A DNA stretch of 64,000 nt, taken from the NCBI RefSeq assembly GCF_000334895.1, contig NZ_BAFM01000003.1:124001-188000 (forward strand). Reading direction: 5' to 3'. Positions within the stretch are counted from its first letter, which is position 1. Every line of letters begins with the position of its first letter. Position numbers and translations under genes: made by a program. Below the pieces are notes generated by a model. It was not told where the DNA came from and searched no databases. It worked only from the letters and a program-made list of their open reading frames with translations. This document shows positions 1 through 64,000 of this stretch, piece after piece. Origin of the DNA: Halococcus agarilyticus (GTDB lineage Archaea > Halobacteriota > Halobacteria > Halobacteriales > Halococcaceae).

Positions 1-236
1 ACGAAGGGGAGATCGGGATGCTCGTCACGGACCGCACCGAGGAACTCGAGTCCGTCGCGCTCCGGCAGGTCGTGGTCGCTGACGACGCAGTCGATGGATC
101 CGTCGAGCCGGTCGAGCGCGTCGCGGGTGGTGGATTCGGTCACGACGTCGAACCCGTCCCGGTCGAGAAACGACGCGACGGAGTCGAGAACGGCCGCGTC
201 GTCGTCCACACGCAGCACCCGGATCGGATCGCCCAT
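1..236 (-). CDS. Response-regulator receiver domain protein (3' end outside window)
   Basis: Reading on the minus strand from the ATG at 236, the first 78 or so residues form a CheY-like receiver domain. There is an acidic pocket (D11-D13 in RVDDD), a probable phospho-acceptor D54 in VVSDHDLPERDG, and the usual hydrophobic strands. In haloarchaea such an N-terminal receiver is often followed by PAS and histidine-kinase domains, but the gene leaves the window, so the output part is unknown. It is divergent from the CHAT gene at 474. Confidence 0.85.
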   Translation of the reverse strand, partial: MGDPIRVLRVDDDAAVLDSVASFLDRDGFDVVTESTTRDALDRLDGSIDCVVSDHDLPERDGLEFLGAVRDEHPDLPF

Positions 237-390
237 GCTCGGGCACTGGTCGCCGAAGGATAATCATTGTTCCCCGCCGACAGCGCGGCTCGACGGGTTC
301 CGGTCGACGACCGCTGCGGGAGGTTCGGTTCCCGCGCACCGCTTCTCGTTCCGGCGGGAGAACCGCCGAGACACGCGCTGTGTCACCCAT

Positions 391-400
391 AGGTTTTTAC
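391..400 (+). promoter_or_regulatory. Candidate box A upstream of the CHAT gene
   Basis: The T-rich run AGGTTTTTAC stands out in GC-rich DNA. A start of transcription about 25 nt downstream would leave a leader of roughly 50 nt before the GTG at 474. This rests on position and composition only. Confidence 0.35.
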
Positions 401-473
401 TTCAGGCCATACTGTGAATCAATAGTACCGTGGATACGTCGAACGATCGAACGCACAGGGATGGGTTCGGCGA

Positions 474-2576
474 GTGAACCCGTCGTTCGAACCGGTGGAG
501 CGAGACACGGGCATCGCGGTCGTGGACTCGATAGAGCGCCACCGGTACGCGCTCACGACACCGGAGGCGGTCGCGCCGACGGTGGCGGACACCGACCGAT
601 TCCGGTTTCCAGTCGACGCCGCCGTCTCGATCCACACCGCCGCGCTCTCGCTGCCGAGCGTGGTCTCGGTTCACCTCCGCGACGAGTCCGGAACGATCGT
701 GGCCCAGGCCGAGCACTTCGCCAACGAGGAGCTGCCACACGGCGAGTACACGATCGAACTGAGCGCGCCGATCAAGCTCTACTGTCGGGTCGAGAGCACG
801 GTCACGGTGACCGCCGACGTCGAGGGCATGACGATCGAGTTCGACGACGCCACCGAGGTGGTGGTGGGCGCACGATCGCACCACGAGCGTCCCGCCGCGA
901 CGGTCACGACCACGACCGATCCCGAGGACATGATGGCCGCGATCTCGACGTTCGGCTCCGCGCTCAAGACGACCTCGCCCGAACGCTCCTACCCCACCCT
1001 CCGGGGCCACCCGCCGACCGTCGAACTCGGCGACGAACTCGACCTCGCGGGGCTCGAACCGCCGGACACGGGCGTGACCATCGAAGTGCCTCCCGAGTGC
1101 CGCTCGATCTTCGTGGTCGCACCGCTCGCGTACTATCTCGGGGCGCGCGTCCGCCCCGGCGACGAGCCCCGCCTGCGAACGGATCGGGGGCTCGACCACT
1201 CGCTCGACGGGCCCTGTGGGTTCGAGCGGACCGTCGAGCGCACGCTGAAGGGGACGTTCTTCCTCGACTGCCTCGCGCGGACCGAGGGGCTCTACCCCGT
1301 GGCGCTCCACGAGCGTGAGGCGGTCGAGGCGAACATCGATCTCGACCTCGCCGCACTCTACGATCGACCGATCGCCGAACGCCTCGACGCGTATCTCGAC
1401 GTGCCGTTCGCGGCCGTCGAGGACCACCTTCCCGAGTGGAAGCTCACCTCCCACGTCGAGCCCGCGCCGACGAGCGTCGAGACGCTGCCCTTCCTCGTCG
1501 ACGATCTCGCGGTCGTCCGGTGTGCGAGCACGGAGTCGGTCGCGCGCTCGACCACGCTGACGTTCGACGGGGGGGTGGAGGCCGCGAGCGCGGGGCGCGA
1601 GGACGCGTTCACCCGGAGTGCGAGCACCACGCGGAGCACGGGTTCGAGCGTGGGCCCGGGGATCGACACCGAGTTCGTGAGTCCCGAGGCGACCGACTCG
1701 CTCGAAGCGGCGTGGGTCGGCGAGGGGCTGCCCCTCGGTGCGAGCAAGACCTCGGTCGAGGCCTACCGGAACCGCCTCGACAGGACGCCCGCCGACGGCG
1801 ACATCGACATCACCGTGGTCTGCAACGACGCCGAGATGGCCGAGGAGCGCGACCTGATCGAGGACGTCTACGGCGACCGCGACGAGCTGCCGTTCGACGT
1901 CTCGCTGCATCGCGACCTCACGACCGCCGAACTCGAAGGGCTGCTCTCGACCCGGACGGACTTCCTCCACTACATCGGCCACGTGGACGAGGGCGGGTTC
2001 GAGTGTGTCGACGGCGAGCTCGACGCGAACACGCTCGACACCGTCGGGGTGGACGCCTTCCTGCTCAACGCCTGCCAGTCCTACCGCCAGGGGATGGCGC
2101 TGCTCGACGCCGGTGCCATCGGCGGGATCGCCACCCTCACCGACGTGCTCAACTGCGAGGCGGTCCGGATGGGCCGGACGCTCGCGGCCCTGCTCAACGC
2201 CGGCTTCCCGCTCCAGTCCGCCCTCAACATCGCCCGCGGCGAGAGCATCATGGGCAACGAGTACCTCGTGGTCGGCGACGGCGGGCTGACGATTGCGCAG
2301 CCAGCTGGCGCTTACCCCAACCTCTTGAACATAGAACGAAATGGCGATACGTTCTATGTTGAAATGAAAACATATCCATCCACCCGAGGCGAAATTGGTG
2401 GTTTAGTCATACCATGTATGGAGGACGACAAATATTATTTGTCACCTGGTAGTCTTCCTTCCTTCGATCTGTCTTACGATGAACTACAGGAATTCCTATC
2501 CCTCGAAAACGTGCCTGTGAAGACAAGTGGACGGCTGTCGTGGGCTACTGAATTGGACGTTGACGAGATTAGCTAA
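474..2576 (+). CDS. CHAT-domain caspase-like cysteine protease, mosaic C-terminus
   Basis: A 700-residue protein with a GTG start. The C-terminal half carries the caspase-like CHAT core: F497-LHYIGH with His503, then a hydrophobic strand ending in NACQS with Cys534, followed by GAIGGIATLTDV. The spacing and order fit the catalytic His-Cys pair of CHAT peptidases. The N-terminal 450 residues are unrecognised and include a Ser/Thr-rich linker near 370-400. The first 600 codons have normal haloarchaeal GC-rich third positions. From about 2290 to the stop the codons turn AT-rich (ATA, TTA, AAA, TAT), so the last 95 or so residues look recently acquired. No TPR repeats are obvious. The natural substrate is unknown. 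The stop overlaps a tiny convergent gene by 4 nt. Confidence 0.8.
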   Translation: MNPSFEPVERDTGIAVVDSIERHRYALTTPEAVAPTVADTDRFRFPVDAAVSIHTAALSLPSVVSVHLRDESGTIVAQAEHFANEELPHGEYTIELSAPIKLYCRVESTVTVTADVEGMTIEFDDATEVVVGARSHHERPAATVTTTTDPEDMMAAISTFGSALKTTSPERSYPTLRGHPPTVELGDELDLAGLEPPDTGVTIEVPPECRSIFVVAPLAYYLGARVRPGDEPRLRTDRGLDHSLDGPCGFERTVERTLKGTFFLDCLARTEGLYPVALHEREAVEANIDLDLAALYDRPIAERLDAYLDVPFAAVEDHLPEWKLTSHVEPAPTSVETLPFLVDDLAVVRCASTESVARSTTLTFDGGVEAASAGREDAFTRSASTTRSTGSSVGPGIDTEFVSPEATDSLEAAWVGEGLPLGASKTSVEAYRNRLDRTPADGDIDITVVCNDAEMAEERDLIEDVYGDRDELPFDVSLHRDLTTAELEGLLSTRTDFLHYIGHVDEGGFECVDGELDANTLDTVGVDAFLLNACQSYRQGMALLDAGAIGGIATLTDVLNCEAVRMGRTLAALLNAGFPLQSALNIARGESIMGNEYLVVGDGGLTIAQPAGAYPNLLNIERNGDTFYVEMKTYPSTRGEIGGLVIPCMEDDKYYLSPGSLPSFDLSYDELQEFLSLENVPVKTSGRLSWATELDVDEIS

Positions 2577-2713
2577 GGCCCGATGGTCCCAGCGTTATTG
2601 CCGGCGGCCACGGGAGCTGCCTGAGACAGCAGCACCATCAGTCCGAACAGCGCGCTGAGCAGTTTCGGGTGGTTCTTGAGCTCGGATCGGACGTCGATGT
2701 TGTCGTCGGACAT
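2573..2713 (-). CDS. 46-residue single-span membrane peptide (DUF7503-like)
   Basis: The ATG at 2713 opens a 46-residue frame: charged N-terminus MSDDNIDVRSELKNHPK, one hydrophobic segment LLSALFGLMVLLSQA, and a small Gly/Ala/Asn-rich tail ending in TIGP. From memory it resembles the haloarchaeal small-protein family with the pattern K-x-P-(8-10 hydrophobic)-LLSQA, which I associate with DUF7503. It is convergent with the CHAT protease and shares 4 nt with its stop. The upstream DNA (2714-2810) is AT-rich and likely holds its promoter. The function is unknown. It could be a protease target or a membrane-active peptide. Confidence 0.7.
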   Translation of the reverse strand: MSDDNIDVRSELKNHPKLLSALFGLMVLLSQAAPVAAGNNAGTIGP

Positions 2714-3146
2714 CACAGTTCATCCAACGGGTGCACCTGATATGAATATTTTCGAACGTATTCGACATCATTGATAAAAATATTATCGGTGAATTAAACT
2801 GCAGAAGACCCAGTATAACGTGAAACTGGCACGTATCCACCACAGAGAGGCGCTGAAGCCACCGTTGACCGGACGACGTAACTTGGTTCTTACCACATAC
2901 GATCGAAGTAGTACGGATTACGACAGCGATGGTGGGGAGTGGCGCGCGATCGATCCATCGGTCACCCCAGCTCGACTGCGCGGCCGATCGACATCGACGG
3001 GCGTTCGCTCCGCGCGCCGGCCGAACGGCACGCGGAACTCACGGTGCAGTACGACGACGGGAACACTCGATCGAGCCGCGTAGCTGGGGACGACGTCGAA
3101 GCTCAGAAAGCAGCGGTCGCGGGACTCGGGCGATAGTGCGACGGCG
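2714..3146. other. Intergenic region, AT-rich at its left end
   Basis: Bases 2715-2815 are markedly AT-rich, with ATATTTTTATC and AAATATTCATATC on the minus strand. They are the likely promoter of the small membrane peptide gene. From about 2830 the DNA returns to normal GC. Only the doubtful frame at 2939 lies in the rest. Confidence 0.5.
2939..3136 (+). CDS. Putative small protein or gene fragment, unknown function
   Basis: A 65-residue frame opening with GTG. The second half (from IDIDGRSLRAP to AAVAGLGR) has GC-rich third positions and an amphipathic, slightly acidic composition typical of haloarchaeal proteins. The first 15 residues look less natural. It has no recognised domain and no clear promoter. 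It may be a real small gene, a remnant of a longer one, or chance. Confidence 0.3.
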   Translation: MARDRSIGHPSSTARPIDIDGRSLRAPAERHAELTVQYDDGNTRSSRVAGDDVEAQKAAVAGLGR

Positions 3147-3338
3147 TTACGACAGTTTCTCGCGGTGGTCCTGCCAGCAGTCGGCGCAGAGCTGCCGATC
3201 GACGGACACCCGCTTGACGCCCGTCTCGTCGCCCATGAACTGGCTCGTCGAGCGCGTCTCGTCCTCGATTTCGAGGATCACCCGGTAGCGGGGACGCTCC
3301 TCGGAAACCTCCTCGCCACACATGGGACAGGCGTTCAT
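3147..3338 (-). CDS. Small zinc-finger protein, unknown function
   Basis: A 63-residue protein starting MNACPMCGEEV. Two Cys-x2-Cys knuckles, C4/C7 and C51/C54 (CADC), probably bind one zinc ion, with a charged beta-type segment between them. The start at 3338 is chosen because the reading frame farther upstream loses haloarchaeal composition. Such stand-alone zinc-ribbon microproteins are frequent in haloarchaea and mostly uncharacterised. It is divergent from the lipoprotein gene at 3552. Confidence 0.7.
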   Translation of the reverse strand: MNACPMCGEEVSEERPRYRVILEIEDETRSTSQFMGDETGVKRVSVDRQLCADCWQDHREKLS

Positions 3339-3551
3339 TTTACGGATAATAGAGCGAATAGCACATAAAATTACTGCTCGCGTCAGCGACTCGACCGCGT
3401 GAATCTTTTCCCGATCGACGGAAAATCCAGTCATACATCAAAGATGATAAAATACTCTCGACCGATGCACGGTCCCCGAGACTCGATAGCGCCCCACGGA
3501 TTCGACGAACGGACCAGAGAGGGTATTGGCGAGCGGTTCCAACGATCGACG

Positions 3552-4622
3552 ATGAAGCGGCGCTCGGTCCTCAGAGCGTGTGCGGGTGGCGCGGCCGCGA
3601 TCACGGCGGGCTGTCTCGACGCGGTCGGCCTCCGGACCCAGTCGGCGTGGCGCGATCCGCCCCTGGTGGACGACCGCCCCGACGGTGTCTACTACCCGGC
3701 AGTCACCGAGGGGATGGCGAAGTACGGCACGACCACCGCGGGGCCGTACACCGTCGCGCTCACCTACTCCTACCCGCATCGGTTCTGGCAGGTCACGGGG
3801 AGCCAGCTCGAAAAGACCGTGGTCGGCTCCGACGACGCGGTGCATCTGATGGCCTCGATCTGGGACGCCCGATCGAATACGGTGGTCCCGATCGATGCCG
3901 GCCTCTCGGCCGAGGTCACGACCGAGGACGGCGAACTCGTCGCCGAGGAGGTCATCTACCCGATGCTCTCCCAGCAGATGGGGTATCACAACGGTGCGAA
4001 CTTCGAGCTCCCCGGCGACGGCAGCTACCGCGTGGCGATCTCGATCGGCGGCACCGCGATGGACCGGACCGGCCGGTTCGCGGAGCTGTTCGACGAACCA
4101 CGCACCGCGACGTTCGCGTTCGCGTTCAGTTCGGAGGAACTCTACGACATCGAGATCCGGCGGCTGGACGAGAAAGCCGGCAGTCGCGGCGCGATCGAGC
4201 CGATGGAGATGGGACTCCCGGTCGGGCGCGCGCCACCGGTGGCGCGGTTGCCAGGCGTACCGATCGGACGGGCGACCAGCGGCGACGCGGTGTTCCCCGT
4301 GCGGGCGATCCCCGACGACTCGGGCGCGACCCGGATCGCCGCGTTCCCCCGGACGCCGTACAACCGGATCGTCCTCCCGCTGATGGCGCTCTCGGCCACC
4401 GTCGAGCGGAACGGACGGAGCGTCGGTGAGGACCCCCTCACCCGGACGCTCGATCCACAGTTCGGCTATCACTACGCGGCCCCGTTCGAGGACGTCCGGC
4501 CGGGCGATACGCTGGGGCTGTCGGTCGAAACGCCGCCGCAGGTCGCCCGCCACGACGGCTACGAGACGGCCTTTCTGGAGATGGAGCCGATGGAGCTCTC
4601 GGTTCCCGACACGATCGCGTGA
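3552..4622 (+). CDS. Tat lipoprotein of the P19/Tp34 iron-transport type
   Basis: A 356-residue exported lipoprotein. MKRRSVLRACAGG gives a twin-arginine start, followed by the lipobox ITAGC at residues 17-21. The mature part has YPHRFW and a GYHNGANF...GDGSYRV segment. This resembles the H-x-GAN copper/iron-binding stretch of periplasmic P19/Tp34 iron proteins, and haloarchaeal relatives carry a second extracellular domain after it. It probably binds a metal ion outside the cell membrane. No FTR1-type permease is adjacent. A membrane protein of unknown function is convergent 31 bp away. The start was picked at the Tat motif, so earlier in-frame codons are ignored. Confidence 0.65.
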   Translation: MKRRSVLRACAGGAAAITAGCLDAVGLRTQSAWRDPPLVDDRPDGVYYPAVTEGMAKYGTTTAGPYTVALTYSYPHRFWQVTGSQLEKTVVGSDDAVHLMASIWDARSNTVVPIDAGLSAEVTTEDGELVAEEVIYPMLSQQMGYHNGANFELPGDGSYRVAISIGGTAMDRTGRFAELFDEPRTATFAFAFSSEELYDIEIRRLDEKAGSRGAIEPMEMGLPVGRAPPVARLPGVPIGRATSGDAVFPVRAIPDDSGATRIAAFPRTPYNRIVLPLMALSATVERNGRSVGEDPLTRTLDPQFGYHYAAPFEDVRPGDTLGLSVETPPQVARHDGYETAFLEMEPMELSVPDTIA

Positions 4623-4653
4623 GTCGCGATCGGGTCGCTCGGTGGGTGACTCC

Positions 4654-6078
4654 TCACGTGGCTGTGGGCAGCGAGAGCAGCCAGAGGCTCACCACCGTGT
4701 ACCCGATCATCACGGCGACGAACGGGTACTGGCTCCGGATGGCCTGGAGTCGGCTCGGGAACAGCTCGTACGCGCGTGCGTGAGCGATCCAGACCGCAAG
4801 CAGGTGGCCGACGAGGACGAACGCGACGTTGAGCCCGTTCGCGAAGCCCGGCACCGCGAGCACCAGCGGGTTCGCCGGCGGCGAGAACGGACTCGCGAGG
4901 CTCTCGACGAGCATCGGGACGTTCGAGACGAACAGCCAGAAGTAGTGTGCGAGGTGATAGCCTGCCGCGATGGCGAGCAGCGGCGGTGCCATCCACGTCC
5001 CGATCTCGCGGGCACTGCGGTACGTCTCCGCGGAGTGCCGCGAACGCCGTGCCGCGACCCAGTACGCCCCCAAAAAGAGCGCGTACCCGGAGACGAACAG
5101 CCCGAACAGGACGAGCACGCGGGGAACGACGCCGGCGAGCGCGTCGACGAACGCGGTCCCGGGTCGGGTCGTGACGAATCCGCTGAAGGTGAGCTCCCAG
5201 ATCAGCGCGACCGCGAAGGCGACGTCCGCGGTGTCGACGTCCTCGACCGCGGCGAGCGCCGATCCCGGGAGCGAGAACGCCAACCCGTCGTCGGTTCGCC
5301 GGAGCGGCGCGACCCGTCCGTAAAACCGGAAGGCGACCGCGAGCGGATCCCCGTGCCGAAACCAGGCGTCGGCCCCGAAGACGATCCCGCCCAAAAGCGT
5401 GTAGATGGTGTAGCCGGCGACCGCGACCGCGAGAACTCGGGGTACTGTCGCGACCGGGGCAGCCGTCTCGACGAACACCGCCGCGAGCAGCCCTGCCGTC
5501 GCGGGCCAGACGCCCCACCGCTCGGGATACGCGTGGAGCCGGTCGACGGGAACCACCTCGACGAGCGTCCGCCACGGGTTCAGTACCGGCCACGGGTTCC
5601 CGACGAGGTACGCGGCCATCGTGAGGCCGGCCCGCACGCCCGCGAAGACCACGACGACCGCGAAGCTCACCGTCGGGATCTGCGGGCCGGTGAACCCGAG
5701 GTAGATCACGAGGGCGAGGAGCACGACCCCCACGACGCGGCCGAGCCGAACAGTCCAGAGCCGGAACGAATCGCGCGTCGGAACAACGCGATGCCACGCG
5801 TGGATCGCGTGGATGAACGTCCGGTCGGTAACGACGCTCGCGAGAAGGCCGGATACCCCGACGACCGCACCGCCGGTCAGGAGGTAGAGCCACCGCGGGA
5901 CGCTGACCGACTCGCGCGCCCCGCTGCTGAGACCCACGGCGGCGTTGCTGGCCGCGACGACCTCGACCACGCAGAGCGCGCCGACCGAAACGACGAGTGC
6001 GGACGCCCCGTGAATCGCGAGGCGACGGCCGAGGTTCCCGAGTCGGGCCATCTGTCCGAAGTAGCCGCCACGAGCCAA
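4654..6078 (-). CDS. Polytopic membrane protein, unknown function
   Basis: A 474-residue protein with about ten to twelve hydrophobic segments and short charged loops, for example LYLLTGGAVVGVSGLLASVV near residues 63-83. A VGNPWPVLNPWRTLVE segment lies in a loop, and a late AGYHLAHYFW segment could ligate metal or heme by histidine. It has no recognised transporter signature. The ATG at 6078 is used, but the ATG ten codons later would give an equally good N-terminus. It is convergent with the metal lipoprotein gene and divergent from the nucleotidyltransferase. Confidence 0.7.
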   Translation of the reverse strand: MARGGYFGQMARLGNLGRRLAIHGASALVVSVGALCVVEVVAASNAAVGLSSGARESVSVPRWLYLLTGGAVVGVSGLLASVVTDRTFIHAIHAWHRVVPTRDSFRLWTVRLGRVVGVVLLALVIYLGFTGPQIPTVSFAVVVVFAGVRAGLTMAAYLVGNPWPVLNPWRTLVEVVPVDRLHAYPERWGVWPATAGLLAAVFVETAAPVATVPRVLAVAVAGYTIYTLLGGIVFGADAWFRHGDPLAVAFRFYGRVAPLRRTDDGLAFSLPGSALAAVEDVDTADVAFAVALIWELTFSGFVTTRPGTAFVDALAGVVPRVLVLFGLFVSGYALFLGAYWVAARRSRHSAETYRSAREIGTWMAPPLLAIAAGYHLAHYFWLFVSNVPMLVESLASPFSPPANPLVLAVPGFANGLNVAFVLVGHLLAVWIAHARAYELFPSRLQAIRSQYPFVAVMIGYTVVSLWLLSLPTAT

Positions 6079-6159
6079 TGTACCTGACGACCCCGAGCCG
6101 GTGCGTCACTCGGTCACACCAGGCCAAACGGATTTGTCGACGGCGAGCGACGCGCGTGC

Positions 6160-6882
6160 ATGAAGGCCGTCGTGCTCGCTGCCGGCGAGGGGACGCGACT
6201 CCGGCCCCTCACGGACGAGACGCCGAAAGGTCTGCTCGACGTCGGCGGGAAGCCGATCCTGAGTCACTGTTTCGAGGCGCTGGTCGATCTCGGAATCGAG
6301 GAACTGGTCGTGGTGATCGGCTACGAGGGCGAACGAATCGTCGCGCGCTACGGCGAGTCGTTCGCGGGCGTCCCGATCACCTACACCCGCCAGCACGAGC
6401 GTGAGGGGATGGCCCACGCGCTCCTGACCGCCGAGGAACACGTCGAGGAGCCGTTCGTGGTGATGGACGGCGACGGCGTCGTGTGGTGTGATCTCCAACC
6501 GCTGGTCGACCGCCAGCGCGACCCTGGGATCGATGGGACCGTGCTCGTCGAGGAAGTTTCGGCCGAGGCGGCGCGCGAGAAGATGGTCTGCGTTCTGAGC
6601 GAGCGCGACGAGATCGTCGCGCAGGAACAGAAGCCCGAGAACCCGCACGACCCGAGCCTCGTGGCCGCGAGCGTCCAGACGGCGACGCCGGAACTGTTCG
6701 ACGCGTGTCGCCGCGTCGAGCGCTCGCCGCGCGGCGAGTACGAGATGAGCGACGCCATCCGGCTCCGGATCGCCGAGGGCGCGACCCTCGCTGCCGTCCG
6801 GTGTGAGGGCTGGCTGGTCAACGTGAACACGCCCGCGGAACTCCGGCGGGCGGATCGTCTGGTGCGCGAGGAAAGGGAATAA
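6160..6882 (+). CDS. Sugar-phosphate nucleotidyltransferase
   Basis: A 240-residue nucleotidyltransferase of the glucose-1-phosphate thymidylyl/uridylyl class. It has the N-terminal Rossmann signature LAAGEGTRLRPLTDETPK with the pyrophosphorylase Lys, then GGKPIL, VIGYEG and an aspartate-containing VVMDGDGV metal motif. It is shorter than GlmU and lacks the left-handed beta-helix acetyltransferase domain. It probably makes an NDP-sugar for S-layer or lipid glycosylation. The exact sugar and nucleotide cannot be read from sequence. It stands alone, with no glycosyltransferase beside it. Confidence 0.85.
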   Translation: MKAVVLAAGEGTRLRPLTDETPKGLLDVGGKPILSHCFEALVDLGIEELVVVIGYEGERIVARYGESFAGVPITYTRQHEREGMAHALLTAEEHVEEPFVVMDGDGVVWCDLQPLVDRQRDPGIDGTVLVEEVSAEAAREKMVCVLSERDEIVAQEQKPENPHDPSLVAASVQTATPELFDACRRVERSPRGEYEMSDAIRLRIAEGATLAAVRCEGWLVNVNTPAELRRADRLVREERE

Positions 6883-6917
6883 CCGGACGTGACCGTCGAG
6901 CGAGCCGGCCGACGGAC

Positions 6918-7346
6918 TCAGTCCTCGATGGCCGCCGCGGTGAAGTCGTCGACCGGCATCACCGAGTAGTCCACGCTGAGGGTGTCTCTGGTCGCGCGGA
7001 TCTTGCCGACGAACGCCGAGATGGTTTCGAGCGAGCCGTCGAGGATGAACAGCTCCATGCAGTAGTGGCTGCCGACGTGGCTGTGGAAGTTCGCCGCGAC
7101 GAGGTCCTCGTGTTCGTGGCGGAGTCCCATCATCCGCTCCTCGACGCTCGTGGTCTCGTAGTCGAACAGTACTGTGACGACCGCCATGAGATCGCGGTCT
7201 TCGAGCCGCGCGTCCTCGAACTCGCCGAGGAGTTCGCGCGCGGCGTCGCGCACCACCTCGCTCCGGCCGGTGTAGCCGTGCTCGTCGCTGAACTCGTCGA
7301 TCCGATCGAGGAGTTCCTCGGGCATCGAGACGCTGACGACGGTCAT
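6918..7346 (-). CDS. nikR: NikR-type nickel-responsive regulator
   Basis: A 142-residue protein. The N-terminal 45 residues form a ribbon-helix-helix DNA-binding domain ([15 protein letters not shown]...GRSEVVRDA), and the rest is an ACT-like metal-sensing domain. H88, H90 and C96 in [10 protein letters not shown] align with the square-planar nickel ligands H87, H89 and C95 of Escherichia coli NikR. The fourth ligand is offered by H77 or H79. It is expected to repress nickel or related metal uptake genes, none of which lie in the window. The start at 7346 sits 25-32 nt from a box A. Confidence 0.85.
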
Positions 7347-7369
7347 GTGTGAACCCACGACCGGATCGA

Positions 7370-7379
7370 TACTAAAGGT
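7370..7379 (-). promoter_or_regulatory. Box A of the nikR-like gene
   Basis: On the minus strand ACCTTTAGTA lies about 25-30 nt before the ATG, a spacing that fits a leaderless transcript. Confidence 0.5.
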
Positions 7380-7416
7380 TAGCAACGAGCCGGAGGTGAG
7401 CCCGTTCGGTTGTGAA

Positions 7417-8886
7417 CTACTCGTCGTCGAGCGCGTGCCACGATAGTCGGGGGTTCCGGGCGGCGTCCGCCTGATCGATCCGGCGCGCCGCCGTTCGTTC
7501 CGGGGCGGTTTCGAGGGCTTCGTCGTCGTCGGCCGCGGCCCGGTCGAACGCCCGCGCGAGGTGGTCGAGTGCGGCACGGCTCTCGGCCTCGGTGGGTTCG
7601 GTCATCAGCGCCTCGTCGACGATCTCGGGCCACTTCGTGGTCGGCGGATGCACCCCGTAGTCGAGCATTCGCTTCGCGACGTCGGCCGCGTCGCGGTCGG
7701 CGCTCGCGACGAACTCGTGGTGGAACGGCTCGAAGGGGATGTCGTAGTCGATCTGGCTGGCGAGGTAGTTCGCGTTCAGCACGGCCTTCGCGCTCGTGTC
7801 CCTCAGTCCAGGATTGCCGAGCCGCGCGATGTACGCGTAAGTCTTGACGAGGACGAGCCAGTTGCCCGCGAACCCGTGGACCTTGCCGATCGAGTGCTCG
7901 GGTTCGAACCGCTCGTAGCTCGCGTCGTCGCTCGCCGCCTCCCCGTCGTCAGGTTCGTCGGCATCGGTCTCCCTGACCTGAGGCGTCGGGAGGTACGGCG
8001 CGAGTTCTTCGACCACGCCGACCGGACCCGCACCCGGGCCGCCGCCGCCGTGGGGCGTCGCGAACGTCTTGTGGACGTTGTAGTGCATCACGTCGAAGCC
8101 CATGTCTCCTGGCCGGGCACGGCCGAGGAGTGCGTTGAGGTTCGCGCCGTCGTAGTAGAGCAATCCGCCGGAATCGTGGACGATGTCGGCGATTGCCTCG
8201 ATGTCGCGCTCGAACAGTCCGAGCGTGTTGGGATTGGTGAGCATCAGCGCCGCCGTGTCGTCGCTCACCGCGGCTTCGAGCGCGTCGACGTCCACCCGAC
8301 CGTCGTCGGCGCTCGGGAGCGAGACCACCCCGTAACCCGCAAGCGCCGCGCTCGCGAAGTTCGTTCCATGGGCACTCTCAGGAATGATGATCTCGTTGCG
8401 GTCGTTGCCCCTTTGCTCGTGGTAGGCCTTCGCGATCAGGATGCCCGTGAACTCCCCGGCGGCCCCGGCGGGCGGCTGGAGGGTGACTGCGTCCATCCCG
8501 CCGATCCGCGCGAGGGAGTCGGCGAGTCGATGGCGGAGTTCGAGGTTGCCCTGGACGCTGTCGGTCGATCGGTCGGGGTGGGTGGCGGCTGCGGGAAGCG
8601 CCGCCACGTCCTCGGTGAACGCCGGGTTGTACTTCATCGTACAGCTCCCGAGCGGGAACGGACCGTTCTCGACGCCGTAGTTCATCTGGGACAGTCGGGT
8701 GTAGTGGCGCGCGAGCTCCGGCTCGGCGGGATCGGGGAGTTCGATTCCATCCCGTGTGAGATCGTCGGGCAGCGGCGCGTCGTCGGTCTCGACCGCTCGC
8801 GAACTCTTCTCGGCGAGCAGCGGCTCGTAGACCTCGCCGCCTTCCTCGGGGGTCTCGCGCGTCCAGCGGGCTTGATCGAACTTCAT
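7417..8886 (-). CDS. gcvPB: Glycine dehydrogenase (decarboxylating) subunit 2
   Basis: A 489-residue C-terminal half of the split P-protein of the glycine cleavage system. It has the PLP-binding motif [17 protein letters not shown] with Lys273 as Schiff-base residue, and GSCTMKYNP near the N-terminus. Together with subunit 1 it decarboxylates glycine and passes the aminomethyl group to lipoyl GcvH. Its ATG overlaps the stop of gcvPA by 4 nt, so the two are translationally coupled. An Asp/Glu-rich insert near residues 295-310 ([14 protein letters not shown]) is a typical halophilic addition. Confidence 0.95.
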
Positions 8887-10226
8887 GCGACGGCCTCCAC
8901 GGCCGCCACGAGATCGTCGACGCAGTCGGCGTTCGTCTCGGTGACACAGACCTGCACGAGGTGGTCGTCGATCGCGTGGATCGCGTATCCCTCGGTTTCG
9001 AGAGCGTCCTTCAGGGCCGACGCCTCGCGATCGGTCCGGGCGACGACTTCCCGGAAGTGGTGGCGGTCGTGGACCGGGGCCGTGACGCCGTCGATCGTGT
9101 CGAGCCGATCGGCGACCTCGCTCGCCCGCGTGACGCTCTCCTTCGCGAGATCGACGAGGCCATCGGGACCGAGCCACGCGACGTGCATCGCGGCCCGGAG
9201 CGCGACCCACGCCTGGTTGGTGCAGATGTTCGAGGTCGCGCGCTCGCGCCGGATGTGTTGTTCGCGGGTCTGGAGCGTGAGGGTGTACGCCCGCCGTCCC
9301 TCGCTGTCCTCGCCCGTCCCCACCAGCCGTCCGGGAACCTGGCGGAGGAACGCCTCACGAGTGGCGAACAGTCCGAGTCCCATCCCGTCGGCCGCACCGA
9401 GTCCGAGCGCGGCGTCGCCGACCACGACGTCCGCACCGACGCTCGCTGGTTCTTCGAGCAGCGAGAGCGCCACTGGATCGGAGCCGAGACAGAACAGTGC
9501 GTCGTGATCGTCGGCAAGCTCGCCGATCTCCCCGAGACGCTCTTCGATAGTGCCGCGAACAGTGGGGTTCTCGGCGTAGATCATGACGCAGTCCTCGTCG
9601 ACCGTTTCGGCGAGCGCGTCGCGGTCGACGATCCCGTCGTCCATCGGATAGGAGTCGACGCCGGCGTCGGTGCCAGCGAGGTAGCTGTCGAGCACCGCAC
9701 GCCGGCCGTCGTGGAGGTGTTCGGGGACCAGCACGCGGTCGCCGCTCGTCGCGCGCACCCGGACCGCGAGCGTCGCGGCCTCACCGAGCGCGGTCGCGGC
9801 GTCGTACATCGAGCAGTTCGCCACCTCCAGGCCGGTGAGTTCGACCAGCATCGACTGGTACTCGAACAACGCCTGGAGGAACCCCTGGGCGACCTCGGGC
9901 TGGTACTGGGTGTACGAGGTCAGGAACTCCGAGCGATCGGCGAGGTGATCGACCGCCGAGGGGACGTAGTGGTCGTAGTGGCCCCGACCGAGGAACTCCA
10001 CGAGCTCGTGGTTCCGATCGAGCATCGTCGCGATCTCCTCGCGGATCGCACGCTCGCTTCGGGGTTCGATGTCGAAGCTCCCGTCGAACTCGATCGTCTC
10101 GGGGATGTCGAACAGGTGGTCCTCGCTCTCGACGCCGACCGCGTCCAACATCGCCGTGGTTTCGGCCGCCGTATGCGGCGCGAACGGGCTACCGCGGCCG
10201 CCGTGCGGGTGTTCGTCGCTACTCAC
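8883..10226 (-). CDS. gcvPA: Glycine dehydrogenase (decarboxylating) subunit 1
   Basis: A 447-residue N-terminal half of the split glycine decarboxylase. [30 protein letters not shown] and CSMYDAATA are hallmark segments of GcvPA. It forms the P-protein heterotetramer with the overlapping gcvPB product. It follows gcvH in the same direction after a 161-bp gap that contains hairpins rather than an obvious gene, so it may be co-transcribed with gcvTH or have its own start. Confidence 0.95.
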
Positions 10227-10387
10227 GGAACCGCCCTCCAGTGGACTGGAACGGCATTGGCAAGGCTTGCGGGGGATGGCATATCAGACCGTCGTTTGCA
10301 CGGTTTCGAACCGGAACCGTGCTCGACTGCGCTGGTTTCGCTCCGTTGGCGACGAAACCGTTCGTGGGCGTTGGACTGCCGAGCCGA
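10227..10387. other. gcvH-gcvPA gap with two hairpins
   Basis: Two inverted repeats lie in this 161-bp gap. One has an 8-bp stem GCACGGTT/AACCGTGC at 10298-10322. The other has a 7-bp stem GGTTTCG/CGAAACC at 10334-10359, with CTCCGTTGG in its loop. No gene is seen. The hairpins could modulate transcript processing or stability between gcvTH and gcvPAB. Confidence 0.5.
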
Positions 10388-10771
10388 TCACTCGATCTGG
10401 TCGCGGTACGCGTCGGCGTCGAGGAGATCGTCGAGTTCGTCGGGATCGTCGAGATCGACTTCGAGCATCCACCCCTCGCCGTAGGGGTCGTCGTTGACGA
10501 GCTCGGGCGCGTCGAGCAGCGCGTCGTTGGTCGCCGTCACGGTGCCAGAAACCGGCGAGTAGAGATCGGAGACAGCCTTGATGGATTCGACCACGCCGAA
10601 CTCCTCGTCGTGGACGATCTCGTCGCCCTCCTCGGGGAACTCCACGAAGACGATGTCGCCGAGCTCGTCCTGAGCGAAGTCGGAAATTCCCACGCGGGCC
10701 GTGCCGTCTTCCGCACGGGTCCACTCGTGACTCTCGAGGAACCGCAACTCGTCGGGGATCTCGAAGCTCAT
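10388..10771 (-). CDS. gcvH: Glycine cleavage system H protein
   Basis: A 127-residue lipoyl-carrier protein. [15 protein letters not shown] contains the lipoylation site Lys65, and HEWTR plus [16 protein letters not shown] are family signatures. It shuttles the aminomethyl intermediate between GcvP, GcvT and the lipoamide dehydrogenase (not present here). The ATG overlaps the gcvT stop by 4 nt, indicating translational coupling within a gcvT-gcvH unit. Confidence 0.95.
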
Positions 10772-11868
10772 CGTTCGAGGAATGGGAGCGCCCGGGTACG
10801 TGCCTCTTTCGGCTCCCCCCGCACCCTGACCGCGATCGTGGTTCCCGGCTCCGCGTACTCGGTTGGAACGTAGCCCATCCCGAGCGGGGTCGAGAGGGTG
10901 GGACTCATCGTTCCGCTCGTGACCGTGCCGATGGTCGTCCCCTTGGAATCGGTGATCTCGTAGCCGTGGCGGGGCACGCCACGGGTTTCGAGTTCGAACC
11001 CGACGAAGCGCTCGTCGGGGCCCGCCTCCGCGACGTGGGCGAGCGCGTCGCGGCCGACGAACTCGGTGTCGAGATCGACCGCGAAGCCGACGTCGGCCTC
11101 GAAGGGGTTCCGAGGGTTCTCCTCGTGGTGGAAGTCCTGGCCCGAAAGCAGGAAGCCCGCCTCGATTCGGAGGGTGTCGCGTGCGCCGAGCCCACATGGT
11201 TGACAGTCGAAGGCGTCCCAGACTGCTTCGGCCTCGCCCCACGGGACGATCAGTTCGAGGCCGTCCTCGCCGGTATATCCTGTTCGCGCCGCCAGGCAGT
11301 CCGAATCGGCGACGGTGGCGTCGGTCGCCGCAAACCGCCCCAGATCGGCGAGCGGTTCGCCCGCGTCGTCGGCCGCGCTTGCGACGAGGCCGACCGCGTC
11401 GGAGCCCTGGATCGCGAACATCGCGTACGCTTCGGTGCGGTTTTCGACCGTCGCATCGAGCCCCCACTCGTCGCGGTGGGTCGCCCACCGCTCGGCCATC
11501 TCCTCGTCGTGGCCCGCGTTCGGGACGAACAGGAAGTCGGCGTCGTGGGTCTCGGGGAGTCGGTAGATCACCGTGTCGTCGAGGATCGTGCCCTCGGTGT
11601 CGGTGATCATCGCGTACTGCGCACTTCCATGTGCGAGCGCGCTCACGTCGTTGGTGGTGAGACGTCCGAGGAGTTCAGCGGCGTCCGGGCCCGAGACTTC
11701 GATCTCTCCCATGTGCGAGACGTCGAACTTGCCGACTGACTCGCGGACGCTCTCGTGCTCCGTTCGAATCGAATCGAACTCGACGGGCATTTCCCAGCCG
11801 CCGAACTCGGTAGTCTTCGCGCCGTGAGCGTCGTGGATCGTGGCCAGCGGCGGTTTGCGAAGTTCCAT
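10768..11868 (-). CDS. gcvT: Aminomethyltransferase (glycine cleavage T protein)
   Basis: A 366-residue T protein that transfers the methylene group from the H-protein-bound intermediate to a tetrahydrofolate-type carrier and releases ammonia. Characteristic stretches are [36 protein letters not shown] and the C-terminal barrel segment [13 protein letters not shown]. The length is normal for the family. It is the first gene of the gcvT-gcvH-gcvPA-gcvPB run on the minus strand. Confidence 0.95.
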
Positions 11869-12323
11869 ACCGGTGTCTCGTCCCCCGCAGCCTAATGGTT
11901 TGGTAGTATCGAACGAGAGCCGTATCCCGCAACACCCCGGTCGAGATCGTCTCGAACGCCGGACGGCTCACGGGTCGTGCGGTGATCCTGCGGTGACGAC
12001 GGAGTGGTGGTGGCCCGTTGCTGTGTGGTTGGTACGGTTGGCGCGCGCTGCGTCGAGCGGGACGGCTTCTTCGCGCGGCGATTTCCGAACGCCCGTGAGC
12101 AGACGCCGTTCATCGGCGCGCGACACCGTGCGAGGGATGACTGAGCGGAGTGAGCGAAGCGAGCGACGCGAAGGAATCGGGCTGGGGAGGCTCGTGGCTT
12201 GCGGTTCTCATCTGCATCGGCATCGCAGCGGTTTCGTCGATAGCGATAGCGACCGACGTGACAGTAACCACGACAGCGACCGCAAACGGCTCGAAAGCCC
12301 CGAGGCGCTCGACGGATGGCTCG
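11869..12323. other. 455-bp gene-free region with a dispersed repeat (family A copy 1)
   Basis: The left part holds the gcvT promoter region on the minus strand. Bases about 12020-12210 are collinear with 30960-31145. Shared pieces include CTGTGTGG, GGTTGGCGCGCG, GGATGACYGAG, GGAGTGA and GGAATCGG(G)CTGGGGAGG. The GAGCGGAGTGAGCGAAGCGAG run is the same low-complexity motif found in the other repeats. A plus-strand frame here with a hydrophobic stretch is not convincing as a gene. Confidence 0.55.
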
Positions 12324-14015
12324 CTACTCGCCGGCGAGTCGACGTACCACGACGATCGCGAGGCCCGCGAACGCCGCGACCACGCCGAAGCCAGCCCCTT
12401 CGCCGGCGCTCGTCCCTTCGCCGGCGCGCGATTCGATTTCGGTCCCCGCTCCGGCCCCAGCCGTTTCGGTCAGGGTCGTCCGCCCTTCGTCGACGGTTTT
12501 CGTCGCCGCCCCCGTCGTTCGGTTCCCGACCGTGGCTCCGTCGGTGCCGGTGGTCCCGTTCGTGCTCGTGGAGTCGTTTGCGGCTCCCGTCGATTCCGGC
12601 GATCCGCGCGACGGGACGATCCGATGGACCGCACCGCCGAGATCGCCGCCGGCCGTCAGCGCGTAGAGTTCGCCGTCGTCGTCCCGACCGACGTCGAGCA
12701 AGTATCCCCCGAGTTCGCCGTCCTCGGCCCCCGCGATCGTGAGCTTCTCGAACTGCCACAGCCCCTCCTCGGCGGGCGTCGCCGCGAACAGCGATCCCTG
12801 GGGACTGCCGTCCTGGCTGTAGTCGCCGAAGACGAACCTGCCGCCGAGCGCGTCGATCGTGCCGTCGTAGACGTACCCCCCGATGACCGAGATGCCGATG
12901 GATTCGCCGTCGCGGGAGTGGGGGTACTCGATCACGGGATCGCGGAGCGGTTCGCCGTCGCGGACGTCCGAGGGCGTCGAATCGGGACACTCGTCGGCCT
13001 CGTCGCCCGTACTGAAACAGTGCGTGCCCTCCTTCACGTTCCAGCCGTAGTTGCCGCCCTTCACGACCCGATCGACCTCCTCGTAGCGGTTCTGGCCGAC
13101 GTCGCCGACGTAGAGCTCACCGTTCGAGAAGCCCATCCGCCACGGGTTGCGAAACCCCCACGCGAACTGCTCGTCGAGGCCGGCTTCGCCCACCAGCGGG
13201 TTGTCGTCCGGAATGTCGTAGGGTCTGTCCTCCCCTTCGCTGTCGACGTCGATCCGGAGGACGCTCCCGAGCAGGTTTTCGGTCACGTCCTGACCGTTGC
13301 CGCCCTCGTTTTCGTCATACCAGTCTTCGGCGTGGCCGGTCCCGACATCGTTGGCCCGGCCGCCGTCGCCGAACGGGACGTAGAGGTAGCCGTCCGGACC
13401 GAACCCGAGCGCGCCCGCGTTGTGGTTGCTCTGGGGCTGGGGGACTTCGAGGAGTCGGCGCTCGGTGTCGGGTCGCCCGACAGTTCGGTCGTCGTTCGCG
13501 CGGAACTCGGCGAGCACCGCCGTATGGGAGTAGCTGTCGGGCGTCTCGTCGGTCGACGGCGCGCTGTAGCGCAGGAAGAACCGGCCGTTCGATCCGAACT
13601 CGGGATGGAAGGCAAGCCCGAGCAGGCCCTGTTCGCCCTCGACGGGCGTCATCCGATCGCTCACGTCGACGAACGACTCCTCGCGCCGGCCGTCCGCGTC
13701 GACGACGTACACTTGGCCGGGCCGATCGACCACGAACCGACGGTCGTCGCCCGAGGGGGTCGCGAAGTCGACCGGCTGCTCGAACCCCTCGGCGACGGTG
13801 TCGAGCCCGACGGTCGGCCCCTCCGGAACGGGGCCACCGTCCTGTGCGACCGCGCTCCCGCTCGCGATGGGCCCACCACCGCCAGCCAGACCGACGACTG
13901 CACCGACTGCACCGGCCACGGTCGTTCGGAGCAGTCGGCGACGGGACACCGCCGAACGGTTTCTCTCGGCGTCGTCGCCCTTCCCCGCTGCTGTCGTGTG
14001 GTTCACTACCGACAT
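12324..14015 (-). CDS. Secreted PQQ-type sugar dehydrogenase with PGF-CTERM-like tail (copy 1)
   Basis: A 563-residue glucose/sorbosone dehydrogenase-type six-bladed beta-propeller. SRRRLLRTTVAGAVG gives a Tat signal. GLAFHPEF, FLRYSAP, GFGPDGYLYVPFGDGG, WGFRNPWRM, GDVGQNRYEEVD and NYGWNVKEG are family motifs. The propeller is followed by a Thr/Asn/Gly-rich linker and a C-terminal hydrophobic helix ending VVVRRLAGE. That end resembles the archaeosortase PGF-CTERM signal, but with AGFG in place of PGFG. It probably oxidises sugars outside the membrane. It is a tandem paralogue of the next gene, lying downstream of it in the transcription direction. ATG 14015 is used, and 14048 is an alternative. 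Confidence 0.85.
   Translation of the reverse strand: MSVVNHTTAAGKGDDAERNRSAVSRRRLLRTTVAGAVGAVVGLAGGGGPIASGSAVAQDGGPVPEGPTVGLDTVAEGFEQPVDFATPSGDDRRFVVDRPGQVYVVDADGRREESFVDVSDRMTPVEGEQGLLGLAFHPEFGSNGRFFLRYSAPSTDETPDSYSHTAVLAEFRANDDRTVGRPDTERRLLEVPQPQSNHNAGALGFGPDGYLYVPFGDGGRANDVGTGHAEDWYDENEGGNGQDVTENLLGSVLRIDVDSEGEDRPYDIPDDNPLVGEAGLDEQFAWGFRNPWRMGFSNGELYVGDVGQNRYEEVDRVVKGGNYGWNVKEGTHCFSTGDEADECPDSTPSDVRDGEPLRDPVIEYPHSRDGESIGISVIGGYVYDGTIDALGGRFVFGDYSQDGSPQGSLFAATPAEEGLWQFEKLTIAGAEDGELGGYLLDVGRDDDGELYALTAGGDLGGAVHRIVPSRGSPESTGAANDSTSTNGTTGTDGATVGNRTTGAATKTVDEGRTTLTETAGAGAGTEIESRAGEGTSAGEGAGFGVVAAFAGLAIVVVRRLAGE
12716..12834 (-). repeat. 119-bp identical tract shared with 14589-14707
   Basis: These 119 bp match bases 14589-14707 without a difference, while the flanking parts of the two sugar dehydrogenase genes are clearly diverged. 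The tract encodes the segment ending in GLWQFEKLTIAGAEDGEL. This is a sign of recent gene conversion between the tandem paralogues, 1873 bp apart. Confidence 0.85.
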
Positions 14016-14079
14016 CGAGTGGCCGTTCGACCAAAGGCCTGACGCCACGGGAAATCGACCGAGAGTCCCCGAACCCGTT

Positions 14080-16200
14080 CTACCGCCCGACGAGGCGGCG
14101 TGCGGCGACGCCCGCGAGGCCGGCGAGGGCTGCGAGGACGCCGAACCCGGGCCCCTCGGCGTCGCTCGTTTCGTTCGCGCCCGTTCCGGTCGCGCTCACC
14201 GATGTCGGTTCGCCTCCTGACGTCGTGGTCGTTTCCGTCCCCCTGGTTTCGGTAGCGGCCGCCGTGGTCGTTTTCGGTCCTGCGGCGGTCGGTTCGGCCG
14301 TCGCCCGCCCCATAGTCGTCGCTTCGACTGTCCCGGTTGCGGTCGCACGCGCCGTCGTCCCCTCTGTGCCGGTCGCCCCGTCGGTCTTCGTCGCTGCCGT
14401 CTCGGTGGTTCCCGGATCGGTCATTGCAGACGTCTCGGTTCGCGTCTGGGTCGTCCCCGTGGCCGTCGCCTGGTCCAGCTCCCCGGAAACGAGCCTGTGG
14501 ACCGCCCCACCGAGGTCGCCGGCGGAGGTCAGCGCGTAGAGTTCGCCGGCGTCGTCCCGACCGATGTCGATCAGGTACCCGCCGAGCTCGCCGTCCTCGG
14601 CCCCCGCGATCGTGAGCTTCTCGAACTGCCACAGCCCCTCCTCGGCGGGCGTCGCCGCGAACAGCGATCCCTGGGGACTGCCGTCCTGGCTGTAGTCGCC
14701 GAAGACGTACGTGCCGTCGAGTGCGTCGACCGATCCCTCGTGAACGTACCCCCCGATGACGGAGAGTCCGATCGGCTCGCCGTCACGGGAGTGGGGGTAC
14801 TCGATCACGGGATCGCGGAGCGGTTCGCCGTCGCGGACCGCCTGCGGTGTCGAATCGGGACACTCGGCGGGGATCTCGCTCGGGTTCGCGGTGCTGTAGC
14901 AGTGCGTGCCCTCCTTCACGTTCCAGCCGTAGTTGCCGCCCTTCACGACCCGGTCGACCTCCTCGAACCGGCTCTGGCCGACGTCGGCGACGTAGAGTTC
15001 GCCATCGGAGAACCCCATCCGCCACGGGTTGCGAAACCCCCACGCGAACTGCTCGTCGAGGCCGGCTTCGCCCACCAGCGGGTTGTCCTCGGGGATCCCG
15101 TAGGGTTTCTCCTCTCCTTCGCGATCGACGTCGATTCTGAGGATCGAGCCGAGGAGGTTCTCGCCGACGTCCTGCCCGTTGCCGCCCGTGTTCTCCTCGT
15201 ACCAGTCCGCGGCGTGACCGAGGCCGGTGTCCCGTGACCCGCCGCCGTCGCCGTACGAGGCGTAGAGATAGCCCTCGGGCCCGAACGCGAGCGCGCCGCC
15301 GTTGTGATACTTCGTGGGTTCGTCGACCGCCAGCAAGGGTCGCTCGGAGCCGTCGACCACGCCGCTCGCGTCCTCGGTCGCGCGGAACTCCGAGAGGAGT
15401 TCGGTGTGTGAGAACCCATCGGGGGCGTCCTCGGCCAGCGGGGCGCTGTAGCGCAGGAAGAAGCGCCGGTTCTCGTCGAACGCGGGGTGGAAGGCGATCC
15501 CGAGCAGCCCGCGCTCGCCGGTGCGCTCGGCGAGGCGATCGGCGATATCGAGGAACGGCTCCCCGCGCCCGCCGCCCGATGCGACGGTGTACACCTGGCC
15601 GGGCAGGTCGACCACGAACCGACGGCCGTCGCCTGGCGCGCTCGCGAAGTCGGTCGGCACCTGGAACCCGTCGGCGACGGTGTCGAGCCCGACGGTCGGC
15701 CCCTGCGGCACGGGACTCTCCTCGGTATCGGACGTCTCGGTCGTAGTCTCGGTTTCGATCCCCGATCCGTCGCCGAAGGAGATCGCTCCGCGCATCGTGC
15801 CGCTGTGGGGCTCGCAGACGTACTCGGTCACCTCCTCGCTCGCGGTGAATTCGAGGGCCTGGGTCTCGCTCTCCTCGCTCATCACCGCGGTGCGTTCGAG
15901 GACGCTCCCCTCGGAATCGAGCAGCGCGAAGTTGTGGCCCATCCCGTCGATGTTCTCCCAGACGACGCGGTAGGTGGTGCCGGCTTCGAGGCTCAGGGTA
16001 GGGTTCGTCTCGCCGGCGATCGACTCGGGCGCACGCCCCTGCCAGCCGGCGATCTCGCCGCCGAGTCGGATGATCTCAGGCGACTGGGCCGCAGCGCTGC
16101 CGACGCCGCCGACGCCAGCGAGCGCGCCGGCCGCGGTCGCCCCGAGGAACCGGCGGCGGGACGTCTGGAACTCTTCTCGTGTGCGTGGATCACCTGTCAT
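14080..16200 (-). CDS. Blue-copper domain fused to PQQ-type sugar dehydrogenase, PGF-CTERM tail (copy 2)
   Basis: A 706-residue secreted protein. The Tat signal is SRRRFLGATAAGALAG. Residues about 40-142 form a cupredoxin domain with H89 (GMGHNFAL), C129, H132 and M136 (VCEPHSGTM), a full type-1 copper ligand set. A Thr/Glu linker follows. From about 165 comes a sugar dehydrogenase propeller with the same motifs as its neighbour. Then come a Thr-rich spacer and a GPGFG-hydrophobic-RRLVGR tail, matching the PGF-CTERM archaeosortase signal. The fused copper domain could accept electrons from the dehydrogenase directly. ATG 16200 is chosen as the start because it precedes the Tat motif. Confidence 0.88.
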   Translation of the reverse strand: MTGDPRTREEFQTSRRRFLGATAAGALAGVGGVGSAAAQSPEIIRLGGEIAGWQGRAPESIAGETNPTLSLEAGTTYRVVWENIDGMGHNFALLDSEGSVLERTAVMSEESETQALEFTASEEVTEYVCEPHSGTMRGAISFGDGSGIETETTTETSDTEESPVPQGPTVGLDTVADGFQVPTDFASAPGDGRRFVVDLPGQVYTVASGGGRGEPFLDIADRLAERTGERGLLGIAFHPAFDENRRFFLRYSAPLAEDAPDGFSHTELLSEFRATEDASGVVDGSERPLLAVDEPTKYHNGGALAFGPEGYLYASYGDGGGSRDTGLGHAADWYEENTGGNGQDVGENLLGSILRIDVDREGEEKPYGIPEDNPLVGEAGLDEQFAWGFRNPWRMGFSDGELYVADVGQSRFEEVDRVVKGGNYGWNVKEGTHCYSTANPSEIPAECPDSTPQAVRDGEPLRDPVIEYPHSRDGEPIGLSVIGGYVHEGSVDALDGTYVFGDYSQDGSPQGSLFAATPAEEGLWQFEKLTIAGAEDGELGGYLIDIGRDDAGELYALTSAGDLGGAVHRLVSGELDQATATGTTQTRTETSAMTDPGTTETAATKTDGATGTEGTTARATATGTVEATTMGRATAEPTAAGPKTTTAAATETRGTETTTTSGGEPTSVSATGTGANETSDAEGPGFGVLAALAGLAGVAARRLVGR
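14589..14707 (-). repeat. 119-bp identical tract shared with 12716-12834
   Basis: Second member of the perfectly identical pair inside the tandem sugar dehydrogenase genes. A second near-identical block of about 75 bp occurs farther upstream in both genes, around 13130 and 15015. Confidence 0.85.
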
Positions 16201-16306
16201 CGTATTCGCCGAGCCGTTGGATGAAGAAAACCAACGGCTGCCCGAGTAAAGCCCTGACGGACTCGGCCGGCGCAACCGCCGGACATCGCCGAGTGCGCTG
16301 TGCCCG

Positions 16307-16702
16307 TCACTCCGTCGATGTCCGCGTTCCCGTGCCGTACCGACTCGCCAGCTGGACCCGATCGCTGCGCCCGCCGTCCCAGTAGAGCCGCACCACCTGG
16401 CTGCGGGAGGCCTCGACCGCGACGGCCTCGCCCGCGCGGACCTCACGACTCCACGGGGGGTGACGGCTGTACCCGTCGACGGTCACGACGAGCGCTGCCC
16501 CGTCGACGGCCTCCCCGGCGTCGTGCGTGATCCGGACGTGCGTCTCGTTTGCTTGGTGGAACGACCACTCGGCGTCCGGGGGATCGACCCGGTTCGCCGG
16601 GACGTTCACCGCGATGACGACGCCGACGACGATCACCACCACGAGTGCGACGACGAGCGCTGCCCCGATGACGTTCAGCAGCCGATCGCCGTCGTCAGCC
16701 AT
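16307..16702 (-). CDS. Type IV pilin-like membrane-anchored protein
   Basis: A 131-residue protein with one N-terminal hydrophobic helix (VIGAALVVALVVVIVVGVVIAV) and an extracellular beta-rich part. The segment AEWSFHQANETHVRITHDAG recalls the C-terminal domain of archaeal pilins (H-x-G and D-G-A-L/V patterns). The classic haloarchaeal prepilin cleavage site before the helix is not obvious, so it may be a non-processed relative. It lies upstream of, and in the same direction as, the tandem sugar dehydrogenases. A role in anchoring or surface structure is inferred. Confidence 0.6.
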   Translation of the reverse strand: MADDGDRLLNVIGAALVVALVVVIVVGVVIAVNVPANRVDPPDAEWSFHQANETHVRITHDAGEAVDGAALVVTVDGYSRHPPWSREVRAGEAVAVEASRSQVVRLYWDGGRSDRVQLASRYGTGTRTSTE

Positions 16703-16862
16703 GTATTCTCACGGTTCTCCGTGGCGTGCGTTCGATAGCCGAGAGGGAAAACTGGACACTAATTGACGCCGCGTAGGGACCGCAATGGCAAAAAGGGCCT
16801 TGCTGGTAGGTTCGGCTGGTCATAGACTTGTTGGAGCCTATCTTATATCAGAAAAATATACT

Positions 16863-17222
16863 TCATTTGCCGAGTAAATCAGAATCATCGTCCGGTTCGA
16901 TCTCGCCCTGCCACCCTCGGGCAGCTCTAATGACTGCAGCTTTTCGATCCGTGATATTGAGAACTCTACTTTCGAGACTCTCGGTATAACCGACGAGCTC
17001 AGCTTCGGTTTCGATAAGATAGTATCCATTACTGCCAGAGGCGATCGGTAGCCCCTCCTCAAAAATCAACTCACGGACGATGGATCGCGTGTTGGGGAAT
17101 GAGCCGATGTCATCGACTTCGATGTCGTCGTTGATCTGTCGCGATGAGATCGGGTTCGCTGCTCCTTGGTGATTGAGAATAAGATTCCGGACTTCCGCTT
17201 TCACTTCATCATCTGATGCCAT
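16863..17222 (-). CDS. Virus-like winged-helix DNA-binding protein
   Basis: A 119-residue protein. Residues 10-70 read as a winged helix: LNHQGAANPISSRQINDDI, then TRSIVRELIFEEGLPIASG and NGYYLIETEAEL. The pattern ISSRxI...R.IVREL..EGLPI.S...GYYLI is a hallmark of small virus- or plasmid-encoded regulators. A coiled-coil-like segment (LESRVLNITDRKAAVI) follows. Codon usage is AT-rich compared with the neighbours, which indicates transfer. Confidence 0.65.
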   Translation of the reverse strand: MASDDEVKAEVRNLILNHQGAANPISSRQINDDIEVDDIGSFPNTRSIVRELIFEEGLPIASGSNGYYLIETEAELVGYTESLESRVLNITDRKAAVIRAARGWQGEIEPDDDSDLLGK

Positions 17223-17277
17223 ACCACAGCACAGTCTGGCGAGCTTAAAAATCTAGGATCTAGTTAACATAACTGTC

Positions 17278-17487
17278 TCAAAGATCGATTTTGCTCCCGT
17301 GGTAGACCGATTCCAACTCGTTGCGGAGTAGATGAGCAAGATAATCGTTGTTGGCGTCTTCAGCACGCTGGATCGCTTCGACGAGTGCCTTATCCAGTTC
17401 GGCTGTCTCTGCATCTTCGTAGGTGCGCTTGTCTGGTAGGTTGGCGGCAATCTTGCGATTAGTGGTAGCTTCCTGGGTTGTGGCCAT
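17278..17487 (-). CDS. Small alpha-helical protein, unknown
   Basis: A 69-residue, mostly helical and acidic protein (DAETAELDKALVEAIQRAED). It has no recognised domain. It lies 55 bp upstream of the winged-helix gene in the same direction and has similarly AT-rich codons, so it is probably part of the same imported segment. Confidence 0.5.
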   Translation of the reverse strand: MATTQEATTNRKIAANLPDKRTYEDAETAELDKALVEAIQRAEDANNDYLAHLLRNELESVYHGSKIDL

Positions 17488-17591
17488 GCGCCTCGTATTG
17501 GCTTCCTCCTATCTAGACTTTTCGGTAGCTGTTAGCCAGCCATGAAGTAGGGTCCGGTAGCGTTTTGAGCGCCCTGATCCTCGATTCGGGC

Positions 17592-18869
17592 ATGACCGAC
17601 GCCGCGCCGATCACCGGACGTATCGACGATCCCGAAACTGCCCGCGAGTCGGGCCGCCAGAAGATCGACTGGGCGCGCGAGCATATGCCGATCATGCGTG
17701 CGCTCCGTGAGGAGTTCGAGGCCGACCAGCCCCTCGCGGGCGAACGGATCGGGATGGCGATGCACGTCGAGGCCACGACCGCCGTGCTGACCGAGACGCT
17801 CGCCGCCGCCGGCGCGGAGATCGCCATTACCGGCTGCAACCCGCTCTCGACCCACGACGACGTGAGTAGGGCGCTCGACGCCCACGACGCGATCACCTCC
17901 TACGCCGAGCGTGGCGTCGACGACGAGGCGTACTACGCTGCGATCGAGGCCGTGATCGGCCACGAGCCCACTATCACTGTGGACGACGGGATGGACATGG
18001 TCGCTGCGATCCACGACGACTACCCCGAACTGATCGACTCGATCCTCGGGGGTTGCGAGGAGACGACGACGGGCGTCCACCGACTGCGCGCGATGGACGA
18101 CGACGGCGCGCTCCGCTATCCGGTGTTCGCGGTGAACGACACGCCGATGAAGCGGCTGTTCGACAACGTCCACGGCACCGGCGAGTCCGCGCTCGCCACG
18201 ATCGCGATGACGACGAATCTCTCCTTTGCGGGGAAGACCGTCGTGGTCGCGGGCTACGGCTATTGTGGACAGGGCGTCGCGAAGAAGGCAGCCGGCCAGA
18301 ACGCCCGGGTCGTCGTTTGCGAGGTCGATCCGCGGCGCGCCCTGGAGGCCCACATGGAGGGGTACGAGGTCCTCCCGATGGCCGAGGCCGCCGCCGAGGG
18401 CGACGTGTTCGTCACCACGACCGGCAACCGCGACGTCATCACCGCCGAGCACTTCGAGCGGATGGGCGACGGCGCGCTGCTCGCGAACGCGGGCCACTTC
18501 GACGTCGAGATCGACCTCGACGGCCTCTCGGATCTCGCGGCGAGCACCCGCGAGGTGCGGCCTGGGGTGCAGGAGTACGAACTCGACGACGGCACCCGGC
18601 TGAACGTGCTCGCCGAGGGTCGACTCGTGAATCTCGCTGCGCCGGTCGCGCTCGGCCACCCGGTCGAGGTGATGGATCAGAGCTTTGGCGTGCAGGCAGT
18701 CTGTGTCCGCGAGCTCAGCAGGCAGGAGTACGAGCCGGGCGTTCACGACGTGCCCGACGACCTCGATCGCGAGGTCGCCGAGATCAAACTCGACGCCGAG
18801 GGGCTCGCGATCGACGATCTCTCCGACGAACAGACGGAGTACATGGGCAGTTGGGATCACGGAACGTGA
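17592..18869 (+). CDS. ahcY: Adenosylhomocysteinase
   Basis: A 425-residue SAH hydrolase that splits S-adenosylhomocysteine into homocysteine and adenosine, keeping methylation going. It has the NAD-binding GYGYCGQG motif, the substrate segment [26 protein letters not shown], and the C-terminal [10 protein letters not shown]. The start at 17592 begins [13 protein letters not shown], while nine codons upstream are possible but unlike the family. The stop overlaps the GTG of hjc by 4 nt, so the two form a coupled pair. Confidence 0.95.
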
Positions 18870-19291
18870 GCAACGCCAAGGGCGACCGTCGGGAGCGCGA
18901 ACTCGTCAACGAACTCGACGAGGCGGGGTTCGCGGTGATGCGCGCGCCGGCGAGCGGCAGCGCGACCGACCGCGAACTCCCCGACGTGCTCGCCGGTGAC
19001 GACGGCGATTTCTACGCGATCGAGGCGAAATCCTCCGCCGGCGACCCGATCTATCTCACCGGCGAGGAGGTCGAGGCGCTGGTCTACTTCGCGCGGAACT
19101 TCGGCGCGAAACCCCGTATTGGAGTGCGGTTCGACCGCGAGGCGTGGTATTTCTTTCACCCCGGCGATCTCCACGTCACCGACGGCGGCAACTACCGCGT
19201 CAAGAAGGAGACCGCGCTCGGGGAGGGCACCGACCTCGACGAACTCACCGGTCAGTCGGCGCGCACGCAGTTGGACCAGTACGACGCCTGA
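18866..19291 (+). CDS. hjc: Archaeal Holliday junction resolvase
   Basis: A 141-residue PD-(D/E)XK nuclease of the Hjc family. The GTG start overlaps ahcY by 4 nt. [22 protein letters not shown] gives the N-terminal helix with the catalytic Glu. [15 protein letters not shown] holds the metal-binding Asp, and FYAIEAKSS is the E-x-K part of the active site. It cuts four-way DNA junctions during recombination and replication repair. Coupling to ahcY is probably a matter of co-expression only. Confidence 0.93.
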
Positions 19292-19316
19292 GCCGCGGTT
19301 CGACGGTCGTCATGCG

Positions 19317-19340
19317 AGCGTCTGACGTAGATTTAAGTCC
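19317..19340 (+). promoter_or_regulatory. 24-bp element with box A, copy 1
   Basis: This 24-bp stretch has 20 of 24 positions identical to 63788-63811, including AGCGTCTGAC and TTAAGTCC. At 63.8 kb the element sits at promoter distance from a start codon. Here no plus-strand gene follows before the minus-strand TrkA-type gene, so it may drive an unannotated RNA or belong to a dispersed conserved site. Confidence 0.45.
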
Positions 19341-19476
19341 CGGCCGATCGTGGCCAAATTCGGGCGCGCCGACGGCCTCGAATCCCCCATCCTCCCACTC
19401 GCGCGCCCCGCAAACGGTTCCCGCTGCGACGCCCTCCCCCTCCTCGTGCTCTTTCGACGCTCCTGCCGATCGACCG

Positions 19477-20145
19477 TCAGGCCTCGCCCGTGTCCCCACG
19501 GAGCCGGTCGCGAACGACGGTCACGGCGTCCGGCTCGGCGACCACTGCGAGCTGGTCGCCGGCCTCGATCGCGGTGCGCGGCAGCGGGATCTCCATCGCT
19601 TCGCCCGCCCGGCCGTGGGCGTAGATCCGCGCCGCCTCGGGGACGTCGAGGCTGACGACGCGCTCGCCGATCGCCGGCGACCCCTCGGGAACGGTGAGGG
19701 TGGTCGCCGCGAGCTTCTCGGTGATGTCGGCGAGAACGTTGAAGTCACCCCCGAGGAGTGCGGTCTTCGCGCCCGCGGCCCCCAGCTGCTCGGGGTAGAC
19801 GATCTCGTCGACGCCCTCGCTGTACTGCTGGTAGACGTCCTCGCTGAACTCCTCGCTGATCCGCAACACCGTGCGACAGCCGTGATCGTTCGCAGTCGTA
19901 CACACCGCGAAGTTGGTCTCGGGATCGCCCGTGAGCCCCGCGACCGCGTCGGCGGTGTCGAGATCGGCCTCGGCGAGTACCTCGTCCGCCGCGCCGTCGC
20001 CCTCGATGACCGCGAAGCCGGTTTCGCGAGCGCGCTCGACCTTCGCCGGATCGTCGTCGATCACGAGCACGCTATGCCCCTCTTCGGCGAGGATCTGTGC
20101 GGTCCGGATGCCGACGCGACCGTAGCCGACGATCACACATCTCAT
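19477..20145 (-). CDS. TrkA-type NAD-binding and TrkA-C protein
   Basis: A 222-residue potassium-channel/transport regulator type protein. The Rossmann fold MRCVIVGYGRVG binds NAD(H). VIDDDPAKVE and GDGAADEVLAEADLD are KTN/RCK landmarks. The C-terminal TrkA-C domain runs from about residue 140 (TTLTVPEGSPAIGERV). It should gate a Trk-type K+ uptake system from the cytoplasmic side, but no Trk membrane subunit is adjacent. ATG 20145 is used because the Rossmann strand begins there. Confidence 0.85.
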   Translation of the reverse strand: MRCVIVGYGRVGIRTAQILAEEGHSVLVIDDDPAKVERARETGFAVIEGDGAADEVLAEADLDTADAVAGLTGDPETNFAVCTTANDHGCRTVLRISEEFSEDVYQQYSEGVDEIVYPEQLGAAGAKTALLGGDFNVLADITEKLAATTLTVPEGSPAIGERVVSLDVPEAARIYAHGRAGEAMEIPLPRTAIEAGDQLAVVAEPDAVTVVRDRLRGDTGEA

Positions 20146-20268
20146 GCGGCCCGGTACGCCACCGGGGATTAAAAACACCAACCCCCTCGACGTTCACTCG
20201 CATCGATCGCCGTCGCACGGAACGCCGCTATCCCTCGAATTTTTGCCGACGCCGATCGTCACCGCCAC

Positions 20269-21342
20269 ATGGAGATCGAACCGTTCGCGCTCGAACGCTG
20301 GTTCGACGAGCACGAACACGACGCCGACATCATGCTCGCCGAGAGCGGCATCCGAAGCCTCGACGCCTCGCGCTTCGATACCGATCCCGGCGAACTCGGC
20401 TACGTGATCCCGACCGATGGCGACCCCGATTTCCGGGCGCGGGTCGCCGAGCGCTACGACCGCTCGGCCGACGACCTCCTCTTCACCTGTGGCACGCAGG
20501 AGGCCAATCTTCTCACTGTGCTCGCGACTCTCGACCCCGGCGATCACGCGGTGGTCGTGACCCCGACCTACCAGTCACTCCACGCGCTCCCCGCAGCGAT
20601 CGCGGACGTCACCCGTGTCGAGCTCGCACCGCCTGACTGGCGACTCGATGTCGAGCGGGTCGCCGACGCGATCAAGCCAGACACCAGGCTCGTCGTGGTG
20701 AACAACCCGAACAACCCCACTGGACGGTATCACTCCTGGGATCGGGTGACGGCGCTCTACGATCTCGCGGCCGACAACGACGCCTACCTGCTCTGTGACG
20801 AGGTGTACCGCCTGCTCGCCGACGATCCCCTCCCGCCCGTGGCGAGCCTCGGCGAGTGGGGGATCTCCACGACGAGCCTCACGAAGGCCTACGGCCTCGC
20901 CGGGCTGCGCTTCGGCTGGCTGTGTGGCCCGCCCGAGATCGCCGCCGCGGCGCGGCGCTGGAAGGACTACACCACGATCTCGCCCTCGATCTTCGGCCAG
21001 CACGTCGCGCGCCAGGCGCTCGGCCGGGAAGAGACGATCCTCGACGAGAACCGCGCGCACGCCCGCCGGAACCACGAGATCGTCCGCGAGTTCGTCGACG
21101 AGCACGGGCTCGACTGGCACGATCCGGTGGGAGTGAACGGTTTTCCGACGATCCCGGACGGGTTCGCGGACGCCCGCGAGTTCTGCCGGACGGTGGTCGA
21201 CGAGGAGAGCGTGGTGCTCGCGCCGGGCGACGTCTTCGGGTTCGACGACCGGTTCCGGATCGGGTTCGGGCTCCCGGCCGACGAGCTCGACGAGGGCCTC
21301 GAACGGGTCGGTCGGATGATCGAAGCACGAACGACCGAGTGA
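20269..21342 (+). CDS. PLP-dependent class I/II aminotransferase
   Basis: A 357-residue fold-type I aminotransferase. [15 protein letters not shown] and [15 protein letters not shown] contain the usual Asn, Asp/Tyr and Schiff-base Lys residues. The N-terminus is short compared with aspartate aminotransferases. The substrate is not clear. It is followed after 59 bp by aIF5A with its own promoter, so it is probably a separate unit. Confidence 0.85.
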
Positions 21343-21372
21343 GGCGAGGGCAGCAGGGTCGCTTCCAAACCG

Positions 21373-21378
21373 TTTATA
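21373..21378 (+). promoter_or_regulatory. Box A of the aIF5A gene
   Basis: TTTATA lies 24-29 nt before the ATG at 21402, fitting a leaderless transcript. Confidence 0.6.
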
Positions 21379-21401
21379 CTGCCGGGTTAGCAATCACGGG
21401 C

Positions 21402-21776
21402 ATGGCCAGAGAGCAGACGCAGGTTCGCGATCTCGGCGAAGGGAGCTACGTGATGATCGACGACGCGCCGTGCCGGATCACGGCGTACAGCACGGCGAAG
21501 CCGGGCAAGCACGGCAGCGCGAAGGCCCGCGTCGAGGGCAAGGGCGTCTTCGACGAGAACAAGCGCAACTTCACCCAACCCGTCGACGCGAAGGTCTGGG
21601 TGCCGATCATCCAGCGCAAGCAGGGCCAGGTCGTGAGCGTCGAGAGCGACGACGTCGCCCAGGTGATGGCGCTCGACACCTACGAGACGTTCACCATCAC
21701 GAGCGGCGATTCCGACCTCGCGCCCGACGACGAGATCGAGTACCTCGAGATGGACGAGCAGCGCAAGATCGTCTGA
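21402..21776 (+). CDS. eif5A: Translation initiation factor 5A
   Basis: A 124-residue aIF5A: an N-terminal SH3-like domain and a C-terminal OB fold. Loop [11 protein letters not shown] contains Lys36, the residue converted to deoxyhypusine/hypusine. It promotes translation of difficult peptide sequences at the ribosome. The agmatinase-like gene starts 1 nt after its stop. Deoxyhypusine synthase lies 1.9 kb downstream on the same strand, making a hypusination neighbourhood. Confidence 0.96.
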
Positions 21777-21777
21777 G

Positions 21778-22593
21778 GTGTTCCCCGACGCGAGCGCCGA
21801 GCGCGACGACGCCGACTACGTGCTTTGCGGCGCGCCGCTCGACCGCTCGACCACGTTCCAGCCGGGCGCGCGCTTCGGTCCCCGGCGGGTGCGTCAGTTC
21901 GCGGAAACCTTCGACGACTACGACCGCCGAACCGGTCGGCGCTTCTCCGAACTCGGGGTCCACGACGCGGGCGATCTCGACGCGTTCGAGGACGTCACGG
22001 AGTACCTCGACTTCCTCGCCGGCACCCTGTCGGACGCCGACGACGACGGGGCCGTGCCGATCCTCGTCGGCGGGGAACACACCGTGAGCGCCGCGGGCGT
22101 GCGCGCGACCGAGCCCGACGTGTTCGTCTGTCTCGACGCCCATCTCGACCTCAGAGAATCGTACGCGGGCGACGAGTACAGCCACGCCACCGTCACGCGC
22201 CACGTGCTCGACGTCGCCGATCGAGCCGTCGTCCTCGGCGCGCGCGCCGGCAGCGAGGCAGAGTGGGAGCGTGCCGACGCGGACGACGTTACAGTAGTGC
22301 CGCCCGAAGACGTCGCTGGCTGGAGTCCCGACTTCGACGACGCAACCGAGGTCTACTGCAGCCTCGACATCGACGCCGCCGATCCCGGGTTCGCACCGGG
22401 GACCGGCACGATGGAGCCGTTCGGCCTCGCACCCCGCGAACTCCAGTCGGTCGTCCGATCGGTCGCTCCCCACGCATCGGGGTTCGATCTCGTCGAGGTC
22501 AACGACCGCGACGACGGCCAGGCCGCCGCGCTCGGGGCGAAACTCCTCCGGGAGTTCGTCTACAGCCACGCCGACGCGCGGCTCGCCGACTGA
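21778..22593 (+). CDS. speB: Agmatinase-like ureohydrolase
   Basis: A 271-residue ureohydrolase with a GTG start 1 nt after the aIF5A stop. Binuclear manganese ligands are visible in GGEHTVS, LDAHLDLR and SLDIDAADPGFAPG. The family releases urea from agmatine or arginine-derived substrates. Work in Haloferax volcanii proposed that aIF5A is modified from agmatine and then processed by an agmatinase-like enzyme. The tight coupling to aIF5A supports that role here rather than general putrescine synthesis. Confidence 0.9.
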   Translation: MFPDASAERDDADYVLCGAPLDRSTTFQPGARFGPRRVRQFAETFDDYDRRTGRRFSELGVHDAGDLDAFEDVTEYLDFLAGTLSDADDDGAVPILVGGEHTVSAAGVRATEPDVFVCLDAHLDLRESYAGDEYSHATVTRHVLDVADRAVVLGARAGSEAEWERADADDVTVVPPEDVAGWSPDFDDATEVYCSLDIDAADPGFAPGTGTMEPFGLAPRELQSVVRSVAPHASGFDLVEVNDRDDGQAAALGAKLLREFVYSHADARLAD

Positions 22594-22620
22594 GGCCGGC
22601 AAAAACGGTCGCCGGATCGG

Positions 22621-22749
22621 TTATTTTCGTCGCTCTTTCGAGGAGTCACTGCTGCGGCCGACGAGGCCGCGTGCTTTGCGCTTGATGCGTCGCTGGGTCT
22701 TGCGCGGCAGTCGCCGCCACGCTCTGAGTGCTTTCCTGAACTTGCCCAT
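22621..22749 (-). CDS. Very basic 42-residue protein, unknown
   Basis: The ATG at 22749 opens a 42-residue frame with about 20 Lys/Arg residues and only two acidic ones: MGKFRKALRAWRRLPRKTQ, then RIKRKARGLVGRSS. In a haloarchaeal proteome, where proteins are strongly acidic, this charge is exceptional. It suggests RNA or ribosome binding. It is antisense-oriented in the gap between the agmatinase-like and Nif3-like genes. No family was recognised, and a chance frame cannot be excluded. Confidence 0.55.
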   Translation of the reverse strand: MGKFRKALRAWRRLPRKTQRRIKRKARGLVGRSSDSSKERRK

Positions 22750-22836
22750 CAGTGGTCACCTCGTGCTACCCGCAGTTGGCACGACGGTCGCCGTTCGACA
22801 CACACGCTCTTAACGTCGCGGCCTGAATGGGCCGGA

Positions 22837-23616
22837 GTGAACCTCTCGACGTTCTGCGGCCGACTCGACGACCGGCTTCGCACCGACGCGTACGCCGATC
22901 TCGACGCGAGCGCGAACGGGCTCCAGGTCGGGCCCGACGGCTCGGGGAGAGCGGACCCTCCGATCGAGCGCGCGGCGTTCGCGGTGGATGCGGCGGTCGA
23001 GACCGCCGAACGCGCTGCCGACGCGGACGCCGACGTGCTCTGTGTCCACCACGGGCTGTTCTGGGGCGGGTTCGAGCGCGCCACCGGCTCCACCTACGAC
23101 CGGCTCGCGCCCTTCTTCGCGAACGATCTCGCCCTCTACGTCTCGCATCTCCCGCTCGATGGCCACCCCGAGATCGGCAACGCCGCCGGGCTCGCCGACG
23201 CGCTCGGTCTCGGCGATCGGGAGCCGTTCGGCACGCTCGGCCCCGAGCACATCGGCCTTCAGGGGCGTGCGCCCGACGGGTTCGAGCCCGACGAACTCCA
23301 CGACCGACTCGCCGCCGAGTGCGACCCCGAACGCGGCGTCCGCCATCTCGACTTCGGTCCCGACCGGATCGAGAACGTCGTGATCGCCACCGGCAGTGCA
23401 GCGGACTGGCTCGACGAGGCGGTCGCGGCCGGTGCGGACGCGTTCGTCACCGGCGAGGGCAAACAGGCAGTCTACCACGAGGCACGCGAGGCCGGGGTCC
23501 ACGTCTATCTCGCGGGCCACTACGCGACCGAAACCTTTGGAGTGCGCTCGCTGCAGTCTCTCAGCGAGGAGTGGGGAGTCGAGACGACGTTTCTCGACTG
23601 CCCGACGGGGCTCTGA
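22837..23616 (+). CDS. Nif3-like dinuclear metal-centre protein
   Basis: A 259-residue protein of the NIF3/DUF34 family, GTG start. The N-terminal metal motifs are NGLQVG and VHHGLFWGG. YVSHLPLDGHPEIGN and the late GEGKQAVYHEAREAG and AGHYATETFG carry the remaining His/Glu ligands of the di-metal site. Members are hexameric and cytosolic, and their substrate is still debated. Its place between the agmatinase-like gene and deoxyhypusine synthase points to a shared process. Confidence 0.88.
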   Translation: MNLSTFCGRLDDRLRTDAYADLDASANGLQVGPDGSGRADPPIERAAFAVDAAVETAERAADADADVLCVHHGLFWGGFERATGSTYDRLAPFFANDLALYVSHLPLDGHPEIGNAAGLADALGLGDREPFGTLGPEHIGLQGRAPDGFEPDELHDRLAAECDPERGVRHLDFGPDRIENVVIATGSAADWLDEAVAAGADAFVTGEGKQAVYHEAREAGVHVYLAGHYATETFGVRSLQSLSEEWGVETTFLDCPTGL

Positions 23617-23653
23617 GGAGCGGGCTCTAAGGGATCGGCCATCGAGCCGGTCG

Positions 23654-23662
23654 ATTCAAACC
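23654..23662 (+). promoter_or_regulatory. Box A of the deoxyhypusine synthase gene
   Basis: ATTCAAACC lies 22-30 nt before the ATG at 23684, as for a leaderless mRNA. Confidence 0.45.
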
Positions 23663-23683
23663 GCTCGCCGGTCGAGTGGCGGT

Positions 23684-24703
23684 ATGGCCGACGACACCGA
23701 CGAGGGAGCGGACGTCCCGCCACGCGAGGAGTTCCGCCACGATCCGATCGAACACGCCACCGTCCAAGAAGGGATGACCGTCGGACAACTCGTCGATGAA
23801 TACGGCAAGGCGGGCATCGGTGCGGGCGCGCTCCACGAGGCAGTCGACATCACCGCCGCGATGTTCGATGACGATGTGACGACGTTCGTCGGGCTCGCGG
23901 GCGCGATGGTTCCCGCGGGAATGCGCCGAATCGTGGCGGACCTGATTCGGGACGGGCATATCGACGTGCTCGTGACCACCGGCGCGAACCTGACCCACGA
24001 CGCGATCGAGGCGATCGGCGGCAAACACCACCACGGCCGTGAGCACGGGGACGGAACCGCTCGTGAGCACGACGAGACGCTGCGCGACGAGTGGGTCGAC
24101 CGGATCTACGACGTCTACCTTCCCCAGGAGCACTTCACGCTGCTCGAAGAGCACCTCCGGAGCGAGGTCTTCCCCGAAATCGAGAAACGGGTGACGATCC
24201 AGCGACTGACCGACGAGCTGGGGCGAGCGAACGCGGCGGTGAACGACCGCGAGGACATCGAGGAGGGGGCGGGGATCGCGGCGACCGCCCACGAGCACGA
24301 CGTGCCGATCTACGCGCCCGCGATTCAGGACTCCGTTCTCGGCCTTCAGGCGTGGCTGTACTCCCAGACCACGGACTTCGCGCTCGACGCGCTCGGCGAC
24401 ATGTCCGGACTGAACGACATCGCGTACGAAGCCGAGAGCACGGGCGCGCTGGTGATCGGCGGGGGCGTCCCGAAGAACTTCGTCCTCCAGACGATGCTGG
24501 TCGCTCCCGACGCCTACGACTACGCCGTCCAGTTGACGATGGACCCCGAGCACGCCGGCGGGCTCTCTGGGGCGACCCTGGAGGAGGCCCGGTCGTGGGG
24601 AAAACTGGAGAAAGCAGCCAGGAACGCGAGCGTCTACGCCGATGCGACGATCACGCTGCCACTCTTGGTGGCGGGGGCGCGCGAACGGGTCGACGGACAG
24701 TAG
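23684..24703 (+). CDS. dys: Deoxyhypusine synthase
   Basis: A 339-residue enzyme that builds the deoxyhypusine precursor on aIF5A. GLAGAMVPAGMRR and TTGANLTHDAIEAIGG are NAD-binding segments. IGGGVPKNF is conserved, and SWGKLEKAA contains the active-site lysine (Lys307) that carries the aminobutyl or agmatine-derived intermediate. A His/Glu-rich insert (HHHGREHGDGTAREHDE) lies near residue 107. It follows aIF5A, the agmatinase-like gene and the Nif3-like gene on the same strand. Confidence 0.95.
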   Translation: MADDTDEGADVPPREEFRHDPIEHATVQEGMTVGQLVDEYGKAGIGAGALHEAVDITAAMFDDDVTTFVGLAGAMVPAGMRRIVADLIRDGHIDVLVTTGANLTHDAIEAIGGKHHHGREHGDGTAREHDETLRDEWVDRIYDVYLPQEHFTLLEEHLRSEVFPEIEKRVTIQRLTDELGRANAAVNDREDIEEGAGIAATAHEHDVPIYAPAIQDSVLGLQAWLYSQTTDFALDALGDMSGLNDIAYEAESTGALVIGGGVPKNFVLQTMLVAPDAYDYAVQLTMDPEHAGGLSGATLEEARSWGKLEKAARNASVYADATITLPLLVAGARERVDGQ

Positions 24704-24716
24704 TCGGGTAGCAGTA

Positions 24717-25130
24717 TCAGCCCTTGTAATCCTTCTGCGGAACGTCGACGATCTCACTACCGGCTTCCTGCCACGCGGTGAACCCACCGTCGAGATGGGC
24801 GACGTCAGTGTATCCCATCTCGGCGAGGCGTTTGGCGGCGAGTGCCGACCGGCCGGCCTCGTTGCAGTAGAGGACGTATCGCCGATCGGGCTCGAAGAAC
24901 TCCTTGTAGTACTTCGTTTCCGGGTCGGCCCAGAACTCGAGCATACCTCTCGGAGCGTGCTCAGCGTCGGGGATCGACCCCTCGATCCAGACCTCGCGGA
25001 TGTCGCGGATGTCGAGAGCAATCGTCTCGACGGCGGCGAGTTCGGCTTCGAACTCGTCGACCGAGATCGATTCGACGTCGCGTTCGGCCTCCTCGACGAG
25101 TCCCCACGCCGATCGTTCGAGAGTGCTCAT
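24717..25130 (-). CDS. Rhodanese-like sulfurtransferase
   Basis: A 137-residue single-domain rhodanese. DIRDIREVWIEGSIPDAEHAP is the N-terminal CH2A-like motif, and YVLYCNEAGRSALAA carries the active-site Cys in a six-residue loop C-NEAGR-S. It probably transfers sulfane sulfur to cyanide or a cellular acceptor. It is convergent with deoxyhypusine synthase, with only 13 bp between the stops. Confidence 0.88.
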   Translation of the reverse strand: MSTLERSAWGLVEEAERDVESISVDEFEAELAAVETIALDIRDIREVWIEGSIPDAEHAPRGMLEFWADPETKYYKEFFEPDRRYVLYCNEAGRSALAAKRLAEMGYTDVAHLDGGFTAWQEAGSEIVDVPQKDYKG

Positions 25131-25305
25131 GACCCCACGTTCGTGGTCTCGGTGATAGCTCTTCGGGGGTGGTGACGTCCGTCCTGCACCACGATTCGTC
25201 GGGGCGCAGCGTCCGTCGGGAGCCGAACGCAGCACGGACCATCGATCGAACCGTGTGTGCACCAGGCGGCGTTTTGATGTTGCTCGGGAGCGACGAGAGT
25301 ATCAC

Positions 25306-26151
25306 ATGATTCTCGTCACCGGCGCGACGGGCACCGTCGGTTCGGCCGTCGTCGCAGCACTCTCGGGGAGCGACGATCGGGTTCGCGTCGCCACCAGGGA
25401 CGTGGCCGCGGTGCGGGACGAACTGGCGGACGTCGACGACTACACCAGGTTCGACTTCACACACCCGGAGACGTGGGGGCCGACGCTGGTCGACGTCGAC
25501 CGACTGTTTCTCGTTCGGCCGCCGGCGGTCGGGGTGGATCGGGTCCGGGAGTTCGTCGACGCTGCCGCCCGCATCGGTGTCGAGCACGTCGTCTACCTCT
25601 CGGTCCTCGGGGCGGAGAAGAACCCGATCTTGCCCCATCGACGGATCGAGCGTCACATCGAGTCATCGGGCGTCGCGCACACGTTCCTCCGGGCGTCGTT
25701 TTTCATGCAGAACCTCGCCGAGGTGCATCGGCGCGACATCGTCGAACACGACAAGATCTTCGTTCCGGCAGGGACCGGGAAAACGAGCTTCGTCGACGCG
25801 CGCGACGTCGGGGCCGTGGCCGCGCTCGCGCTCACGGAACCGGGCCACGACGGTCGCGCCCACGATCTCACCGGGGCGGAAGCGCTCGCCTACGCCGACG
25901 TGGCCGACGTGTTCTCCGGGGTGCTGGGTCGTCGGATCACCTACGCCGATCCCTCGGTGGTCGCGTTCGTCCGCCGGCTGCGGTCGCGGGGAACGCCGCT
26001 CCCGTTCGTCGTCGTGATGCTCGGGATCTACACGACCGCGAGGCTGGGGCTCGCAGCGCGGGTGACGCGGGACGTCGAAACCCTGCTCGATCGAGAGCCG
26101 ATCGCCATGCGGCAGTTCGTCGCGGAGCACGCCGACGCGTTCCGCGAGTGA
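25306..26151 (+). CDS. NmrA-like NAD(P)-binding protein
   Basis: A 281-residue atypical short-chain dehydrogenase. ILVTGATGTVGSAVV is the nucleotide-binding loop, and LRASFFMQNL and FVDARDVG are NmrA/HSCARG signatures. The usual catalytic Tyr-x3-Lys is not evident, which fits a redox sensor or an isoflavone-reductase-like role. The gene stands alone. Its substrate is unknown. Confidence 0.82.
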   Translation: MILVTGATGTVGSAVVAALSGSDDRVRVATRDVAAVRDELADVDDYTRFDFTHPETWGPTLVDVDRLFLVRPPAVGVDRVREFVDAAARIGVEHVVYLSVLGAEKNPILPHRRIERHIESSGVAHTFLRASFFMQNLAEVHRRDIVEHDKIFVPAGTGKTSFVDARDVGAVAALALTEPGHDGRAHDLTGAEALAYADVADVFSGVLGRRITYADPSVVAFVRRLRSRGTPLPFVVVMLGIYTTARLGLAARVTRDVETLLDREPIAMRQFVAEHADAFRE

Positions 26152-26251
26152 TCGAACGCGAGCGTCAGGCACGCCGAACTCCTCACACCGCCCCGCGTTC
26201 GACGGCCTGGCACGGAGAACGCTTTTTGCCGCCGACGGCGGTGAGGGGTGC

Positions 26252-26737
26252 ATGGAGAAAGTCGCGATCGACGAGGTCGACGTCGTCAACAACCCGCTCG
26301 GTGTGCATTCGATCCGCAAGCCAGTCTCGCAGGCGCTCGGGACCGACGACTTCGCGATGAACTACTTCGAGCTCGAACCCGGCGAGTCCTTTTCGGGCGG
26401 GCTCCACACCCACCACGATCAGGAGGAAGTCTTCTACGTCCAAGACGGCGAGGCGACGTTCGAGGTGGGCCGCGAGCGCGAGGAAGTGTCGGTCGCGGCG
26501 GGCGAGTGCATCAGATTTGCCCCCGGCGAGTTCCAGATGGGGACCAACGAATCCGACGAGCGCACGATCGGGTTCGCGCTCGGCGCGCCGAAGGCTCGCC
26601 ACGACTTCGAGGAGATGGAGTCGATCGTCCCGTGTCGCGAGTGCGGCGAGGAGACTGCTCACGAACTCGACCTCACCGACGAGGGGGCCTTCCATCTGAC
26701 CTGCACGGAGTGTGGCACCGAGTTCACGATGGGGTAG
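26252..26737 (+). CDS. Cupin-domain protein with C-terminal zinc ribbon
   Basis: A 161-residue protein. Residues about 35-115 form a cupin barrel: GGLHTHHDQEEVFYVQDGE holds the His/Glu metal ligands and FAPGEFQMG is the second motif. The C-terminal 35 residues add a zinc ribbon with Cys-x2-Cys pairs (CREC and CTEC). The combination suggests a small metal-binding sensor or enzyme. The substrate is unknown. Confidence 0.8.
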   Translation: MEKVAIDEVDVVNNPLGVHSIRKPVSQALGTDDFAMNYFELEPGESFSGGLHTHHDQEEVFYVQDGEATFEVGREREEVSVAAGECIRFAPGEFQMGTNESDERTIGFALGAPKARHDFEEMESIVPCRECGEETAHELDLTDEGAFHLTCTECGTEFTMG

Positions 26738-26901
26738 TCGGTCGGTGCGCGAAAGCGTCATTTTCCCCGACGGCGTAGCGCCGCCGGCCGATGACGAGGC
26801 GCGGTTCCGAGCCGGACTCGGCACCCGGCGACGACGAGCCCTATGAGTACCGAGGCCGACACTCGTACCACGTAGGCCCCGATCCCTGACGTCGAACGCG
26901 G

Positions 26902-26909
26902 GTTTAAGA
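26902..26909 (+). promoter_or_regulatory. Box A of the VapBC-like operon
   Basis: GTTTAAGA lies 23-30 nt before the ATG at 26932, consistent with a leaderless toxin-antitoxin mRNA. Confidence 0.5.
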
Positions 26910-26931
26910 CGGAGGACGAACAATCGATCGT

Positions 26932-27183
26932 ATGGCTGCCGACATCTCCGAGCGGATCAGGGAAGTCGCCGAGGCTCGCGGGGTTCCCGAGTCGGAGGTC
27001 TTCGAGCAGGCGTTCGAGCGTGGACTCGACGTGCTCTGGGAGGACGTCGTGCTTTCGAAGTATCTCGACGACGAACTCAGCCGTGATGCAGCTATCGAGC
27101 GCGTCGGACTGGCGAAAATCGAACGCGCCGAGCGCGAACGCGATCTCGTCGAGCAGGACGTCGATTGGGGTCTGAATGCGTGA
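26932..27183 (+). CDS. Putative antitoxin of a VapBC-like pair
   Basis: An 83-residue, helix-rich, acidic protein. DISERIREVAEARGVPESEVFEQAFERGLD looks like a DNA-binding helical or ribbon-helix segment. The C-terminal part (RERDLVEQDVDWGLNA) would wrap around the toxin. The call rests on size and on the 4-nt overlap (GTGA) with the PIN-domain gene. Similar haloarchaeal antitoxins regulate their own operon. Confidence 0.7.
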   Translation: MAADISERIREVAEARGVPESEVFEQAFERGLDVLWEDVVLSKYLDDELSRDAAIERVGLAKIERAERERDLVEQDVDWGLNA

Positions 27184-27653
27184 CGCTCGCGGCGGTCGCT
27201 GACACGGGGCCACTCATCCATCTAGCGGAAGTCGATGCGCTTTCGTTGCTGTCCACTATCGACGATCTCTCCGTTCCGAAAATCGTCCACGACGAACTCA
27301 CTGTCGGTGGAGTGCCGAACGAGCTCGGCGACGTGGAGTACGCTCTCGTGGACGTGACTGTGGACGAACGCGAAACCGATCGGTTGGACCCCGGCGAAAC
27401 GGCTGCGCTGGCCATCGCAGCGGAGCGCGATGCTGTGCTACTGACTGACGACCTGGCCGCCCGCGAAGCCGCTGCCGAGGCCGGGATTGAGGTCCACGGC
27501 TCCATCGGTGTCATCGCACTCGGTCACGCCCGCAGACGTCTCGATCGCGACGAGGCGGCAGCGCTCATGAGAGCCCTTCAGCGCGAGACGAGTCTCTTCG
27601 TGACCGACGCCGTTATCGAGCGCGGTATCGAAATGCTGGACGAACAGTCGTAA
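27180..27653 (+). CDS. PIN-domain toxin (DUF3368/VapC type)
   Basis: A 157-residue PIN-domain protein, probably an RNase. The first Asp is in ADTGPLIHLAEVD. The Glu and later Asp are in LDPGETAALAIAAERDAVLLTDDLAAREAA. The GTG at 27180, overlapping the antitoxin stop, is preferred, and an ATG 15 nt upstream is the alternative. The pair lies between two cupin genes. Confidence 0.85.
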   Translation: MTLAAVADTGPLIHLAEVDALSLLSTIDDLSVPKIVHDELTVGGVPNELGDVEYALVDVTVDERETDRLDPGETAALAIAAERDAVLLTDDLAAREAAAEAGIEVHGSIGVIALGHARRRLDRDEAAALMRALQRETSLFVTDAVIERGIEMLDEQS

Positions 27654-27667
27654 TCAGGAGTCAGCAC

Positions 27668-28030
27668 ATGGAACACGAGAAAGTCGATCTCGAAGCGAAA
27701 TTCGCCCAGTTCGACGAACAGTGGTCGCCGAAGCTCGTCGGCGAACTCAACGGCCAGGCGGTCAAACTCGCCAAGCTGGAGGGTGAGTTCGTCTGGCACC
27801 ATCACGACGAGGCCGACGAGCTGTTCCTCGTGCTCGACGGCCACCTCACGATCGAACTTCGAGAGGAGAACGTCGCCCTCGACGAGAGCGAGTGCTTCAT
27901 CGTCCCGCGCGGCGTCGAGCACAGGCCCGTCGCGGACGGCGAGGCGCACGTCCTGCTGTTCGAGCCCGCCGCAACCCGGAACACCGGCAACGTCGAGAAC
28001 GAACGCACTGCCGACACCGAGTCGATCTGA
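27668..28030 (+). CDS. Small cupin-domain protein
   Basis: A 120-residue single cupin. FVWHHHDEADELFLVLDGHL is motif 1 with three consecutive His, and FIVPRGVEHRP is motif 2. It probably binds one divalent metal. It begins 14 bp after the PIN-domain stop on the same strand, so it may be co-transcribed with the VapBC-like pair, although no functional link is evident. Confidence 0.8.
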   Translation: MEHEKVDLEAKFAQFDEQWSPKLVGELNGQAVKLAKLEGEFVWHHHDEADELFLVLDGHLTIELREENVALDESECFIVPRGVEHRPVADGEAHVLLFEPAATRNTGNVENERTADTESI

Positions 28031-28079
28031 TCGCTGTCCTCTCGCAGGTGTGTCAGTCGTCCCCATAGATGTTTATTCG

Positions 28080-28099
28080 ATGCGCCCCTTGTAGCGCAT
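28080..28099 (+). promoter_or_regulatory. Inverted repeat immediately before the gamma-CA-like start codon
   Basis: ATGCGC-8 nt-GCGCAT ends one base before the ATG at 28100. A box A-like TTTATT lies just upstream. The dyad therefore covers the expected start of transcription and could be an operator. Confidence 0.4.
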
Positions 28100-28612
28100 A
28101 TGACGGGTCGCTACGCGTTCGAGGGAACGGAGCCCGACATCGATCCCGCTGCCCACGTCAGTCACGGCGCGACGCTGGTCGGTGACGTCGCGGTCGGTGC
28201 GCACGCGAGCGTCTGGCCGGGCGTCGTGCTGCGGGGCGACGTCGCGCCCGTCCGGGTCGGCGAGCACGCACACGTCGGCGACAACGCGGTGTTGCACGCC
28301 TCGACCGCGGGCGATCGGGTGATGATCGGCCACGGTGCGGTGCTCAACGATGCCGTCGTCGAGGACGGTGCGCTCGTGGGATTCAACGCGACCATCAACT
28401 CCGAGGTCACGGTCGGGGCCACCAGCATCGTCGCCAGCGGGACCACCGTCCCGGAAGGGTACGACATCCCACCGGAGTCGTTCGTCCGCGGCGTCCCCGC
28501 AACCGTGACCCCGCTCACCGAGACCACGCTTGATCCCGAGACGATCTTCGAAGCTCACTCCTCGGGAGCGTACACCGACCTCGCCGAACGCCACGACGAC
28601 CTCTTTGACTGA
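28100..28612 (+). CDS. Gamma carbonic anhydrase-like left-handed beta-helix protein
   Basis: A 170-residue hexapeptide-repeat protein of the gamma carbonic anhydrase/YrdA family. It has ASVWPGVVLRGDVAPV, then VGDNAVLHAS with H66 and MIGHGAV with H78. The third zinc-ligand position, normally His in V/M-LHGC, is Asn83 (GAVLNDA). The usual Gln of the IQD motif is Gly60. Carbonic anhydrase activity is therefore doubtful, and a related acyl-transfer or scaffold role is possible. Confidence 0.8.
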   Translation: MTGRYAFEGTEPDIDPAAHVSHGATLVGDVAVGAHASVWPGVVLRGDVAPVRVGEHAHVGDNAVLHASTAGDRVMIGHGAVLNDAVVEDGALVGFNATINSEVTVGATSIVASGTTVPEGYDIPPESFVRGVPATVTPLTETTLDPETIFEAHSSGAYTDLAERHDDLFD

Positions 28613-28624
28613 GTCGGGCTCGGC

Positions 28625-29332
28625 TCAGGCGGGTGCGTCGACTTCCTCGACGAGTGCGGGCGAATCGTTCGAGGGGTTGTTCACGGCGGTCGAGACCGGG
28701 TACGCACGCATCTCCTCGGCTTGGTACGGTTCGAGAAGTTCCTTCCCATCGGCCTCACCGTCGAGCCACCGCTGCTCGCCGTCGGGCGGGAGTACGACTG
28801 CCATCCGGTCGTGGAGCGGTTCGATCACCGAATTGGGTTCGGTCGTGACGATCGTGAACGTCTCGACCGGGTCGGCCTTGGTGTCGGGATCGCCGTCGTC
28901 GAACTCGTCGAGGCCCGTCTGTTTTTGCGGCGGCTGCCAGCGCTCCCACAGTCCAGCGAGCGCGAACGGCTCGCCGTCGGCGAGCATGACGCGGTAGGGC
29001 TGTTTGCCCGCGTCGGTTTCGGTCCACTCGTAGAACCCGTCGGCAAGCACCAGACACCGCCGACGCTCGTACGCAGCCCGAAAACTCCGTTTTTCGTCGA
29101 CGGTCTCCGCGCGGGCGTTGATGAGACGGTTCCCGATACTCGGATCGTCGGCCCATCCTGGGATCAGCCCCCACTGGAGGTGGTCGATGGTTTCGGGTGC
29201 GTCGTTCGTGATGACCGGTAGCTTCTGGCCGGGTGCGGCATTGTATCGCGGCTCCAGCGACCGTCTGGCGGTCGCACCGAATCGGTCCTCAAGATCATCC
29301 GGTGGCGTGAAGATGGTGTAGCGTCCGCACAT
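28625..29332 (-). CDS. SRAP/HMCES-type abasic-site protein
   Basis: A 235-residue SOS response-associated peptidase-family protein. The start MCGRYT puts Cys2 at the N-terminus after Met removal, where it forms the thiazolidine cross-link to abasic DNA. NARAET, ADGFYEW and PLHDRMAVVL supply the conserved Asn, Glu and His. It protects single-stranded abasic sites. A halophilic acidic insert lies near residues 150-165. ATG 29332 is chosen over one two codons upstream for the Cys2 requirement. It is convergent with the gamma-CA-like gene (12 bp). Confidence 0.92.
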   Translation of the reverse strand: MCGRYTIFTPPDDLEDRFGATARRSLEPRYNAAPGQKLPVITNDAPETIDHLQWGLIPGWADDPSIGNRLINARAETVDEKRSFRAAYERRRCLVLADGFYEWTETDAGKQPYRVMLADGEPFALAGLWERWQPPQKQTGLDEFDDGDPDTKADPVETFTIVTTEPNSVIEPLHDRMAVVLPPDGEQRWLDGEADGKELLEPYQAEEMRAYPVSTAVNNPSNDSPALVEEVDAPA

Positions 29333-29486
29333 ACTCAAGCCACGCTACCAGTGTGAATAACCCCATCGGCCACCCGCCTCGTTCGCCCTGATTCGTGATA
29401 GAGAGATCCTTCCCGAAAACGGCGGTCGTGCGCCGTCCGTGCCAGTTCGGGGGAGGGCTATACCCGCGCCGGCCGTGGATTCCCTC

Positions 29487-30350
29487 ATGCAGATAGATCG
29501 GCGGGCGTTCCTCGCGAGCGCCGTGGCGGCCGGCGTGCTGGCCGGCTGTCTCGGTAGTGGCGGGGGAGCCGGCACGAGTGACGACGGGAACGAAAGCGAT
29601 GCTGGGAACGCCGGCGGGGCGGCGAGCACGACGGCCGGTGGCCAGGCAGGTGGCACGACCCAACCGACGACTGCTGTCGCCACCGAGCCGACTTCAACCC
29701 CGACCGAAGCGTCGGCGGACGGAACCCCATCGACAACCGACGGACCATCGACGAACGGCACGGCGGCCACCCAGCCGCCCGCCGCGAGCATCGATCATCC
29801 GGCGCTCGCGGCGCTCGCCGGCCAGCCGTACCGCGGCCCGACGCCCGGCACGGCCCCGGGCCTCATCGTCGCCTTCGAGGACCCGTCCTGTCACAACTGC
29901 GAACGATTCAACACCGGCACGCTCCCGACGCTCGAATCGGAGCTCGTCGAGCCCGGCGAGGCGACCTACGTCTACCGGAACTTCCCCCATGCCTACGAGT
30001 GGGGCAAGCCCGCGATGCAGGCGCTCGAAGCCACCTACGCCCGGAGCGAGTCGGCGTTCTGGGGGCTGAAGACCCACTACTTCGAAACACAGGGGGAGTT
30101 CTCGGGGTCGAACGTTCTCGACCGCACCCAGGAGTACCTCGCGAGCGAAACCGATCTCGACGCCGCGGCGGTCGTCGCGGACGCCGAGGCCAAGGAGTTC
30201 GACGCGGCGTTCCAGCGCGACGTCGACGCCGGCGAGAGCGCTGGCGTGGTGAGCACGCCCACCTTTTACCTCTTCAGCGAGGGCGAGTTCCTGACCGAGA
30301 TCCGGGGCGCACAGAGCTACGAAGTGTTCAAGCAGGCGCTGGGAGTCTGA
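29487..30350 (+). CDS. DsbA-like thioredoxin-fold lipoprotein
   Basis: A 287-residue exported protein. MQIDRRAFLASAVAAGVLAGC gives a Tat/lipobox signal with Cys21. A Thr/Gly/Ala-rich low-complexity linker runs to about residue 105. A DsbA-type thioredoxin fold follows, with FEDPSCHNCERF (C-H-N-C active site), a helical insert and the cis-Pro loop STPTFYLF. It probably exchanges disulfides outside the membrane. The next gene starts 1 nt after its stop and encodes a cysteine-bearing membrane protein that may be its redox partner. Confidence 0.88.
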   Translation: MQIDRRAFLASAVAAGVLAGCLGSGGGAGTSDDGNESDAGNAGGAASTTAGGQAGGTTQPTTAVATEPTSTPTEASADGTPSTTDGPSTNGTAATQPPAASIDHPALAALAGQPYRGPTPGTAPGLIVAFEDPSCHNCERFNTGTLPTLESELVEPGEATYVYRNFPHAYEWGKPAMQALEATYARSESAFWGLKTHYFETQGEFSGSNVLDRTQEYLASETDLDAAAVVADAEAKEFDAAFQRDVDAGESAGVVSTPTFYLFSEGEFLTEIRGAQSYEVFKQALGV

Positions 30351-30351
30351 G

Positions 30352-30951
30352 ATGGGGGCGACTCGCTCGATCCGACTGCCGACCCGGGCGCGCGACTGGC
30401 GGCTGATGGCCCGTACCGCGCGCCTGGTGGTCACCATCCCGCTCTACGCCGTCGTCGCGCTCGTCGCCGCCGTGTGCGGGCTGACGCTGTTCGTGCTCTC
30501 ACAGAACCTCCCGCTCGCGGAGTTCATCGTGACGGGGCCGCTCTCGCTCGACAGCCGGCTTGCCATCCTCGCCGAGCAGTACCCCTTCATCGGGCCGAAA
30601 TACACCACGCTTCAGGGGCTCTTGCTCGTCGTGACCGCGATCCTCGTCGGGGTGAACGTCGCGATGGTGATCTACCACCTCCGCGAGCACGCGCTGTCTG
30701 CGGCCCAGGGCACCACGAGCGTCGCGGGCGTCGTGCTCGGCACGCTCGGCGCGGGCTGTGCGGCCTGCGGCTCGGCGGTGCTCGCGGGGGTGCTCTCCCT
30801 GTTCGGCGTCACGGCGTCGCTCACCGTGCTCCCGTTCGACGGCCTGGAGTTCGCGGCACTCGCGCTGGTGACGCTCGTGTTCTCGGTGTTCTGGCTCGCG
30901 CGTGGGATGTGCGGCGGCGAGATCAACGGCTGTCCGGTCGAGCTCGACTGA
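30352..30951 (+). CDS. Membrane protein with GCAACGS motif, putative redox partner
   Basis: A 199-residue protein with about four membrane spans. The third contains GAGCAACGSAVLAGVL, a conserved Cys-x2-Cys in the membrane, and the C-terminus has MCGGEINGCP with two more cysteines. It begins 1 nt after the DsbA-like lipoprotein gene, so the two are almost certainly co-translated. By analogy with DsbB, VKOR or CcdA it might reoxidise or reduce the lipoprotein, though its fold is not one I recognise. Confidence 0.7.
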   Translation: MGATRSIRLPTRARDWRLMARTARLVVTIPLYAVVALVAAVCGLTLFVLSQNLPLAEFIVTGPLSLDSRLAILAEQYPFIGPKYTTLQGLLLVVTAILVGVNVAMVIYHLREHALSAAQGTTSVAGVVLGTLGAGCAACGSAVLAGVLSLFGVTASLTVLPFDGLEFAALALVTLVFSVFWLARGMCGGEINGCPVELD

Positions 30952-31189
30952 GCGGGAGTGGTTCACTCGTTCACTGTGTGGATTTGCGTTGGCGGTTGGC
31001 GCGCGGGAGCGCGCGAAGTGCGCGACTCGTGCGAGGTCTGCGCGAGCGAAGCGAGTGCAGACTCGTCAGAACGACGCTCTGACGGTGGATGACCGAGGGA
31101 ACGGAGTGACTGAGGGAATCGGCTGGGGAGGGAGGGAGTGGTCTACGGTCGTCGAAGCCCACAATACGCCTCTGCCCATCCCGTCAAAC
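30952..31189. repeat. Dispersed intergenic repeat, family A copy 2
   Basis: It matches 12020-12210 in order: CTGTGTGG, GGTTGGCGCGCG, GGATGACCGAG, GGAGTGA and GGAATCGGCTGGGGAGG. Two hairpins lie inside: GTCTGC/GCAGAC at 31036-31062 around GCGAGCGAAGCGAGT, and CGTCAGA/TCTGACG at 31064-31084. The repeat directly follows the stop of the membrane protein gene. Confidence 0.6.
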
Positions 31190-31462
31190 GTGACTGATCC
31201 GACCGACACGAACAGAGAAGTCCCGATCGACGACTGGGATGCGGTGGTCGCGACTCTCGACGAGTTCGCCAAGACCGACGATGGCGTGGTCTGTGAGTCC
31301 GATCGAGGCGCGCGCTTTGCGGTCTCCGTGGACGGCACCGTCGAGGCCGGGATGCCCCTGCACGACTTCGCCGGCGGTGCGGACACGCTCGTCGTCGATC
31401 ACGACGACGGATCGATCACCGTCGTCGGCGACGGGACGGAGTACACGTTCCGGCGGCCGTGA
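31190..31462 (+). CDS. Small acidic protein, unknown
   Basis: A 90-residue, very acidic protein with a GTG start. The first half is helical (DDWDAVVATLDEFAK). The second half is beta-rich (RFAVSVDGTVEAGMPLHDF, then TLVVDHDDGSITVVGDG). Codon use is typical of the region, so the gene looks real. The start is chosen where the repeat-derived upstream frame ends. No family was recognised. Confidence 0.6.
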   Translation: MTDPTDTNREVPIDDWDAVVATLDEFAKTDDGVVCESDRGARFAVSVDGTVEAGMPLHDFAGGADTLVVDHDDGSITVVGDGTEYTFRRP

Positions 31463-31557
31463 GTCGTCGGGCGCAACTATAAACCGGAGAACGCCGTACT
31501 CGACGCCAGCCGGTTTGGCGGTCGGCCGGACGTCGGACCGTCGAGCCACCCAGCATC

Positions 31558-31953
31558 ATGTCGGACGCACCGATCGATGGCCCGTCGTTCGAGATCCCGC
31601 ACCCGCCCGAGCGACGGTACTCGCGCCACGACGGCCTCGAATACGGCGGCGGGACCGTCTTCTCGCTCACGCTCGCCGACGACATCGGGAACGACGAGCT
31701 GAACGCGGTTCTCGTGGAGGTGCTCGATGGCGAGGCGTACACCTACGGCGACTGGTTCGACCTGCCGATGGCGCTGTACCTCGTCCACGACACCGAGACC
31801 GGCGACGTGTTTCGTGCGGCCGTGCGGGACGGTGCCATCGAGCTCCATGTCCTCCCCGAAACCGACCCTGCCGGTCTGCGCGCGCTCTATCGTCGGCTAC
31901 GCGCGTCGAGCGACGCGACCTGGCGCGTCGAGCGTCGAACCGACGCCGGGTGA
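31558..31953 (+). CDS. Conserved-looking hypothetical protein
   Basis: A 131-residue soluble protein with alternating beta strands (TVFSLTLADD, YTYGDWFDLPMALYLVHD, DVFRAAVRDGAIELHVLPE) and a C-terminal helix rich in Arg. It has no known domain. A TATAAACC box lies about 73 nt before the start, giving a leader of roughly 45 nt if used. It is followed 70 bp later by the ornithine cyclodeaminase-type gene with its own box A. Confidence 0.6.
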   Translation: MSDAPIDGPSFEIPHPPERRYSRHDGLEYGGGTVFSLTLADDIGNDELNAVLVEVLDGEAYTYGDWFDLPMALYLVHDTETGDVFRAAVRDGAIELHVLPETDPAGLRALYRRLRASSDATWRVERRTDAG

Positions 31954-32023
31954 GTCGGTCCCCCTCTCGGGCCATACTCGCGGCACCCGCAACCGACTTA
32001 TTCACCCCACGGTATCCCCGGGT

Positions 32024-33298
32024 ATGACCGTCTCGCGCGAGGTCGAACTCTCCGGACACATCATCGACTCGGGGATGATGCAGGCGTGTTTCGGCGCGAT
32101 CATGGATCTGGGTGGATCGTTCGAGGTCGACGAGTTCCGGATCGGTCGAAGCGAGGTCGAGGAATCCTACGCCAGGCTCACCGTGTTCGCCGACACCGAG
32201 GCCGAGCTCCGCTCGATCGTCCACGAACTCCACCAGAACGGCGCGAACCCCTCCCACCCCGTGGACGCGAGCCTCGAACCCGCACCCGACGACCAGGTCG
32301 TCCCGCCCGACTTCTACTCCACCACCAACCATCCGACCGAGGTCCGGTACGAGGGCGAATGGCTCCCCGTCGACCGCATCGAGATGGACTGTGCCGTCGT
32401 GGTCGAGGAGGGGGCCGGCAGCGAGGGCGGTGCGGACGACGACGATGCCGACGACAGCGACGGCGGACCGCGCGCGTACACGAAGGTGCTGAACAGTATC
32501 GAGGAAGGGGATCTGGTCGTCACCGGCGAAACGGGGATCCGGGTACGTCCGCCCGAGCGCCCGCGCGACCGCGAGGGAGCGTTCGGGTTCATGCAGGGCG
32601 GAGTCTCCTCGGAGCGTCCCTCCGAATCGACGATCGGCCAGGTCGCCGAAGCGATCGCCGAAACCAAGCGCGAGGGCGGGTCGATTCTTGCTGTATGCGG
32701 CCCGGCGCTGGTCCACTCCGGCGCGCGCGAGGACCTCGCCCGCCTCGTCCGCGAGGGGTACGTCGACATGCTGTCTGCTGGCAACGGCTTCGCGGTCCAC
32801 GACCTCGAACGCGACCTGTACGGGACCTCGCTCGGGATGGACACCGAAACCCTGGATCACCCCCGGAAAGGCCACAAACACCACATCTACACCATCAGCG
32901 AGATCATCCGTGCCGGCGGGATTCGGGAGGCCGTCGATGCAGGGCTCGTCGAGTCGGGCGTGATGTACGAGTGTGTCGAAAACGACCGTCCCTACGTGCT
33001 CGCGGGCTCGATCCGTGACGACGGCCCGCTGCCCGACACGATCACCGACGCCGTCGAGGCCCAGAACGCGATCCGCGAGCAGGCCCACGAGGCCGACCTC
33101 GTGCTCATGCTCTCGACACTCCTCCACTCGGTCGCGGTCGGCAACTGTCTGTCCTCGACGACGCGGGTGATCTGCGTCGACATCAACCCCGCGACCGTGA
33201 CCCAGCTCCTCGATCGGGGCAGCGCCCAGGCGGTCGGGATGGTGACCGACATCGGGACGTTCGTGCCAATCCTCGCCGAACAGTTGCTTGACGAGTGA
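32024..33298 (+). CDS. Archaeal-type ornithine cyclodeaminase (LOR/SDH-domain family)
   Basis: A 424-residue protein matching the TIGR00300/LOR-SDH bifunctional-like family. VELSGHIIDSGMMQ is at the N-terminus. The central SILAVCGPALVHSGAREDLA and LSAGNGFAVHDLE and the late STTRVICVDINPATVTQLLDRG form the nucleotide-binding and catalytic core. A methanococcal member was shown to convert ornithine to proline, so an NAD-dependent ornithine cyclodeaminase role is likely. A Gly/Asp-rich insert near residues 128-150 is a halophilic addition. A repeat array follows the stop. Confidence 0.82.
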   Translation: MTVSREVELSGHIIDSGMMQACFGAIMDLGGSFEVDEFRIGRSEVEESYARLTVFADTEAELRSIVHELHQNGANPSHPVDASLEPAPDDQVVPPDFYSTTNHPTEVRYEGEWLPVDRIEMDCAVVVEEGAGSEGGADDDDADDSDGGPRAYTKVLNSIEEGDLVVTGETGIRVRPPERPRDREGAFGFMQGGVSSERPSESTIGQVAEAIAETKREGGSILAVCGPALVHSGAREDLARLVREGYVDMLSAGNGFAVHDLERDLYGTSLGMDTETLDHPRKGHKHHIYTISEIIRAGGIREAVDAGLVESGVMYECVENDRPYVLAGSIRDDGPLPDTITDAVEAQNAIREQAHEADLVLMLSTLLHSVAVGNCLSSTTRVICVDINPATVTQLLDRGSAQAVGMVTDIGTFVPILAEQLLDE

Positions 33299-33366
33299 AC
33301 GCCGGGAACGGTAGCGGGGTAGTGCGGCTGCGGTAGCGGGGCGGTGCCTGGCGGATGAAGGGCGAG

Positions 33367-33391
33367 GGCGCGCGAACAACGTGAGCGCGCC
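33367..33391 (+). repeat. Variable-stem hairpin, stem GGCGCGC
   Basis: GGCGCGC and GCGCGCC flank GAACAACGTGA. In the homologous place of the second family B copy (59957-59977) the stem is ACCAC/GTGGT around GAACGGAGTGA, so both arms changed together. Confidence 0.75.
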
Positions 33392-33439
33392 CGAGGGCTT
33401 CGGTGGTGCGGTTGCGGTGGCGGTAGCGGTTCCTGGTGT

Positions 33440-33462
33440 CTCGACGAACGAAGTGAGTCGAG
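33440..33462 (+). repeat. Variable-stem hairpin, stem CTCGAC
   Basis: CTCGAC and GTCGAG flank the loop GAACGAAGTGA, the same loop type with another self-complementary stem. Confidence 0.75.
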
Positions 33463-33619
33463 GCTCAGGGGAGCAAAGCTCTCCTGGTGGATCGAGGGCG
33501 AGCGCCGAAGGCGCGAGGGCTCGGGCGGTGCTGTTTGCGGTTGCGGTTTGCGGCGAGCGTCAGCAGTTGTTACCGCGAACGAGGCCGAAGGCCGAGTGAG
33601 CGGGTATTTTTAGTCCACC

Positions 33620-33644
33620 GAAAGACTCGCTTCGCTCGTCTTTC
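33620..33644 (-). repeat. Variable-stem hairpin, stem GAAAGAC
   Basis: GAAAGAC and GTCTTTC flank TCGCTTCGCTC. On the minus strand this loop reads GAGCGAAGCGA. Confidence 0.75.
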
Positions 33645-33648
33645 GAGC

Positions 33649-33671
33649 CTTGCTTCGCTACGCTCAGCAAG
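33649..33671 (-). repeat. Variable-stem hairpin, stem CTTGCT
   Basis: CTTGCT and AGCAAG flank TCGCTACGCTC. The minus-strand loop is GAGCGTAGCGA, again one base different from its neighbour. Confidence 0.75.
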
Positions 33672-33747
33672 ACAGGTTTTTGCGGGGAGGGGTGCCCGCA
33701 GCGCGCGAAGCGTGCGAGGACACCCCTCTCCGTAAAAAAGTGGGTTT

Positions 33748-34017
33748 CTAGACGCCGCTGACCGTCGAACGGTACTCGCTGAGGTGTTCGTGAGCGGCCC
33801 GAACGTTCTCCCGGGCGTCGCCGTCGAGCTGGGCCTCGATCTCGTTGAGCGCGTTCTCCATCCGGGCGATCCGGCCGTGGTCGGGGCCGCGGTCGGCGTC
33901 GGCGAGGTCGTCGAGCTGCTCGGCGAGCCCCTCGATACGCTCGCGCAGGTCGCCGTCGGCGTCGTGGCTCGCGTCGGTCAGCAGTTCCCCGGCGGTCCGG
34001 AGTCGATCGCGTGTCAT
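33748..34017 (-). CDS. Small acidic helical protein (DUF7553-like)
   Basis: An 89-residue, helix-only, acidic protein: MTRDRLRTAGELLTDASHDA, then ERIEGLAEQLDDLADADRGPDHGRI and ALNEIEAQLDGD with heptad-like spacing. From memory it resembles a widespread haloarchaeal small coiled-coil family, probably DUF7553. The role is unknown. An ATG six codons upstream is an alternative start. It is divergent from crtB across an AT-rich promoter region (ATTATAATTATC near 34075). Confidence 0.7.
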   Translation of the reverse strand: MTRDRLRTAGELLTDASHDADGDLRERIEGLAEQLDDLADADRGPDHGRIARMENALNEIEAQLDGDARENVRAAHEHLSEYRSTVSGV

Positions 34018-34110
34018 GAACGCTCTCCTCTCCATGTGGGTAAAACGATTGTGCTGCGCGCAAATGATGCTCGGATTATAATTATCGCTTAGATGTTTCG
34101 GCGGACAAAC

Positions 34111-34120
34111 ACATAAGTTT
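34111..34120 (+). promoter_or_regulatory. Box A of crtB
   Basis: ACATAAGTTT is 27-36 nt before the ATG at 34147, within AT-rich DNA between divergent genes. Confidence 0.5.
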
Positions 34121-34146
34121 CGCACGCACGAAGGGGTGCTGTCCTC

Positions 34147-35100
34147 ATGGTTGACGAAACGCAGCTCGCGGAAAGCAAGGCGATCCACCGCCGTACGGGG
34201 ACTACGTTCTACGTCGCGACGCGGCTGCTCCCCGAGCGCGTCCGGCACGCCACGTACGTCCTGTACGCCTTCTTCCGCGTCACCGACGAGATCGTCGACG
34301 ACCCGAACGGCCCGCCGCCGGACGTCCAGCGTGCGGAGCTCGACCGTATCCGCGAGGCGGCGCTCGGTCGGGAGGAGACCGACGACCAGGTGCTCGTGGC
34401 GTTCAGCGAGCTCCGCGAGCGCTACGGGATCCCCGACGAAGTGGTCGTGGAGTTCGTCGACGCGATGGCGACCGACATCACGAAACGCCGATACGAGACC
34501 GACGAGGAGCTCGAAACCTACATGGGCGGGTCGGCGGCCGCAGTCGGGGAGATGATGACCGTCGTGATGGATCCCGACGATCCAGAGACCGCGAGGCCAC
34601 ACGCCCGCGCGCTCGGCGAGGCGTTCCAGCTCTCCAATTTCCTTCGGGACGTCGGCGAGGACATCGTCGAGCGCGACCGGATCTACCTCCCCGAAACGAC
34701 GCTCGACGAACACGGCGTCTCGGAGGGCCAGATCGAGCGCCGCGAGATGGACGAGGCGTTCGCCGCCGCGGTGGCGAGCGAGCTCGAACGCACCGAGGAG
34801 CGCTACCGTGAAGGTGTCGCCGGGATCAAGTACCTCCCAGAGGACTGTCAGTTCCCTGTACTGCTCGCGGCCGTGCTCTACGCCGACCACCACCGGCTGA
34901 TCCGCGCACACGACTACGACGTGCTCTCGACGACGCCCGAACTCTCCACGGCGCGAAAGCTCTCCCTGCTCGCGCGCACCAGGTGGCACTGGCTGTGGAA
35001 CAAGGACCCCGAGGCGGTGTTCGCGAAGGTCAGCACCGTGCCGATGCCCGGTGCGGCGCGGCCGGACTCTGGGATGGGCGAGCCACGCCCGATGGGCTGA
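34147..35100 (+). CDS. crtB: Phytoene synthase
   Basis: A 317-residue squalene/phytoene synthase that joins two geranylgeranyl diphosphates to phytoene. Aspartate-rich motif 1 is TDEIVDD, and motif 2 is NFLRDVGEDIVERDRIYLP. The C-terminus FAKVSTVPMPGAARPDSG is typical of haloarchaeal enzymes. It is convergent with the crtD-lyeJ-cruF operon, with 64 bp between the stops, so both ends of bacterioruberin synthesis are next to each other. Confidence 0.95.
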   Translation: MVDETQLAESKAIHRRTGTTFYVATRLLPERVRHATYVLYAFFRVTDEIVDDPNGPPPDVQRAELDRIREAALGREETDDQVLVAFSELRERYGIPDEVVVEFVDAMATDITKRRYETDEELETYMGGSAAAVGEMMTVVMDPDDPETARPHARALGEAFQLSNFLRDVGEDIVERDRIYLPETTLDEHGVSEGQIERREMDEAFAAAVASELERTEERYREGVAGIKYLPEDCQFPVLLAAVLYADHHRLIRAHDYDVLSTTPELSTARKLSLLARTRWHWLWNKDPEAVFAKVSTVPMPGAARPDSGMGEPRPMG

Positions 35101-35164
35101 GCTAGCGACGCTTTTGACATCAAATCTCAGTCGAAACCCGGGACAGCCGATGTGTCGAACGTGG

Positions 35165-36004
35165 TCAGGATCGTGAATCGGCGATCGATCCGACGGCGAA
35201 ATCGAACCGATCGGTTCTGACCAGGCCACCAGCGAGGACGAGCGCGAGGCCGACCGGCACCCAGTTGCCGAAGTAGGCGTTGATCCCGCCCCAGAGAACG
35301 ACGAAGCTCACGAGATCGTCGAGCATGAACCCACACTCGTCGAGTCGAGCGCGCAGCGCCGTGCGATCGAAGGCGAGATCGAGCACGAACACTGTAACCG
35401 TGGCCGACAGCACCCACCCGAGGTAGTTCGAGACGGGAACGCCGTAGTAGACCCCCTCACCGTAGCTCCAAAAGCCGATCGCGACCGCGCCCGGATCGAG
35501 CACGAGATCCACGAGGAGCACCGTCGCGATCACCGCGACGAGGCGGATCGCGCGTCGTCCGGCCGCGTCGCCGAGCACGAGCAGACAGAGCAGGTAGCTG
35601 TTCAGGACGAGCGGCAGGAAGAAAACCGGGAGGCCGAGCGGGACTCCCGCCAGCATCGGCCCGAGCGTGACGGTGTACTCGAACGCGCCGTAGGGCCAGC
35701 CCGTCGTCACGCCGATCAGTTCGATCCCGAAGGCGTAGGCGACGAGCACGGCGAGCCCGAGCGACGCCCGGCGATCGAGTACCGGCGCGAGCCCCGCAAC
35801 GAGCGGAAGACGCATCACGAGCGTCCCGAGCAGGATGAGGAGGGGGTTGTAGCGCAGCGGTGGGCCGACGAGGGCCTCGGCGCTCGCGAGCAGGAGGAGT
35901 GCGCCGACGACCGGGAACACCACCGCGATCGTGAAGCGGTTGTCGGCGACGAGGTCGTCGAGCCGTGCCTCGATCCGGCGTCGGGGCGCGGTCTCAGCCG
36001 CCAT
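35165..36004 (-). CDS. cruF: Bisanhydrobacterioruberin hydratase
   Basis: A 279-residue carotenoid 1,2-hydratase-type membrane protein with about seven spans. Landmarks are TGWPYGAFEYT, LNSYLLCLLVLGDAAG, DLVLDPGAVAIGFW and YYGVPVSNYLGW. In Haloarcula the cruF product adds water to the ends of bisanhydrobacterioruberin, the last step to bacterioruberin. It overlaps lyeJ by 11 nt and is the third gene of the crtD-lyeJ-cruF operon. Confidence 0.93.
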   Translation of the reverse strand: MAAETAPRRRIEARLDDLVADNRFTIAVVFPVVGALLLLASAEALVGPPLRYNPLLILLGTLVMRLPLVAGLAPVLDRRASLGLAVLVAYAFGIELIGVTTGWPYGAFEYTVTLGPMLAGVPLGLPVFFLPLVLNSYLLCLLVLGDAAGRRAIRLVAVIATVLLVDLVLDPGAVAIGFWSYGEGVYYGVPVSNYLGWVLSATVTVFVLDLAFDRTALRARLDECGFMLDDLVSFVVLWGGINAYFGNWVPVGLALVLAGGLVRTDRFDFAVGSIADSRS

Positions 36005-36893
36005 AGATCAGCGCCCAGAGACCGCCGAGAGTCATGATCGTTCCGACGAGCGTGTTTACCGCGGGATACCACCAGTACGCGCGCTCGACCGCGACCGACG
36101 ACCGCGCGATCGCGAACACCAGGACGGGGTACGCGAGCAGGAGCAGGGTGAAGAACGGGTGGACGACGAAGAACAGGATCGCCGCTGCGAGCCAACACGC
36201 CCCGCAGTAGGCGTAGGTTCGGCGCTCGCCCAATGCCGTTGCAGTCGTCCTGATACCTGCCCGGCGATCGGGCTCGATGTCGGGAATCGCGGAGAACGTG
36301 TGCATCCCCATCGTCCACAGCCAGCCGCCGAGCACGGCGGCAAGCGGCGGCACGGCGTCAGCGACGGCGATGTAGCCGACGACCCCCGGGAGGACGTACA
36401 GCCCGTTCGAAACCGAGTCGAGCGGCGGGGTCGTCTTGAACCGGAGCGGCGGTGCGCTGTACGCGACCGCGAGGAAGCCGAAGGTGGCGAACGCCACGAG
36501 CGCGCTCGCGGAGAGGACGGGAACGAACGCCAACCCGAGGAGGCCGCTCGCGAGCACCGCCCAGAACACCCCGCGATCGCCCGAGTAGCGCACCTCACGG
36601 TCGTCCTTCTTCGGGTTTGCGGCGTCGATGTCGGCGTCGAACACGTCGTTGACGCCGTAGAGGAAGACGTTGGCGGGGACGAGGAAGTACACGAACAGCG
36701 CGAGGGCGACGGGTGAGAAGAGGTCGGCAGGTGTGTCGGCGGCGTAGACCACGCCGACGATCACCGGGCCGGCGAGGTAGAGCCAGAATCGCGGGCGCGA
36801 GAGCCGGAGGAGATACCCGATCCACGTCGATTCGGGCGGTGCGAGCGCTCCGAGCCGGCCGACCGTCCGGCGGACGCGCTCGCCGACGCTCAT
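35994..36893 (-). CDS. lyeJ: Lycopene elongase/hydratase (UbiA prenyltransferase family)
   Basis: A 299-residue UbiA-type membrane prenyltransferase. The first aspartate motif is NDVFDADIDAANPKKDDRE, and the second is AIPDIEPDRRAGIRT. It adds C5 units to lycopene on the path to C50 bacterioruberin. ATG 36893, overlapping crtD by 4 nt, is preferred to one 17 codons upstream. Confidence 0.94.
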   Translation of the reverse strand: MSVGERVRRTVGRLGALAPPESTWIGYLLRLSRPRFWLYLAGPVIVGVVYAADTPADLFSPVALALFVYFLVPANVFLYGVNDVFDADIDAANPKKDDREVRYSGDRGVFWAVLASGLLGLAFVPVLSASALVAFATFGFLAVAYSAPPLRFKTTPPLDSVSNGLYVLPGVVGYIAVADAVPPLAAVLGGWLWTMGMHTFSAIPDIEPDRRAGIRTTATALGERRTYAYCGACWLAAAILFFVVHPFFTLLLLAYPVLVFAIARSSVAVERAYWWYPAVNTLVGTIMTLGGLWALIYGG

Positions 36894-38419
36894 CGGTGAT
36901 CGTCGATCACGGCGTTCGCGGCGTGCTCGCCGCTGATCAGACACATCGGGACGCCGATCCCTGGGGTGGTGTACGAGCCGGTGAAGTAGAGGTTCGGGAC
37001 GGCCTCCGAACGGTGCGGCGGTCGGAACAGCGCGGTCTGGCGGAGGGTGTGGGCGAGCCCGAGTGCGGTCCCCTGTCGGCTGTTGTACCGTTCGGCGAAG
37101 TCAGAGACCGAGAACGTCTTCTCGACCACGATCCGGTCTTCGAGGTCCACACCCGTATTCGTCGCGATGTCGTCGAGCACGGTCTCGCGGTAGCGCTCCC
37201 TCGTCTCTGCCGAATCGTCGAGTCCCGGTGCGATGGGGACCAATGCAAAGAGGTTCGAGTGACCGTCGGGCGCGACGGTGTCGTCGGTCTTCGAGGGAAC
37301 ACACAGGTAGTACGCCGGATCGTCGGGCCACGCCGGCTCGTCGAAGATCTGGGCGAAGTGGCCGTCCCAGTCGGTCGGCAGCACGAGGGTGTGGTGGGCG
37401 AGCGGTTCGACATCGCCTTCGACGCCGAGATAGAGGAGGAAGGCGGAGGGCGCGAGCGTCCGATCGTCCCAGTAGTCTTCCGAGTACTGGCGTTCGTGTT
37501 CGGGCAGGAGTTCCTGCTCGGTGTGGGCGTAGTCGGCGTCGCTCACCACCGAATCCGGGCGATGGGTTCCCGCTACGGTATCGACGAGGAACTCCTCGCG
37601 TCGCCGGGTGATCTCGGTGACCTCCGCGCCGGTCTCGAACGCGACGCCGAGTTCGCGGGCGAGTTCGGCGATCCCGTCGACGACGCCGCCGAACCCGCCT
37701 TCGGGGTAGTAGACGCCGAGGTTGAAGTCGACGTGGCTCATCATGGTGTAGAGCGCGGGCGTGTTCTTCGGCGACCCGCCGAGAAAGACGAGGGTGTACT
37801 GCATGATCTGCTGGAGCTTCGGGTGCTCGAAGTAGTTCGAGACGTGCCCCTCCATCGAGCGCAGCAGGTTCAGCCCGACCGGCGCGGACCGGAACACCTC
37901 GCTGTCGACCCAGTCCCGCAGGCGGGGCCGATCGGTGTAGACGAACCGATCCATCGCGGCCTGGTAAGTCGATTCGCTTTGCTTCAGATACTCGTCGAAC
38001 TTCGCGGCTGCGCCGTCCTCGTAGGATTCGAAGGTCGCCCGAACCTGATCGCGGTCGGGCGTGAGATCCACCCGATCGCCGTCCTTGAAGAACACGCGAT
38101 AGTGGGGATCGAGTCGGGAGAGGCCGTAGTAGTCGGCCGTCTCCCTGTCGAAGTGGCCGAAAAAGCGTTCGAACACGTCGGGCATCATGTACCACGACGG
38201 TCCCATGTCGAACCGGAAGCCCTCGGTCTCGAACTGGGAGGCGCGCCCACCCAGCTGATCGTTCTTTTCGAGCACGGTGACGTCGGCCCCCGCATCGGCG
38301 AGATAGCACGCCGTCGACAGCCCGCCGAAGCCACTGCCGACTACGGCGATCGACTGCCCGGCGAGCGGGCCGTCCGACCCCACCGCTGCTGTACTCGTTC
38401 CGCCCGAGAGCGATTCCAT
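36890..38419 (-). CDS. crtD: Carotenoid 3,4-desaturase (CrtI/CrtD family)
   Basis: A 509-residue FAD-dependent phytoene desaturase-family protein. The dinucleotide motif is IAVVGSGFGGLSTACYLADAG, here broken by family-typical residues, followed by LEKNDQLGGRAS. The C-terminal FAD segment is FTGSYTTPGIGVPMCLISG. In haloarchaea the gene in front of lyeJ-cruF is the carotenoid 3,4-desaturase. A general phytoene desaturase role cannot be excluded, since no other crtI lies in the window. The start is placed 25-34 nt from a box A. Confidence 0.9.
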   Translation of the reverse strand: MESLSGGTSTAAVGSDGPLAGQSIAVVGSGFGGLSTACYLADAGADVTVLEKNDQLGGRASQFETEGFRFDMGPSWYMMPDVFERFFGHFDRETADYYGLSRLDPHYRVFFKDGDRVDLTPDRDQVRATFESYEDGAAAKFDEYLKQSESTYQAAMDRFVYTDRPRLRDWVDSEVFRSAPVGLNLLRSMEGHVSNYFEHPKLQQIMQYTLVFLGGSPKNTPALYTMMSHVDFNLGVYYPEGGFGGVVDGIAELARELGVAFETGAEVTEITRRREEFLVDTVAGTHRPDSVVSDADYAHTEQELLPEHERQYSEDYWDDRTLAPSAFLLYLGVEGDVEPLAHHTLVLPTDWDGHFAQIFDEPAWPDDPAYYLCVPSKTDDTVAPDGHSNLFALVPIAPGLDDSAETRERYRETVLDDIATNTGVDLEDRIVVEKTFSVSDFAERYNSRQGTALGLAHTLRQTALFRPPHRSEAVPNLYFTGSYTTPGIGVPMCLISGEHAANAVIDDHR

Positions 38420-38442
38420 GTACTCGTTTGCACGGCCGCGGC

Positions 38443-38452
38443 GCATAAAAAC
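38443..38452 (-). promoter_or_regulatory. Box A of the crtD-lyeJ-cruF operon
   Basis: On the minus strand GTTTTTATGC lies about 24-33 nt before the crtD ATG. Confidence 0.5.
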
Positions 38453-38505
38453 CGCCGGACACACCGGTGTCGAGGGAGCCGAAGCGTTCGGGTTCGTCCC
38501 GTCCG

Positions 38506-39078
38506 TCACTCTTCGAGCAATCGTTTCGTGGATGGCAGCAACCGATCGGCGCTCGGCGGATCGGCGAACCACGCAGCCCCGTTGAGTTCGCCCGGCTGGA
38601 TCGCGATCGAGCCGCTCTCGTACTCGGCGTGGAAGAACACGCGGAGCACGTGGAGGCGCTCGTCGTACCTCTCGCAGGTGGCGATCTCGTGGCGCAGGTG
38701 GTTCAGTCCCGTCAGGGAGATCGAGATCCCGACTTCCTCGGCCACTTCCCGGTGGGCAGTCTCCTCCATCGTCTCGTCGTCCTCCTGCCCGCCGCCAGGC
38801 ACGCCCCACTTCGATCCGCCCCGTCCCAGAACGAGGAGCACGCGCTCGTCGCCGTCGACGGCCATCGACTCGGTGAGTTCGGGTAACTGTTCCGGGGACC
38901 GTCGAACGAGCGCGTACGCACTCCCGATGTAGCCGGCAGTGGACATCTCGATCCACTCCTCGAATCCATCGGCGTCCGGTGTATCGTGACGCTCACGAAC
39001 GGGCGCTTCGCCGAAGCGATCGAACAGTCGATCGCGCCGGCGCTCGATTTCTTCGAGGTTGATCTCTCGATACGTCAT
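38506..39078 (-). CDS. Nudix hydrolase
   Basis: A 190-residue protein. The Nudix box is GVPGGGQEDDETMEETAH followed by REVAEEVGI, complete in Gly, Glu and Arg positions. The N-terminal 65 residues form an extra helical region. It hydrolyses a nucleoside diphosphate-X compound of unknown identity. Divergent from the SDR gene across 170 bp. Confidence 0.85.
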   Translation of the reverse strand: MTYREINLEEIERRRDRLFDRFGEAPVRERHDTPDADGFEEWIEMSTAGYIGSAYALVRRSPEQLPELTESMAVDGDERVLLVLGRGGSKWGVPGGGQEDDETMEETAHREVAEEVGISISLTGLNHLRHEIATCERYDERLHVLRVFFHAEYESGSIAIQPGELNGAAWFADPPSADRLLPSTKRLLEE

Positions 39079-39248
39079 GAGCCCGATCCAGCAGCCAGCA
39101 CGTCTTGAGTCCGTCGGGAGCGTACGTACCGGCTCCCGATCCCCCGTCGAGGAGCGGCGGCCGGGGCCGTGATCGACGGCGGAACCGGAGTGTCGGTCGA
39201 TGCCGCCGGGACGGAAACGGGTATCGGGTCGCCGGCTTCAGTAATCGC

Positions 39249-39962
39249 ATGGACGACACCACCGCACTCGTCACCGGGATCAGTCGCGGGATCGGCGCGG
39301 CACTCGCGCGACGGTTCGTCGCCGAGGGCGCACACGTCGTCGGCTGTGCACGCGACGCCGACGCGCTCGACACGCTCGCCGAGGGGATACGGGCGGACCA
39401 CGGCACGGACGGCGCGGGCGGAATCACCGTCCAGCGCGCGGACGTTCGAGACGAGTACGACGTCGAGCGACTCGCGGAGACCGCCGCCGGGGCCGGCGAC
39501 ACCGGCGAAATCGGTCTCGTGGTGGCGAACGCGGGCGTCTATCACGGCTCGCCGGGGGAGACGCGACTCGACGGGGAGAGCTACGCCGCGGTCGACGAGC
39601 ACCTCCGAACCAACGCGCGGGGGGTGTTTTCGACCGTGCGGGAGTCGCTGCCCCATCTCGCGACCGACGCCCGTGTCCTGGTGCCCTCGGGGTCGGTCGC
39701 CCGCGAGGCACAGTCCGGAATGGGCTCGTACGCCGTCTCGAAGGCCGCGGCGGAGGCGCTTGCACGCGGGTTCGCGACCGAGATCGACCACCCCGTAGGT
39801 GTCGTCGATCCAGGCCAGGTCGCGACCGACCTCGCTGGCGAGCAGGGACGCGATCCCGAGGAGATCGCGGAGATGTTCGTCTGGGCGGCGAGCGAGGTCG
39901 AACCGGACGACCTCGACGGCGAGATCGTCGACCTCCGCGCGTGGCGGCAGGCGATCCGCTGA
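39249..39962 (+). CDS. Short-chain dehydrogenase/reductase
   Basis: A 237-residue classical SDR. ALVTGISRGIGAALARRF is the cofactor loop, VVANAGVYHG is the NAG motif, and the catalytic Ser, Tyr and Lys lie in VPSGSVA and SYAVSKAAAEAL. The substrate is unknown. The start ATGGACGAC at 39249 is chosen at the first beta strand. Confidence 0.85.
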   Translation: MDDTTALVTGISRGIGAALARRFVAEGAHVVGCARDADALDTLAEGIRADHGTDGAGGITVQRADVRDEYDVERLAETAAGAGDTGEIGLVVANAGVYHGSPGETRLDGESYAAVDEHLRTNARGVFSTVRESLPHLATDARVLVPSGSVAREAQSGMGSYAVSKAAAEALARGFATEIDHPVGVVDPGQVATDLAGEQGRDPEEIAEMFVWAASEVEPDDLDGEIVDLRAWRQAIR

Positions 39963-40028
39963 GACCGCTCCTCCGGCCGGCCACCACTCGACGGACTTAT
40001 TAACTTCCGGGGCGAGATTACTAATCGA

Positions 40029-40892
40029 ATGGGCATTACCGAGGAGGTTGGGGTCGTCAATCGTGAGTCGGTTCCGTGGCTCGGTGTCGCTGGCACGGGT
40101 GCGCTCGTGTGCCTCTCGGTCGTCGGGGCGGCAGCGGGCCTCTGGAAGGTACTCGTCGTCGGGTGGGTTGCGTTCGTCGCGATGGCTGGCGGGGCGATCG
40201 TGGGATCGCGCTCGGCGACCGCCGACACCCACGCCGAGCGCCTGGTCTGGGGGTATGGCCTCGCGAGCGGCGCGATGGTCACGAGCGCCTCGGTCTTCCT
40301 CGTTCCGCAGGCGATCGGGTACGACCCACGGATCGGCGGGTTCGGGATCGCGGCCGGGCTGCTCGCGGGCTACGCCGGCCACACCGTCGGCCACCGGTTC
40401 GCCCACCGCGATCTCCCAATGGAAACCACGACCGCCCAGCTCACCGCCCACTCGCTCACGGCCGGGATCGTTATCGGTACGGTCTACACCCTGCTGCCCG
40501 ATCTCGGGCTCCTGCTCGGATTGGGGATCGTCTCGCACAAGGGCCCCGCGGGCTACGCCGCCGCGCGGCGGCTTCGACGGCGGGACATGTCGATCGGCGT
40601 GGTCGCGCTCCCGGCGGCCGGGGTGGGGATCGCGGCGCTGCTGGCGGGCCTCCTCGAACCGCCGTCGTCGCTGGCGGTCTCGGCGGCAGTCTTCGGGTTC
40701 GCCGCCGGACTGTTCCTCCACGTCGCGATGGACTTCCTGCCGGAGTGTGAGGTCGGCGGTGAGGTCGGCGAGGTGGCGGCGCTCACCGGCGACGACCACG
40801 CGCTGCTCGACCGGCTCCGGGTTCACGCGGTGGCGAGCACGGCGGTCGGCGCGGGCTCGGTGTGTCTCGCGTGGCTGGCGATCGCCGCCTGA
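40029..40892 (+). CDS. ZIP-family metal transporter
   Basis: A 287-residue membrane protein with about eight spans. The metal-site helices AHSLTAGIVIG (span 4) and VSHKGPAGYAA (span 5, His-Lys-x-Pro) and the last part LFLHVAMDFLPE are ZIP signatures. It probably moves zinc or another divalent metal into the cytoplasm. No metalloregulator is next to it, but a Bat-type regulator follows 101 bp downstream. Confidence 0.8.
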   Translation: MGITEEVGVVNRESVPWLGVAGTGALVCLSVVGAAAGLWKVLVVGWVAFVAMAGGAIVGSRSATADTHAERLVWGYGLASGAMVTSASVFLVPQAIGYDPRIGGFGIAAGLLAGYAGHTVGHRFAHRDLPMETTTAQLTAHSLTAGIVIGTVYTLLPDLGLLLGLGIVSHKGPAGYAAARRLRRRDMSIGVVALPAAGVGIAALLAGLLEPPSSLAVSAAVFGFAAGLFLHVAMDFLPECEVGGEVGEVAALTGDDHALLDRLRVHAVASTAVGAGSVCLAWLAIAA

Positions 40893-40993
40893 CACCGCCG
40901 GTCACGCCGACCCCTGGCCGGTCCCGGGTCGCTCGATCCGACCCCCACCGCTACAGGCCCAACCGTTTTGCTACTGTGTACCATACCCTCGGT

Positions 40994-41638
40994 ATGAGCG
41001 TCATCGCCGAGTTCAGCCTCGCGCCGGGAAAGCTCTCGTTCGCGACGGCGCTCTCGGCTGCGCCGTCGGTCGAGTTCGAGATCGAGCGCGAGTACGGCAC
41101 TCGGTCGGCGATGCCCGTGGTGTTCTGCTGGGCGCGCGGCGGGGATCTCGCTGCCTTCGAACACGGGCTGGAGCGCGACGAGACCGTCACCGACGTCGAG
41201 CGGCTGAGCGATCCGGGCGACCGGCGACTCTACCGGATGCGACTGACCGGCGCGGCCGCCGTCGTGACCTACGATGCGTGGGTCGAGCAAGGTGCCGCAC
41301 GGCTCGAGATGCGCTACGCCGATGGCCGGTGGCACGCCAGAATGCGCTTTCCCGATCGGGAGACCCTGAGCGCGTTCACCGAGTTCTGTGCCGATCACGA
41401 CCTCGACTTCCGGCTCGACCGGCTGTACGACGCCGACGCCAGCGACGGATCGCCACGGGACGGACTCACGTCCTGCCAGCGTGAAACCCTGCAGCTGGCC
41501 CACGAGCGGGGCTACTTCGACGTCCCCCGGGACGCGACCCTCGGGGATCTCGCGGACGAGCTGGGCGTCTCGAACCAGGCGGTCTCCGAACGGCTCCGAC
41601 GCGGCTGCGCACGCCTCGTCGGCAACCTGTTCGGGTAG
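40994..41638 (+). CDS. Bat-type (HTH_10) transcription regulator
   Basis: A 214-residue protein. The N-terminal 150 residues form the GAF/bacterioopsin-activator-associated domain, ending in DRLYDADAS. The C-terminal 55 residues are the HTH_10 domain: LTSCQRETLQLAHERGYFDVPR, interrupted by ATLGDLADELGVSNQAVSERLRRG. Haloarchaeal members regulate light- or oxygen-related genes. The target here is unknown, with peroxiredoxin 206 bp downstream as a candidate. Confidence 0.88.
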   Translation: MSVIAEFSLAPGKLSFATALSAAPSVEFEIEREYGTRSAMPVVFCWARGGDLAAFEHGLERDETVTDVERLSDPGDRRLYRMRLTGAAAVVTYDAWVEQGAARLEMRYADGRWHARMRFPDRETLSAFTEFCADHDLDFRLDRLYDADASDGSPRDGLTSCQRETLQLAHERGYFDVPRDATLGDLADELGVSNQAVSERLRRGCARLVGNLFG

Positions 41639-41805
41639 TGTCGCCTGATAACTAATGGCTAACCGTTTAGCTCGCCGACTCCGTAGCGGCGGCCGGGGAC
41701 GCCCCGGGGTGGGTCCGTTGCGTGGCATCGCATACTCGATTCCCCGCTCCGACGTTCCCGTTCTCGGTGTCCCCTTCACCGGAGGTGACAGCCTCGCAAC
41801 CGAAT

Positions 41806-41840
41806 AGCCGTACGTTCTTGGTTTCGGCGCACGTACGGCT
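41806..41840 (+). promoter_or_regulatory. 10-bp perfect inverted repeat in front of peroxiredoxin
   Basis: AGCCGTACGT and ACGTACGGCT are separated by 15 nt and end 4 nt before the ATG at 41845. As DNA it could be an operator for a dimeric regulator. As RNA it would be a hairpin abutting the start codon. Confidence 0.65.
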
Positions 41841-41844
41841 GGCG

Positions 41845-42321
41845 ATGCCCGAAACAGGTGACGCCGCTCCCGACTTCACCGCAAAGCTCGCCGGCGACGA
41901 GCCGGCAGAATTCACCCTCTCGGAACAGTTCGGCGAGGCTCCGCTCGTGCTCGCCTTCTTCCCCGGCGCGTTCACGCCACCGTGTACGAACGAGATGGTC
42001 GCCTTTCAGGACGATCTCGACGCCCTCCGCGAAACCGGGGCGACGCTGTACGGGATCAGCGCCGACTCGCCGTTCTCCCAGGCCGCGTTCCGGGACGAGC
42101 ACGGTCTCGAGTTCGACCTCGTGAGCGACATGGATCGGGACGCCATCGACGCCTACGACGTGAACCTCGACATCGACGACCTCGGCCTCCAGGGCGTGGC
42201 CGAGCGCGCGATCTTCGTCGTCAACGGTGACGGCGAGATCACGTACTCGTGGGTCGCCGACGACCCGACCAACGAACCGGACTACGACGAGGTTCACCGG
42301 GCTGCCGAGTCGGCAGCGTAA
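41845..42321 (+). CDS. Peroxiredoxin (AhpC/Prx5-like)
   Basis: A 158-residue thiol peroxidase. FFPGAFTPPCTNEM carries the peroxidatic Cys with Thr and Pro, and an Arg lies in the AERAIFVVNGDG strand. No clear resolving Cys is present, so it is probably a one-Cys type enzyme. The start directly follows a 10-bp inverted repeat that may control it. Confidence 0.9.
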   Translation: MPETGDAAPDFTAKLAGDEPAEFTLSEQFGEAPLVLAFFPGAFTPPCTNEMVAFQDDLDALRETGATLYGISADSPFSQAAFRDEHGLEFDLVSDMDRDAIDAYDVNLDIDDLGLQGVAERAIFVVNGDGEITYSWVADDPTNEPDYDEVHRAAESAA

Positions 42322-42375
42322 GCCCCCACGAATTCCGGAACACGAGCCTCGGTTCTTGTTGAAATACGCGCGTAG

Positions 42376-42882
42376 CTACAGCTCGATCTTCGTCTCGGGG
42401 TTGTCGAGCGACCAGAGGACTTCGGGGAGGAAGGCGTCGAGGTTGTCGATCACGCGGCGCTCGCTCACGTCGAGACCCTCGCAGTGCTCTTCGGCCTCGT
42501 CGCGCACCGTCACGCGGATCTCGCCGTCCTCGTAGTGGACTTCGAGTGGGAACACCGAACACCGCGCGGGCTTCCAGTCGTGCTCGGCGTGGAGCGCACA
42601 CAGGCCGTCCTCGCCGAGGAAGTAACACGCCGCGCCGTCGTCGCCAGTGTGGTCGTCTCTGTCCTTTTCCTCGCGGCGGACGAACTGCTCGCCGTGGGCG
42701 GTCGTGGTGGCGTCGTTGAGGGACGCGCGCTGGGCGAGGCCGAGGAGGTCGTGATCGTAGAGCAACACGCCGTGGTGACAGCACCACGTACACGAGTCGA
42801 CACACTCGAAGGTGAGGGCGGGATCGAACGCCACGACCGCCTCACAGCCGGGGTGGACCTCGACGCGGCGTGGCTCGTTCAC
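42376..42882 (-). CDS. YkgJ-family cysteine-cluster protein
   Basis: A 168-residue protein with eight or so conserved Cys: FECVDSCTWCCHHGVLL, then ACYFLGEDGLCALH and KPARCSVFPLEV. This pattern fits the YkgJ/UPF0153 zinc- or iron-chelating family. A halophilic insert with DRDDHTGDD lies in the middle. GTG 42882 is taken as start, since the frame beyond it loses likely coding composition. Function unknown. Confidence 0.8.
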   Translation of the reverse strand: MNEPRRVEVHPGCEAVVAFDPALTFECVDSCTWCCHHGVLLYDHDLLGLAQRASLNDATTTAHGEQFVRREEKDRDDHTGDDGAACYFLGEDGLCALHAEHDWKPARCSVFPLEVHYEDGEIRVTVRDEAEEHCEGLDVSERRVIDNLDAFLPEVLWSLDNPETKIEL

Positions 42883-43044
42883 ACGCGGACTCCGTGACGG
42901 AGCGGACAAAGGCTTTCGATCGGCGTCACTTCGGTCGCTCGCGACCGTTTCGCCGAGAACCGGGCCCTCGTCGTCGGTGGCAAGGCGGGCACGCCATCGC
43001 CGGCAACCGAATCTTGAAGCCCGGTCGCGAACACGTCTATCGAT

Positions 43045-43860
43045 ATGCAACAGATCACCGTGGGTGGCACGACGGTGCCCGCACTCGGCTTCGGCACGTC
43101 GGGGATGGACACCGACGACGAGCGCTACCGGGCGATCTCGGCCGCGCTCGACGCGGGCTACCGCCATATCGACACCGCACAGATGTACGACAGCGAGTCC
43201 GCGGTCGGCGACGCGATCCGCGACGCCGACGTCGATCGCGAGGAGGTGTTCGTCACCACGAAGCTGTTGGGCGAGAACCGCGCCCACGACGCGGTGATCG
43301 AGTCGACCCGTGACAGCCTCGATCGGCTCGATACCGAGTACGTCGATCTCCTGCTGATCCACTCGCCCGATCAGGAGGTGACTCACGAGGAGACTCTCGA
43401 CGCGATGAACGAACTGGTCGACGAGGGTGCGGTGGAGAACGTCGGCGTCTCGAACTTCTCGGTCGAGGAGACCCGTGCGGCGATCGAGCACTCCGACGAG
43501 CCGCTCCTCACGAACCAGGTGGAGTACAACGTCCACGAGCGCCGGGACGACCTGCTCTCGCTCTGTCTCGACGAGGACGTGATGCTCACCGCGTACAGCC
43601 CGCTCGGGGTCGGCGATTGTCTCGACGACGAGACGCTCGTGGGGATCGCCGACGACCACGACCGGACGCCTGCCCAGGTCGCGCTCCGGTGGCTGCTCCA
43701 ACAACCGCTGGTGTCGCCGATCCCGAGATCGTCGAACCCCGAGCACGTCCGGGCGAACGCCGACGTGTTCGACTTCGAGCTCTCGGCCGACGAGATGCGC
43801 GACCTGTTCGCCGTCGGTGGCGATCTCGACGACGATCTCGCCGCGAAGCTCGGGGTGTAG
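43045..43860 (+). CDS. Aldo/keto reductase
   Basis: A 271-residue AKR. GFGTSGMD at the N-terminus, the catalytic tetrad (Asp in GYRHIDTAQMYDSE, Tyr in the same motif, Lys in TTKLLG, His in LLIHSP) and IPRSSNPEHVRAN for NADPH binding are all present. The expected length is slightly short of bacterial members. It reduces an aldehyde or ketone of unknown identity. Confidence 0.92.
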   Translation: MQQITVGGTTVPALGFGTSGMDTDDERYRAISAALDAGYRHIDTAQMYDSESAVGDAIRDADVDREEVFVTTKLLGENRAHDAVIESTRDSLDRLDTEYVDLLLIHSPDQEVTHEETLDAMNELVDEGAVENVGVSNFSVEETRAAIEHSDEPLLTNQVEYNVHERRDDLLSLCLDEDVMLTAYSPLGVGDCLDDETLVGIADDHDRTPAQVALRWLLQQPLVSPIPRSSNPEHVRANADVFDFELSADEMRDLFAVGGDLDDDLAAKLGV

Positions 43861-43977
43861 GCGATCCGCAGCGAGAGCCGATCGGTGTCGGCACGGACGA
43901 CGAACGATACGGGCTGCCGGGATCGAGGGAATCGAGCGATGGCGTAGCGTTGATCGTCACCGGCCTCGTATCGCTTC

Positions 43978-44127
43978 TCAGAACTCGAACTCCCGGTCGG
44001 GGTCTTCTGTCAGGGACACCGATCGACCCGCCCCGATGACGTCGTCGAGGTGTCGTGCGGCTGTGAACACGACTGCGCCGATCCCGACACCGGTGGTGAC
44101 ACCGGCGAGAAAGAGGGCGTCGATCAT
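43978..44127 (-). CDS. 49-residue single-span membrane protein
   Basis: MIDALFLAGVTTGVGIGAVVFT forms one membrane helix, followed by a charged tail ending in DPDREFEF. The ATG at 44127 overlaps the stop of the next upstream small gene by 4 nt, so both are probably translated together. No family recognised. Confidence 0.6.
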   Translation of the reverse strand: MIDALFLAGVTTGVGIGAVVFTAARHLDDVIGAGRSVSLTEDPDREFEF

Positions 44128-44291
44128 GCGGTCGGGATCTCGCCGTTCATCGAGTCCTCGACGTCGCCGAGGTTTCGTCCGCCACAACCGGGGCAGTCGG
44201 AGGACCCGACTCGGTAGAGCTCGCCGGACTCCGTGGTGCTGGCGACACAGAGCTCGCCGCAGTCCGGACAGCTCATCGGACGTGTTTCCAT
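44124..44291 (-). CDS. 55-residue zinc-ribbon protein
   Basis: METRPMSCPDCGELC carries the first Cys pair, and GSSDCPGCGGRNLGD the second, giving a compact zinc ribbon. The C-terminus is acidic. A box A lies 23-28 nt before the ATG, so the mRNA is leaderless. It forms a coupled pair with the 49-residue membrane protein. Confidence 0.7.
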   Translation of the reverse strand: METRPMSCPDCGELCVASTTESGELYRVGSSDCPGCGGRNLGDVEDSMNGEIPTA

Positions 44292-44313
44292 GTTCACTAC
44301 TCGAGGGCAGGTA

Positions 44314-44319
44314 CTAAAA
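44314..44319 (-). promoter_or_regulatory. Box A of the small zinc-ribbon gene
   Basis: On the minus strand TTTTAGTA covers this stretch, about 25 nt before the ATG at 44291. Confidence 0.5.
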
Positions 44320-44395
44320 CGCCGATCCGTGTGCAGCCCGAAAGTGAAACCGATCGCCACCATCGGGGACGGAGGCATCGATAGCGAGCAATCTG

Positions 44396-44716
44396 TCAGC
44401 TGTATCCCCGCCAGCGGTGACCACACTCGGTGCACTTGAAGAATCGCGTCGGTGGCTCGTCGGCGGAGCCGGTCTGCTTGATGGTGTACCACGCGCGATC
44501 GTTCCCGCACTCGTCGCAGTCGACCTCGGCGGTGGGTTTGCCCTCGTCGGCGGCGTCCTCGCTGGTCTCGATCACGTCGTCGTCGGTCTGGGACTCGGTG
44601 CTCACGAACGACGCTGCACGTTCGGTATCCTTCGGCACGCGCTCACCGCAGTCGGCACACACCATCTCGTCGCCGTCCCCGTGCATCATCGACCCGCACT
44701 CGTCACAGAACTGCAT
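44396..44716 (-). CDS. tfs: Transcription factor S (TFS)
   Basis: A 106-residue archaeal TFIIS-like factor. The N-terminal zinc ribbon is MQFCDECGSMMHGDGD. The C-terminal ribbon is VDCDECGNDRAWY with TGSADEPPTRFFKC, which has the acidic DE tip that stimulates RNA cleavage by RNA polymerase. A halophilic Asp/Glu-rich linker separates the two. Divergent from the Lrp-type regulator. Confidence 0.92.
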   Translation of the reverse strand: MQFCDECGSMMHGDGDEMVCADCGERVPKDTERAASFVSTESQTDDDVIETSEDAADEGKPTAEVDCDECGNDRAWYTIKQTGSADEPPTRFFKCTECGHRWRGYS

Positions 44717-44941
44717 GACCGGGGCGAGGGGATCGACGATCAAAAGAGCTACTCGGTCGGTTCGGTCCGCACCGCGGACGGCGACGCGACGTTTCAGCCG
44801 GGATCGTCGACCGGGAACGGCTCCGGCTCGCGGGGCCGCCGGCGATCGAACGCATCCTCGACGGCGGCGAGCGTTCGAGCCGATCGACGCGGTAGCGACC
44901 GTTTTTTGCCGTGAGCCGAAGTAGAGAGAGGTGATCGAACC

Positions 44942-45445
44942 GTGTCCATCGACGAGAAGAGCCTCCGCATCCTGAGCGCGATCGCGAAGCAAAAGACCGG
45001 CAGTCCGGATCGGATCGCCGAGAGCACGGGGATCCCGAAATCGACCGTCCACTACCGGATCCAGCAGCTCAAGGAGGCGGACGTGATCGAGAACGACCTG
45101 TTCGATGTGGACCTCGAAGCGGTCGGTCTCTCGATCACTCTCTTCTCGGAGGTGCGGGCCGAGTTCGAGGAGGGGTATCACGAGACCGTCGGCGACGAAC
45201 TCGCCGAGATCGAGGGCGTGAACCAGGTCTACTTCACGCTCGGCGACACCGATTTCGTCGTCATCGCACATCTCGCCTCCCGCCAGGAGGTCGAGCGCCT
45301 CGTCGAGGCGTTCGAGGGCATCCCCGCGGTCGAGCGCACCAGCTCGAAGTTCGTCATCACCACCGTGAAAGACGAGTCGGACCCGATCGCCGACTACGAG
45401 ACCGAGACCCTGGTCGACCTCCTCGGGGAGTCGGGCGACACCTGA
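44942..45445 (+). CDS. Lrp/AsnC-type regulator
   Basis: A 167-residue regulator with a GTG start. The N-terminal winged helix is KSLRILSAIAKQKTGSPDRIA followed by STGIPKSTVHYRIQQL. The C-terminal RAM (ACT-like) domain from about 65 to 150 would bind an amino acid or other effector and form the octamer. It is convergent with the HDAC-like gene and is the only regulator near the 45.5-54.2 kb catabolic cluster. Confidence 0.9.
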   Translation: MSIDEKSLRILSAIAKQKTGSPDRIAESTGIPKSTVHYRIQQLKEADVIENDLFDVDLEAVGLSITLFSEVRAEFEEGYHETVGDELAEIEGVNQVYFTLGDTDFVVIAHLASRQEVERLVEAFEGIPAVERTSSKFVITTVKDESDPIADYETETLVDLLGESGDT

Positions 45446-45495
45446 CGCCGGGACCGACATCGCCGCGTGTGTCGGGCATACCCGACGTAGCTCCG

Positions 45496-46590
45496 CTACT
45501 CGTCGGCGAACGCGTCCGCGATGCGGTCGATCGCCCGCCGTGCGGACTGTTCGTCCTCGTCGAGCCACGCGAACGGGTCGTCGACTCCAGTGTGAACGTC
45601 GAGAGCGCCTTCGAGCACCCCGAGCGTGGCGTACGCGAGGTGACTGATCTGGTAGCCGCCCTCCTGGACGAGCGCGAGGCGGCCGTCGGCGTACCGCGTC
45701 GCCAGCTCACGGGCACGCCGCCCCATCTCCTCGAACCCCGCCTTCGTCACGACGTTCCGTCCGAGCGGGTCCATCGTCCCCGGATCCTGACCCGCGCTGA
45801 CGAGGAGGACGTCCGGATCGAACGCCGCGATGGCTGGCTCGACGATCTGCTCGAAGGCGTACGCGTAGCCGGCGTTGCCGGTGCCGGGCGGGAGCGGCAC
45901 GTTGCGGTTGTAGCCGTCCCCGTCGCCGATCCCGCGTTCGTCGACGTCGCCCGACTGAGGATGGGCCGCTGGATCCCACGACCAGTGGTCGTTGTGGAGG
46001 CTCACGAACAGCACGTCGTCGCGGTCGTAGAACACCTCCTGGGTGCCGTTGCCGTGGTGGACGTCCCAGTCGAGGATCGCGACCCGCTCCGCCCGCCCCG
46101 TCACGAGGAGGTGTTCGGCGGCGACGGCGACGTTGTTGTAGAAACAGAACCCGTCGGCCTGTGCCGGCTGGGCGTGGTGGCCGCTCGGCCTGACGAGCGC
46201 GTACGGCGTCCTGTCGCTGTCGAACGCCGCTTCGGCCGCCAGGCGCGCGGCTCCGGCGGCGTGTCGCGCGGCCTCGGGAGTGGCTTCGTTCGCGCCCGTT
46301 TCCGTGGTGAGTCGGCCGCCGCCCGCCTCGCAGAACGTCTCGAACTCCGTGACGTATTCGGGGTCGTGAACCCGGTGGAGCTGCTCGTCGGTGATCGGAT
46401 CGACGGCGGCCCACTCGACGTGTTCGGCGAGCGCGTGTTCGACGATGTGCCTGACGTTGCGAACGCGGGCCGCGCGGTCGGGGTGGGGTTCTCGGACCGC
46501 GAGGCGGCCGGTCCACTCGGTCTCGAACTCGCCTGCCGGCGGCTCGTGGTCGAGGAAGCTCTCGTCCCAGAAGACGGTGAGTTCCCCCAT
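45496..46590 (-). CDS. Histone deacetylase/acetylpolyamine amidohydrolase family
   Basis: A 364-residue arginase-fold deacetylase. LVRPSGHHAQPAQADGFC holds the catalytic His pair. DWDVHHGNGTQEVFY and SAGQDPGTMDPLG hold the Asp-x-His and Asp zinc ligands. The length fits the HDAC/AphA class. It is last of the minus-strand run 54.2-45.5 kb, after the amidase with an 88-bp gap. It may remove acyl groups from small molecules such as polyamines, or from proteins. ATG 46590 is chosen at the conserved start. Confidence 0.9.
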   Translation of the reverse strand: MGELTVFWDESFLDHEPPAGEFETEWTGRLAVREPHPDRAARVRNVRHIVEHALAEHVEWAAVDPITDEQLHRVHDPEYVTEFETFCEAGGGRLTTETGANEATPEAARHAAGAARLAAEAAFDSDRTPYALVRPSGHHAQPAQADGFCFYNNVAVAAEHLLVTGRAERVAILDWDVHHGNGTQEVFYDRDDVLFVSLHNDHWSWDPAAHPQSGDVDERGIGDGDGYNRNVPLPPGTGNAGYAYAFEQIVEPAIAAFDPDVLLVSAGQDPGTMDPLGRNVVTKAGFEEMGRRARELATRYADGRLALVQEGGYQISHLAYATLGVLEGALDVHTGVDDPFAWLDEDEQSARRAIDRIADAFADE

Positions 46591-46678
46591 CAGTTCTCCA
46601 TCAGGACGGGGGATGGGCACTGGTCGTCCTGAACGACCCCGTGACGGACGACAGCGATCCTGTGGCGTGCGGCAGCGA

Positions 46679-48124
46679 TCATGGGAGATCGTCGACCCAC
46701 GGCTGGCGGCGTTCGATCGCTGCGCTCGCTGCCAGTAGCTCCTCCTCGCCGAACCGTGGGCCGACCAACTGGGCACCGATGGGCAGACCGTCGTCCGAGA
46801 GGCCGGCCGGCACCGACGCCGCGGGCTGGCCAGTCAGGTTCAGCGGCCACGTGAGCAACCACTCCATGTGCGGATCGATCGGCTCGCCGTTCACCGTCTC
46901 CGGTCCGAGTCTCCCCTTCTCGAACGGCGGCACGCCGAGCGTGGCGGTGAGCAGGAGGTCGTGGTCGTCGAGCACGTTCTGGATCGCGTCGTACGTCGCC
47001 GTTCGCACGACGTCCGCCTGCTTGAACGCGACGGCGCTGTGATCGTACCCGTTCTCCATGAGTTGGACCAGCTTCGGGGAGAGGTCCTCGCGATGGTCGG
47101 GGAGGAGGTCGACGCCCTCGCGGCGCTCGAGGCTCTCGGCCGTGGACGCCAGCACCGTCTCGAAGGTGACGTACTCCGCCTCCATCATCTCGTCGAAGGA
47201 GGGTTCGAAATCGGGGTCGGTGCGCTCGACGGTCGCGCCCGCACGTTCGAGCGTGTCGACCACGGTGTCGACGCGCGCTGCGACCTCGTCTTCGAGCGGG
47301 AACACGCCGAAATCCGGACTGTAGGCGATCGAGAGGTCGTCGATCGCGCGGTTCGTCGCCGCCAGGTAGTCCAGCCGCTCGTCCGGTACACTGAGCGGGT
47401 CCCGAGGGTGGTCGCCAGCGACGATATCGAGGAGCAGCGCGGTGTCGGCGACGGTCGTGGTGAGTCCACCGAGACAGATGAACGGGGCGGCGGATTCGAG
47501 CGCGTCGGGGCGGGAATCCTCCGGCACGAGCCCGGCCGTCGGCTTCAGTCCGTAGACGCCACAGGCGCTCGCCGGGATGCGGATCGACCCGCCGGCATCG
47601 GAGCCGAGCGCGATCGGCACCATGCCCGCGGCGACCGCGGCGGCGCTGCCGCCCGACGAGCCGCCCGCCGTTTTCGAGGGATCGAAGGGGTTGCCCGTCG
47701 CGCCGAACAGCGGGTTCGTGGTATCGCCCTTGTGTCCGAACTCCGGCGTGTTCGTCGATCCCACGACGATCGCCCCCGCATCGAGCAGCCGCTCGACGAT
47801 AACAGTCGTTCTGTCCGGAACGTGGTCCGCGAACGGCTTCGACCCGTACGTACAGGGCATTCCCTCGATGAACGAATCGAGGTCCTTCAGCGCGATGGGC
47901 ACGCCGTGGAGCGGTCCCACCGGCTCGCCGTTTTCGATCGCCTGGGCAGCCTCGGCCGCTTCCTCCCGTGCCTCCGCCTCGCGCAGCTGGACGAAGGCGT
48001 TCAGGTCGTCGTTTCGCTCGATACGCTCGAACACGGCGTCGACCGCGTCGATCGGCGATCGTTCGCCGCGTCTGATCTCGGCCGCCAGTTGCGTTGCCGA
48101 TACGTGGGTTGTCTCCGTGGTCAT
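46679..48124 (-). CDS. Amidase (amidase-signature family)
   Basis: A 481-residue amidase. The Ser-cisSer-Lys triad is visible: Lys in VPIALKDLD, and Ser residues in [17 protein letters not shown] and [13 protein letters not shown]. It lacks the GatA context (no gatB/C here) and so probably hydrolyses a small amide. It is in the same direction as the transporter and hydrolase genes upstream. The exact substrate is unknown. Confidence 0.88.
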
Positions 48125-48463
48125 CTCGTGTGGGTTTGTGGGTGTGCGTAAGCGCTGGTTTCGTTCCGGTACTGGGTTCTATGTGTTCGTGATCGACGCC
48201 GCCCGCTCGTGACCAACACAGTCACGCGCCGTCGTGAGCCATATCGTCGCTTCGCCGTGAGCAGACGACGGACCGTCGCCATCACGGTCATCGCGGTGCG
48301 GTCGGAGGTGGGACGCTTGGGGTGTAGCCTGATTCTTCGCTGCATGCGTCGCTATCACCAGTGCTCGCTGTGCGGCACATCCGGCGCGTTTCGGTCGTGA
48401 GAGCGGTTCCTGGGAACGACGTTCCGGCGACGTGATCGTCGTGGTTGGCGAGTGCCATCGCCA
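48125..48463. other. 339-bp gap between symporter and amidase genes
   Basis: No convincing gene. A small palindrome GGAAC-GAC-GTTCC lies near 48407. The rest would hold the amidase promoter on the minus strand, though no clear box A stands out. Short plus-strand frames here have atypical composition. Confidence 0.4.
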
Positions 48464-50011
48464 TCAGTCGTTTTCGCCCGGTGAGAGCGGATCGTAATCG
48501 TCGAGGACCGCCTCGCGGCTCGCGACATCGAGCGTCTCGTCGTCGAACTCGCGGACCTCCTCGAAGAGTTCGTCGACGTAGTCGACTTCGGGCCCGAGAT
48601 ACGCCGCGGCGACGTAGATGGCGACGTTCACCGGAAGCCCGATGATAGCGCCGGTGAACCCACCGAGAGCGGGAACCGGGCCACCGACGCCGAGCGCCAG
48701 CGTGAGGTTGATACCGAAGGTCACGGCGAGCCCGACGGCGATGCCCGCGAACGCGCCGTACTTGTTCCCCTTTCGCCAGAACAGTCCGAGGAAGATCGGT
48801 GGGACGATGTGGACGAGGGCCTCGTAGGTCCAGATCGCGATCCGGGCCAACAGGGGGAGATCGAACGTCGCGATGTAGAACGCCATCGCCACCCACGCGA
48901 CGATGACGACTCGGGATATGTTGACCGCACGCCCGGTCGGGATGTCCGGTTTGAGCTCTTTGACGATGTTCCACGCCGTAACGACGCCGACCGTCGTGAG
49001 CTGGGAGTCGATGCTCGACATGCCGGCGGCGAGCACGACGATCCCGACACCCGCGAGCAACAGCGGCCCACCGGCCATCCGGGCCATGACGAAGAAGGCG
49101 CTCTCGCCCGCTGACGCTGCCTGCGGGACGAGGCTGATCCCCAATCCGAGAAGCAACAGCAAGAACGTGGCGAGGACCGCGATGATCGGTGCCCCGACGG
49201 CGACTTTTTTCACTTCTCGAACGTTCTTTGCGAGAAAGATTCGGTTGAAGATCTCGAGCCACGCGTAGCCGCCGAGCGCCCCGGTGAGGATGATCGACGC
49301 CCAGTAGCCGCTCCCGCCATTGACGACGAGCAGCTCGGGGTTTTGCCGTGCGATCTGTTCCAACATCGGTCCGTAGCCGCCGAACAGGCTGTTGGCGATC
49401 CACACGAGACCGACGAACAGCACGATCGTCGAAATGATTCCCTGGATGAAGTCAGTGACGACGACGCTTCGCATCCCCGCGAAGACGATGTACACGAGGA
49501 TCACCGCCGTGATGATCCCCATGCCGACGTCGAACGAGATGGTACCGTTCGTCGCCTCGCTCATCAGGAGCCCGAACGTCTTGATGCTCAACACCTGCCA
49601 CGGCGCGCCGATGACGATCGCCGCAACGGCCACGAGCACCGACAGTGCCGGCGAATTGAACCGGAGGCGGATGAAGTCGGGCATGTTGTAGAGGTCGTGG
49701 AGCTTCCCCCACTTCCAGATACGGGGGGCGATGGCGTAGTACACCACCAGCCCGGCGATGGTGTACACGACGAGATAGAAGGCGATGGTACCGCCGGAGC
49801 CGGCCAGGGCGAACCAGCTGGTGTAGGCGCTGGCGACGATCCACGTCGCGAGGATCGTGAAGATCATCATCCACCACGGGTACGACCGACCGGCGACCGC
49901 GTACTCCTCCATGGTGTTGTCGCGCATTCGCCCCCAGACGAGGACGACCACTCCCAGTAGCCCGATGTAGCCGAGGATGAGGATCGCAGGAAGGAGATCG
50001 TTCAGCGCCAT
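48464..50011 (-). CDS. Sodium:solute symporter (SSS family)
   Basis: A 515-residue membrane protein with about thirteen spans. RSYPWWMMIFTILATWIVAS, YNMPDFIRLRF and AAGMSSIDSQLTTVG are SSS landmarks. It probably takes up an organic solute with sodium. Its ATG overlaps the stop of the DUF3311-type gene by 1 nt, as in other symporters with a small partner subunit. The substrate is likely the one degraded by the surrounding enzymes. Confidence 0.92.
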   Translation of the reverse strand: MALNDLLPAILILGYIGLLGVVVLVWGRMRDNTMEEYAVAGRSYPWWMMIFTILATWIVASAYTSWFALAGSGGTIAFYLVVYTIAGLVVYYAIAPRIWKWGKLHDLYNMPDFIRLRFNSPALSVLVAVAAIVIGAPWQVLSIKTFGLLMSEATNGTISFDVGMGIITAVILVYIVFAGMRSVVVTDFIQGIISTIVLFVGLVWIANSLFGGYGPMLEQIARQNPELLVVNGGSGYWASIILTGALGGYAWLEIFNRIFLAKNVREVKKVAVGAPIIAVLATFLLLLLGLGISLVPQAASAGESAFFVMARMAGGPLLLAGVGIVVLAAGMSSIDSQLTTVGVVTAWNIVKELKPDIPTGRAVNISRVVIVAWVAMAFYIATFDLPLLARIAIWTYEALVHIVPPIFLGLFWRKGNKYGAFAGIAVGLAVTFGINLTLALGVGGPVPALGGFTGAIIGLPVNVAIYVAAAYLGPEVDYVDELFEEVREFDDETLDVASREAVLDDYDPLSPGEND

Positions 50012-50286
50012 CAGACCACCTCACCCCGCTTGAGCTCGACCCAGTACAGCACCGACAAGCCGAGCGACATCAGTAGGCTGATCAACAGCGTCCAGAACAA
50101 CACGAACGACAGACCGAAGACGTACGGCTCTGCCCGGTTGACGATCGAAAAGAACGGCGGCATCATGGTGAGGAACAACAGGAGAAAGTACGCGCCGAAC
50201 GCGAGAACGACCGTGCGCCGCCGCGGTCTTCTCACCCACTGTACGAGCGTGTTGGCCGACGCCTGATCCGTGCTTCGCGATGCCAT
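50011..50286 (-). CDS. Small membrane subunit of the symporter (DUF3311-type)
   Basis: A 91-residue protein with two spans: TVVLAFGAYFLLLFLTMMPP and FVLFWTLLISLLMSLGLS. The order small protein then SSS transporter, with 1-nt overlap, matches DUF3311/DUF997-type partners that help the symporter. Confidence 0.82.
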   Translation of the reverse strand: MASRSTDQASANTLVQWVRRPRRRTVVLAFGAYFLLLFLTMMPPFFSIVNRAEPYVFGLSFVLFWTLLISLLMSLGLSVLYWVELKRGEVV

Positions 50287-50411
50287 ACCAACACCATGAC
50301 TCTACGATATAAATATGCGTCGATAAATAGGACTTGGTCCCACTGAAATCCACAAAGTGGGATTTGAGACAGTATCGTCGCGAACGAACCGTATCCTGGT
50401 TCGGACTTGGG

Positions 50412-51641
50412 TCACACGTCGCCGGCAAGCGAGAGCGCGGCGTTTGCGTACACATTGGCCCCCGCGACACAGTCGTCCCACTCGGTGAACTCGGCTTCGT
50501 TGTGTGTCGTCCCGCCAACGGACGGGACAAACACCATTCCAGCAGGCATGATTCGGGAGAGATATTTCGCATCGTGTCCAGCACCGCTCACGACCCGCTC
50601 GTGCGCGACGTCAAGCGTCGCAGCAGCGTCACCGACCGCTTCGCGGAGTTCCGGCGCGAACTCCGTGACGGAGGTTTCCCAAACCGTGTCGAGCTCGTAC
50701 GTCGTCCGATGTCGTTCGCACGCCGCCGCGAGCTCGGCCGCGACGCGCTCGGCGGCCGTCTGGACGACATCGTCGTCCGCGGAACGGACATCGATGGTGA
50801 ACTCGGCGCGGTCGGGGACGACGTTGATCGAGTCCGGTTCGGCTCGTATCCGGCCGACAGTCGTCACCGCGTCGGTCGAGAGCCGGTTCGGGAGGGCGTT
50901 GATCTCGCTCACGGCGTCCGCCGCCGTCGCCACCGCATCGTGACGGGCGTGCATCGGCGTCGGGCCAGCGTGATCCGTCTCACCGTGAATCGTTGCTTCG
51001 AGCCATCGGATCCCGAACACACCGTCGACGACGCCGACCGAGGCTCCGTGCTCCGCCAGTTTCGGTCCCTGCTCCACGTGGAGTTCGAGGTAGGCGTGGT
51101 GGTCGTGTGACCGAACTGGGTGCTCGCCGTCGTAGCCGATGCGTTCGAGTGCGTCGCCGAGACGCGTCCCATCCGCATCCGTCATGGCGAGCGCCGTTTC
51201 GAGACCGAGTTCGCCGACGAAAACCGCGCTCCCGAGCATGGCGTGCTGGAACCGAGAGCCCTCCTCGTTGGTCCAGTCGACGATTTCGATCGGACGTTCG
51301 GTTTCGATGTCCTCCTCTTCGAGGGTTCGAAGCGTCTCCAGTGCCGCAAGCACCCCGAGCTGTCCGTCGAATCGCCCGCCACGAGGCTGTGTGTCGAGGT
51401 GTGATCCGATCAGAACGGGAGCCGCATCCGCGTTCGTCCCGTCACGCCTCGCGAAGACATTGCCGATCGCATCGATCCGAACGTCGAGACCGATCTCCCG
51501 AAGGTCGGCGACGAACCGGTCGCGCGCTTTCCGATCCGCATCGGTGAGCGCAAGACGATGGAGACCACCCTGCTCGGTGGCACCGATCGCGGAGTACGTT
51601 TCGAACGAGTCCCGAAACCGTTCCGCATCGATCGTCACCAT
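50412..51641 (-). CDS. M20-type N-carbamoyl amino acid/ureido hydrolase
   Basis: A 409-residue zinc hydrolase of the hydantoinase/carbamoylase family. IGSHLDTQPRGGRFDG, DWTNEEGSRF and ELHVEQGPKL hold the bimetal ligands. GETDHAGPTPMHARHD and SGAGHDAKYL are family signatures. It would release carbon dioxide and ammonia from an N-carbamoyl or allantoate-like compound. Part of the same catabolic run as the symporter. Confidence 0.9.
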   Translation of the reverse strand: MVTIDAERFRDSFETYSAIGATEQGGLHRLALTDADRKARDRFVADLREIGLDVRIDAIGNVFARRDGTNADAAPVLIGSHLDTQPRGGRFDGQLGVLAALETLRTLEEEDIETERPIEIVDWTNEEGSRFQHAMLGSAVFVGELGLETALAMTDADGTRLGDALERIGYDGEHPVRSHDHHAYLELHVEQGPKLAEHGASVGVVDGVFGIRWLEATIHGETDHAGPTPMHARHDAVATAADAVSEINALPNRLSTDAVTTVGRIRAEPDSINVVPDRAEFTIDVRSADDDVVQTAAERVAAELAAACERHRTTYELDTVWETSVTEFAPELREAVGDAAATLDVAHERVVSGAGHDAKYLSRIMPAGMVFVPSVGGTTHNEAEFTEWDDCVAGANVYANAALSLAGDV

Positions 51642-51890
51642 GGGTATCTACCGACCCGATGTTCGCTCGAACCAGAGCGACGAAAGCTCCTGGGAGACGT
51701 TCGAGGTGGGCTGAACGATCGATCGTGGTGGCCTGGTCGACAGCTCGTTCGTGATTCCGGTGAAGTTCCGATAATACTCTCGTTTGTCATGAGTCCGTAT
51801 TGTCCTCCCGAGCTGTGGTCGGTCGTTCGCTTCACGGGCCGACCGAAACCACAGCAGCCCCAAACGGGGCAGTCGTCCGATGTCCGGTCG
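51642..51890. other. 249-bp gap in the catabolic cluster
   Basis: It probably contains the promoter of the M20 hydrolase gene on the minus strand (for example the AT-rich GAACTTCCGATAATACTC stretch near 51760-51785 read on either strand). No gene is seen. Confidence 0.35.
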
Positions 51891-52910
51891 CTACGACGAC
51901 ACGATGTCGATCATCTCGCCCGCGCCGACGTCCTCGGCGGCGGTGTAGAGCTGTTCGGCGGTGGCGATGTCCTGGATCGCGAGCCCGGTCGAGTCGAACA
52001 CCGTCGTCGCCGTCCGGAGCGACGACCGGTCCTCGGTGACGACCTCGCCGACCGTCGCCGCCACGTCCGCCCGGGTGAACGTTCCATCGGCCACGGGGAC
52101 ATTGATCTCGCCGCTGTGCGAGCACTGCTCCCAGTCGTCGACGACGACCGCCGCGCTGTCGAGGATCGCGGGATCGAGCTCCTGCTTGCCCGGTGCGTCG
52201 GCCCCCATCGCGTTGATGTGGGTCCCCTCGCCGATCCACTCGGCGTCGAGGATCGGGTCGCGGGAGGGTGTCGTCGTCGAGATCACGTCACACCGGCCGA
52301 GCTCTGCGGGGGTGCCGCCGACGATCTCGCAGTCGCGGTGGGACTCCTTGTCGACGAACGCCTCGATGGCGCTCTCGTCGAGATCCGAGACCACGACTTC
52401 GGCGAGGTCGAACTCGGTCGCGATCGCCGCGAGCTGGGTGCGGGCCTGAACGCCGGCACCGAGCAGCCCCAGCGAGTCGGTATCGGGCGGAGCGAGGTGA
52501 CGGGTCGCGACGCCAGCGGCGGCCCCGGTCCGAAAGCGGGTGAGCTCGGTGCCGTCGATCACCGCGAGCGGGTACGCCGATTCGGGATCGCTGTACACCA
52601 CGAGCCCCATCACGGTCGGGAGCCCGAACCGATCGGGGTTGTCGGGGTGGACGTTGACCCACTTGACGCCGGCCCCTTCGCCGACCTGGGCCGGCATCGA
52701 GCGGAAGTCGCCGTTGACCTCGGGGAGATCGACGTACGACTTCGGCGGCATCGTCGCGTCGCCGCCCTCGTACGACCGGAACGCGCTCTGGAGGCCGTCG
52801 ATGATGGCAGGCATGTCCGCGTACTCGCGAACGTCGGCGGCACTGATGATCCGGGTGCCGTCCGGCACCTGGCCGTCGAGCGCTGCGGTGTGACTAGTTG
52901 AAGACGTCAT
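51891..52910 (-). CDS. Ornithine cyclodeaminase/mu-crystallin/alanine dehydrogenase-family protein
   Basis: A 339-residue protein. GVKWVNVHPDNPDRFGLPTV, DGTELTRFRTGAAAGVATR and GLLGAGVQARTQL (NAD-binding) are family signatures. Members reduce imines or deaminate amino acids. It overlaps the class III aminotransferase gene by 17 nt, so the two act together. It is a different family from the archaeal ornithine cyclodeaminase at 32 kb. Confidence 0.9.
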   Translation of the reverse strand: MTSSTSHTAALDGQVPDGTRIISAADVREYADMPAIIDGLQSAFRSYEGGDATMPPKSYVDLPEVNGDFRSMPAQVGEGAGVKWVNVHPDNPDRFGLPTVMGLVVYSDPESAYPLAVIDGTELTRFRTGAAAGVATRHLAPPDTDSLGLLGAGVQARTQLAAIATEFDLAEVVVSDLDESAIEAFVDKESHRDCEIVGGTPAELGRCDVISTTTPSRDPILDAEWIGEGTHINAMGADAPGKQELDPAILDSAAVVVDDWEQCSHSGEINVPVADGTFTRADVAATVGEVVTEDRSSLRTATTVFDSTGLAIQDIATAEQLYTAAEDVGAGEMIDIVSS

Positions 52911-54213
52911 CGATGGCTCCGTCGAGGACGCTCACCGCACGATCCAGCTGGTCGTCACTCGTGATCAGCGGGGGCGTCACCATGATCTGGAACGACGGCC
53001 GACCGCCGCCGAAGAGCACGCCGTCCTCGCGGGCGGCCCCGAGCACGTCCATCACCGGGTTGTCACCGTCGTCCACCCGGGGATCGTGGAACGGCTCGCC
53101 GGTCTCGGGATCGGCGAACTCGACCGTCCAGAGGAACCCCCGACCGTGAACGTCGTGGACGACGTCGTGAGTGGCTTCGAGGTCTTCGAGTCCCTCGCGG
53201 AGCACGGGTTCGAGCTCCCCGACGTTCTCGATCGGCCCCTCGGTGTAGGCGTCGATCGCGGCGACGCCGGCGGCGCAGGCCACCGGATGGCCGCCGAACG
53301 TCTGGCCGAGATCGAACCCCTCGCGCTCGACGTACGACCCCACGTCGGGGCCCGCGATGACGCCCGCGAGCGGCGCGTACGCGCCCGTGACGCCCTTCGC
53401 GAACGTGATCATGTCCGGATCCACGGGTTCGGTGTCCATCCCGAACCAGTCGCCACACCGGCCGAACCCCGCGATGACCTCGTCGGCGATCAGGGAGATG
53501 TCGTACTCGTCACAGAGCTCCCGGACGCGCTCGAAGTACCCTGGTGGAGCGGGGAACCCGCCGCTGGTGCCGGCTACTGGCTCGGTGAGGATCGCGGCGA
53601 TCGAGTCGGGGTCCTCGTTGCGGATCACGAACTCGAGGTGGTCGGCCGCGAGCCGCGCGAGCTCGTCGGGATCGTCGGTGTCGAACGCCCGCGGGATCGG
53701 CGGCAGGAACTTCGCCGCACCGGTGGTCGCCGCGTGGTTTTCGAGCGTCGCGCGGGTGTCGGGATCGCCCGTCAGGCTCCCCGCCCCGTAGGTGCCGCCG
53801 TGGTACGAGCGCCACCTGGTGAGCACCTTCGGCGCGTCGTGGTACTCCCGGGCGAGCTGGACCGCGACCTCGTTGGCCTCGCTCCCCGAGATCGAGAGGA
53901 ACGTGTGCGAGAGGTCGCCCGGCGCGATCTCGGCGAGTCGTTCGGCCAACTCCTCACGGATCGGCGTGCTCTTCGCCGAGGAGACGTACGGAATCTGCCT
54001 CGCCTGGTCGGCCATCGCCTCGACCACCGACTCCTGGTCGTGGCCGAGGTTGGCGCAGTACAGCTGCGAGCAGAAGTCGAGGTACTCCTTCCCCGCGTCG
54101 TCCGTGACGGTGACGCCCGACCCCTCGGTGATCGTGAGCACGTCGCCGGTGGGATCGTACCAGTGGGGGATGCTCGTCCCGTCGCTCCGTGCAGCCGGTG
54201 CCTGCTGTGACAT
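52894..54213 (-). CDS. Class III (omega) aminotransferase
   Basis: A 439-residue PLP enzyme. EYLDFCSQLYCANLGH, YHGGTYGAGSLTGD, LIADEVIAGFGRCGDWFG and TFAKGVTGAYAPL (Lys) are class III landmarks. It probably acts on an omega-amino or beta-amino compound, or alanine-glyoxylate type pairs. It opens the minus-strand cluster of aminotransferase, OCD-like, M20, transporter, amidase and HDAC-like genes. Confidence 0.92.
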   Translation of the reverse strand: MSQQAPAARSDGTSIPHWYDPTGDVLTITEGSGVTVTDDAGKEYLDFCSQLYCANLGHDQESVVEAMADQARQIPYVSSAKSTPIREELAERLAEIAPGDLSHTFLSISGSEANEVAVQLAREYHDAPKVLTRWRSYHGGTYGAGSLTGDPDTRATLENHAATTGAAKFLPPIPRAFDTDDPDELARLAADHLEFVIRNEDPDSIAAILTEPVAGTSGGFPAPPGYFERVRELCDEYDISLIADEVIAGFGRCGDWFGMDTEPVDPDMITFAKGVTGAYAPLAGVIAGPDVGSYVEREGFDLGQTFGGHPVACAAGVAAIDAYTEGPIENVGELEPVLREGLEDLEATHDVVHDVHGRGFLWTVEFADPETGEPFHDPRVDDGDNPVMDVLGAAREDGVLFGGGRPSFQIMVTPPLITSDDQLDRAVSVLDGAIDDVFN

Positions 54214-54305
54214 GGTCGGTGGTTGCAGTCCATCATAATAAGGCTTTCTTGGACTGTATCCAAAAACCTCTCACTCCGCGAAACTCCGTTCTTCGGGTCC
54301 GCGAC

Positions 54306-55091
54306 TCAGCCGTGGCCCGCCAGCACGGCGTTCACCGCCGCTCCGGTGAGGAGGATGAACATGCTCGCGTACACCCAGATCAGCACCGAGAGCACGACGC
54401 CGAGCACCTCGTATGCCTCCTGGGTGATCGCGTAGGTGGCGTAGAGCTGGAAGGCGACGTGAAACAGCGCCCAGCCGACCGCGGCCACCACTGCCCCCGG
54501 GAGCACCTCCTGGGGAGTCACGTCGACGTTCGGGAACACGTAGTACAGCGGGAAGAACACGACCGCGAGCACGACCACGAACAGCAGCGGGTTGGCGAGT
54601 CGCACGAGCGGTCCCAGTGGAACTACCGCGACGATCGTACCCACGATCACCGACGCGAACAGCCCGACCCCCACGGCGAGCACGGCCACGACGCCGTCAC
54701 CGAACTGTCGCCGGAGCGACTCGTGGGTCGGCGCGTCGTAGATCGTCGCGAAGGCGATGTCGAGCCCGCGGAAGATCCTGAGGAGGCTCCAGACCAGCGC
54801 GGCGGCACCCAGTACCACGAGACCGGTGCGATCCGCCGCGCCCGTGATCGCGTCCGCGAGCAGCGCCCGCGCCTGCGGCGTGAGATACGGCTGTGTCACC
54901 TCGTTCATGTAGCCGACGCCGGCCTCGCCGCCGACCGCCGAGACCGCGACGAGCGAGAGCAACGACACCGGGACGAGCGCGACGAACACGTGGTACGCGA
55001 GGCTCCCGGCGAGAAAGGGCACGTAGTTCCCGGTCACGTGGCGCGTGATCCGGCGGACGATCGTTGGCAGCGTGGCGATGCGATCGTTCAT
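54306..55091 (-). CDS. YihY/BrkB-family membrane protein
   Basis: A 261-residue protein with about six spans. NYVPFLAGSLAYHVFVALVP, LVWSLLRIFRGLDIAFATIYD and LIWVYASMFILLTGAAVNAV are YihY landmarks. The family is often called ribonuclease BN by old error. Its activity is unknown. It lies 92 bp from the aminotransferase gene on the same strand. Confidence 0.88.
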   Translation of the reverse strand: MNDRIATLPTIVRRITRHVTGNYVPFLAGSLAYHVFVALVPVSLLSLVAVSAVGGEAGVGYMNEVTQPYLTPQARALLADAITGAADRTGLVVLGAAALVWSLLRIFRGLDIAFATIYDAPTHESLRRQFGDGVVAVLAVGVGLFASVIVGTIVAVVPLGPLVRLANPLLFVVVLAVVFFPLYYVFPNVDVTPQEVLPGAVVAAVGWALFHVAFQLYATYAITQEAYEVLGVVLSVLIWVYASMFILLTGAAVNAVLAGHG

Positions 55092-55394
55092 GTTCGGTGT
55101 CTCGACGGGACGGTGGAATCACCGCTGCGCGATCGACGACCCGCGTCTCCCGGTCTCACTGGGTTCGGGTACGACGAGCGGCGGAATATATCCACGGCCT
55201 TCGATGGCTCGGCCGGCGAGCGACACCGAACCGCTTCGACGACTCGTCCGGGCGGTTGCGTCGGCGTCACGCCAGGCGCACCCGGTGCGGTCCGCACTCG
55301 CGGGTCGGCCGCCGAGTCGCTCCGTTCGCGGACGAGAGCGAGCATGCGAATACAGCCCCAACTGTCTTGATCGCGTCCGAGGTACGACCTATCG
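55092..55394. other. 303-bp divergent intergenic region
   Basis: It holds control sequences for the minus-strand YihY-like gene and the plus-strand DUF892 gene. An AT-rich GGAATATATCC palindrome-like block lies near 55180-55195. No gene is seen. Confidence 0.4.
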
Positions 55395-55877
55395 ATGTCT
55401 GTCCAGAACACCCGCGACCTGTTCGAGCACGAGCTACAGGACATCTACTTCGCCGAACACGAGCTCACGTCGGCGTACGAACGGATGGCCGAACACACCG
55501 CGGACGACGAGATCCAGGCGTTCTTCGAGGAGCACGTCGACGAGACCGCCGACCACATCGAGCGGCTCGTCGAGGTCTTCGAGCAGACCGACGAACCGCC
55601 ACAGACCGAGGAGTGCGAGGGTATCGAGGGGCTGCTCACCGAGTGGGAGGGGTTCCTCGACGAGGCCGAGAGCGGGCCGCTGCTCGATTACTACAACCTC
55701 GTCACGGCGGTCAAGACCGAACGCTACGAACAGTCGGCCTACGAGAGCCTCGTCGGCCTCGCCGAGCACGAGGGCCGCTCCGAGGCCGCCGACCTCCTCC
55801 GTGAGAACTTGGCGGAGGACGAGGCAACGCTCGACGAACTCGGCGAGATGGTCGACGACTACGACGCGCTCTCGTAA
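55395..55877 (+). CDS. Ferritin-like DUF892 (YciE/YciF) protein
   Basis: A 160-residue four-helix protein: FEHELQDIYFAEHELTSAYERM, FFEEHVDETADHIERLVEVFEQ, YYNLVTAVKTERYEQSAYESL and LLRENLAEDEATLDELGEMV, each here cited in part. Glu and His residues recur in E-x6-Y and E-x2-H patterns that could bind a di-iron centre. Family members respond to stress. The exact role is unknown. Confidence 0.85.
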   Translation: MSVQNTRDLFEHELQDIYFAEHELTSAYERMAEHTADDEIQAFFEEHVDETADHIERLVEVFEQTDEPPQTEECEGIEGLLTEWEGFLDEAESGPLLDYYNLVTAVKTERYEQSAYESLVGLAEHEGRSEAADLLRENLAEDEATLDELGEMVDDYDALS

Positions 55878-55918
55878 GGCTCGCGTCCGCTCACACCACG
55901 ACCACGCCTCCTTCCGGT

Positions 55919-56893
55919 TCAGTTGCCGTTCGTCTCGATCCGCGCACCCTCGTTTCGGGGTTCACAGACCACGACGTTGCCGTCGACGCCCGCCGACGCG
56001 AGCGCGTCGCGGGCCGCCGTGCGGGCTTCCTCGGCGTGTGCGTCGTCGGTCAGGCCGTACACCGCGGGGCCCCACGACGACTGGCCCGCGCCCGCGATCG
56101 CCGCCGACGCACCGAGGTCGTCGATCAGGTCGCCAAGCGGCGGGCGGTAGACGCCGCCCTGCTCGTCGGCGTACCACGCGCCGTTGAGGCGACCGAGTTC
56201 GGCGATCGCGCTCCCGAACGGCTTCAGCGATCCCTCGGCTGCCGCCGGCAGCAGCCGCCGCGCGACCAGTTTCGCGATCTCGTCGGTGATCGCGGGGTCG
56301 GCGTGGGCCGCGACGCGTTCGAGACTCCGTTCCTCGCCCTCGCCGCTCCGGCCCGCCGCGAGGTCGGGGAGCACGAGGACGAACCGCCACGCCTCGGGGA
56401 GCGCGTGGCGGGCGATCGGTTCGGGCACCGTCCACTCGCCCTCTGCCGGCGGGTCGGCGGTGAACCGCTCGGTCCGGTGACCCGCGTCGACGACGAACCC
56501 GCCCCGTTCGAACGCTGCACAGCCGACGCCGCTGCGTCCCCCGCGACCCAGCGCCGGCGCGCGCTCTCGCACTCGTGGCTCGCGATCGTGTGCCCGCGCG
56601 ACCGCCGCGAGCACGGCGAGGGCGAGCTGGGTGCCGCTGCCGAGGCCGACGTGGCGGGGGAGTCGCTCACGGACCGCGACCTCGGCACCCGAGACGCCGA
56701 GCAGTTCGACCGCGCGGTCGGCGTACTCGCCAGTCCGAGGGTCGTCCGCGTGTACTGTTTCGGCGGGCCGGGCGTCGACGACGAGCCGGGGTTCGGCGAG
56801 CGCGCACCCGACGCCGCCGTAGAGCCGTTCGCGTGCGAGTGCGAGGCTCTGGAACCCGAAGTGGAGCCGCGCGCCCGCCGTGACCCGCGCCAT
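55919..56893 (-). CDS. Beta-RFAP synthase-like GHMP-fold protein
   Basis: A 324-residue protein. The start VTAGARLHFGFQSL and the glycine loop PRHVGLGSGTQLALAV are the signature of beta-ribofuranosylaminobenzene 5'-phosphate synthase, which joins 4-hydroxybenzoate or aminobenzoate to PRPP on the path to methanopterin-type pterins. GAGQSSWGPAVYG is near the C-terminus. In a halophile it may serve a modified folate or another C1 carrier. It lies 31 bp downstream of the glycosyltransferase gene on the same strand. Confidence 0.82.
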   Translation of the reverse strand: MARVTAGARLHFGFQSLALARERLYGGVGCALAEPRLVVDARPAETVHADDPRTGEYADRAVELLGVSGAEVAVRERLPRHVGLGSGTQLALAVLAAVARAHDREPRVRERAPALGRGGRSGVGCAAFERGGFVVDAGHRTERFTADPPAEGEWTVPEPIARHALPEAWRFVLVLPDLAAGRSGEGEERSLERVAAHADPAITDEIAKLVARRLLPAAAEGSLKPFGSAIAELGRLNGAWYADEQGGVYRPPLGDLIDDLGASAAIAGAGQSSWGPAVYGLTDDAHAEEARTAARDALASAGVDGNVVVCEPRNEGARIETNGN

Positions 56894-56924
56894 GGGGAAC
56901 GCTCGACCCGTTCGCGAAAATCGG

Positions 56925-57890
56925 TTACGGTCGCTCGCCGAGGACGTGCGCCGCCGCGTGGTCCGCGCCGTTCTCGTACGCCGGCGGGTCGAGGGGTTGG
57001 CCGACTGCCCGGACGACGTGGGAGATCGAGTGCTCGACCTGGAACCCCTCGACCCCCGTGCGCTCGATGACCCGCGAGACGCCGTGTTGTTCGTCGGTGA
57101 ACGGATAGATCACACAGGGCGTGCCGGCGACCGCGGCCTCCATCACGGTCGAGTAGCCGGAACACACCACCCGATCGGCGGCACGCAGATGGGGAAGCAA
57201 CGCGGGCACGCACTCCCAGTCCGGGCTGCCGACGAACGTCACGTCGTGGCCCGCAGTGCGAAGCCGATCCGTGAGCTCGTCGAACCCGTTCGAGTACGCG
57301 CTCGGCACCACGAGGACGTCGGTCTCGACGGGTGGTCGCCCCTCGTCGCCGTCCGTCACGTCGAGCGCGATCGGCGGAACACGCGTTACACCGGGAGGAT
57401 CGCCGGGATCGGCCGGCCAGATCGATGGGTAGAGGAAGTCCTCCGCGGCGAACTGCTGGTGACGGTTGAGCAGCCAGGTGAAGCCCTGTTCGATGACCGC
57501 GTCGTAGTACGACGAGGCGTTGTGGGTGCAGACGAACAGCCGCGTGTCGGCGAACTCGGCCGCCATCGCGGCGAACATGTCGTCGGTCACGAGCGCGTCG
57601 GGCTGCTCGCGTCGGAGCCAGCCCACGTAGTCCGCCACCCGGTGGGCGCTGTTGGGAAGGCTGTTGGCGAGCACGCGCGCGAGCGAGCCGCCCTGGTAGT
57701 CGCCGATGAAGTCGACGGCGGCGGGTTCGAACTGCTCGTACCCGTTGAACTCGATGAAGCGCGCACCGTGGCCGCCGCCGGCGAGCGTGACCGTCGCGCC
57801 GCGGGCTTCGAGGGCGCGCGCGACCGCCAGCATCCTGGTCGCGTGCCCCGCTCCCTCGGGGTAGTGGGCGACGGCCACAGTGGGTGCCAT
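56925..57890 (-). CDS. Glycosyltransferase (MurG/UDP-glucuronosyl-like, GT-B fold)
   Basis: A 321-residue protein. GAGHATRMLAVARALEARG opens the N-domain, and LPHLRAADRVVCSGYSTVME with GTPCVIYPFTDEQHGVSRV is the donor-binding C-domain. The acceptor is unknown. It is upstream of the beta-RFAP synthase-like gene in the same direction, so the two may be co-transcribed. Confidence 0.82.
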   Translation of the reverse strand: MAPTVAVAHYPEGAGHATRMLAVARALEARGATVTLAGGGHGARFIEFNGYEQFEPAAVDFIGDYQGGSLARVLANSLPNSAHRVADYVGWLRREQPDALVTDDMFAAMAAEFADTRLFVCTHNASSYYDAVIEQGFTWLLNRHQQFAAEDFLYPSIWPADPGDPPGVTRVPPIALDVTDGDEGRPPVETDVLVVPSAYSNGFDELTDRLRTAGHDVTFVGSPDWECVPALLPHLRAADRVVCSGYSTVMEAAVAGTPCVIYPFTDEQHGVSRVIERTGVEGFQVEHSISHVVRAVGQPLDPPAYENGADHAAAHVLGERP

Positions 57891-58100
57891 TGCCCCTCCC
57901 TGCCACCGGCGGCCACAAAACCTGTTCGACTCGGTTCCACCCGAACGTGACGGAGCAACAAACCGTTACGGCCCCGAATCAGCACCCAAACCGATCACGA
58001 CGGACGATCGATCGAACGTACGGGGGGCGAACGATCGGGCGAAATCCACGAGCCGGCGACCCGATCCCTGCCGGCACCGCATATCTACCGCCGACCGACA

Positions 58101-58108
58101 GTATAAAC
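58101..58108 (+). promoter_or_regulatory. Box A of ilvD
   Basis: GTATAAAC lies 23-30 nt before the ATG at 58131, consistent with a leaderless mRNA. Confidence 0.55.
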
Positions 58109-58130
58109 CGCTGGCCGCCGAGGCGGGGGT

Positions 58131-59897
58131 ATGAGTCAGCAGCCGAAATCGCCCGAGGCGGACCACGAGGGCGGGTCGAGGGATCGAGGTGAAGCCGGAT
58201 CGCCCGAGGGTCTCCGGAGCCGCGAAGTCACGGACGGCCCCGAGCGCGCGCCCCATCGAGCGATGTTCCGCGCGATGGGGTTCGACGACGCGGACCTCGA
58301 CTCGCCGATGGTCGGCATCGCGAACCCCGCCGCCGACATCACGCCGTGTAACGTCCACCTCGATTCGGTCGCCGAGAGCGCCATCGAGGGCGTCGACGAG
58401 GCGGAGGGGATGCCGATCGAGTTCGGCACGATCACGATCTCGGATGCGATCTCGATGGGTACTGAAGGAATGAAGGCCTCGCTCGTGAGTCGGGAGGTGA
58501 TCGCCGACTCCGTGGAGCTGGTGGCCTTCGGCGAGCGCATGGACGCCCTCGTCACCGTCGCGGGCTGTGACAAGAACCTCCCCGGGATGATGATGGCCGC
58601 GATTCGGACCGATCTACCGTCGGTGTTTTGCTACGGCGGGTCGATCCTGCCTGGCGAGCACGGGGGCCGGGAAGTCACCGTCCAGGACGTCTTCGAAGGC
58701 GTCGGCACGTACGCCGAGGGTGAGATGAGCCGCGAGGAGCTCGACGACCTCGAACGCAGCGCCTGCCCCGGTGCGGGCTCGTGCGGTGGGATGTTCACCG
58801 CGAACACGATGGCGTCGATCGCGGAGGCGATCGGCCTCGCACCGCTCGGGAGTGCGAGCCCACCCGCAGAAAGCGACGAGCGCCGGGTAGTCGCCCGGGA
58901 AGCGGGTGAGATCGCGCTTGACGCGGTCGCGGAGGACCGCAAACCGTCGGACATCCTAACGCGTGCGAGCTTCGAGAACGCGATCGCGCTTCAGGTCGCG
59001 ATGGGTGGCTCCACGAACGCCGTGCTCCACCTGCTGGCGATGGCCGCCGAGGCGGGCATCGACCTCGACATCGAGACCTTCGACGAGATCTCCCGGCGGA
59101 CGCCGAAGATCGCGAACCTCCAGCCCGGCGGCACGCGCGTCATGAAGGACCTCCACGACGCCGGGGGCGTGCCGGTCGTGGTTCGCCGGCTCGTCGAGGG
59201 TGGCTACATGGACGGCGACGCGATGACCGTCACCGGGCGCACGATCGCCGAGGAGCTCAACGAACTCGACCTTCCCGACGACGAGTCGATCGACGCCGAC
59301 TTCCTTCGGCCCGTCTCGGACCCGTTCTACGAGGAGGGCGCGATCCGGATCCTGACGGGGAACCTCGCACCCGACGGCGCGGTCATCAAGGTCACTGGCG
59401 AGGAGGGCCTCCGCCACGAGGGTCCGGTTCGAGTGTTCGAACGCGAGGAGGGCGCGATGGAGTACGTCCAGGAGGGTCACGTCGACTCCGGCGACGTGCT
59501 CTGCATTCGCAACGAGGGGCCGAAGGGTGGACCCGGGATGCGCGAGATGCTCGGCGTGACCTCCGCGGTCGCGGGCCAGGGTCACGCGGAGGACGTCGCG
59601 CTCTTCACCGATGGGCGGTTCTCGGGGGCGACTCGCGGGTTCTCGATCGGTCACGTCGCACCCGAGGCGTTCGCCGACGGGCCGATCGCCGCGCTGGAGG
59701 ACGGCGACCGCGTGACGATCGACGTCGCCGAACGGACTCTCGAAGTCGACCTCACCGACGCCGAGATCGAGTCCCGCCTGGCCGAGCGCGAGCGGCCCGA
59801 TCCCGACTACACTTCGGGCGTGCTCGCGAAGTACGGGGCGATGTTCGGTTCAGCGGCCGACGGTGCGGTGACGAACCCCAGTGCGAAGCGGGAATAG
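58131..59897 (+). CDS. ilvD: Dihydroxy-acid dehydratase
   Basis: A 588-residue iron-sulfur dehydratase of branched-chain amino acid synthesis. The cluster Cys residues lie in [27 protein letters not shown] and [32 protein letters not shown] is another hallmark. The N-terminal 45 residues are an extra acidic, disordered halophilic extension ([16 protein letters not shown]). The stop is followed at once by the second family B repeat. Confidence 0.95.
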
Positions 59898-60241
59898 CGG
59901 GGGGTGGTGCGGTTGCGGCGGCGGTGCAGTTGCGGTCCTGGTGGATGAAGGGCGAGACCACGAACGGAGTGAGTGGTTGAGGGCTTCGGCGGTCGTGGTT
60001 GCGGTGCGGAAAGCACAGCAGTCGTACCGTGAGCGAGGCGAAGCCGAGCGAGCGGGTGTTTTTGGTCCAGATTTTTGCGAGTAGCGAGGGACGCGGAGCG
60101 TCCCTCGTACCGTGCGAGCGGGCTTCGGCCCGCGAGCAGAGAGCGGTGGGCAAGCGAGTGTAACGAGCGAGCGCACCCGACGAAGTAAAAAGGTGGGTGG
60201 GGAGTCGCAAAGGTTTAGCGGGCGGGTACGCTACCGCGAGC
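59898..60241. repeat. Dispersed intergenic repeat, family B copy 2
   Basis: Bases 59898-60195 match 33299-33745 in order and type: GGTGCGGTTGCGG, GGATGAAGGGCGAG, GAGGGCTTCGG, GCGGGTGTTTTTGGTCCA and AAAAAGGTGGGT. Stems GGGACGC/GCGTCCC and CGGGC/GCCCG near 60085-60135 add further hairpins. No gene is seen. Confidence 0.7.
59957..59977 (+). repeat. Variable-stem hairpin, stem ACCAC
   Basis: ACCAC and GTGGT flank GAACGGAGTGA. It stands at the same place in the repeat as 33367-33391, which has a fully different but also self-complementary stem. Confidence 0.75.
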
Positions 60242-60712
60242 ATGGCGGACTGTCCACTCGCCGACGAATGCCCGAGTTTCTCCGAGCGGGTCGCCGGGAT
60301 GGGGTGTCAACACTACGGCAACCGGGGCGGCGCTGAGTGGTGCAACCACTACAGCCAGCCGATCCGCGAGCTCAAGTCCCAGCCCGTGCAGATCGGCGAG
60401 GAGCTGATCGTCGACGTGACGGACATCCACGAGAGCGGGGCCGGCGTCGGCCGGACTGAGGATGGATTCATCGTCTTCGTCGACGGCGTGCTCCCCGACG
60501 CACGCGCCCGAGTGAAAGTCACCAAAGTCCGCTCGAACCACGCGAGGGCCGACGAGCTCGAACGCCTGCCGATGGACGACGAGGACGAAGGCGACGCGGG
60601 CGACGCAGCGGACGGCGAAACCGACGGAGACGATGGCGACGGAAACGAGCGCGATGGCAGGCCGAAACGCCGCGAGCGGCTGGGTAGTCGGGAGAACTTC
60701 TGGGGCGGGTAG
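60242..60712 (+). CDS. TRAM-domain protein with N-terminal cysteine motif
   Basis: A 156-residue protein. Residues 1-36 contain Cys at MADCPLADECPSF, GCQHYG and EWCNHY, which may bind zinc or a cluster. Residues about 48-105 form a TRAM beta barrel (QIGEELIVDVTDIHESGAGVG, then IVFVDGVLPDARARVKV) expected to bind RNA. The tail is a low-complexity Asp/Gly/Glu stretch. ATG 60242 is chosen at the conserved start. Confidence 0.85.
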   Translation: MADCPLADECPSFSERVAGMGCQHYGNRGGAEWCNHYSQPIRELKSQPVQIGEELIVDVTDIHESGAGVGRTEDGFIVFVDGVLPDARARVKVTKVRSNHARADELERLPMDDEDEGDAGDAADGETDGDDGDGNERDGRPKRRERLGSRENFWGG

Positions 60713-60748
60713 GGCGGGTCGACGACCGAGTGGACAGCTACTTTTCGA

Positions 60749-61021
60749 TCACCACGTCTCGACGGTGCCGTCGCGAACGTCTTCGAGACAGCCCTCGCAG
60801 TCGGGATGGCCAGCCTCGAAGCAGTCGGGAACGTAGCCGTCGAGGACCACGGTGCGCTTCTGGGCGTGGCGGCGACAGACGATCCGGGCGTGCTCGTCGT
60901 AGGGACCCTCGGCGTCGGCGCGTTCCTGGCCTTGGCTGTAGGCGCGCTTCGCCGCCGCGAACCGGCGACCCGCTGCGCGCGCGGTCGCCCCGAGAAACCC
61001 TCTGCGCCGCTCGTCGCTCAT
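60749..61021 (-). CDS. Small basic-acidic protein with Cys/His motif (DUF7091-like)
   Basis: A 90-residue protein. The basic start is MSDERRRGFLGATARAAGRR. The later part has VCRRHAQKRTVVLDG and CFEAGHPDCEGCLEDVRDG, giving Cys and His for one zinc site, and it ends in TVETW. From memory it resembles the haloarchaeal DUF7091 family. The role is unknown. It is convergent with the TRAM gene. Confidence 0.7.
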   Translation of the reverse strand: MSDERRRGFLGATARAAGRRFAAAKRAYSQGQERADAEGPYDEHARIVCRRHAQKRTVVLDGYVPDCFEAGHPDCEGCLEDVRDGTVETW

Positions 61022-61235
61022 GGGTTCGATTGCGTGGCGCGCTACAAAGGCCCGTCGGCTTCCCGGAAGCCTTACTATCCACGGCGTGATGGTTGCCGAC
61101 GGTAGCCGATGACCTCCCATACTCGTTTCTGACCGGGCCCATCGGTGGGTGGTGTCACCCGCCCGACGGCGATCGGTCCGGTTCGCGCACGCACCGTTTT
61201 CGACCGACGATCAGGCGACAGACCAGACAAAATCC

Positions 61236-61805
61236 ATGCCAGGACCGGTCTTCATCGAGGGCGAACGGATCGAACTCAGAACCGTCGAAGAGGAGGATAT
61301 CGAGTTCCTCACCCGCGGCGTGAACCATCCCGCGATCCGCCGGTACATCTCGGCGTTTCGAACACCACAGAACGGAGAGCGTTACGACGAGGTCTTCGAG
61401 AACGTCGATAGCAGCGAGAACGGGGCGAGCCTCCTCGTCTGCGCCGACGGCGAGCGGGTCGGCTCCGTTCAGTTGTATCCCGTCGACGACGGCCGCGGCA
61501 CGGCGAACCTCGCGTACTGGATCGACCCCGAACACCAGAACGACGGTTACGCGACGGAGGCGTGCGAGCTCGTCGTCGCGTACGGCTTCGAGGAGCTTCG
61601 ACTCCATCGCATCTCGGCGGTGACGATGGCTCCGAACGCCGCCTCGCGACGGGTACTCGAACGCCTCGGCTTCACCCACGAGGGGACGAAACGCGAGTCG
61701 GCGTTCGCCGAGGGTGAGCACGTCGACGAGGAGCAGTACGGCCTGCTCGAAACCGAGTGGCGCGAAAGACGCGAGCAACACGACGAAACGAGGTCGGCTC
61801 CGTAG
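61236..61805 (+). CDS. GNAT-family N-acetyltransferase (RimJ/RimL-like)
   Basis: A 189-residue acetyltransferase. ERIELRTVEEEDIEFL opens the fold, LAYWIDPEHQNDGYATEA is the acetyl-CoA loop, and NAASRRVLERLGFTHEG is the RimL signature. It may modify a protein N-terminus or a small amine. The start is taken at ATG 61236. Confidence 0.88.
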   Translation: MPGPVFIEGERIELRTVEEEDIEFLTRGVNHPAIRRYISAFRTPQNGERYDEVFENVDSSENGASLLVCADGERVGSVQLYPVDDGRGTANLAYWIDPEHQNDGYATEACELVVAYGFEELRLHRISAVTMAPNAASRRVLERLGFTHEGTKRESAFAEGEHVDEEQYGLLETEWRERREQHDETRSAP

Positions 61806-61840
61806 CGTCTGCAGATTCACTTTCACCCCGCTCGCGGAAC

Positions 61841-61848
61841 TTTTTATA
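61841..61848 (+). promoter_or_regulatory. Box A of the rpa1-rpap1 operon
   Basis: TTTTTATA is followed by an expected transcription start near 61872. This leaves a leader of about 37 nt before the ATG at 61909. Confidence 0.55.
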
Positions 61849-61871
61849 CCGTCGGGAGCCAAGCGGTGTAC

Positions 61872-61898
61872 GTCTCCCACCGAAAACAAAGCGGAGAC
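61872..61898 (+). promoter_or_regulatory. Hairpin at the 5' end of the rpa1 leader
   Basis: GTCTCC and GGAGAC enclose 15 nt. It coincides with the expected 5' end of the mRNA and ends 10 nt before the start codon. It might affect translation or stability of the RPA mRNA. Confidence 0.4.
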
Positions 61899-61908
61899 AG
61901 GAACACCA

Positions 61909-63147
61909 ATGACGGACGTACAACAGCACGCGGAGCAGATCCACGACCAGTTTTCGGACGAGTTAGACATCACCGTCGCGGACGTCGAGGAACGCCTCGA
62001 CACCCTGGTGAACGAGTACAAGGTCCCCGCGGAGGAGGCCCGCCGGAGCGTCACCAGCAGCTACCTCGACGAGGCCGGGATGAACAGGGACGAACTCGGC
62101 GGCGAGAGCGAGGAACGCACCCTCGAAACGATCGCCGCGCCCGAGGAGTGGGTCGATCTCACGGTGAAGGTCCTCCAGCTCTGGGAGCCACGAAGCGAGT
62201 CGATCGCCCAGGTGGGGCTGCTGGGCGACGAGACGAGCACGATCAAGTTCACGGCGTGGGCGACCTCCGACCTGCCCGAGCTCGAAGAGGGAGCGGTCTA
62301 CCGGCTCGAAAACGTCGTCACCGACGAGTACGAGGGCCGCTTTTCAGTAAAGCTCAACCGGACGACCACGATCGAGGAGCTCGACGAGGAGCTCGACGTG
62401 CCCGAGTCGGGTGGCGACAGCGAGGACCGCGAGGTCGGTTCGATCGACGCGCCCGAGGAGTGGGTGAACGTCACCGCGAAGATCACCCAGCTCTGGGAGC
62501 CACGCAGCGAGTCGGTCGGCCAGGTCGGCCTACTGGGCGATCCCTCCGGCACGCTCAAGTTCACCAAGTGGGCGAAGTCGGACCTGCCCGAACTCGAAGA
62601 GGGGTCGGTGTACCGGCTCGAAAACGTGGTGACCGACGAGTACGAGGGGGATTTCTCGGTCAAGCTCAATCGGACGACCACGATCGAGGAGCTCGACGAG
62701 GAGATGGAGGTCGGTGACGACGCCATCACCGTGGAGGGCGCGCTGGTCGACATCCAGCGCGGTAGCGGCCTCATCAAGCGGTGTCCCGAGGAGCGGTGTA
62801 CGCGCGTCCTCCAGAACGGGCGCTGTTCGGAGCACGGCGAGGTCGAGGGCGAGTTCGACCTCCGGGTGAAGGCCGTGATCGACGACGGCAACGCGGTCCA
62901 CGAAACCATCTTCGATCGGGAGGCGACCGAAGAACTCGCCGGCATCTCGCTCGACGAGGCGAAGGAGATGGCGATGGACGCGCTCGATACTACTGTGGTG
63001 GCCGACGAGATCCGCGAGGGAGTCCTCGGCGGGTACTACCGCGTCGAGGGCCCCACTCTCGGCCGGTACGTGCTCGCGAACGACTTCGAGCGGCTCGGCG
63101 GGCCGACGGACGCCGAGGAAACGCTCATCAAAGCGAGGTCGCTGTAA
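61909..63147 (+). CDS. rpa1: Replication protein A (single-strand DNA-binding), RPA1 type
   Basis: A 412-residue ssDNA-binding protein. The N-terminal 65 residues are helical. Two OB folds follow, starting at EEWV near residues 79 and 183 and repeating with a period of about 104 residues (LWEPRSES and VGLLGD occur in both). Residues 290-310 form a zinc finger with C292, C297, C306 and H309. The C-terminal part is a further OB-like or interaction domain. It protects ssDNA in replication and repair. Its stop overlaps the rpap gene by 1 nt. Confidence 0.93.
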   Translation: MTDVQQHAEQIHDQFSDELDITVADVEERLDTLVNEYKVPAEEARRSVTSSYLDEAGMNRDELGGESEERTLETIAAPEEWVDLTVKVLQLWEPRSESIAQVGLLGDETSTIKFTAWATSDLPELEEGAVYRLENVVTDEYEGRFSVKLNRTTTIEELDEELDVPESGGDSEDREVGSIDAPEEWVNVTAKITQLWEPRSESVGQVGLLGDPSGTLKFTKWAKSDLPELEEGSVYRLENVVTDEYEGDFSVKLNRTTTIEELDEEMEVGDDAITVEGALVDIQRGSGLIKRCPEERCTRVLQNGRCSEHGEVEGEFDLRVKAVIDDGNAVHETIFDREATEELAGISLDEAKEMAMDALDTTVVADEIREGVLGGYYRVEGPTLGRYVLANDFERLGGPTDAEETLIKARSL

Positions 63148-63740
63148 TGAGTGGCGCACCCACCCGCGAGGTCGCCCAGCGCGTGTTCGCGAGGGAGTTC
63201 AACGACGGCAGCGAGACGTTCAAGGAGAGCGACGAGGAGCGCGCGCCGGTCTACCTCCTGCTGCCGACGGGCGAGCGCGCGAACCGGATCTTCTTCGTGG
63301 GCACGCTGACCGAGACCGAAGACGTCGGCTCGGATTCGGAGTACTGGCAGGGCCGCGTGGTCGATCCCACCGGGACGTTCTACGTCTACGCCGGCCAGTA
63401 CCAGCCCGAGGCCGCGAGCGCGCTTCGGGAGATCGAACCCCCGGAGTACGTCGCAGTGGCGGGCAAGCCCCGAACGTTCGAGACCGACGACGGCGAGACC
63501 AACGTCGCGGTTCGCCCCGAATCGATCACCGTGGTCGACGCCGACGCCCGCGACCGCTGGGTGGTCGAGGCCGCCGAGCGGACGATCGAGCGGATCCAGG
63601 CGTTCGACGACGATACCAACGAGTACGCCCGAATGGCGGCCGAGCGCTACGATCTGCCAGTCGAGAACTACCGGCGCGCGGCGGTGTCGGCGCTCGAAAG
63701 CCTCGAAGAGGCCGACGAGGTCGCGATCGACGCCGACTGA
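63147..63740 (+). CDS. rpap1: RPA-associated protein (RPAP, COG3390)
   Basis: A 197-residue protein translated from an ATG sharing 1 nt with the rpa1 stop. REVAQRVFAREFNDG and LLPTGERANRIFFVGTLTET mark the RPAP family, with an OB-like core. In Haloferax RPAP genes lie behind their rpa genes, and the products bind RPA. The C-terminal helices (ERTIERIQAFDDDTNEYARM) may contact RPA. Confidence 0.93.
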   Translation: MSGAPTREVAQRVFAREFNDGSETFKESDEERAPVYLLLPTGERANRIFFVGTLTETEDVGSDSEYWQGRVVDPTGTFYVYAGQYQPEAASALREIEPPEYVAVAGKPRTFETDDGETNVAVRPESITVVDADARDRWVVEAAERTIERIQAFDDDTNEYARMAAERYDLPVENYRRAAVSALESLEEADEVAIDAD

Positions 63741-63787
63741 CGCGACTCCGATTCACCGCTTTTCGATACGACGGATCCGCCAGTGCC

Positions 63788-63811
63788 AGCGTCTGACAAA
63801 GGATTAAGTCC
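63788..63811 (+). promoter_or_regulatory. 24-bp element with box A, copy 2
   Basis: AGCGTCTGAC, four variable bases among the next six, then TTAAGTCC. It matches 19317-19340 in 20 of 24 positions. The ATTAAG part is 29-34 nt from the ATG at 63837, so the element probably includes BRE and box A of the next gene. Confidence 0.55.
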
Positions 63812-63836
63812 GCAGGGCCACAACGGACGACTCCAG

Positions 63837-64000
63837 ATGGGCAACAAGAACAAGACGATCTCGTTTCGGGTGAACGAGGACGCCTTCGAGACGCTCCGCG
63901 AGATCGCCGAGGAGCGCGACATCTCGCTGTCGGCGGTCTTTCGGAACTACGTCGACATGCTGGTTGCCCACGACGGTCAGGTCCAGGTCGTCCCCGAGCA
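63837..64000 (+). CDS. Ribbon-helix-helix (CopG-type) protein, cut by window end
   Basis: The first 54 residues show NKTISFRVNEDAFETL as beta strand and first helix, and REIAEERDISLSAVFRNYV as second helix, a ribbon-helix-helix fold. It is probably a transcription regulator. The C-terminal part lies outside the window. It starts 96 bp after the rpap stop with its own promoter. Confidence 0.8.
   Translation, partial: MGNKNKTISFRVNEDAFETLREIAEERDISLSAVFRNYVDMLVAHDGQVQVVPE

Follow-up and report, generated by a model that had tools for sequence, protein, structure and literature searches.

The 64,000-nucleotide stretch of Halococcus agarilyticus DNA analyzed here (the window) carries a gene for a caspase-like CHAT protein and, convergent with it, a tiny gene for a peptide. 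An earlier note made from the sequence alone had proposed the peptide as a cleavage target or a released membrane effector and the pair, if recurrent in haloarchaea, as an undescribed two-part system. Both genes were followed across haloarchaeal genomes by neighbor counts, identity profiles, trees, substitution rates, and predicted structures, and the features of the locus are collected in Table 1.

The protease, its peptide, and their pairing

The CHAT protein was assigned by fold and catalytic residues. The Pfam scan gave zero matches for the window protein, TPR included, and PF12770 (CHAT) was matched weakly by three of 21 homologues (E up to 0.01, best 0.0011). Searching PDB sequences with the CHAT profile returned nothing, and PADLOC and NCBIfam gave no convincing match to either the protein or the peptide. 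In the AlphaFold2 model (pLDDT 91.8, pTM 0.92), residues 321-610 took the separase/SAVED-CHAT/gingipain fold according to Foldseek (separase 5fby, E 7.6e-8; SAVED-CHAT 8tl0, E 4e-7) and to VIA-align against that group (Z 18-20). The two residues singled out in the earlier note, His503 (codon 1980-1982) and Cys534 (codon 2073-2075), were present without exception in alignments of 21 and of 140 homologues; by predicted fold and His/Cys dyad the protein belongs to the CHAT/separase fold group, with proteolysis as its predicted activity. Near invariance was also found for the motif SPERS.PTLRGHPP of the N-terminal part in the 140-homologue alignment. The C-terminal domain (CTD) modelled alone gave a weaker structure (pLDDT 73.6), for which Foldseek returned nothing below E 0.001; VIA-align reached at most Z 5.1 over 54 residues, so that no fold assignment or relation is claimed.

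Table 1. Coordinates of the protease and peptide features within the window.
Feature	Positions	Strand	Basis
CHAT-fold cysteine protease gene	474..2576	+	ORF, GTG start, 700 aa; 140 homologues aligned; AlphaFold2 model
N-terminal part, residues 1-350, conserved: beta-rich domain followed by alpha/beta part	474..1523	+	Secondary structure of the model
Linker, residues 361-393, low confidence, probably disordered	1554..1652	+	pLDDT <50
Caspase-like domain, predicted active, residues 410-603, with H503 and C534	1701..2282	+	Dyad, Foldseek, VIA-align
CTD, residues 604-700, hypervariable; CHAT half of the exchangeable cassette	2283..2573	+	Identity profiles, GC, trees
DUF7503 peptide precursor gene, 46 aa, ATG start	2573..2713	-	PF24335 match; ORF
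Leader, residues 1-37, signal-peptide-like, ending in PVAA; conserved peptide half	2603..2713	-	Position statistics, 151 unique peptides
Nonapeptide tail GNNAGTIGP, variable; peptide half of the exchangeable cassette	2576..2602	-	151 precursors, tandem forms, co-inheritance with CTD

The window peptide matched the Pfam family DUF7503 (PF24335) with 59.1 bits against a cut-off of 27 (E 3e-16). The earlier note had read the peptide as one membrane span; the hydrophobic stretch was present in nearly all family members, but it fits the shape of a signal peptide better, with a short core followed by A/V-x-A/G, K/R before it, and an uncharged tail behind it, and some relatives are without a hydrophobic segment. 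The PVAA end of the window leader places small residues at -3 and -1, and among the 151 unique precursors HP+22 was occupied by A or G and HP+20 predominantly by A or V, resembling a signal peptidase site. The tail after this site was nine residues long in 113 precursors and eight in 33, terminating with Gly-Pro in nearly all of the 151. The rest of the precursor looks like a Sec leader that would be cut after A-x-A in most species. In the L116, L119, L124, L128, and L129 peptides the tail stops after a GNGG-like stretch with no Gly-Pro, as if truncated, and several CTDs of this group look alike.

The pairing of CHAT with DUF7503 was near-obligate and far beyond chance. In the window the two genes share 4 nt at their stops, as the earlier note had observed, the shared letters being CTAA. 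At 20 of 20 homologous loci from named genomes, the peptide gene directly followed the CHAT stop in convergent orientation. Among 116 haloarchaeal genomes, CHAT was identified in at least 103 and DUF7503 in 95, and 122 of the 125 DUF7503 matches were convergent with one of the CHAT matches listed, all but one of the 122 within 300 nt. Two more DUF7503 genes (L073 and L074) were convergent with a CHAT gene beyond those listed, and the remaining one of the 125, in genome G049 (L102 5107-6631), lay 1.4 kb from an intact CHAT gene on the same strand. In two further genus-level samples CHAT accompanied 55 of 55 peptides. The stop-to-stop distance was exactly -4 in 28 of 142 loci. Overall, the pair was present in ~80% of sampled haloarchaeal genomes, and the family search found the peptide also in the model Haloferax volcanii. 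The neighbor count proposed in the earlier note therefore gave overwhelming co-occurrence, and the recurrence of the two-gene pair in haloarchaea was confirmed; as for its being undescribed, no published mention of DUF7503 and no description of a CHAT domain in haloarchaea or Halobacteria was found in a literature search that reached few subscription papers or preprints.

A second, more distant CHAT clade was without DUF7503 and was used as a control; its members (L055, L056, L057, L058) often occurred in tandem, as two or three copies whose ORFs overlap or abut. A divergent DUF7503 gene (L074 4998-5252, genome G023, contig C5; 28.6 bits) beside a divergent CHAT gene is possibly a link to this clade. 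Genes also occurred between the two partners, namely a response-regulator-like gene in L102 of G049, where the tail was without Gly-Pro, and an apparent NAD synthase gene in L162 (2538-3392).

A survey of recurrent neighbors identified DUF7503 as the only constant CHAT partner. The gene that recurred most often immediately upstream of CHAT, on the same strand at ~41 of 111 loci, encoded DUF7504 (PF24336; e.g., L116 5652-7130, L003 1935-2705, and L004 5201-5899), in one case fused to HalOD1, and could act as a regulator or as a third component. A gene for a Cdc6-like AAA ATPase lay directly upstream of CHAT in L151 (5700-6941) and 14 other loci of one genome group. The opposite-strand gene upstream of the window CHAT (L167 6329-8236, extending to window position 236) resembled a receiver-PAS-GAF-type sensor histidine kinase, and a small ORF at window positions 3147-3434 (-) with CxxC pairs (CPMCGEE...CADCWQ) likely encodes a zinc-binding microprotein.

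An exchangeable block at the converging 3' ends

Identity profiles of 106 close CHAT pairs revealed ~0.9 identity over residues 1-600 and about 0.48-0.68 over the last 97. In DNA, the divergent block spanned ~300 bp and comprised the CTD, the final 8-9 codons of the peptide gene, and the short spacer between them; it was near-unrelated between close relatives with flanks mostly 93-100% identical. Between L044 and L046, for example, the CHAT core was 93-100% identical (ragged alignment end aside) and the region beyond the tail 87-100%, compared to 40-67% for the block, and a similar central dip was found in L006/L007, L051/L098, and L099/L086. The CTD was kept in the same-tail pairs L147/L148 and L117/L121. 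In the control clade without the peptide, genus g6 had identities of 0.83 in the core and 0.80 in the CTD (190 pairs) versus 0.77 and 0.38 in genus g7 of the paired clade, and in genus g10 the CTD fell to 0.47 in 28 pairs with core identity of at least 0.95. This diversity of the cassette is not universal, since both CTD and tail were conserved among closely related CHAT proteins in genus g6.

Of 142 paired genes, 140 had a CTD poorer in GC than the core (0.531 vs. 0.648), and in the window the GC content was 48.4% in 2286-2605 vs. 69.9% in the CHAT core. No near-identical cassettes were found between distant genera. Reshuffling from silent copies within a genome was rejected as a source of new cassettes, as one CHAT gene and one peptide above the cut-off were all that the window genome contained, and CTD matches in 59 genomes sit in long ORFs rather than in short orphan cassettes.

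The two halves of the block varied together. Over 103 close pairs, the identity of the CTD correlated with that of the tail (rho 0.62, partial 0.64) compared to -0.01 with the core and 0.08 with the leader. These pairs are not independent and a permutation test was therefore made within each of two genera, where the partial Mantel correlation of CTD with tail was 0.28 in one (n = 29) and 0.47 in the other (n = 24), with p 0.0002 in both. In trees of genus g7, six of eight strong CTD clades conflicted with a strong core split, yet coincided with tail classes; one such clade joined five species with the tails NQAAATPGP, NQATSVAGP, NQAAVNPGP, NQGATTAGP, and NQAASNPGP. By these sequence comparisons, CTD and tail are co-inherited. 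Residue covariation between them was weak, with three position pairs exceeding the 95% level of the maximum under shuffling within groups. As both halves are physically adjacent, the association is one of co-inheritance and not of binding, and the correlation could come partly from physical linkage in one exchanged block.

Synonymous divergence in swapped pairs was 0.42 in the core and 0.48 in the leader against 2.7 in the tail and saturation in the CTD, which makes the block much older than the flanking sequence. The dN/dS within a class was 0.13 in the tail and 0.145 in the CTD, both core-like, and these ratios showed purifying selection inside a class. No positive selection on the tail was detected within class, so that the variation seems to be old and acquired by exchange, not through fast amino-acid change. 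Such a pattern, as balancing selection would leave it, is the mark of old allele classes held apart while flanking recombination spreads them.

The nonapeptide as a possible ligand, inhibitor, or substrate

The nonapeptide as the unit of the precursor received independent support from the genus of genome G079. Three of its 12 species had ordinary precursors (e.g., ...SQAGTVAA followed by GNSGAISGP) and nine had tandem forms (L034, L255-L257, and L260-L264), in which the hydrophobic part was lost and 2-15 copies of nonapeptides such as GNGGGISGP followed a start that was mostly MSE.DS-like. The copies were spaced by [YFMS][TN]AD, their start corresponded to the predicted cleavage site of the ordinary precursor, and all tandem forms overlapped the CHAT stop by 4 nt (L257 being partly masked). 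Because the nine species dropped the hydrophobic part and multiplied the nonapeptide, what these sequences conserve as a unit is the tail rather than the membrane segment. As these species are without a leader, secretion would not be the general route, barring another exporter.

On balance, a matched receptor-ligand specificity pair is slightly favored, in which the CTD would read the nonapeptide and control the attached protease. The C-terminal nonapeptide of the precursor (GNNAGTIGP in the window) would be the ligand and the CHAT CTD its cognate recognition domain, direct binding of the ligand switching the caspase-like protease. Since the convergent layout juxtaposes the specificity-coding 3' ends, recombination in the flanks could replace lock and key together. 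The persistence of many old allele classes across species points to frequency-dependent selection, and selection for rarity would maintain numerous classes, much as with pheromone groups or loci of self-recognition. We infer a social role, either as a strain- or kin-specific signal or as a self/non-self check, with proteolysis as the output and perhaps cell death or regulation as its consequence. The ligand might come from neighbors as a pheromone, meet CHAT on cell fusion, or be an internal inhibitor, and the convergent layout would suit each variant because lock and key become one exchangeable block. A secreted tail would have to re-enter the cell by import, as the CHAT sequence has no leader of its own.

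An intracellular antitoxin-like inhibitor is a less probable role, although a credible one: the nonapeptide would keep its own CHAT inactive until the match was upset by viruses, other invaders, or the mixing of cytoplasms during mating and the protease was released, and viral evasion or incompatibility between strains would drive the diversity. It agrees with the leaderless multi-copy form, which implies that the tail is able to function in the cytoplasm, the expected location of CHAT, with the service of CHAT relatives in defense (named families among the structure matches), and with mating by cell fusion in haloarchaea (PMC5496957). However, the uncharged tail and the K/R before the hydrophobic stretch predict that the tail leaves the cytoplasm in most species, PADLOC gave no match, no CHAT relatives were found in phage records or IMG/VR, and a self-matching pair needs an extra reason for staying diverse.

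That the peptide is a substrate cut by CHAT, with the CTD as a substrate-docking exosite that follows the tail, is improbable. An invariant Ala-Asp does precede each tandem unit after the first (..AD before GN..), similar to a caspase site with Asp at P1, and an Asp-specific caspase-like activity without an identified gene is on record for Haloferax volcanii (PMC3615174); however, single-copy precursors have A-x-A and not Asp before the tail, and the Asp may reflect merely the common ancestry of the repeats.

The two remaining readings are very improbable. A membrane effector set free by the protease, as the earlier note had envisaged, or a pore-forming one, would account for the hydrophobic segment of nearly all members, but is disfavored by the loss of that segment in nine of 12 species of one genus with the tail retained and multiplied, and by the finding that the polar tail is the part co-varying with CHAT. 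A hotspot of recombination or mutation where the two 3' ends meet, tail and CTD being functionally unlinked, would agree with their adjacency on the DNA and with the lowered GC of the CTD, but the block edges coincide with functional boundaries (the end of the protease domain and the leader/tail border), the within-class dN/dS of ~0.14 in tail and CTD indicates constraint, and sister CHAT proteins without the peptide have no such block.

Relation to known systems

Extended to the biology of haloarchaea, the receptor-ligand reading leads to a tentative proposal, held at somewhat under an even chance, of an archaeal allorecognition or pheromone system with a caspase-like protease as the receptor of a strain-specific nonapeptide and lock and key in one cassette. 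Its possible roles include kin signaling, species preference in mating, and regulated death, and it may supply the gene for haloarchaeal caspase-like activity, for which gene homologues are lacking (PMC3615174). Haloarchaeal mating proceeds by cell fusion with a mechanism of own-kind recognition termed unknown (PMC5496957), and several signal molecules of archaeal communication are still unknown (PMC12240190); the ties to caspase-like activity, mating, and quorum sensing are offered as leads. If true, the locus would be a polymorphic self-recognition or peptide-signaling locus in archaea, a pattern described there in none of the papers searched, and would place a caspase-fold protease under direct control of a short allele-specific peptide. 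It would then bear on kin recognition before or after fusion, on archaeal signals, and on the gene behind the caspase-like activity.

The RRNPP systems (Rap-Phr, PlcR-PapR, AimR-AimP) combine a precursor of 21-50 aa, whose C-terminus yields the mature peptide only a few residues long, with an adjoining gene for a cytosolic receptor, and precursors with internal duplications are on record (PMC10075063). The criteria for them include a Sec-secreted propeptide of 10-100 aa whose signal peptide is called by SignalP and a receptor of 250-500 aa with TPR, encoded by directly neighboring genes (PMC10075063). The small leader-type precursor directly beside a putative receptor gene is alike here. In contrast, the putative receptor is a 700-aa CHAT-fold protease with a beta-rich remainder in the model, the genes are convergent and archaeal, one genus has leaderless tandem-copy precursors, and signaling is a function that we infer. 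CHAT-DUF7503 is not placed among the RRNPP systems, as its putative receptor is a protease without a TPR match.

In the agr and comQXP systems of Gram-positive bacteria, adjacent ligand and receptor parts co-vary within an otherwise conserved locus and so define specificity groups. Adjacent parts with conserved flanks vary jointly in CHAT-DUF7503 as well. Unlike those systems, the precursor varies in its tail only, the cassette has no membrane sensor kinase or processing enzyme, and the protease is the putative receptor.

SAVED-CHAT (PCaspase), the TPR-CHAT/Csx29 of Craspase, and separase are alike in predicted fold and His/Cys dyad. They differ in that no SAVED, TPR, or CRISPR partner was seen here, with gRAMP/Cas7-11 not recognized among the recurrent CHAT neighbors, and in that the haloarchaeal protein has its own N-terminal domain, a hypervariable CTD, and a constant DUF7503 partner. 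The fungal heterokaryon-incompatibility loci het-Q1/het-Q2 and rcd-1 join long-lived polymorphism to regulated death and self/non-self recognition, het-Q2 being a protease (PMC12881547). Their likeness to CHAT-DUF7503 is in evolutionary pattern only. PADLOC and Pfam scans of the pair found neither a gasdermin-like pore protein beside CHAT, which would mark a gasdermin-protease system, nor another family of that kind. Finally, the window peptide belongs to a Pfam family without an assigned function, in which the tail-CTD cassette and the tandem-copy form are newly observed features.

Follow-up and report, generated by a model that had tools for sequence, protein, structure and literature searches.

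What are the two long, related noncoding stretches that follow the stop codons of plus-strand genes in this 64,000-nt window (the whole stretch of DNA analysed here)? The two, which we call copy A (59.9–60.2 kb) and copy B (33.3–33.7 kb), share collinear blocks of 110 and 140 nt at 73–74% identity (E 4e-10 and 9e-13, searched against the window), while a third block at the A-tract end is weak (46 nt, E 0.75). The first-pass annotation had described them as collinear over at least 300 bp; the shared blocks and their order hold, but no single unbroken 300-bp alignment is found. Both copies start within about 20 nt past a plus-strand stop (59897 and 33298), and copy B contains two tandem units of the helix that we call P1, along with extra hairpins. 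We agree with the same annotation that the repeats are noncoding: there is no sign of coding because the spacing of two fixed P1 blocks varies by lengths not divisible by three, and these frame-breaking inserts led us to drop a coding reading. The parts of the two copies are as follows, with the helices and the covariance model R1 described below.

59898..60197 (+): copy A, whole element, between ilvD (stop 59897) and a TRAM-type gene (60242-60712, +)
59937..60081 (+): copy A, core matched by R1 (P0, P1, linker, P2 and both T5 runs), 128 bits, E 6.7e-32
59943..59993 (+): copy A, P1, composed of GGATGAAGGGCGAG, a variable hairpin and GAGGGCTTCGGCGGT; covariation GAAG:CTTC / CGAG:CTCG
60026..60057 (+): copy A, P2 hairpin with tandem G.A pairs, immediately 5' of T5
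60059..60076 (+): copy A, T5-GGTCCAGA-T5
60077..60186 (+): copy A, variable hairpin module, from the second T5 to A5 (including a hairpin from 60084)
60187..60196 (no strand assigned): copy A, A5 and GGTGG, which are the opposite-strand T5 and the 3' arm of P3 (CCA:TGG)
33299..33747 (+): copy B, whole element, between a plus-strand gene (end 33298) and a minus-strand gene (stop 33748-33750)
33347..33473 (+): copy B, first P1 unit, GAAG:CTTC type, R1 51.9 bits
33483..33624 (+): copy B, second P1 unit (CGAG:CTCG type), P2 (33572-33605) and first T5 (33607-33611), R1 98.2 bits
33677..33681 (+): copy B, second T5
33734..33739 (no strand assigned): copy B, A6, the minus-strand T6, 8 nt behind the stop of the minus-strand gene

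Within the variable module of copy A, a 34-nt long hairpin block (60084-60117) recurs with 0–1 mismatches in copies L002, L003, L004 and L005, and is more alike between several copies than the core. The window also holds other repeats, namely a minus-strand tandem duplication at 12616-15714 (two neighbouring stretches, spaced by about 1.88 kb and 75–89% alike) and, within one plus-strand ORF at 62098-62709, two 300-nt units that are 81% alike and 312 nt apart.

The family is large in the host. With copy A as query, BLAST returns 66 matches in the 3.48-Mb genome, and model R1, built from an alignment of 26 host-genome copies and one copy from a metagenome-assembled genome (alignment A1), returns 109 matches at E ≤ 0.01, far above chance; this count derives from scoring 150 of 5041 first-look candidates, and some of its rows are tandem units of one locus. 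The outcome that would have spoken against a dispersed family, only these two copies, is thus not what the genome count gives. Searches with Rfam covariance models yield no match across 59880-60250 at E ≤ 1, and none at the gathering threshold for the element in the window or in 20 loci from a genome of another family (G108, discussed below), so a known Rfam RNA was dropped as a candidate. Elsewhere in the window, 26786-26857 (+) matches the C/D-box RNA sR-tMet (RF02163, 71 bits). Among openly accessible papers, judged by titles and the beginnings of abstracts, we found none describing the element family.

Read 5' to 3' on the G-rich strand, the element has a constant order: a G-rich linker, P0, P1, more G-rich linker, P2 and T5. 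A spacer, roughly 8 nt long and often NRTCCANN, separates this T5 from a second one, which is followed by a variable hairpin module and A5. Two bases past the A5 lies a 3-mer complementary to the 3-mer 5' of the second T5, a pairing that we call P3. P0 pairs CCTGGC with GCCAG, and P1 is composed of GGATGAAGGGCGAG, a variable hairpin and CGAGGGCTTCGGCGG. P2 consists of CCGC-GA-GC-GA, a variable hairpin and GA-GC-GA-GCGG, and runs directly into T5. Given A1 and no structure, RNAalifold recovers P0, P1 and P2 with 24 pairs, and for 12 of them at least one sequence carries a change at both partners; on a 104-row alignment it returns only 4 pairs, all in P2.

In 104 copies, the 18 pairs named in P1 and P2 together have 94 cells changed on both sides versus 20.5 in shuffles, a count taken from an alignment (A2) that was fitted to R1 and therefore favours structure. 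None of 500 shuffles reaches 94, and controls with slid pairing give at most 16; the element thus has compensatory changes beyond both kinds of control, as expected of a structured RNA. The P1 arms, parsed in 81 of 108 copies, are of the GAAG:CTTC type in 59, the CGAG:CTCG type in 19 and mixed in 3. A strict P2 motif fits 74 of the 108 copies and fails in 34, and among those that fit, the two inner pairs are both Watson-Crick in 67, against a shuffled maximum of 46. For P3, which could be parsed in 65 of 108 copies, the 3-mers are fully complementary in 49 (shuffles: mean 25.8, maximum 37) and of six kinds: CCA:TGG (34), GAA:TTC (7), CGA:TCG (4), GTA:TAC (2), GCA:TGC (1) and GGA:TCC (1). The double T run falls within the core in 68 of 108 copies, and at the six tandem G.A positions in P1 and P2, 161 of the 162 cells in A1 retain the pair. 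On the G-rich strand, G.T pairs outnumber A.C mismatches (43 versus 10), an asymmetry suggesting that this is the strand that folds. Folding energy is mostly no better than in shuffles for five pieces (z of +0.3, +0.6, +0.5, -0.6 and -2.4); copy A itself has a z of -2.3.

The position of the element relative to genes is more regular on one side than on the other. A home-made gene finder trained on 400 kb placed 108 of the 109 matches, with one upstream and one downstream gene missing. The upstream gene lies on the same strand in 51 of 107 copies and on the opposite strand in 56 (an earlier version of the finder, superseded after retraining, gave 53 and 52), while 83 of 107 copies have a downstream gene on the opposite strand and 24 have one on the same strand (p 9e-9 versus one half; p values here are only indicative, given the non-independence of tandem units and of related genomes). 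Thirty-nine of 106 copies are flanked by two genes that are both on the strand opposite to the element, and copy A belongs to the rarest class, with both flanking genes on its own strand (7 of the 106 copies with both neighbours known). The first-pass annotation had placed the repeats directly behind plus-strand stops, which is true of both window copies and extends to about half of the family; the anchored side is instead the 3' end of the opposite-strand neighbour.

The T runs show this anchoring. A5 is present in 71 of the 83 copies with an opposite-strand downstream gene, and in 68 of these 71 it lies 3–12 nt from that gene's stop, which amounts to a T5 behind the stop on the gene's own strand. 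A T5 no more than 15 nt past the stop is found for 59 of 69 abutting opposite-strand genes, whereas among upstream same-strand genes the count is 2 of 43, and among control genes (gap of at least 60 nt, no element near) 4 of 121. Of 51 rows with an upstream same-strand gene, 31 have the first T5 behind that gene within the element. The element thus carries the feature by which haloarchaeal T-stretch terminators are recognised, an intergenic run of about five Ts downstream of a gene.

How widely is this arrangement distributed? R1 has 69–109 matches per genome in the 10 genomes of the genus that were searched, and other genera of the family have 0–13 (E ≤ 1e-6). In the order, counted with stricter filters and 22 candidates scored per genome, 57 of 146 drawn genomes have an R1 match, with 1–5 each outside the family. 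The terminator-half pattern TTTTTNRTCCANNTTTTT (T5-spacer-T5) is found in 76 of the 146 genomes, with up to 35 sites per genome, and the reversed pattern has one match across all 146. G108 has 30 such sites; in the 20 that were fetched the downstream gene is always on the opposite strand, the A5 lies 6–26 nt from it in 19, and 15 have an opposite-strand and 5 a same-strand upstream gene. P2 in this genome is mostly a long hairpin, again with more G.T pairs than A.C mismatches (24 versus 6). By eye, P1 is seen outside the genus in 2 of 20 loci (L176 and L180, both from another genus of the family), and another of these 20 loci, L189, is mostly masked.

We compared element positions in relatives. 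The TRAM-type gene behind copy A has its best relatives in a Halobacteriales metagenome-assembled genome (92%) and in Halococcus morrhuae (82%), which makes the host probably a Halococcus or a near relative of that genus. In the former, SW_9_67_24, the element is kept 5' of the TRAM-type gene (95 bits); a small gene that resembles DUF433, named by eye, separates ilvD from the element there (L042, 2319-2760). R1 also matches at this locus in H. morrhuae (59.5 bits) and, partially, in H. thailandensis (42.5 bits), and in neither was ilvD found beside the element within the 3 kb examined. Halalkalicoccus has only a fragment resembling P2 (19.6 bits), and a further locus (L044) has no R1 element.

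Fifteen other loci were located in relatives via the abutting opposite-strand gene. R1 is present at 14 of 15 in G004, 9 of 15 in G003, 11 of 15 in G007 and 0 of 14 in G016, which is of another genus, and the far-side gene is recognised at 11, 1, 1 and 3 loci, respectively. R1 is missing from 24 of the 44 loci in G003, G007 and G016, and the far-side gene is recognised in 3 of these 24; no clean empty site is seen because sites without the element mostly also have another far-side gene. For 10 of the 15 loci, a usable far-side gene match in G003 and G007 permits a direct comparison: the element is beside the abutting gene in 15 of 20 cases versus beside the far-side gene in 6 of 20, and at six convergent loci these values are 12 of 12 versus 4 of 12. 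The element thus stays with the abutting gene more than with the far-side gene, so we take the T/A end to be the anchored end. One orthologous site without R1 in G007 (L238, about 1 kb) has, by eye, only a T5-hairpin-A5 between two gene ends, which is perhaps a bare two-way terminator.

Sequence turns over while position is kept. By global alignment, the orthologue is the best match of its counterpart in 3 of 14 cases in G004, 0 of 9 in G003 and 0 of 11 in G007, and the median identity to the orthologue is 0.84–0.87 versus 0.82–0.84 to all copies. A variant hairpin 5' of P2, typed by a short marker as longer patterns left many copies untyped, is found in 8 of 102 copies in the host, 1 of 14 in G004, 8 of 9 in G003 and 10 of 11 in G007. 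This is the pattern that concerted evolution would give, and saturation may contribute to the low best-match counts.

Several known systems resemble the element in part. In bidirectional intrinsic terminators, two convergent genes share one palindrome that has a T run on each strand. The element likewise has a palindrome and a T run on each strand that could serve two facing genes, but it differs from these terminators in having T5 and A5 at the hairpin base and, on one strand, a further hairpin-T5 ahead of it; in addition, the 39 of 106 copies noted above sit between two opposite-strand genes. The REP/BIME sequences of enterobacteria are short extragenic palindromes with a RAYT partner, present in many imperfect copies, often at gene 3' ends. 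The element shares the high number of imperfect copies, the extragenic and palindromic character and the frequent location at gene 3' ends, but is much longer and has a fixed order of helices and T5 runs. The palindrome-associated transposable elements of Haloquadratum walsbyi are, like our element, haloarchaeal, noncoding, palindromic and multi-copy, a likeness by description. For Haloferax volcanii, PMC7237163 places the ends of intergenic transcripts at T stretches and gives an efficiency of 95% for an inserted T5C. An intergenic T5 near gene ends fits this known use in position; unlike the T stretches described there, the T5 of the element belongs to a repeated, covarying, two-sided cassette of 150–450 nt with a conserved NRTCCANN spacer. 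In that paper, an accessibility test gives no general secondary-structure signal around intergenic sites.

On balance, the element is probably a dispersed, RNA-structured, bidirectional transcription terminator or insulator. The first-pass annotation had listed terminators and structured 3' RNA ends among its options, and covariation, strand asymmetry and the placing of the T5 runs favour this, with termination itself deduced from sequence. A polymerase arriving from the G-rich side, whether from the upstream gene or from divergent or antisense transcription, would be slowed by the P2 hairpin and let go at U5-NRUCCANN-U5, while a polymerase leaving the abutting gene would be let go at that gene's own U5, such that neither transcript would enter the neighbouring gene. 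Ectopic recombination would homogenise the copies, so that sequence turns over and position is kept. The uniform orientation at the 20 fetched sites in G108 favours such a terminator. PMC6523106 reports for Halobacterium salinarum an excess of antisense RNAs at the 3' ends of mRNAs, and an insulator would therefore have a purpose. Against this reading, PMC7237163 describes archaeal T-run termination as independent of RNA structure, which makes P0 and P1 look superfluous for termination. The 24 copies with a same-strand downstream gene also count against it, as do the folding energies of single sequences, mostly no better than in shuffles, and the many copies in which the signature is incomplete, with the strict P2 motif or the double T run missing.

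Two other readings would likewise place the element in a transcript. A 3' UTR element that ends or protects only the mRNA of the upstream same-strand gene would suit both window copies, the roughly half of the family with a same-strand upstream gene and the 31 rows in which the first T5 of that gene falls within the element. The opposite upstream gene in the other 56 copies, some of the highest-scoring included, and in 15 of the 20 G108 sites is at odds with it, and in relatives the element keeps with the other, abutting gene; we consider this reading quite improbable and, given the split in upstream strand and the anchoring to the other gene, dropped it as a sole role. An independent, multi-copy noncoding RNA that is transcribed from a promoter of its own and terminated by the T5 runs would suit the fold and strand asymmetry, which are kept despite an opposite upstream gene in those 56 copies. 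Yet upstream base composition shows no AT-rich, promoter-like step at a fixed distance in either upstream-gene class, and the tight spacing between T5 and the neighbour's stop would be left unexplained, such that an independent RNA appears unlikely.

The remaining readings concern the DNA itself. A non-autonomous mobile element, resembling MITEs or REPINs, could settle at gene ends in one orientation with terminator function as a by-product, and it would account for about 100 similar copies per genome, some with tandem units, for the presence that differs between related species (9 and 11 of 15 loci) and for the low numbers in other genera of the family. The nearest genome examined, G004, is nevertheless occupied at nearly all of these loci, the order-wide occurrence of the terminator half suggests age, and copy A has no match in plasmid and phage collections (blastn, E ≤ 1e-5). 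This reading thus seems rather unlikely, and in its classical transposon form, an option that the first-pass annotation had raised, it finds no support, given the G004 occupancy and the outcome of the plasmid and phage search. A DNA-level structure, such as a cruciform, a G-rich single strand or a recombination or segregation site, would agree with the palindromic P3, with G.T pairs, which also form in DNA, and with the frequent change of the far-side gene, but it has no need of T5 runs near stops and is very unlikely.

Returning to the structured, two-sided terminator, a broader and more doubtful form of this reading is possible. The element may be a gene-end-colonising cassette, an RNA-structured haloarchaeal terminator whose terminator half is order-wide, which takes 3' boundaries in a fixed orientation, is homogenised by gene conversion across about 100 copies per genome and provides, on both strands, most T5 terminators in its GC-rich host, with stems that alternate Watson-Crick and tandem G.A pairs. 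In the stretches examined, T5 runs near stops occur almost only together with the element, and roughly half of the 146 genomes examined across the order also contain its T-run core. The usual account of archaeal termination has a T stretch acting without any need for RNA structure; here the T runs are accompanied by a covarying fold and a fixed two-sided geometry.
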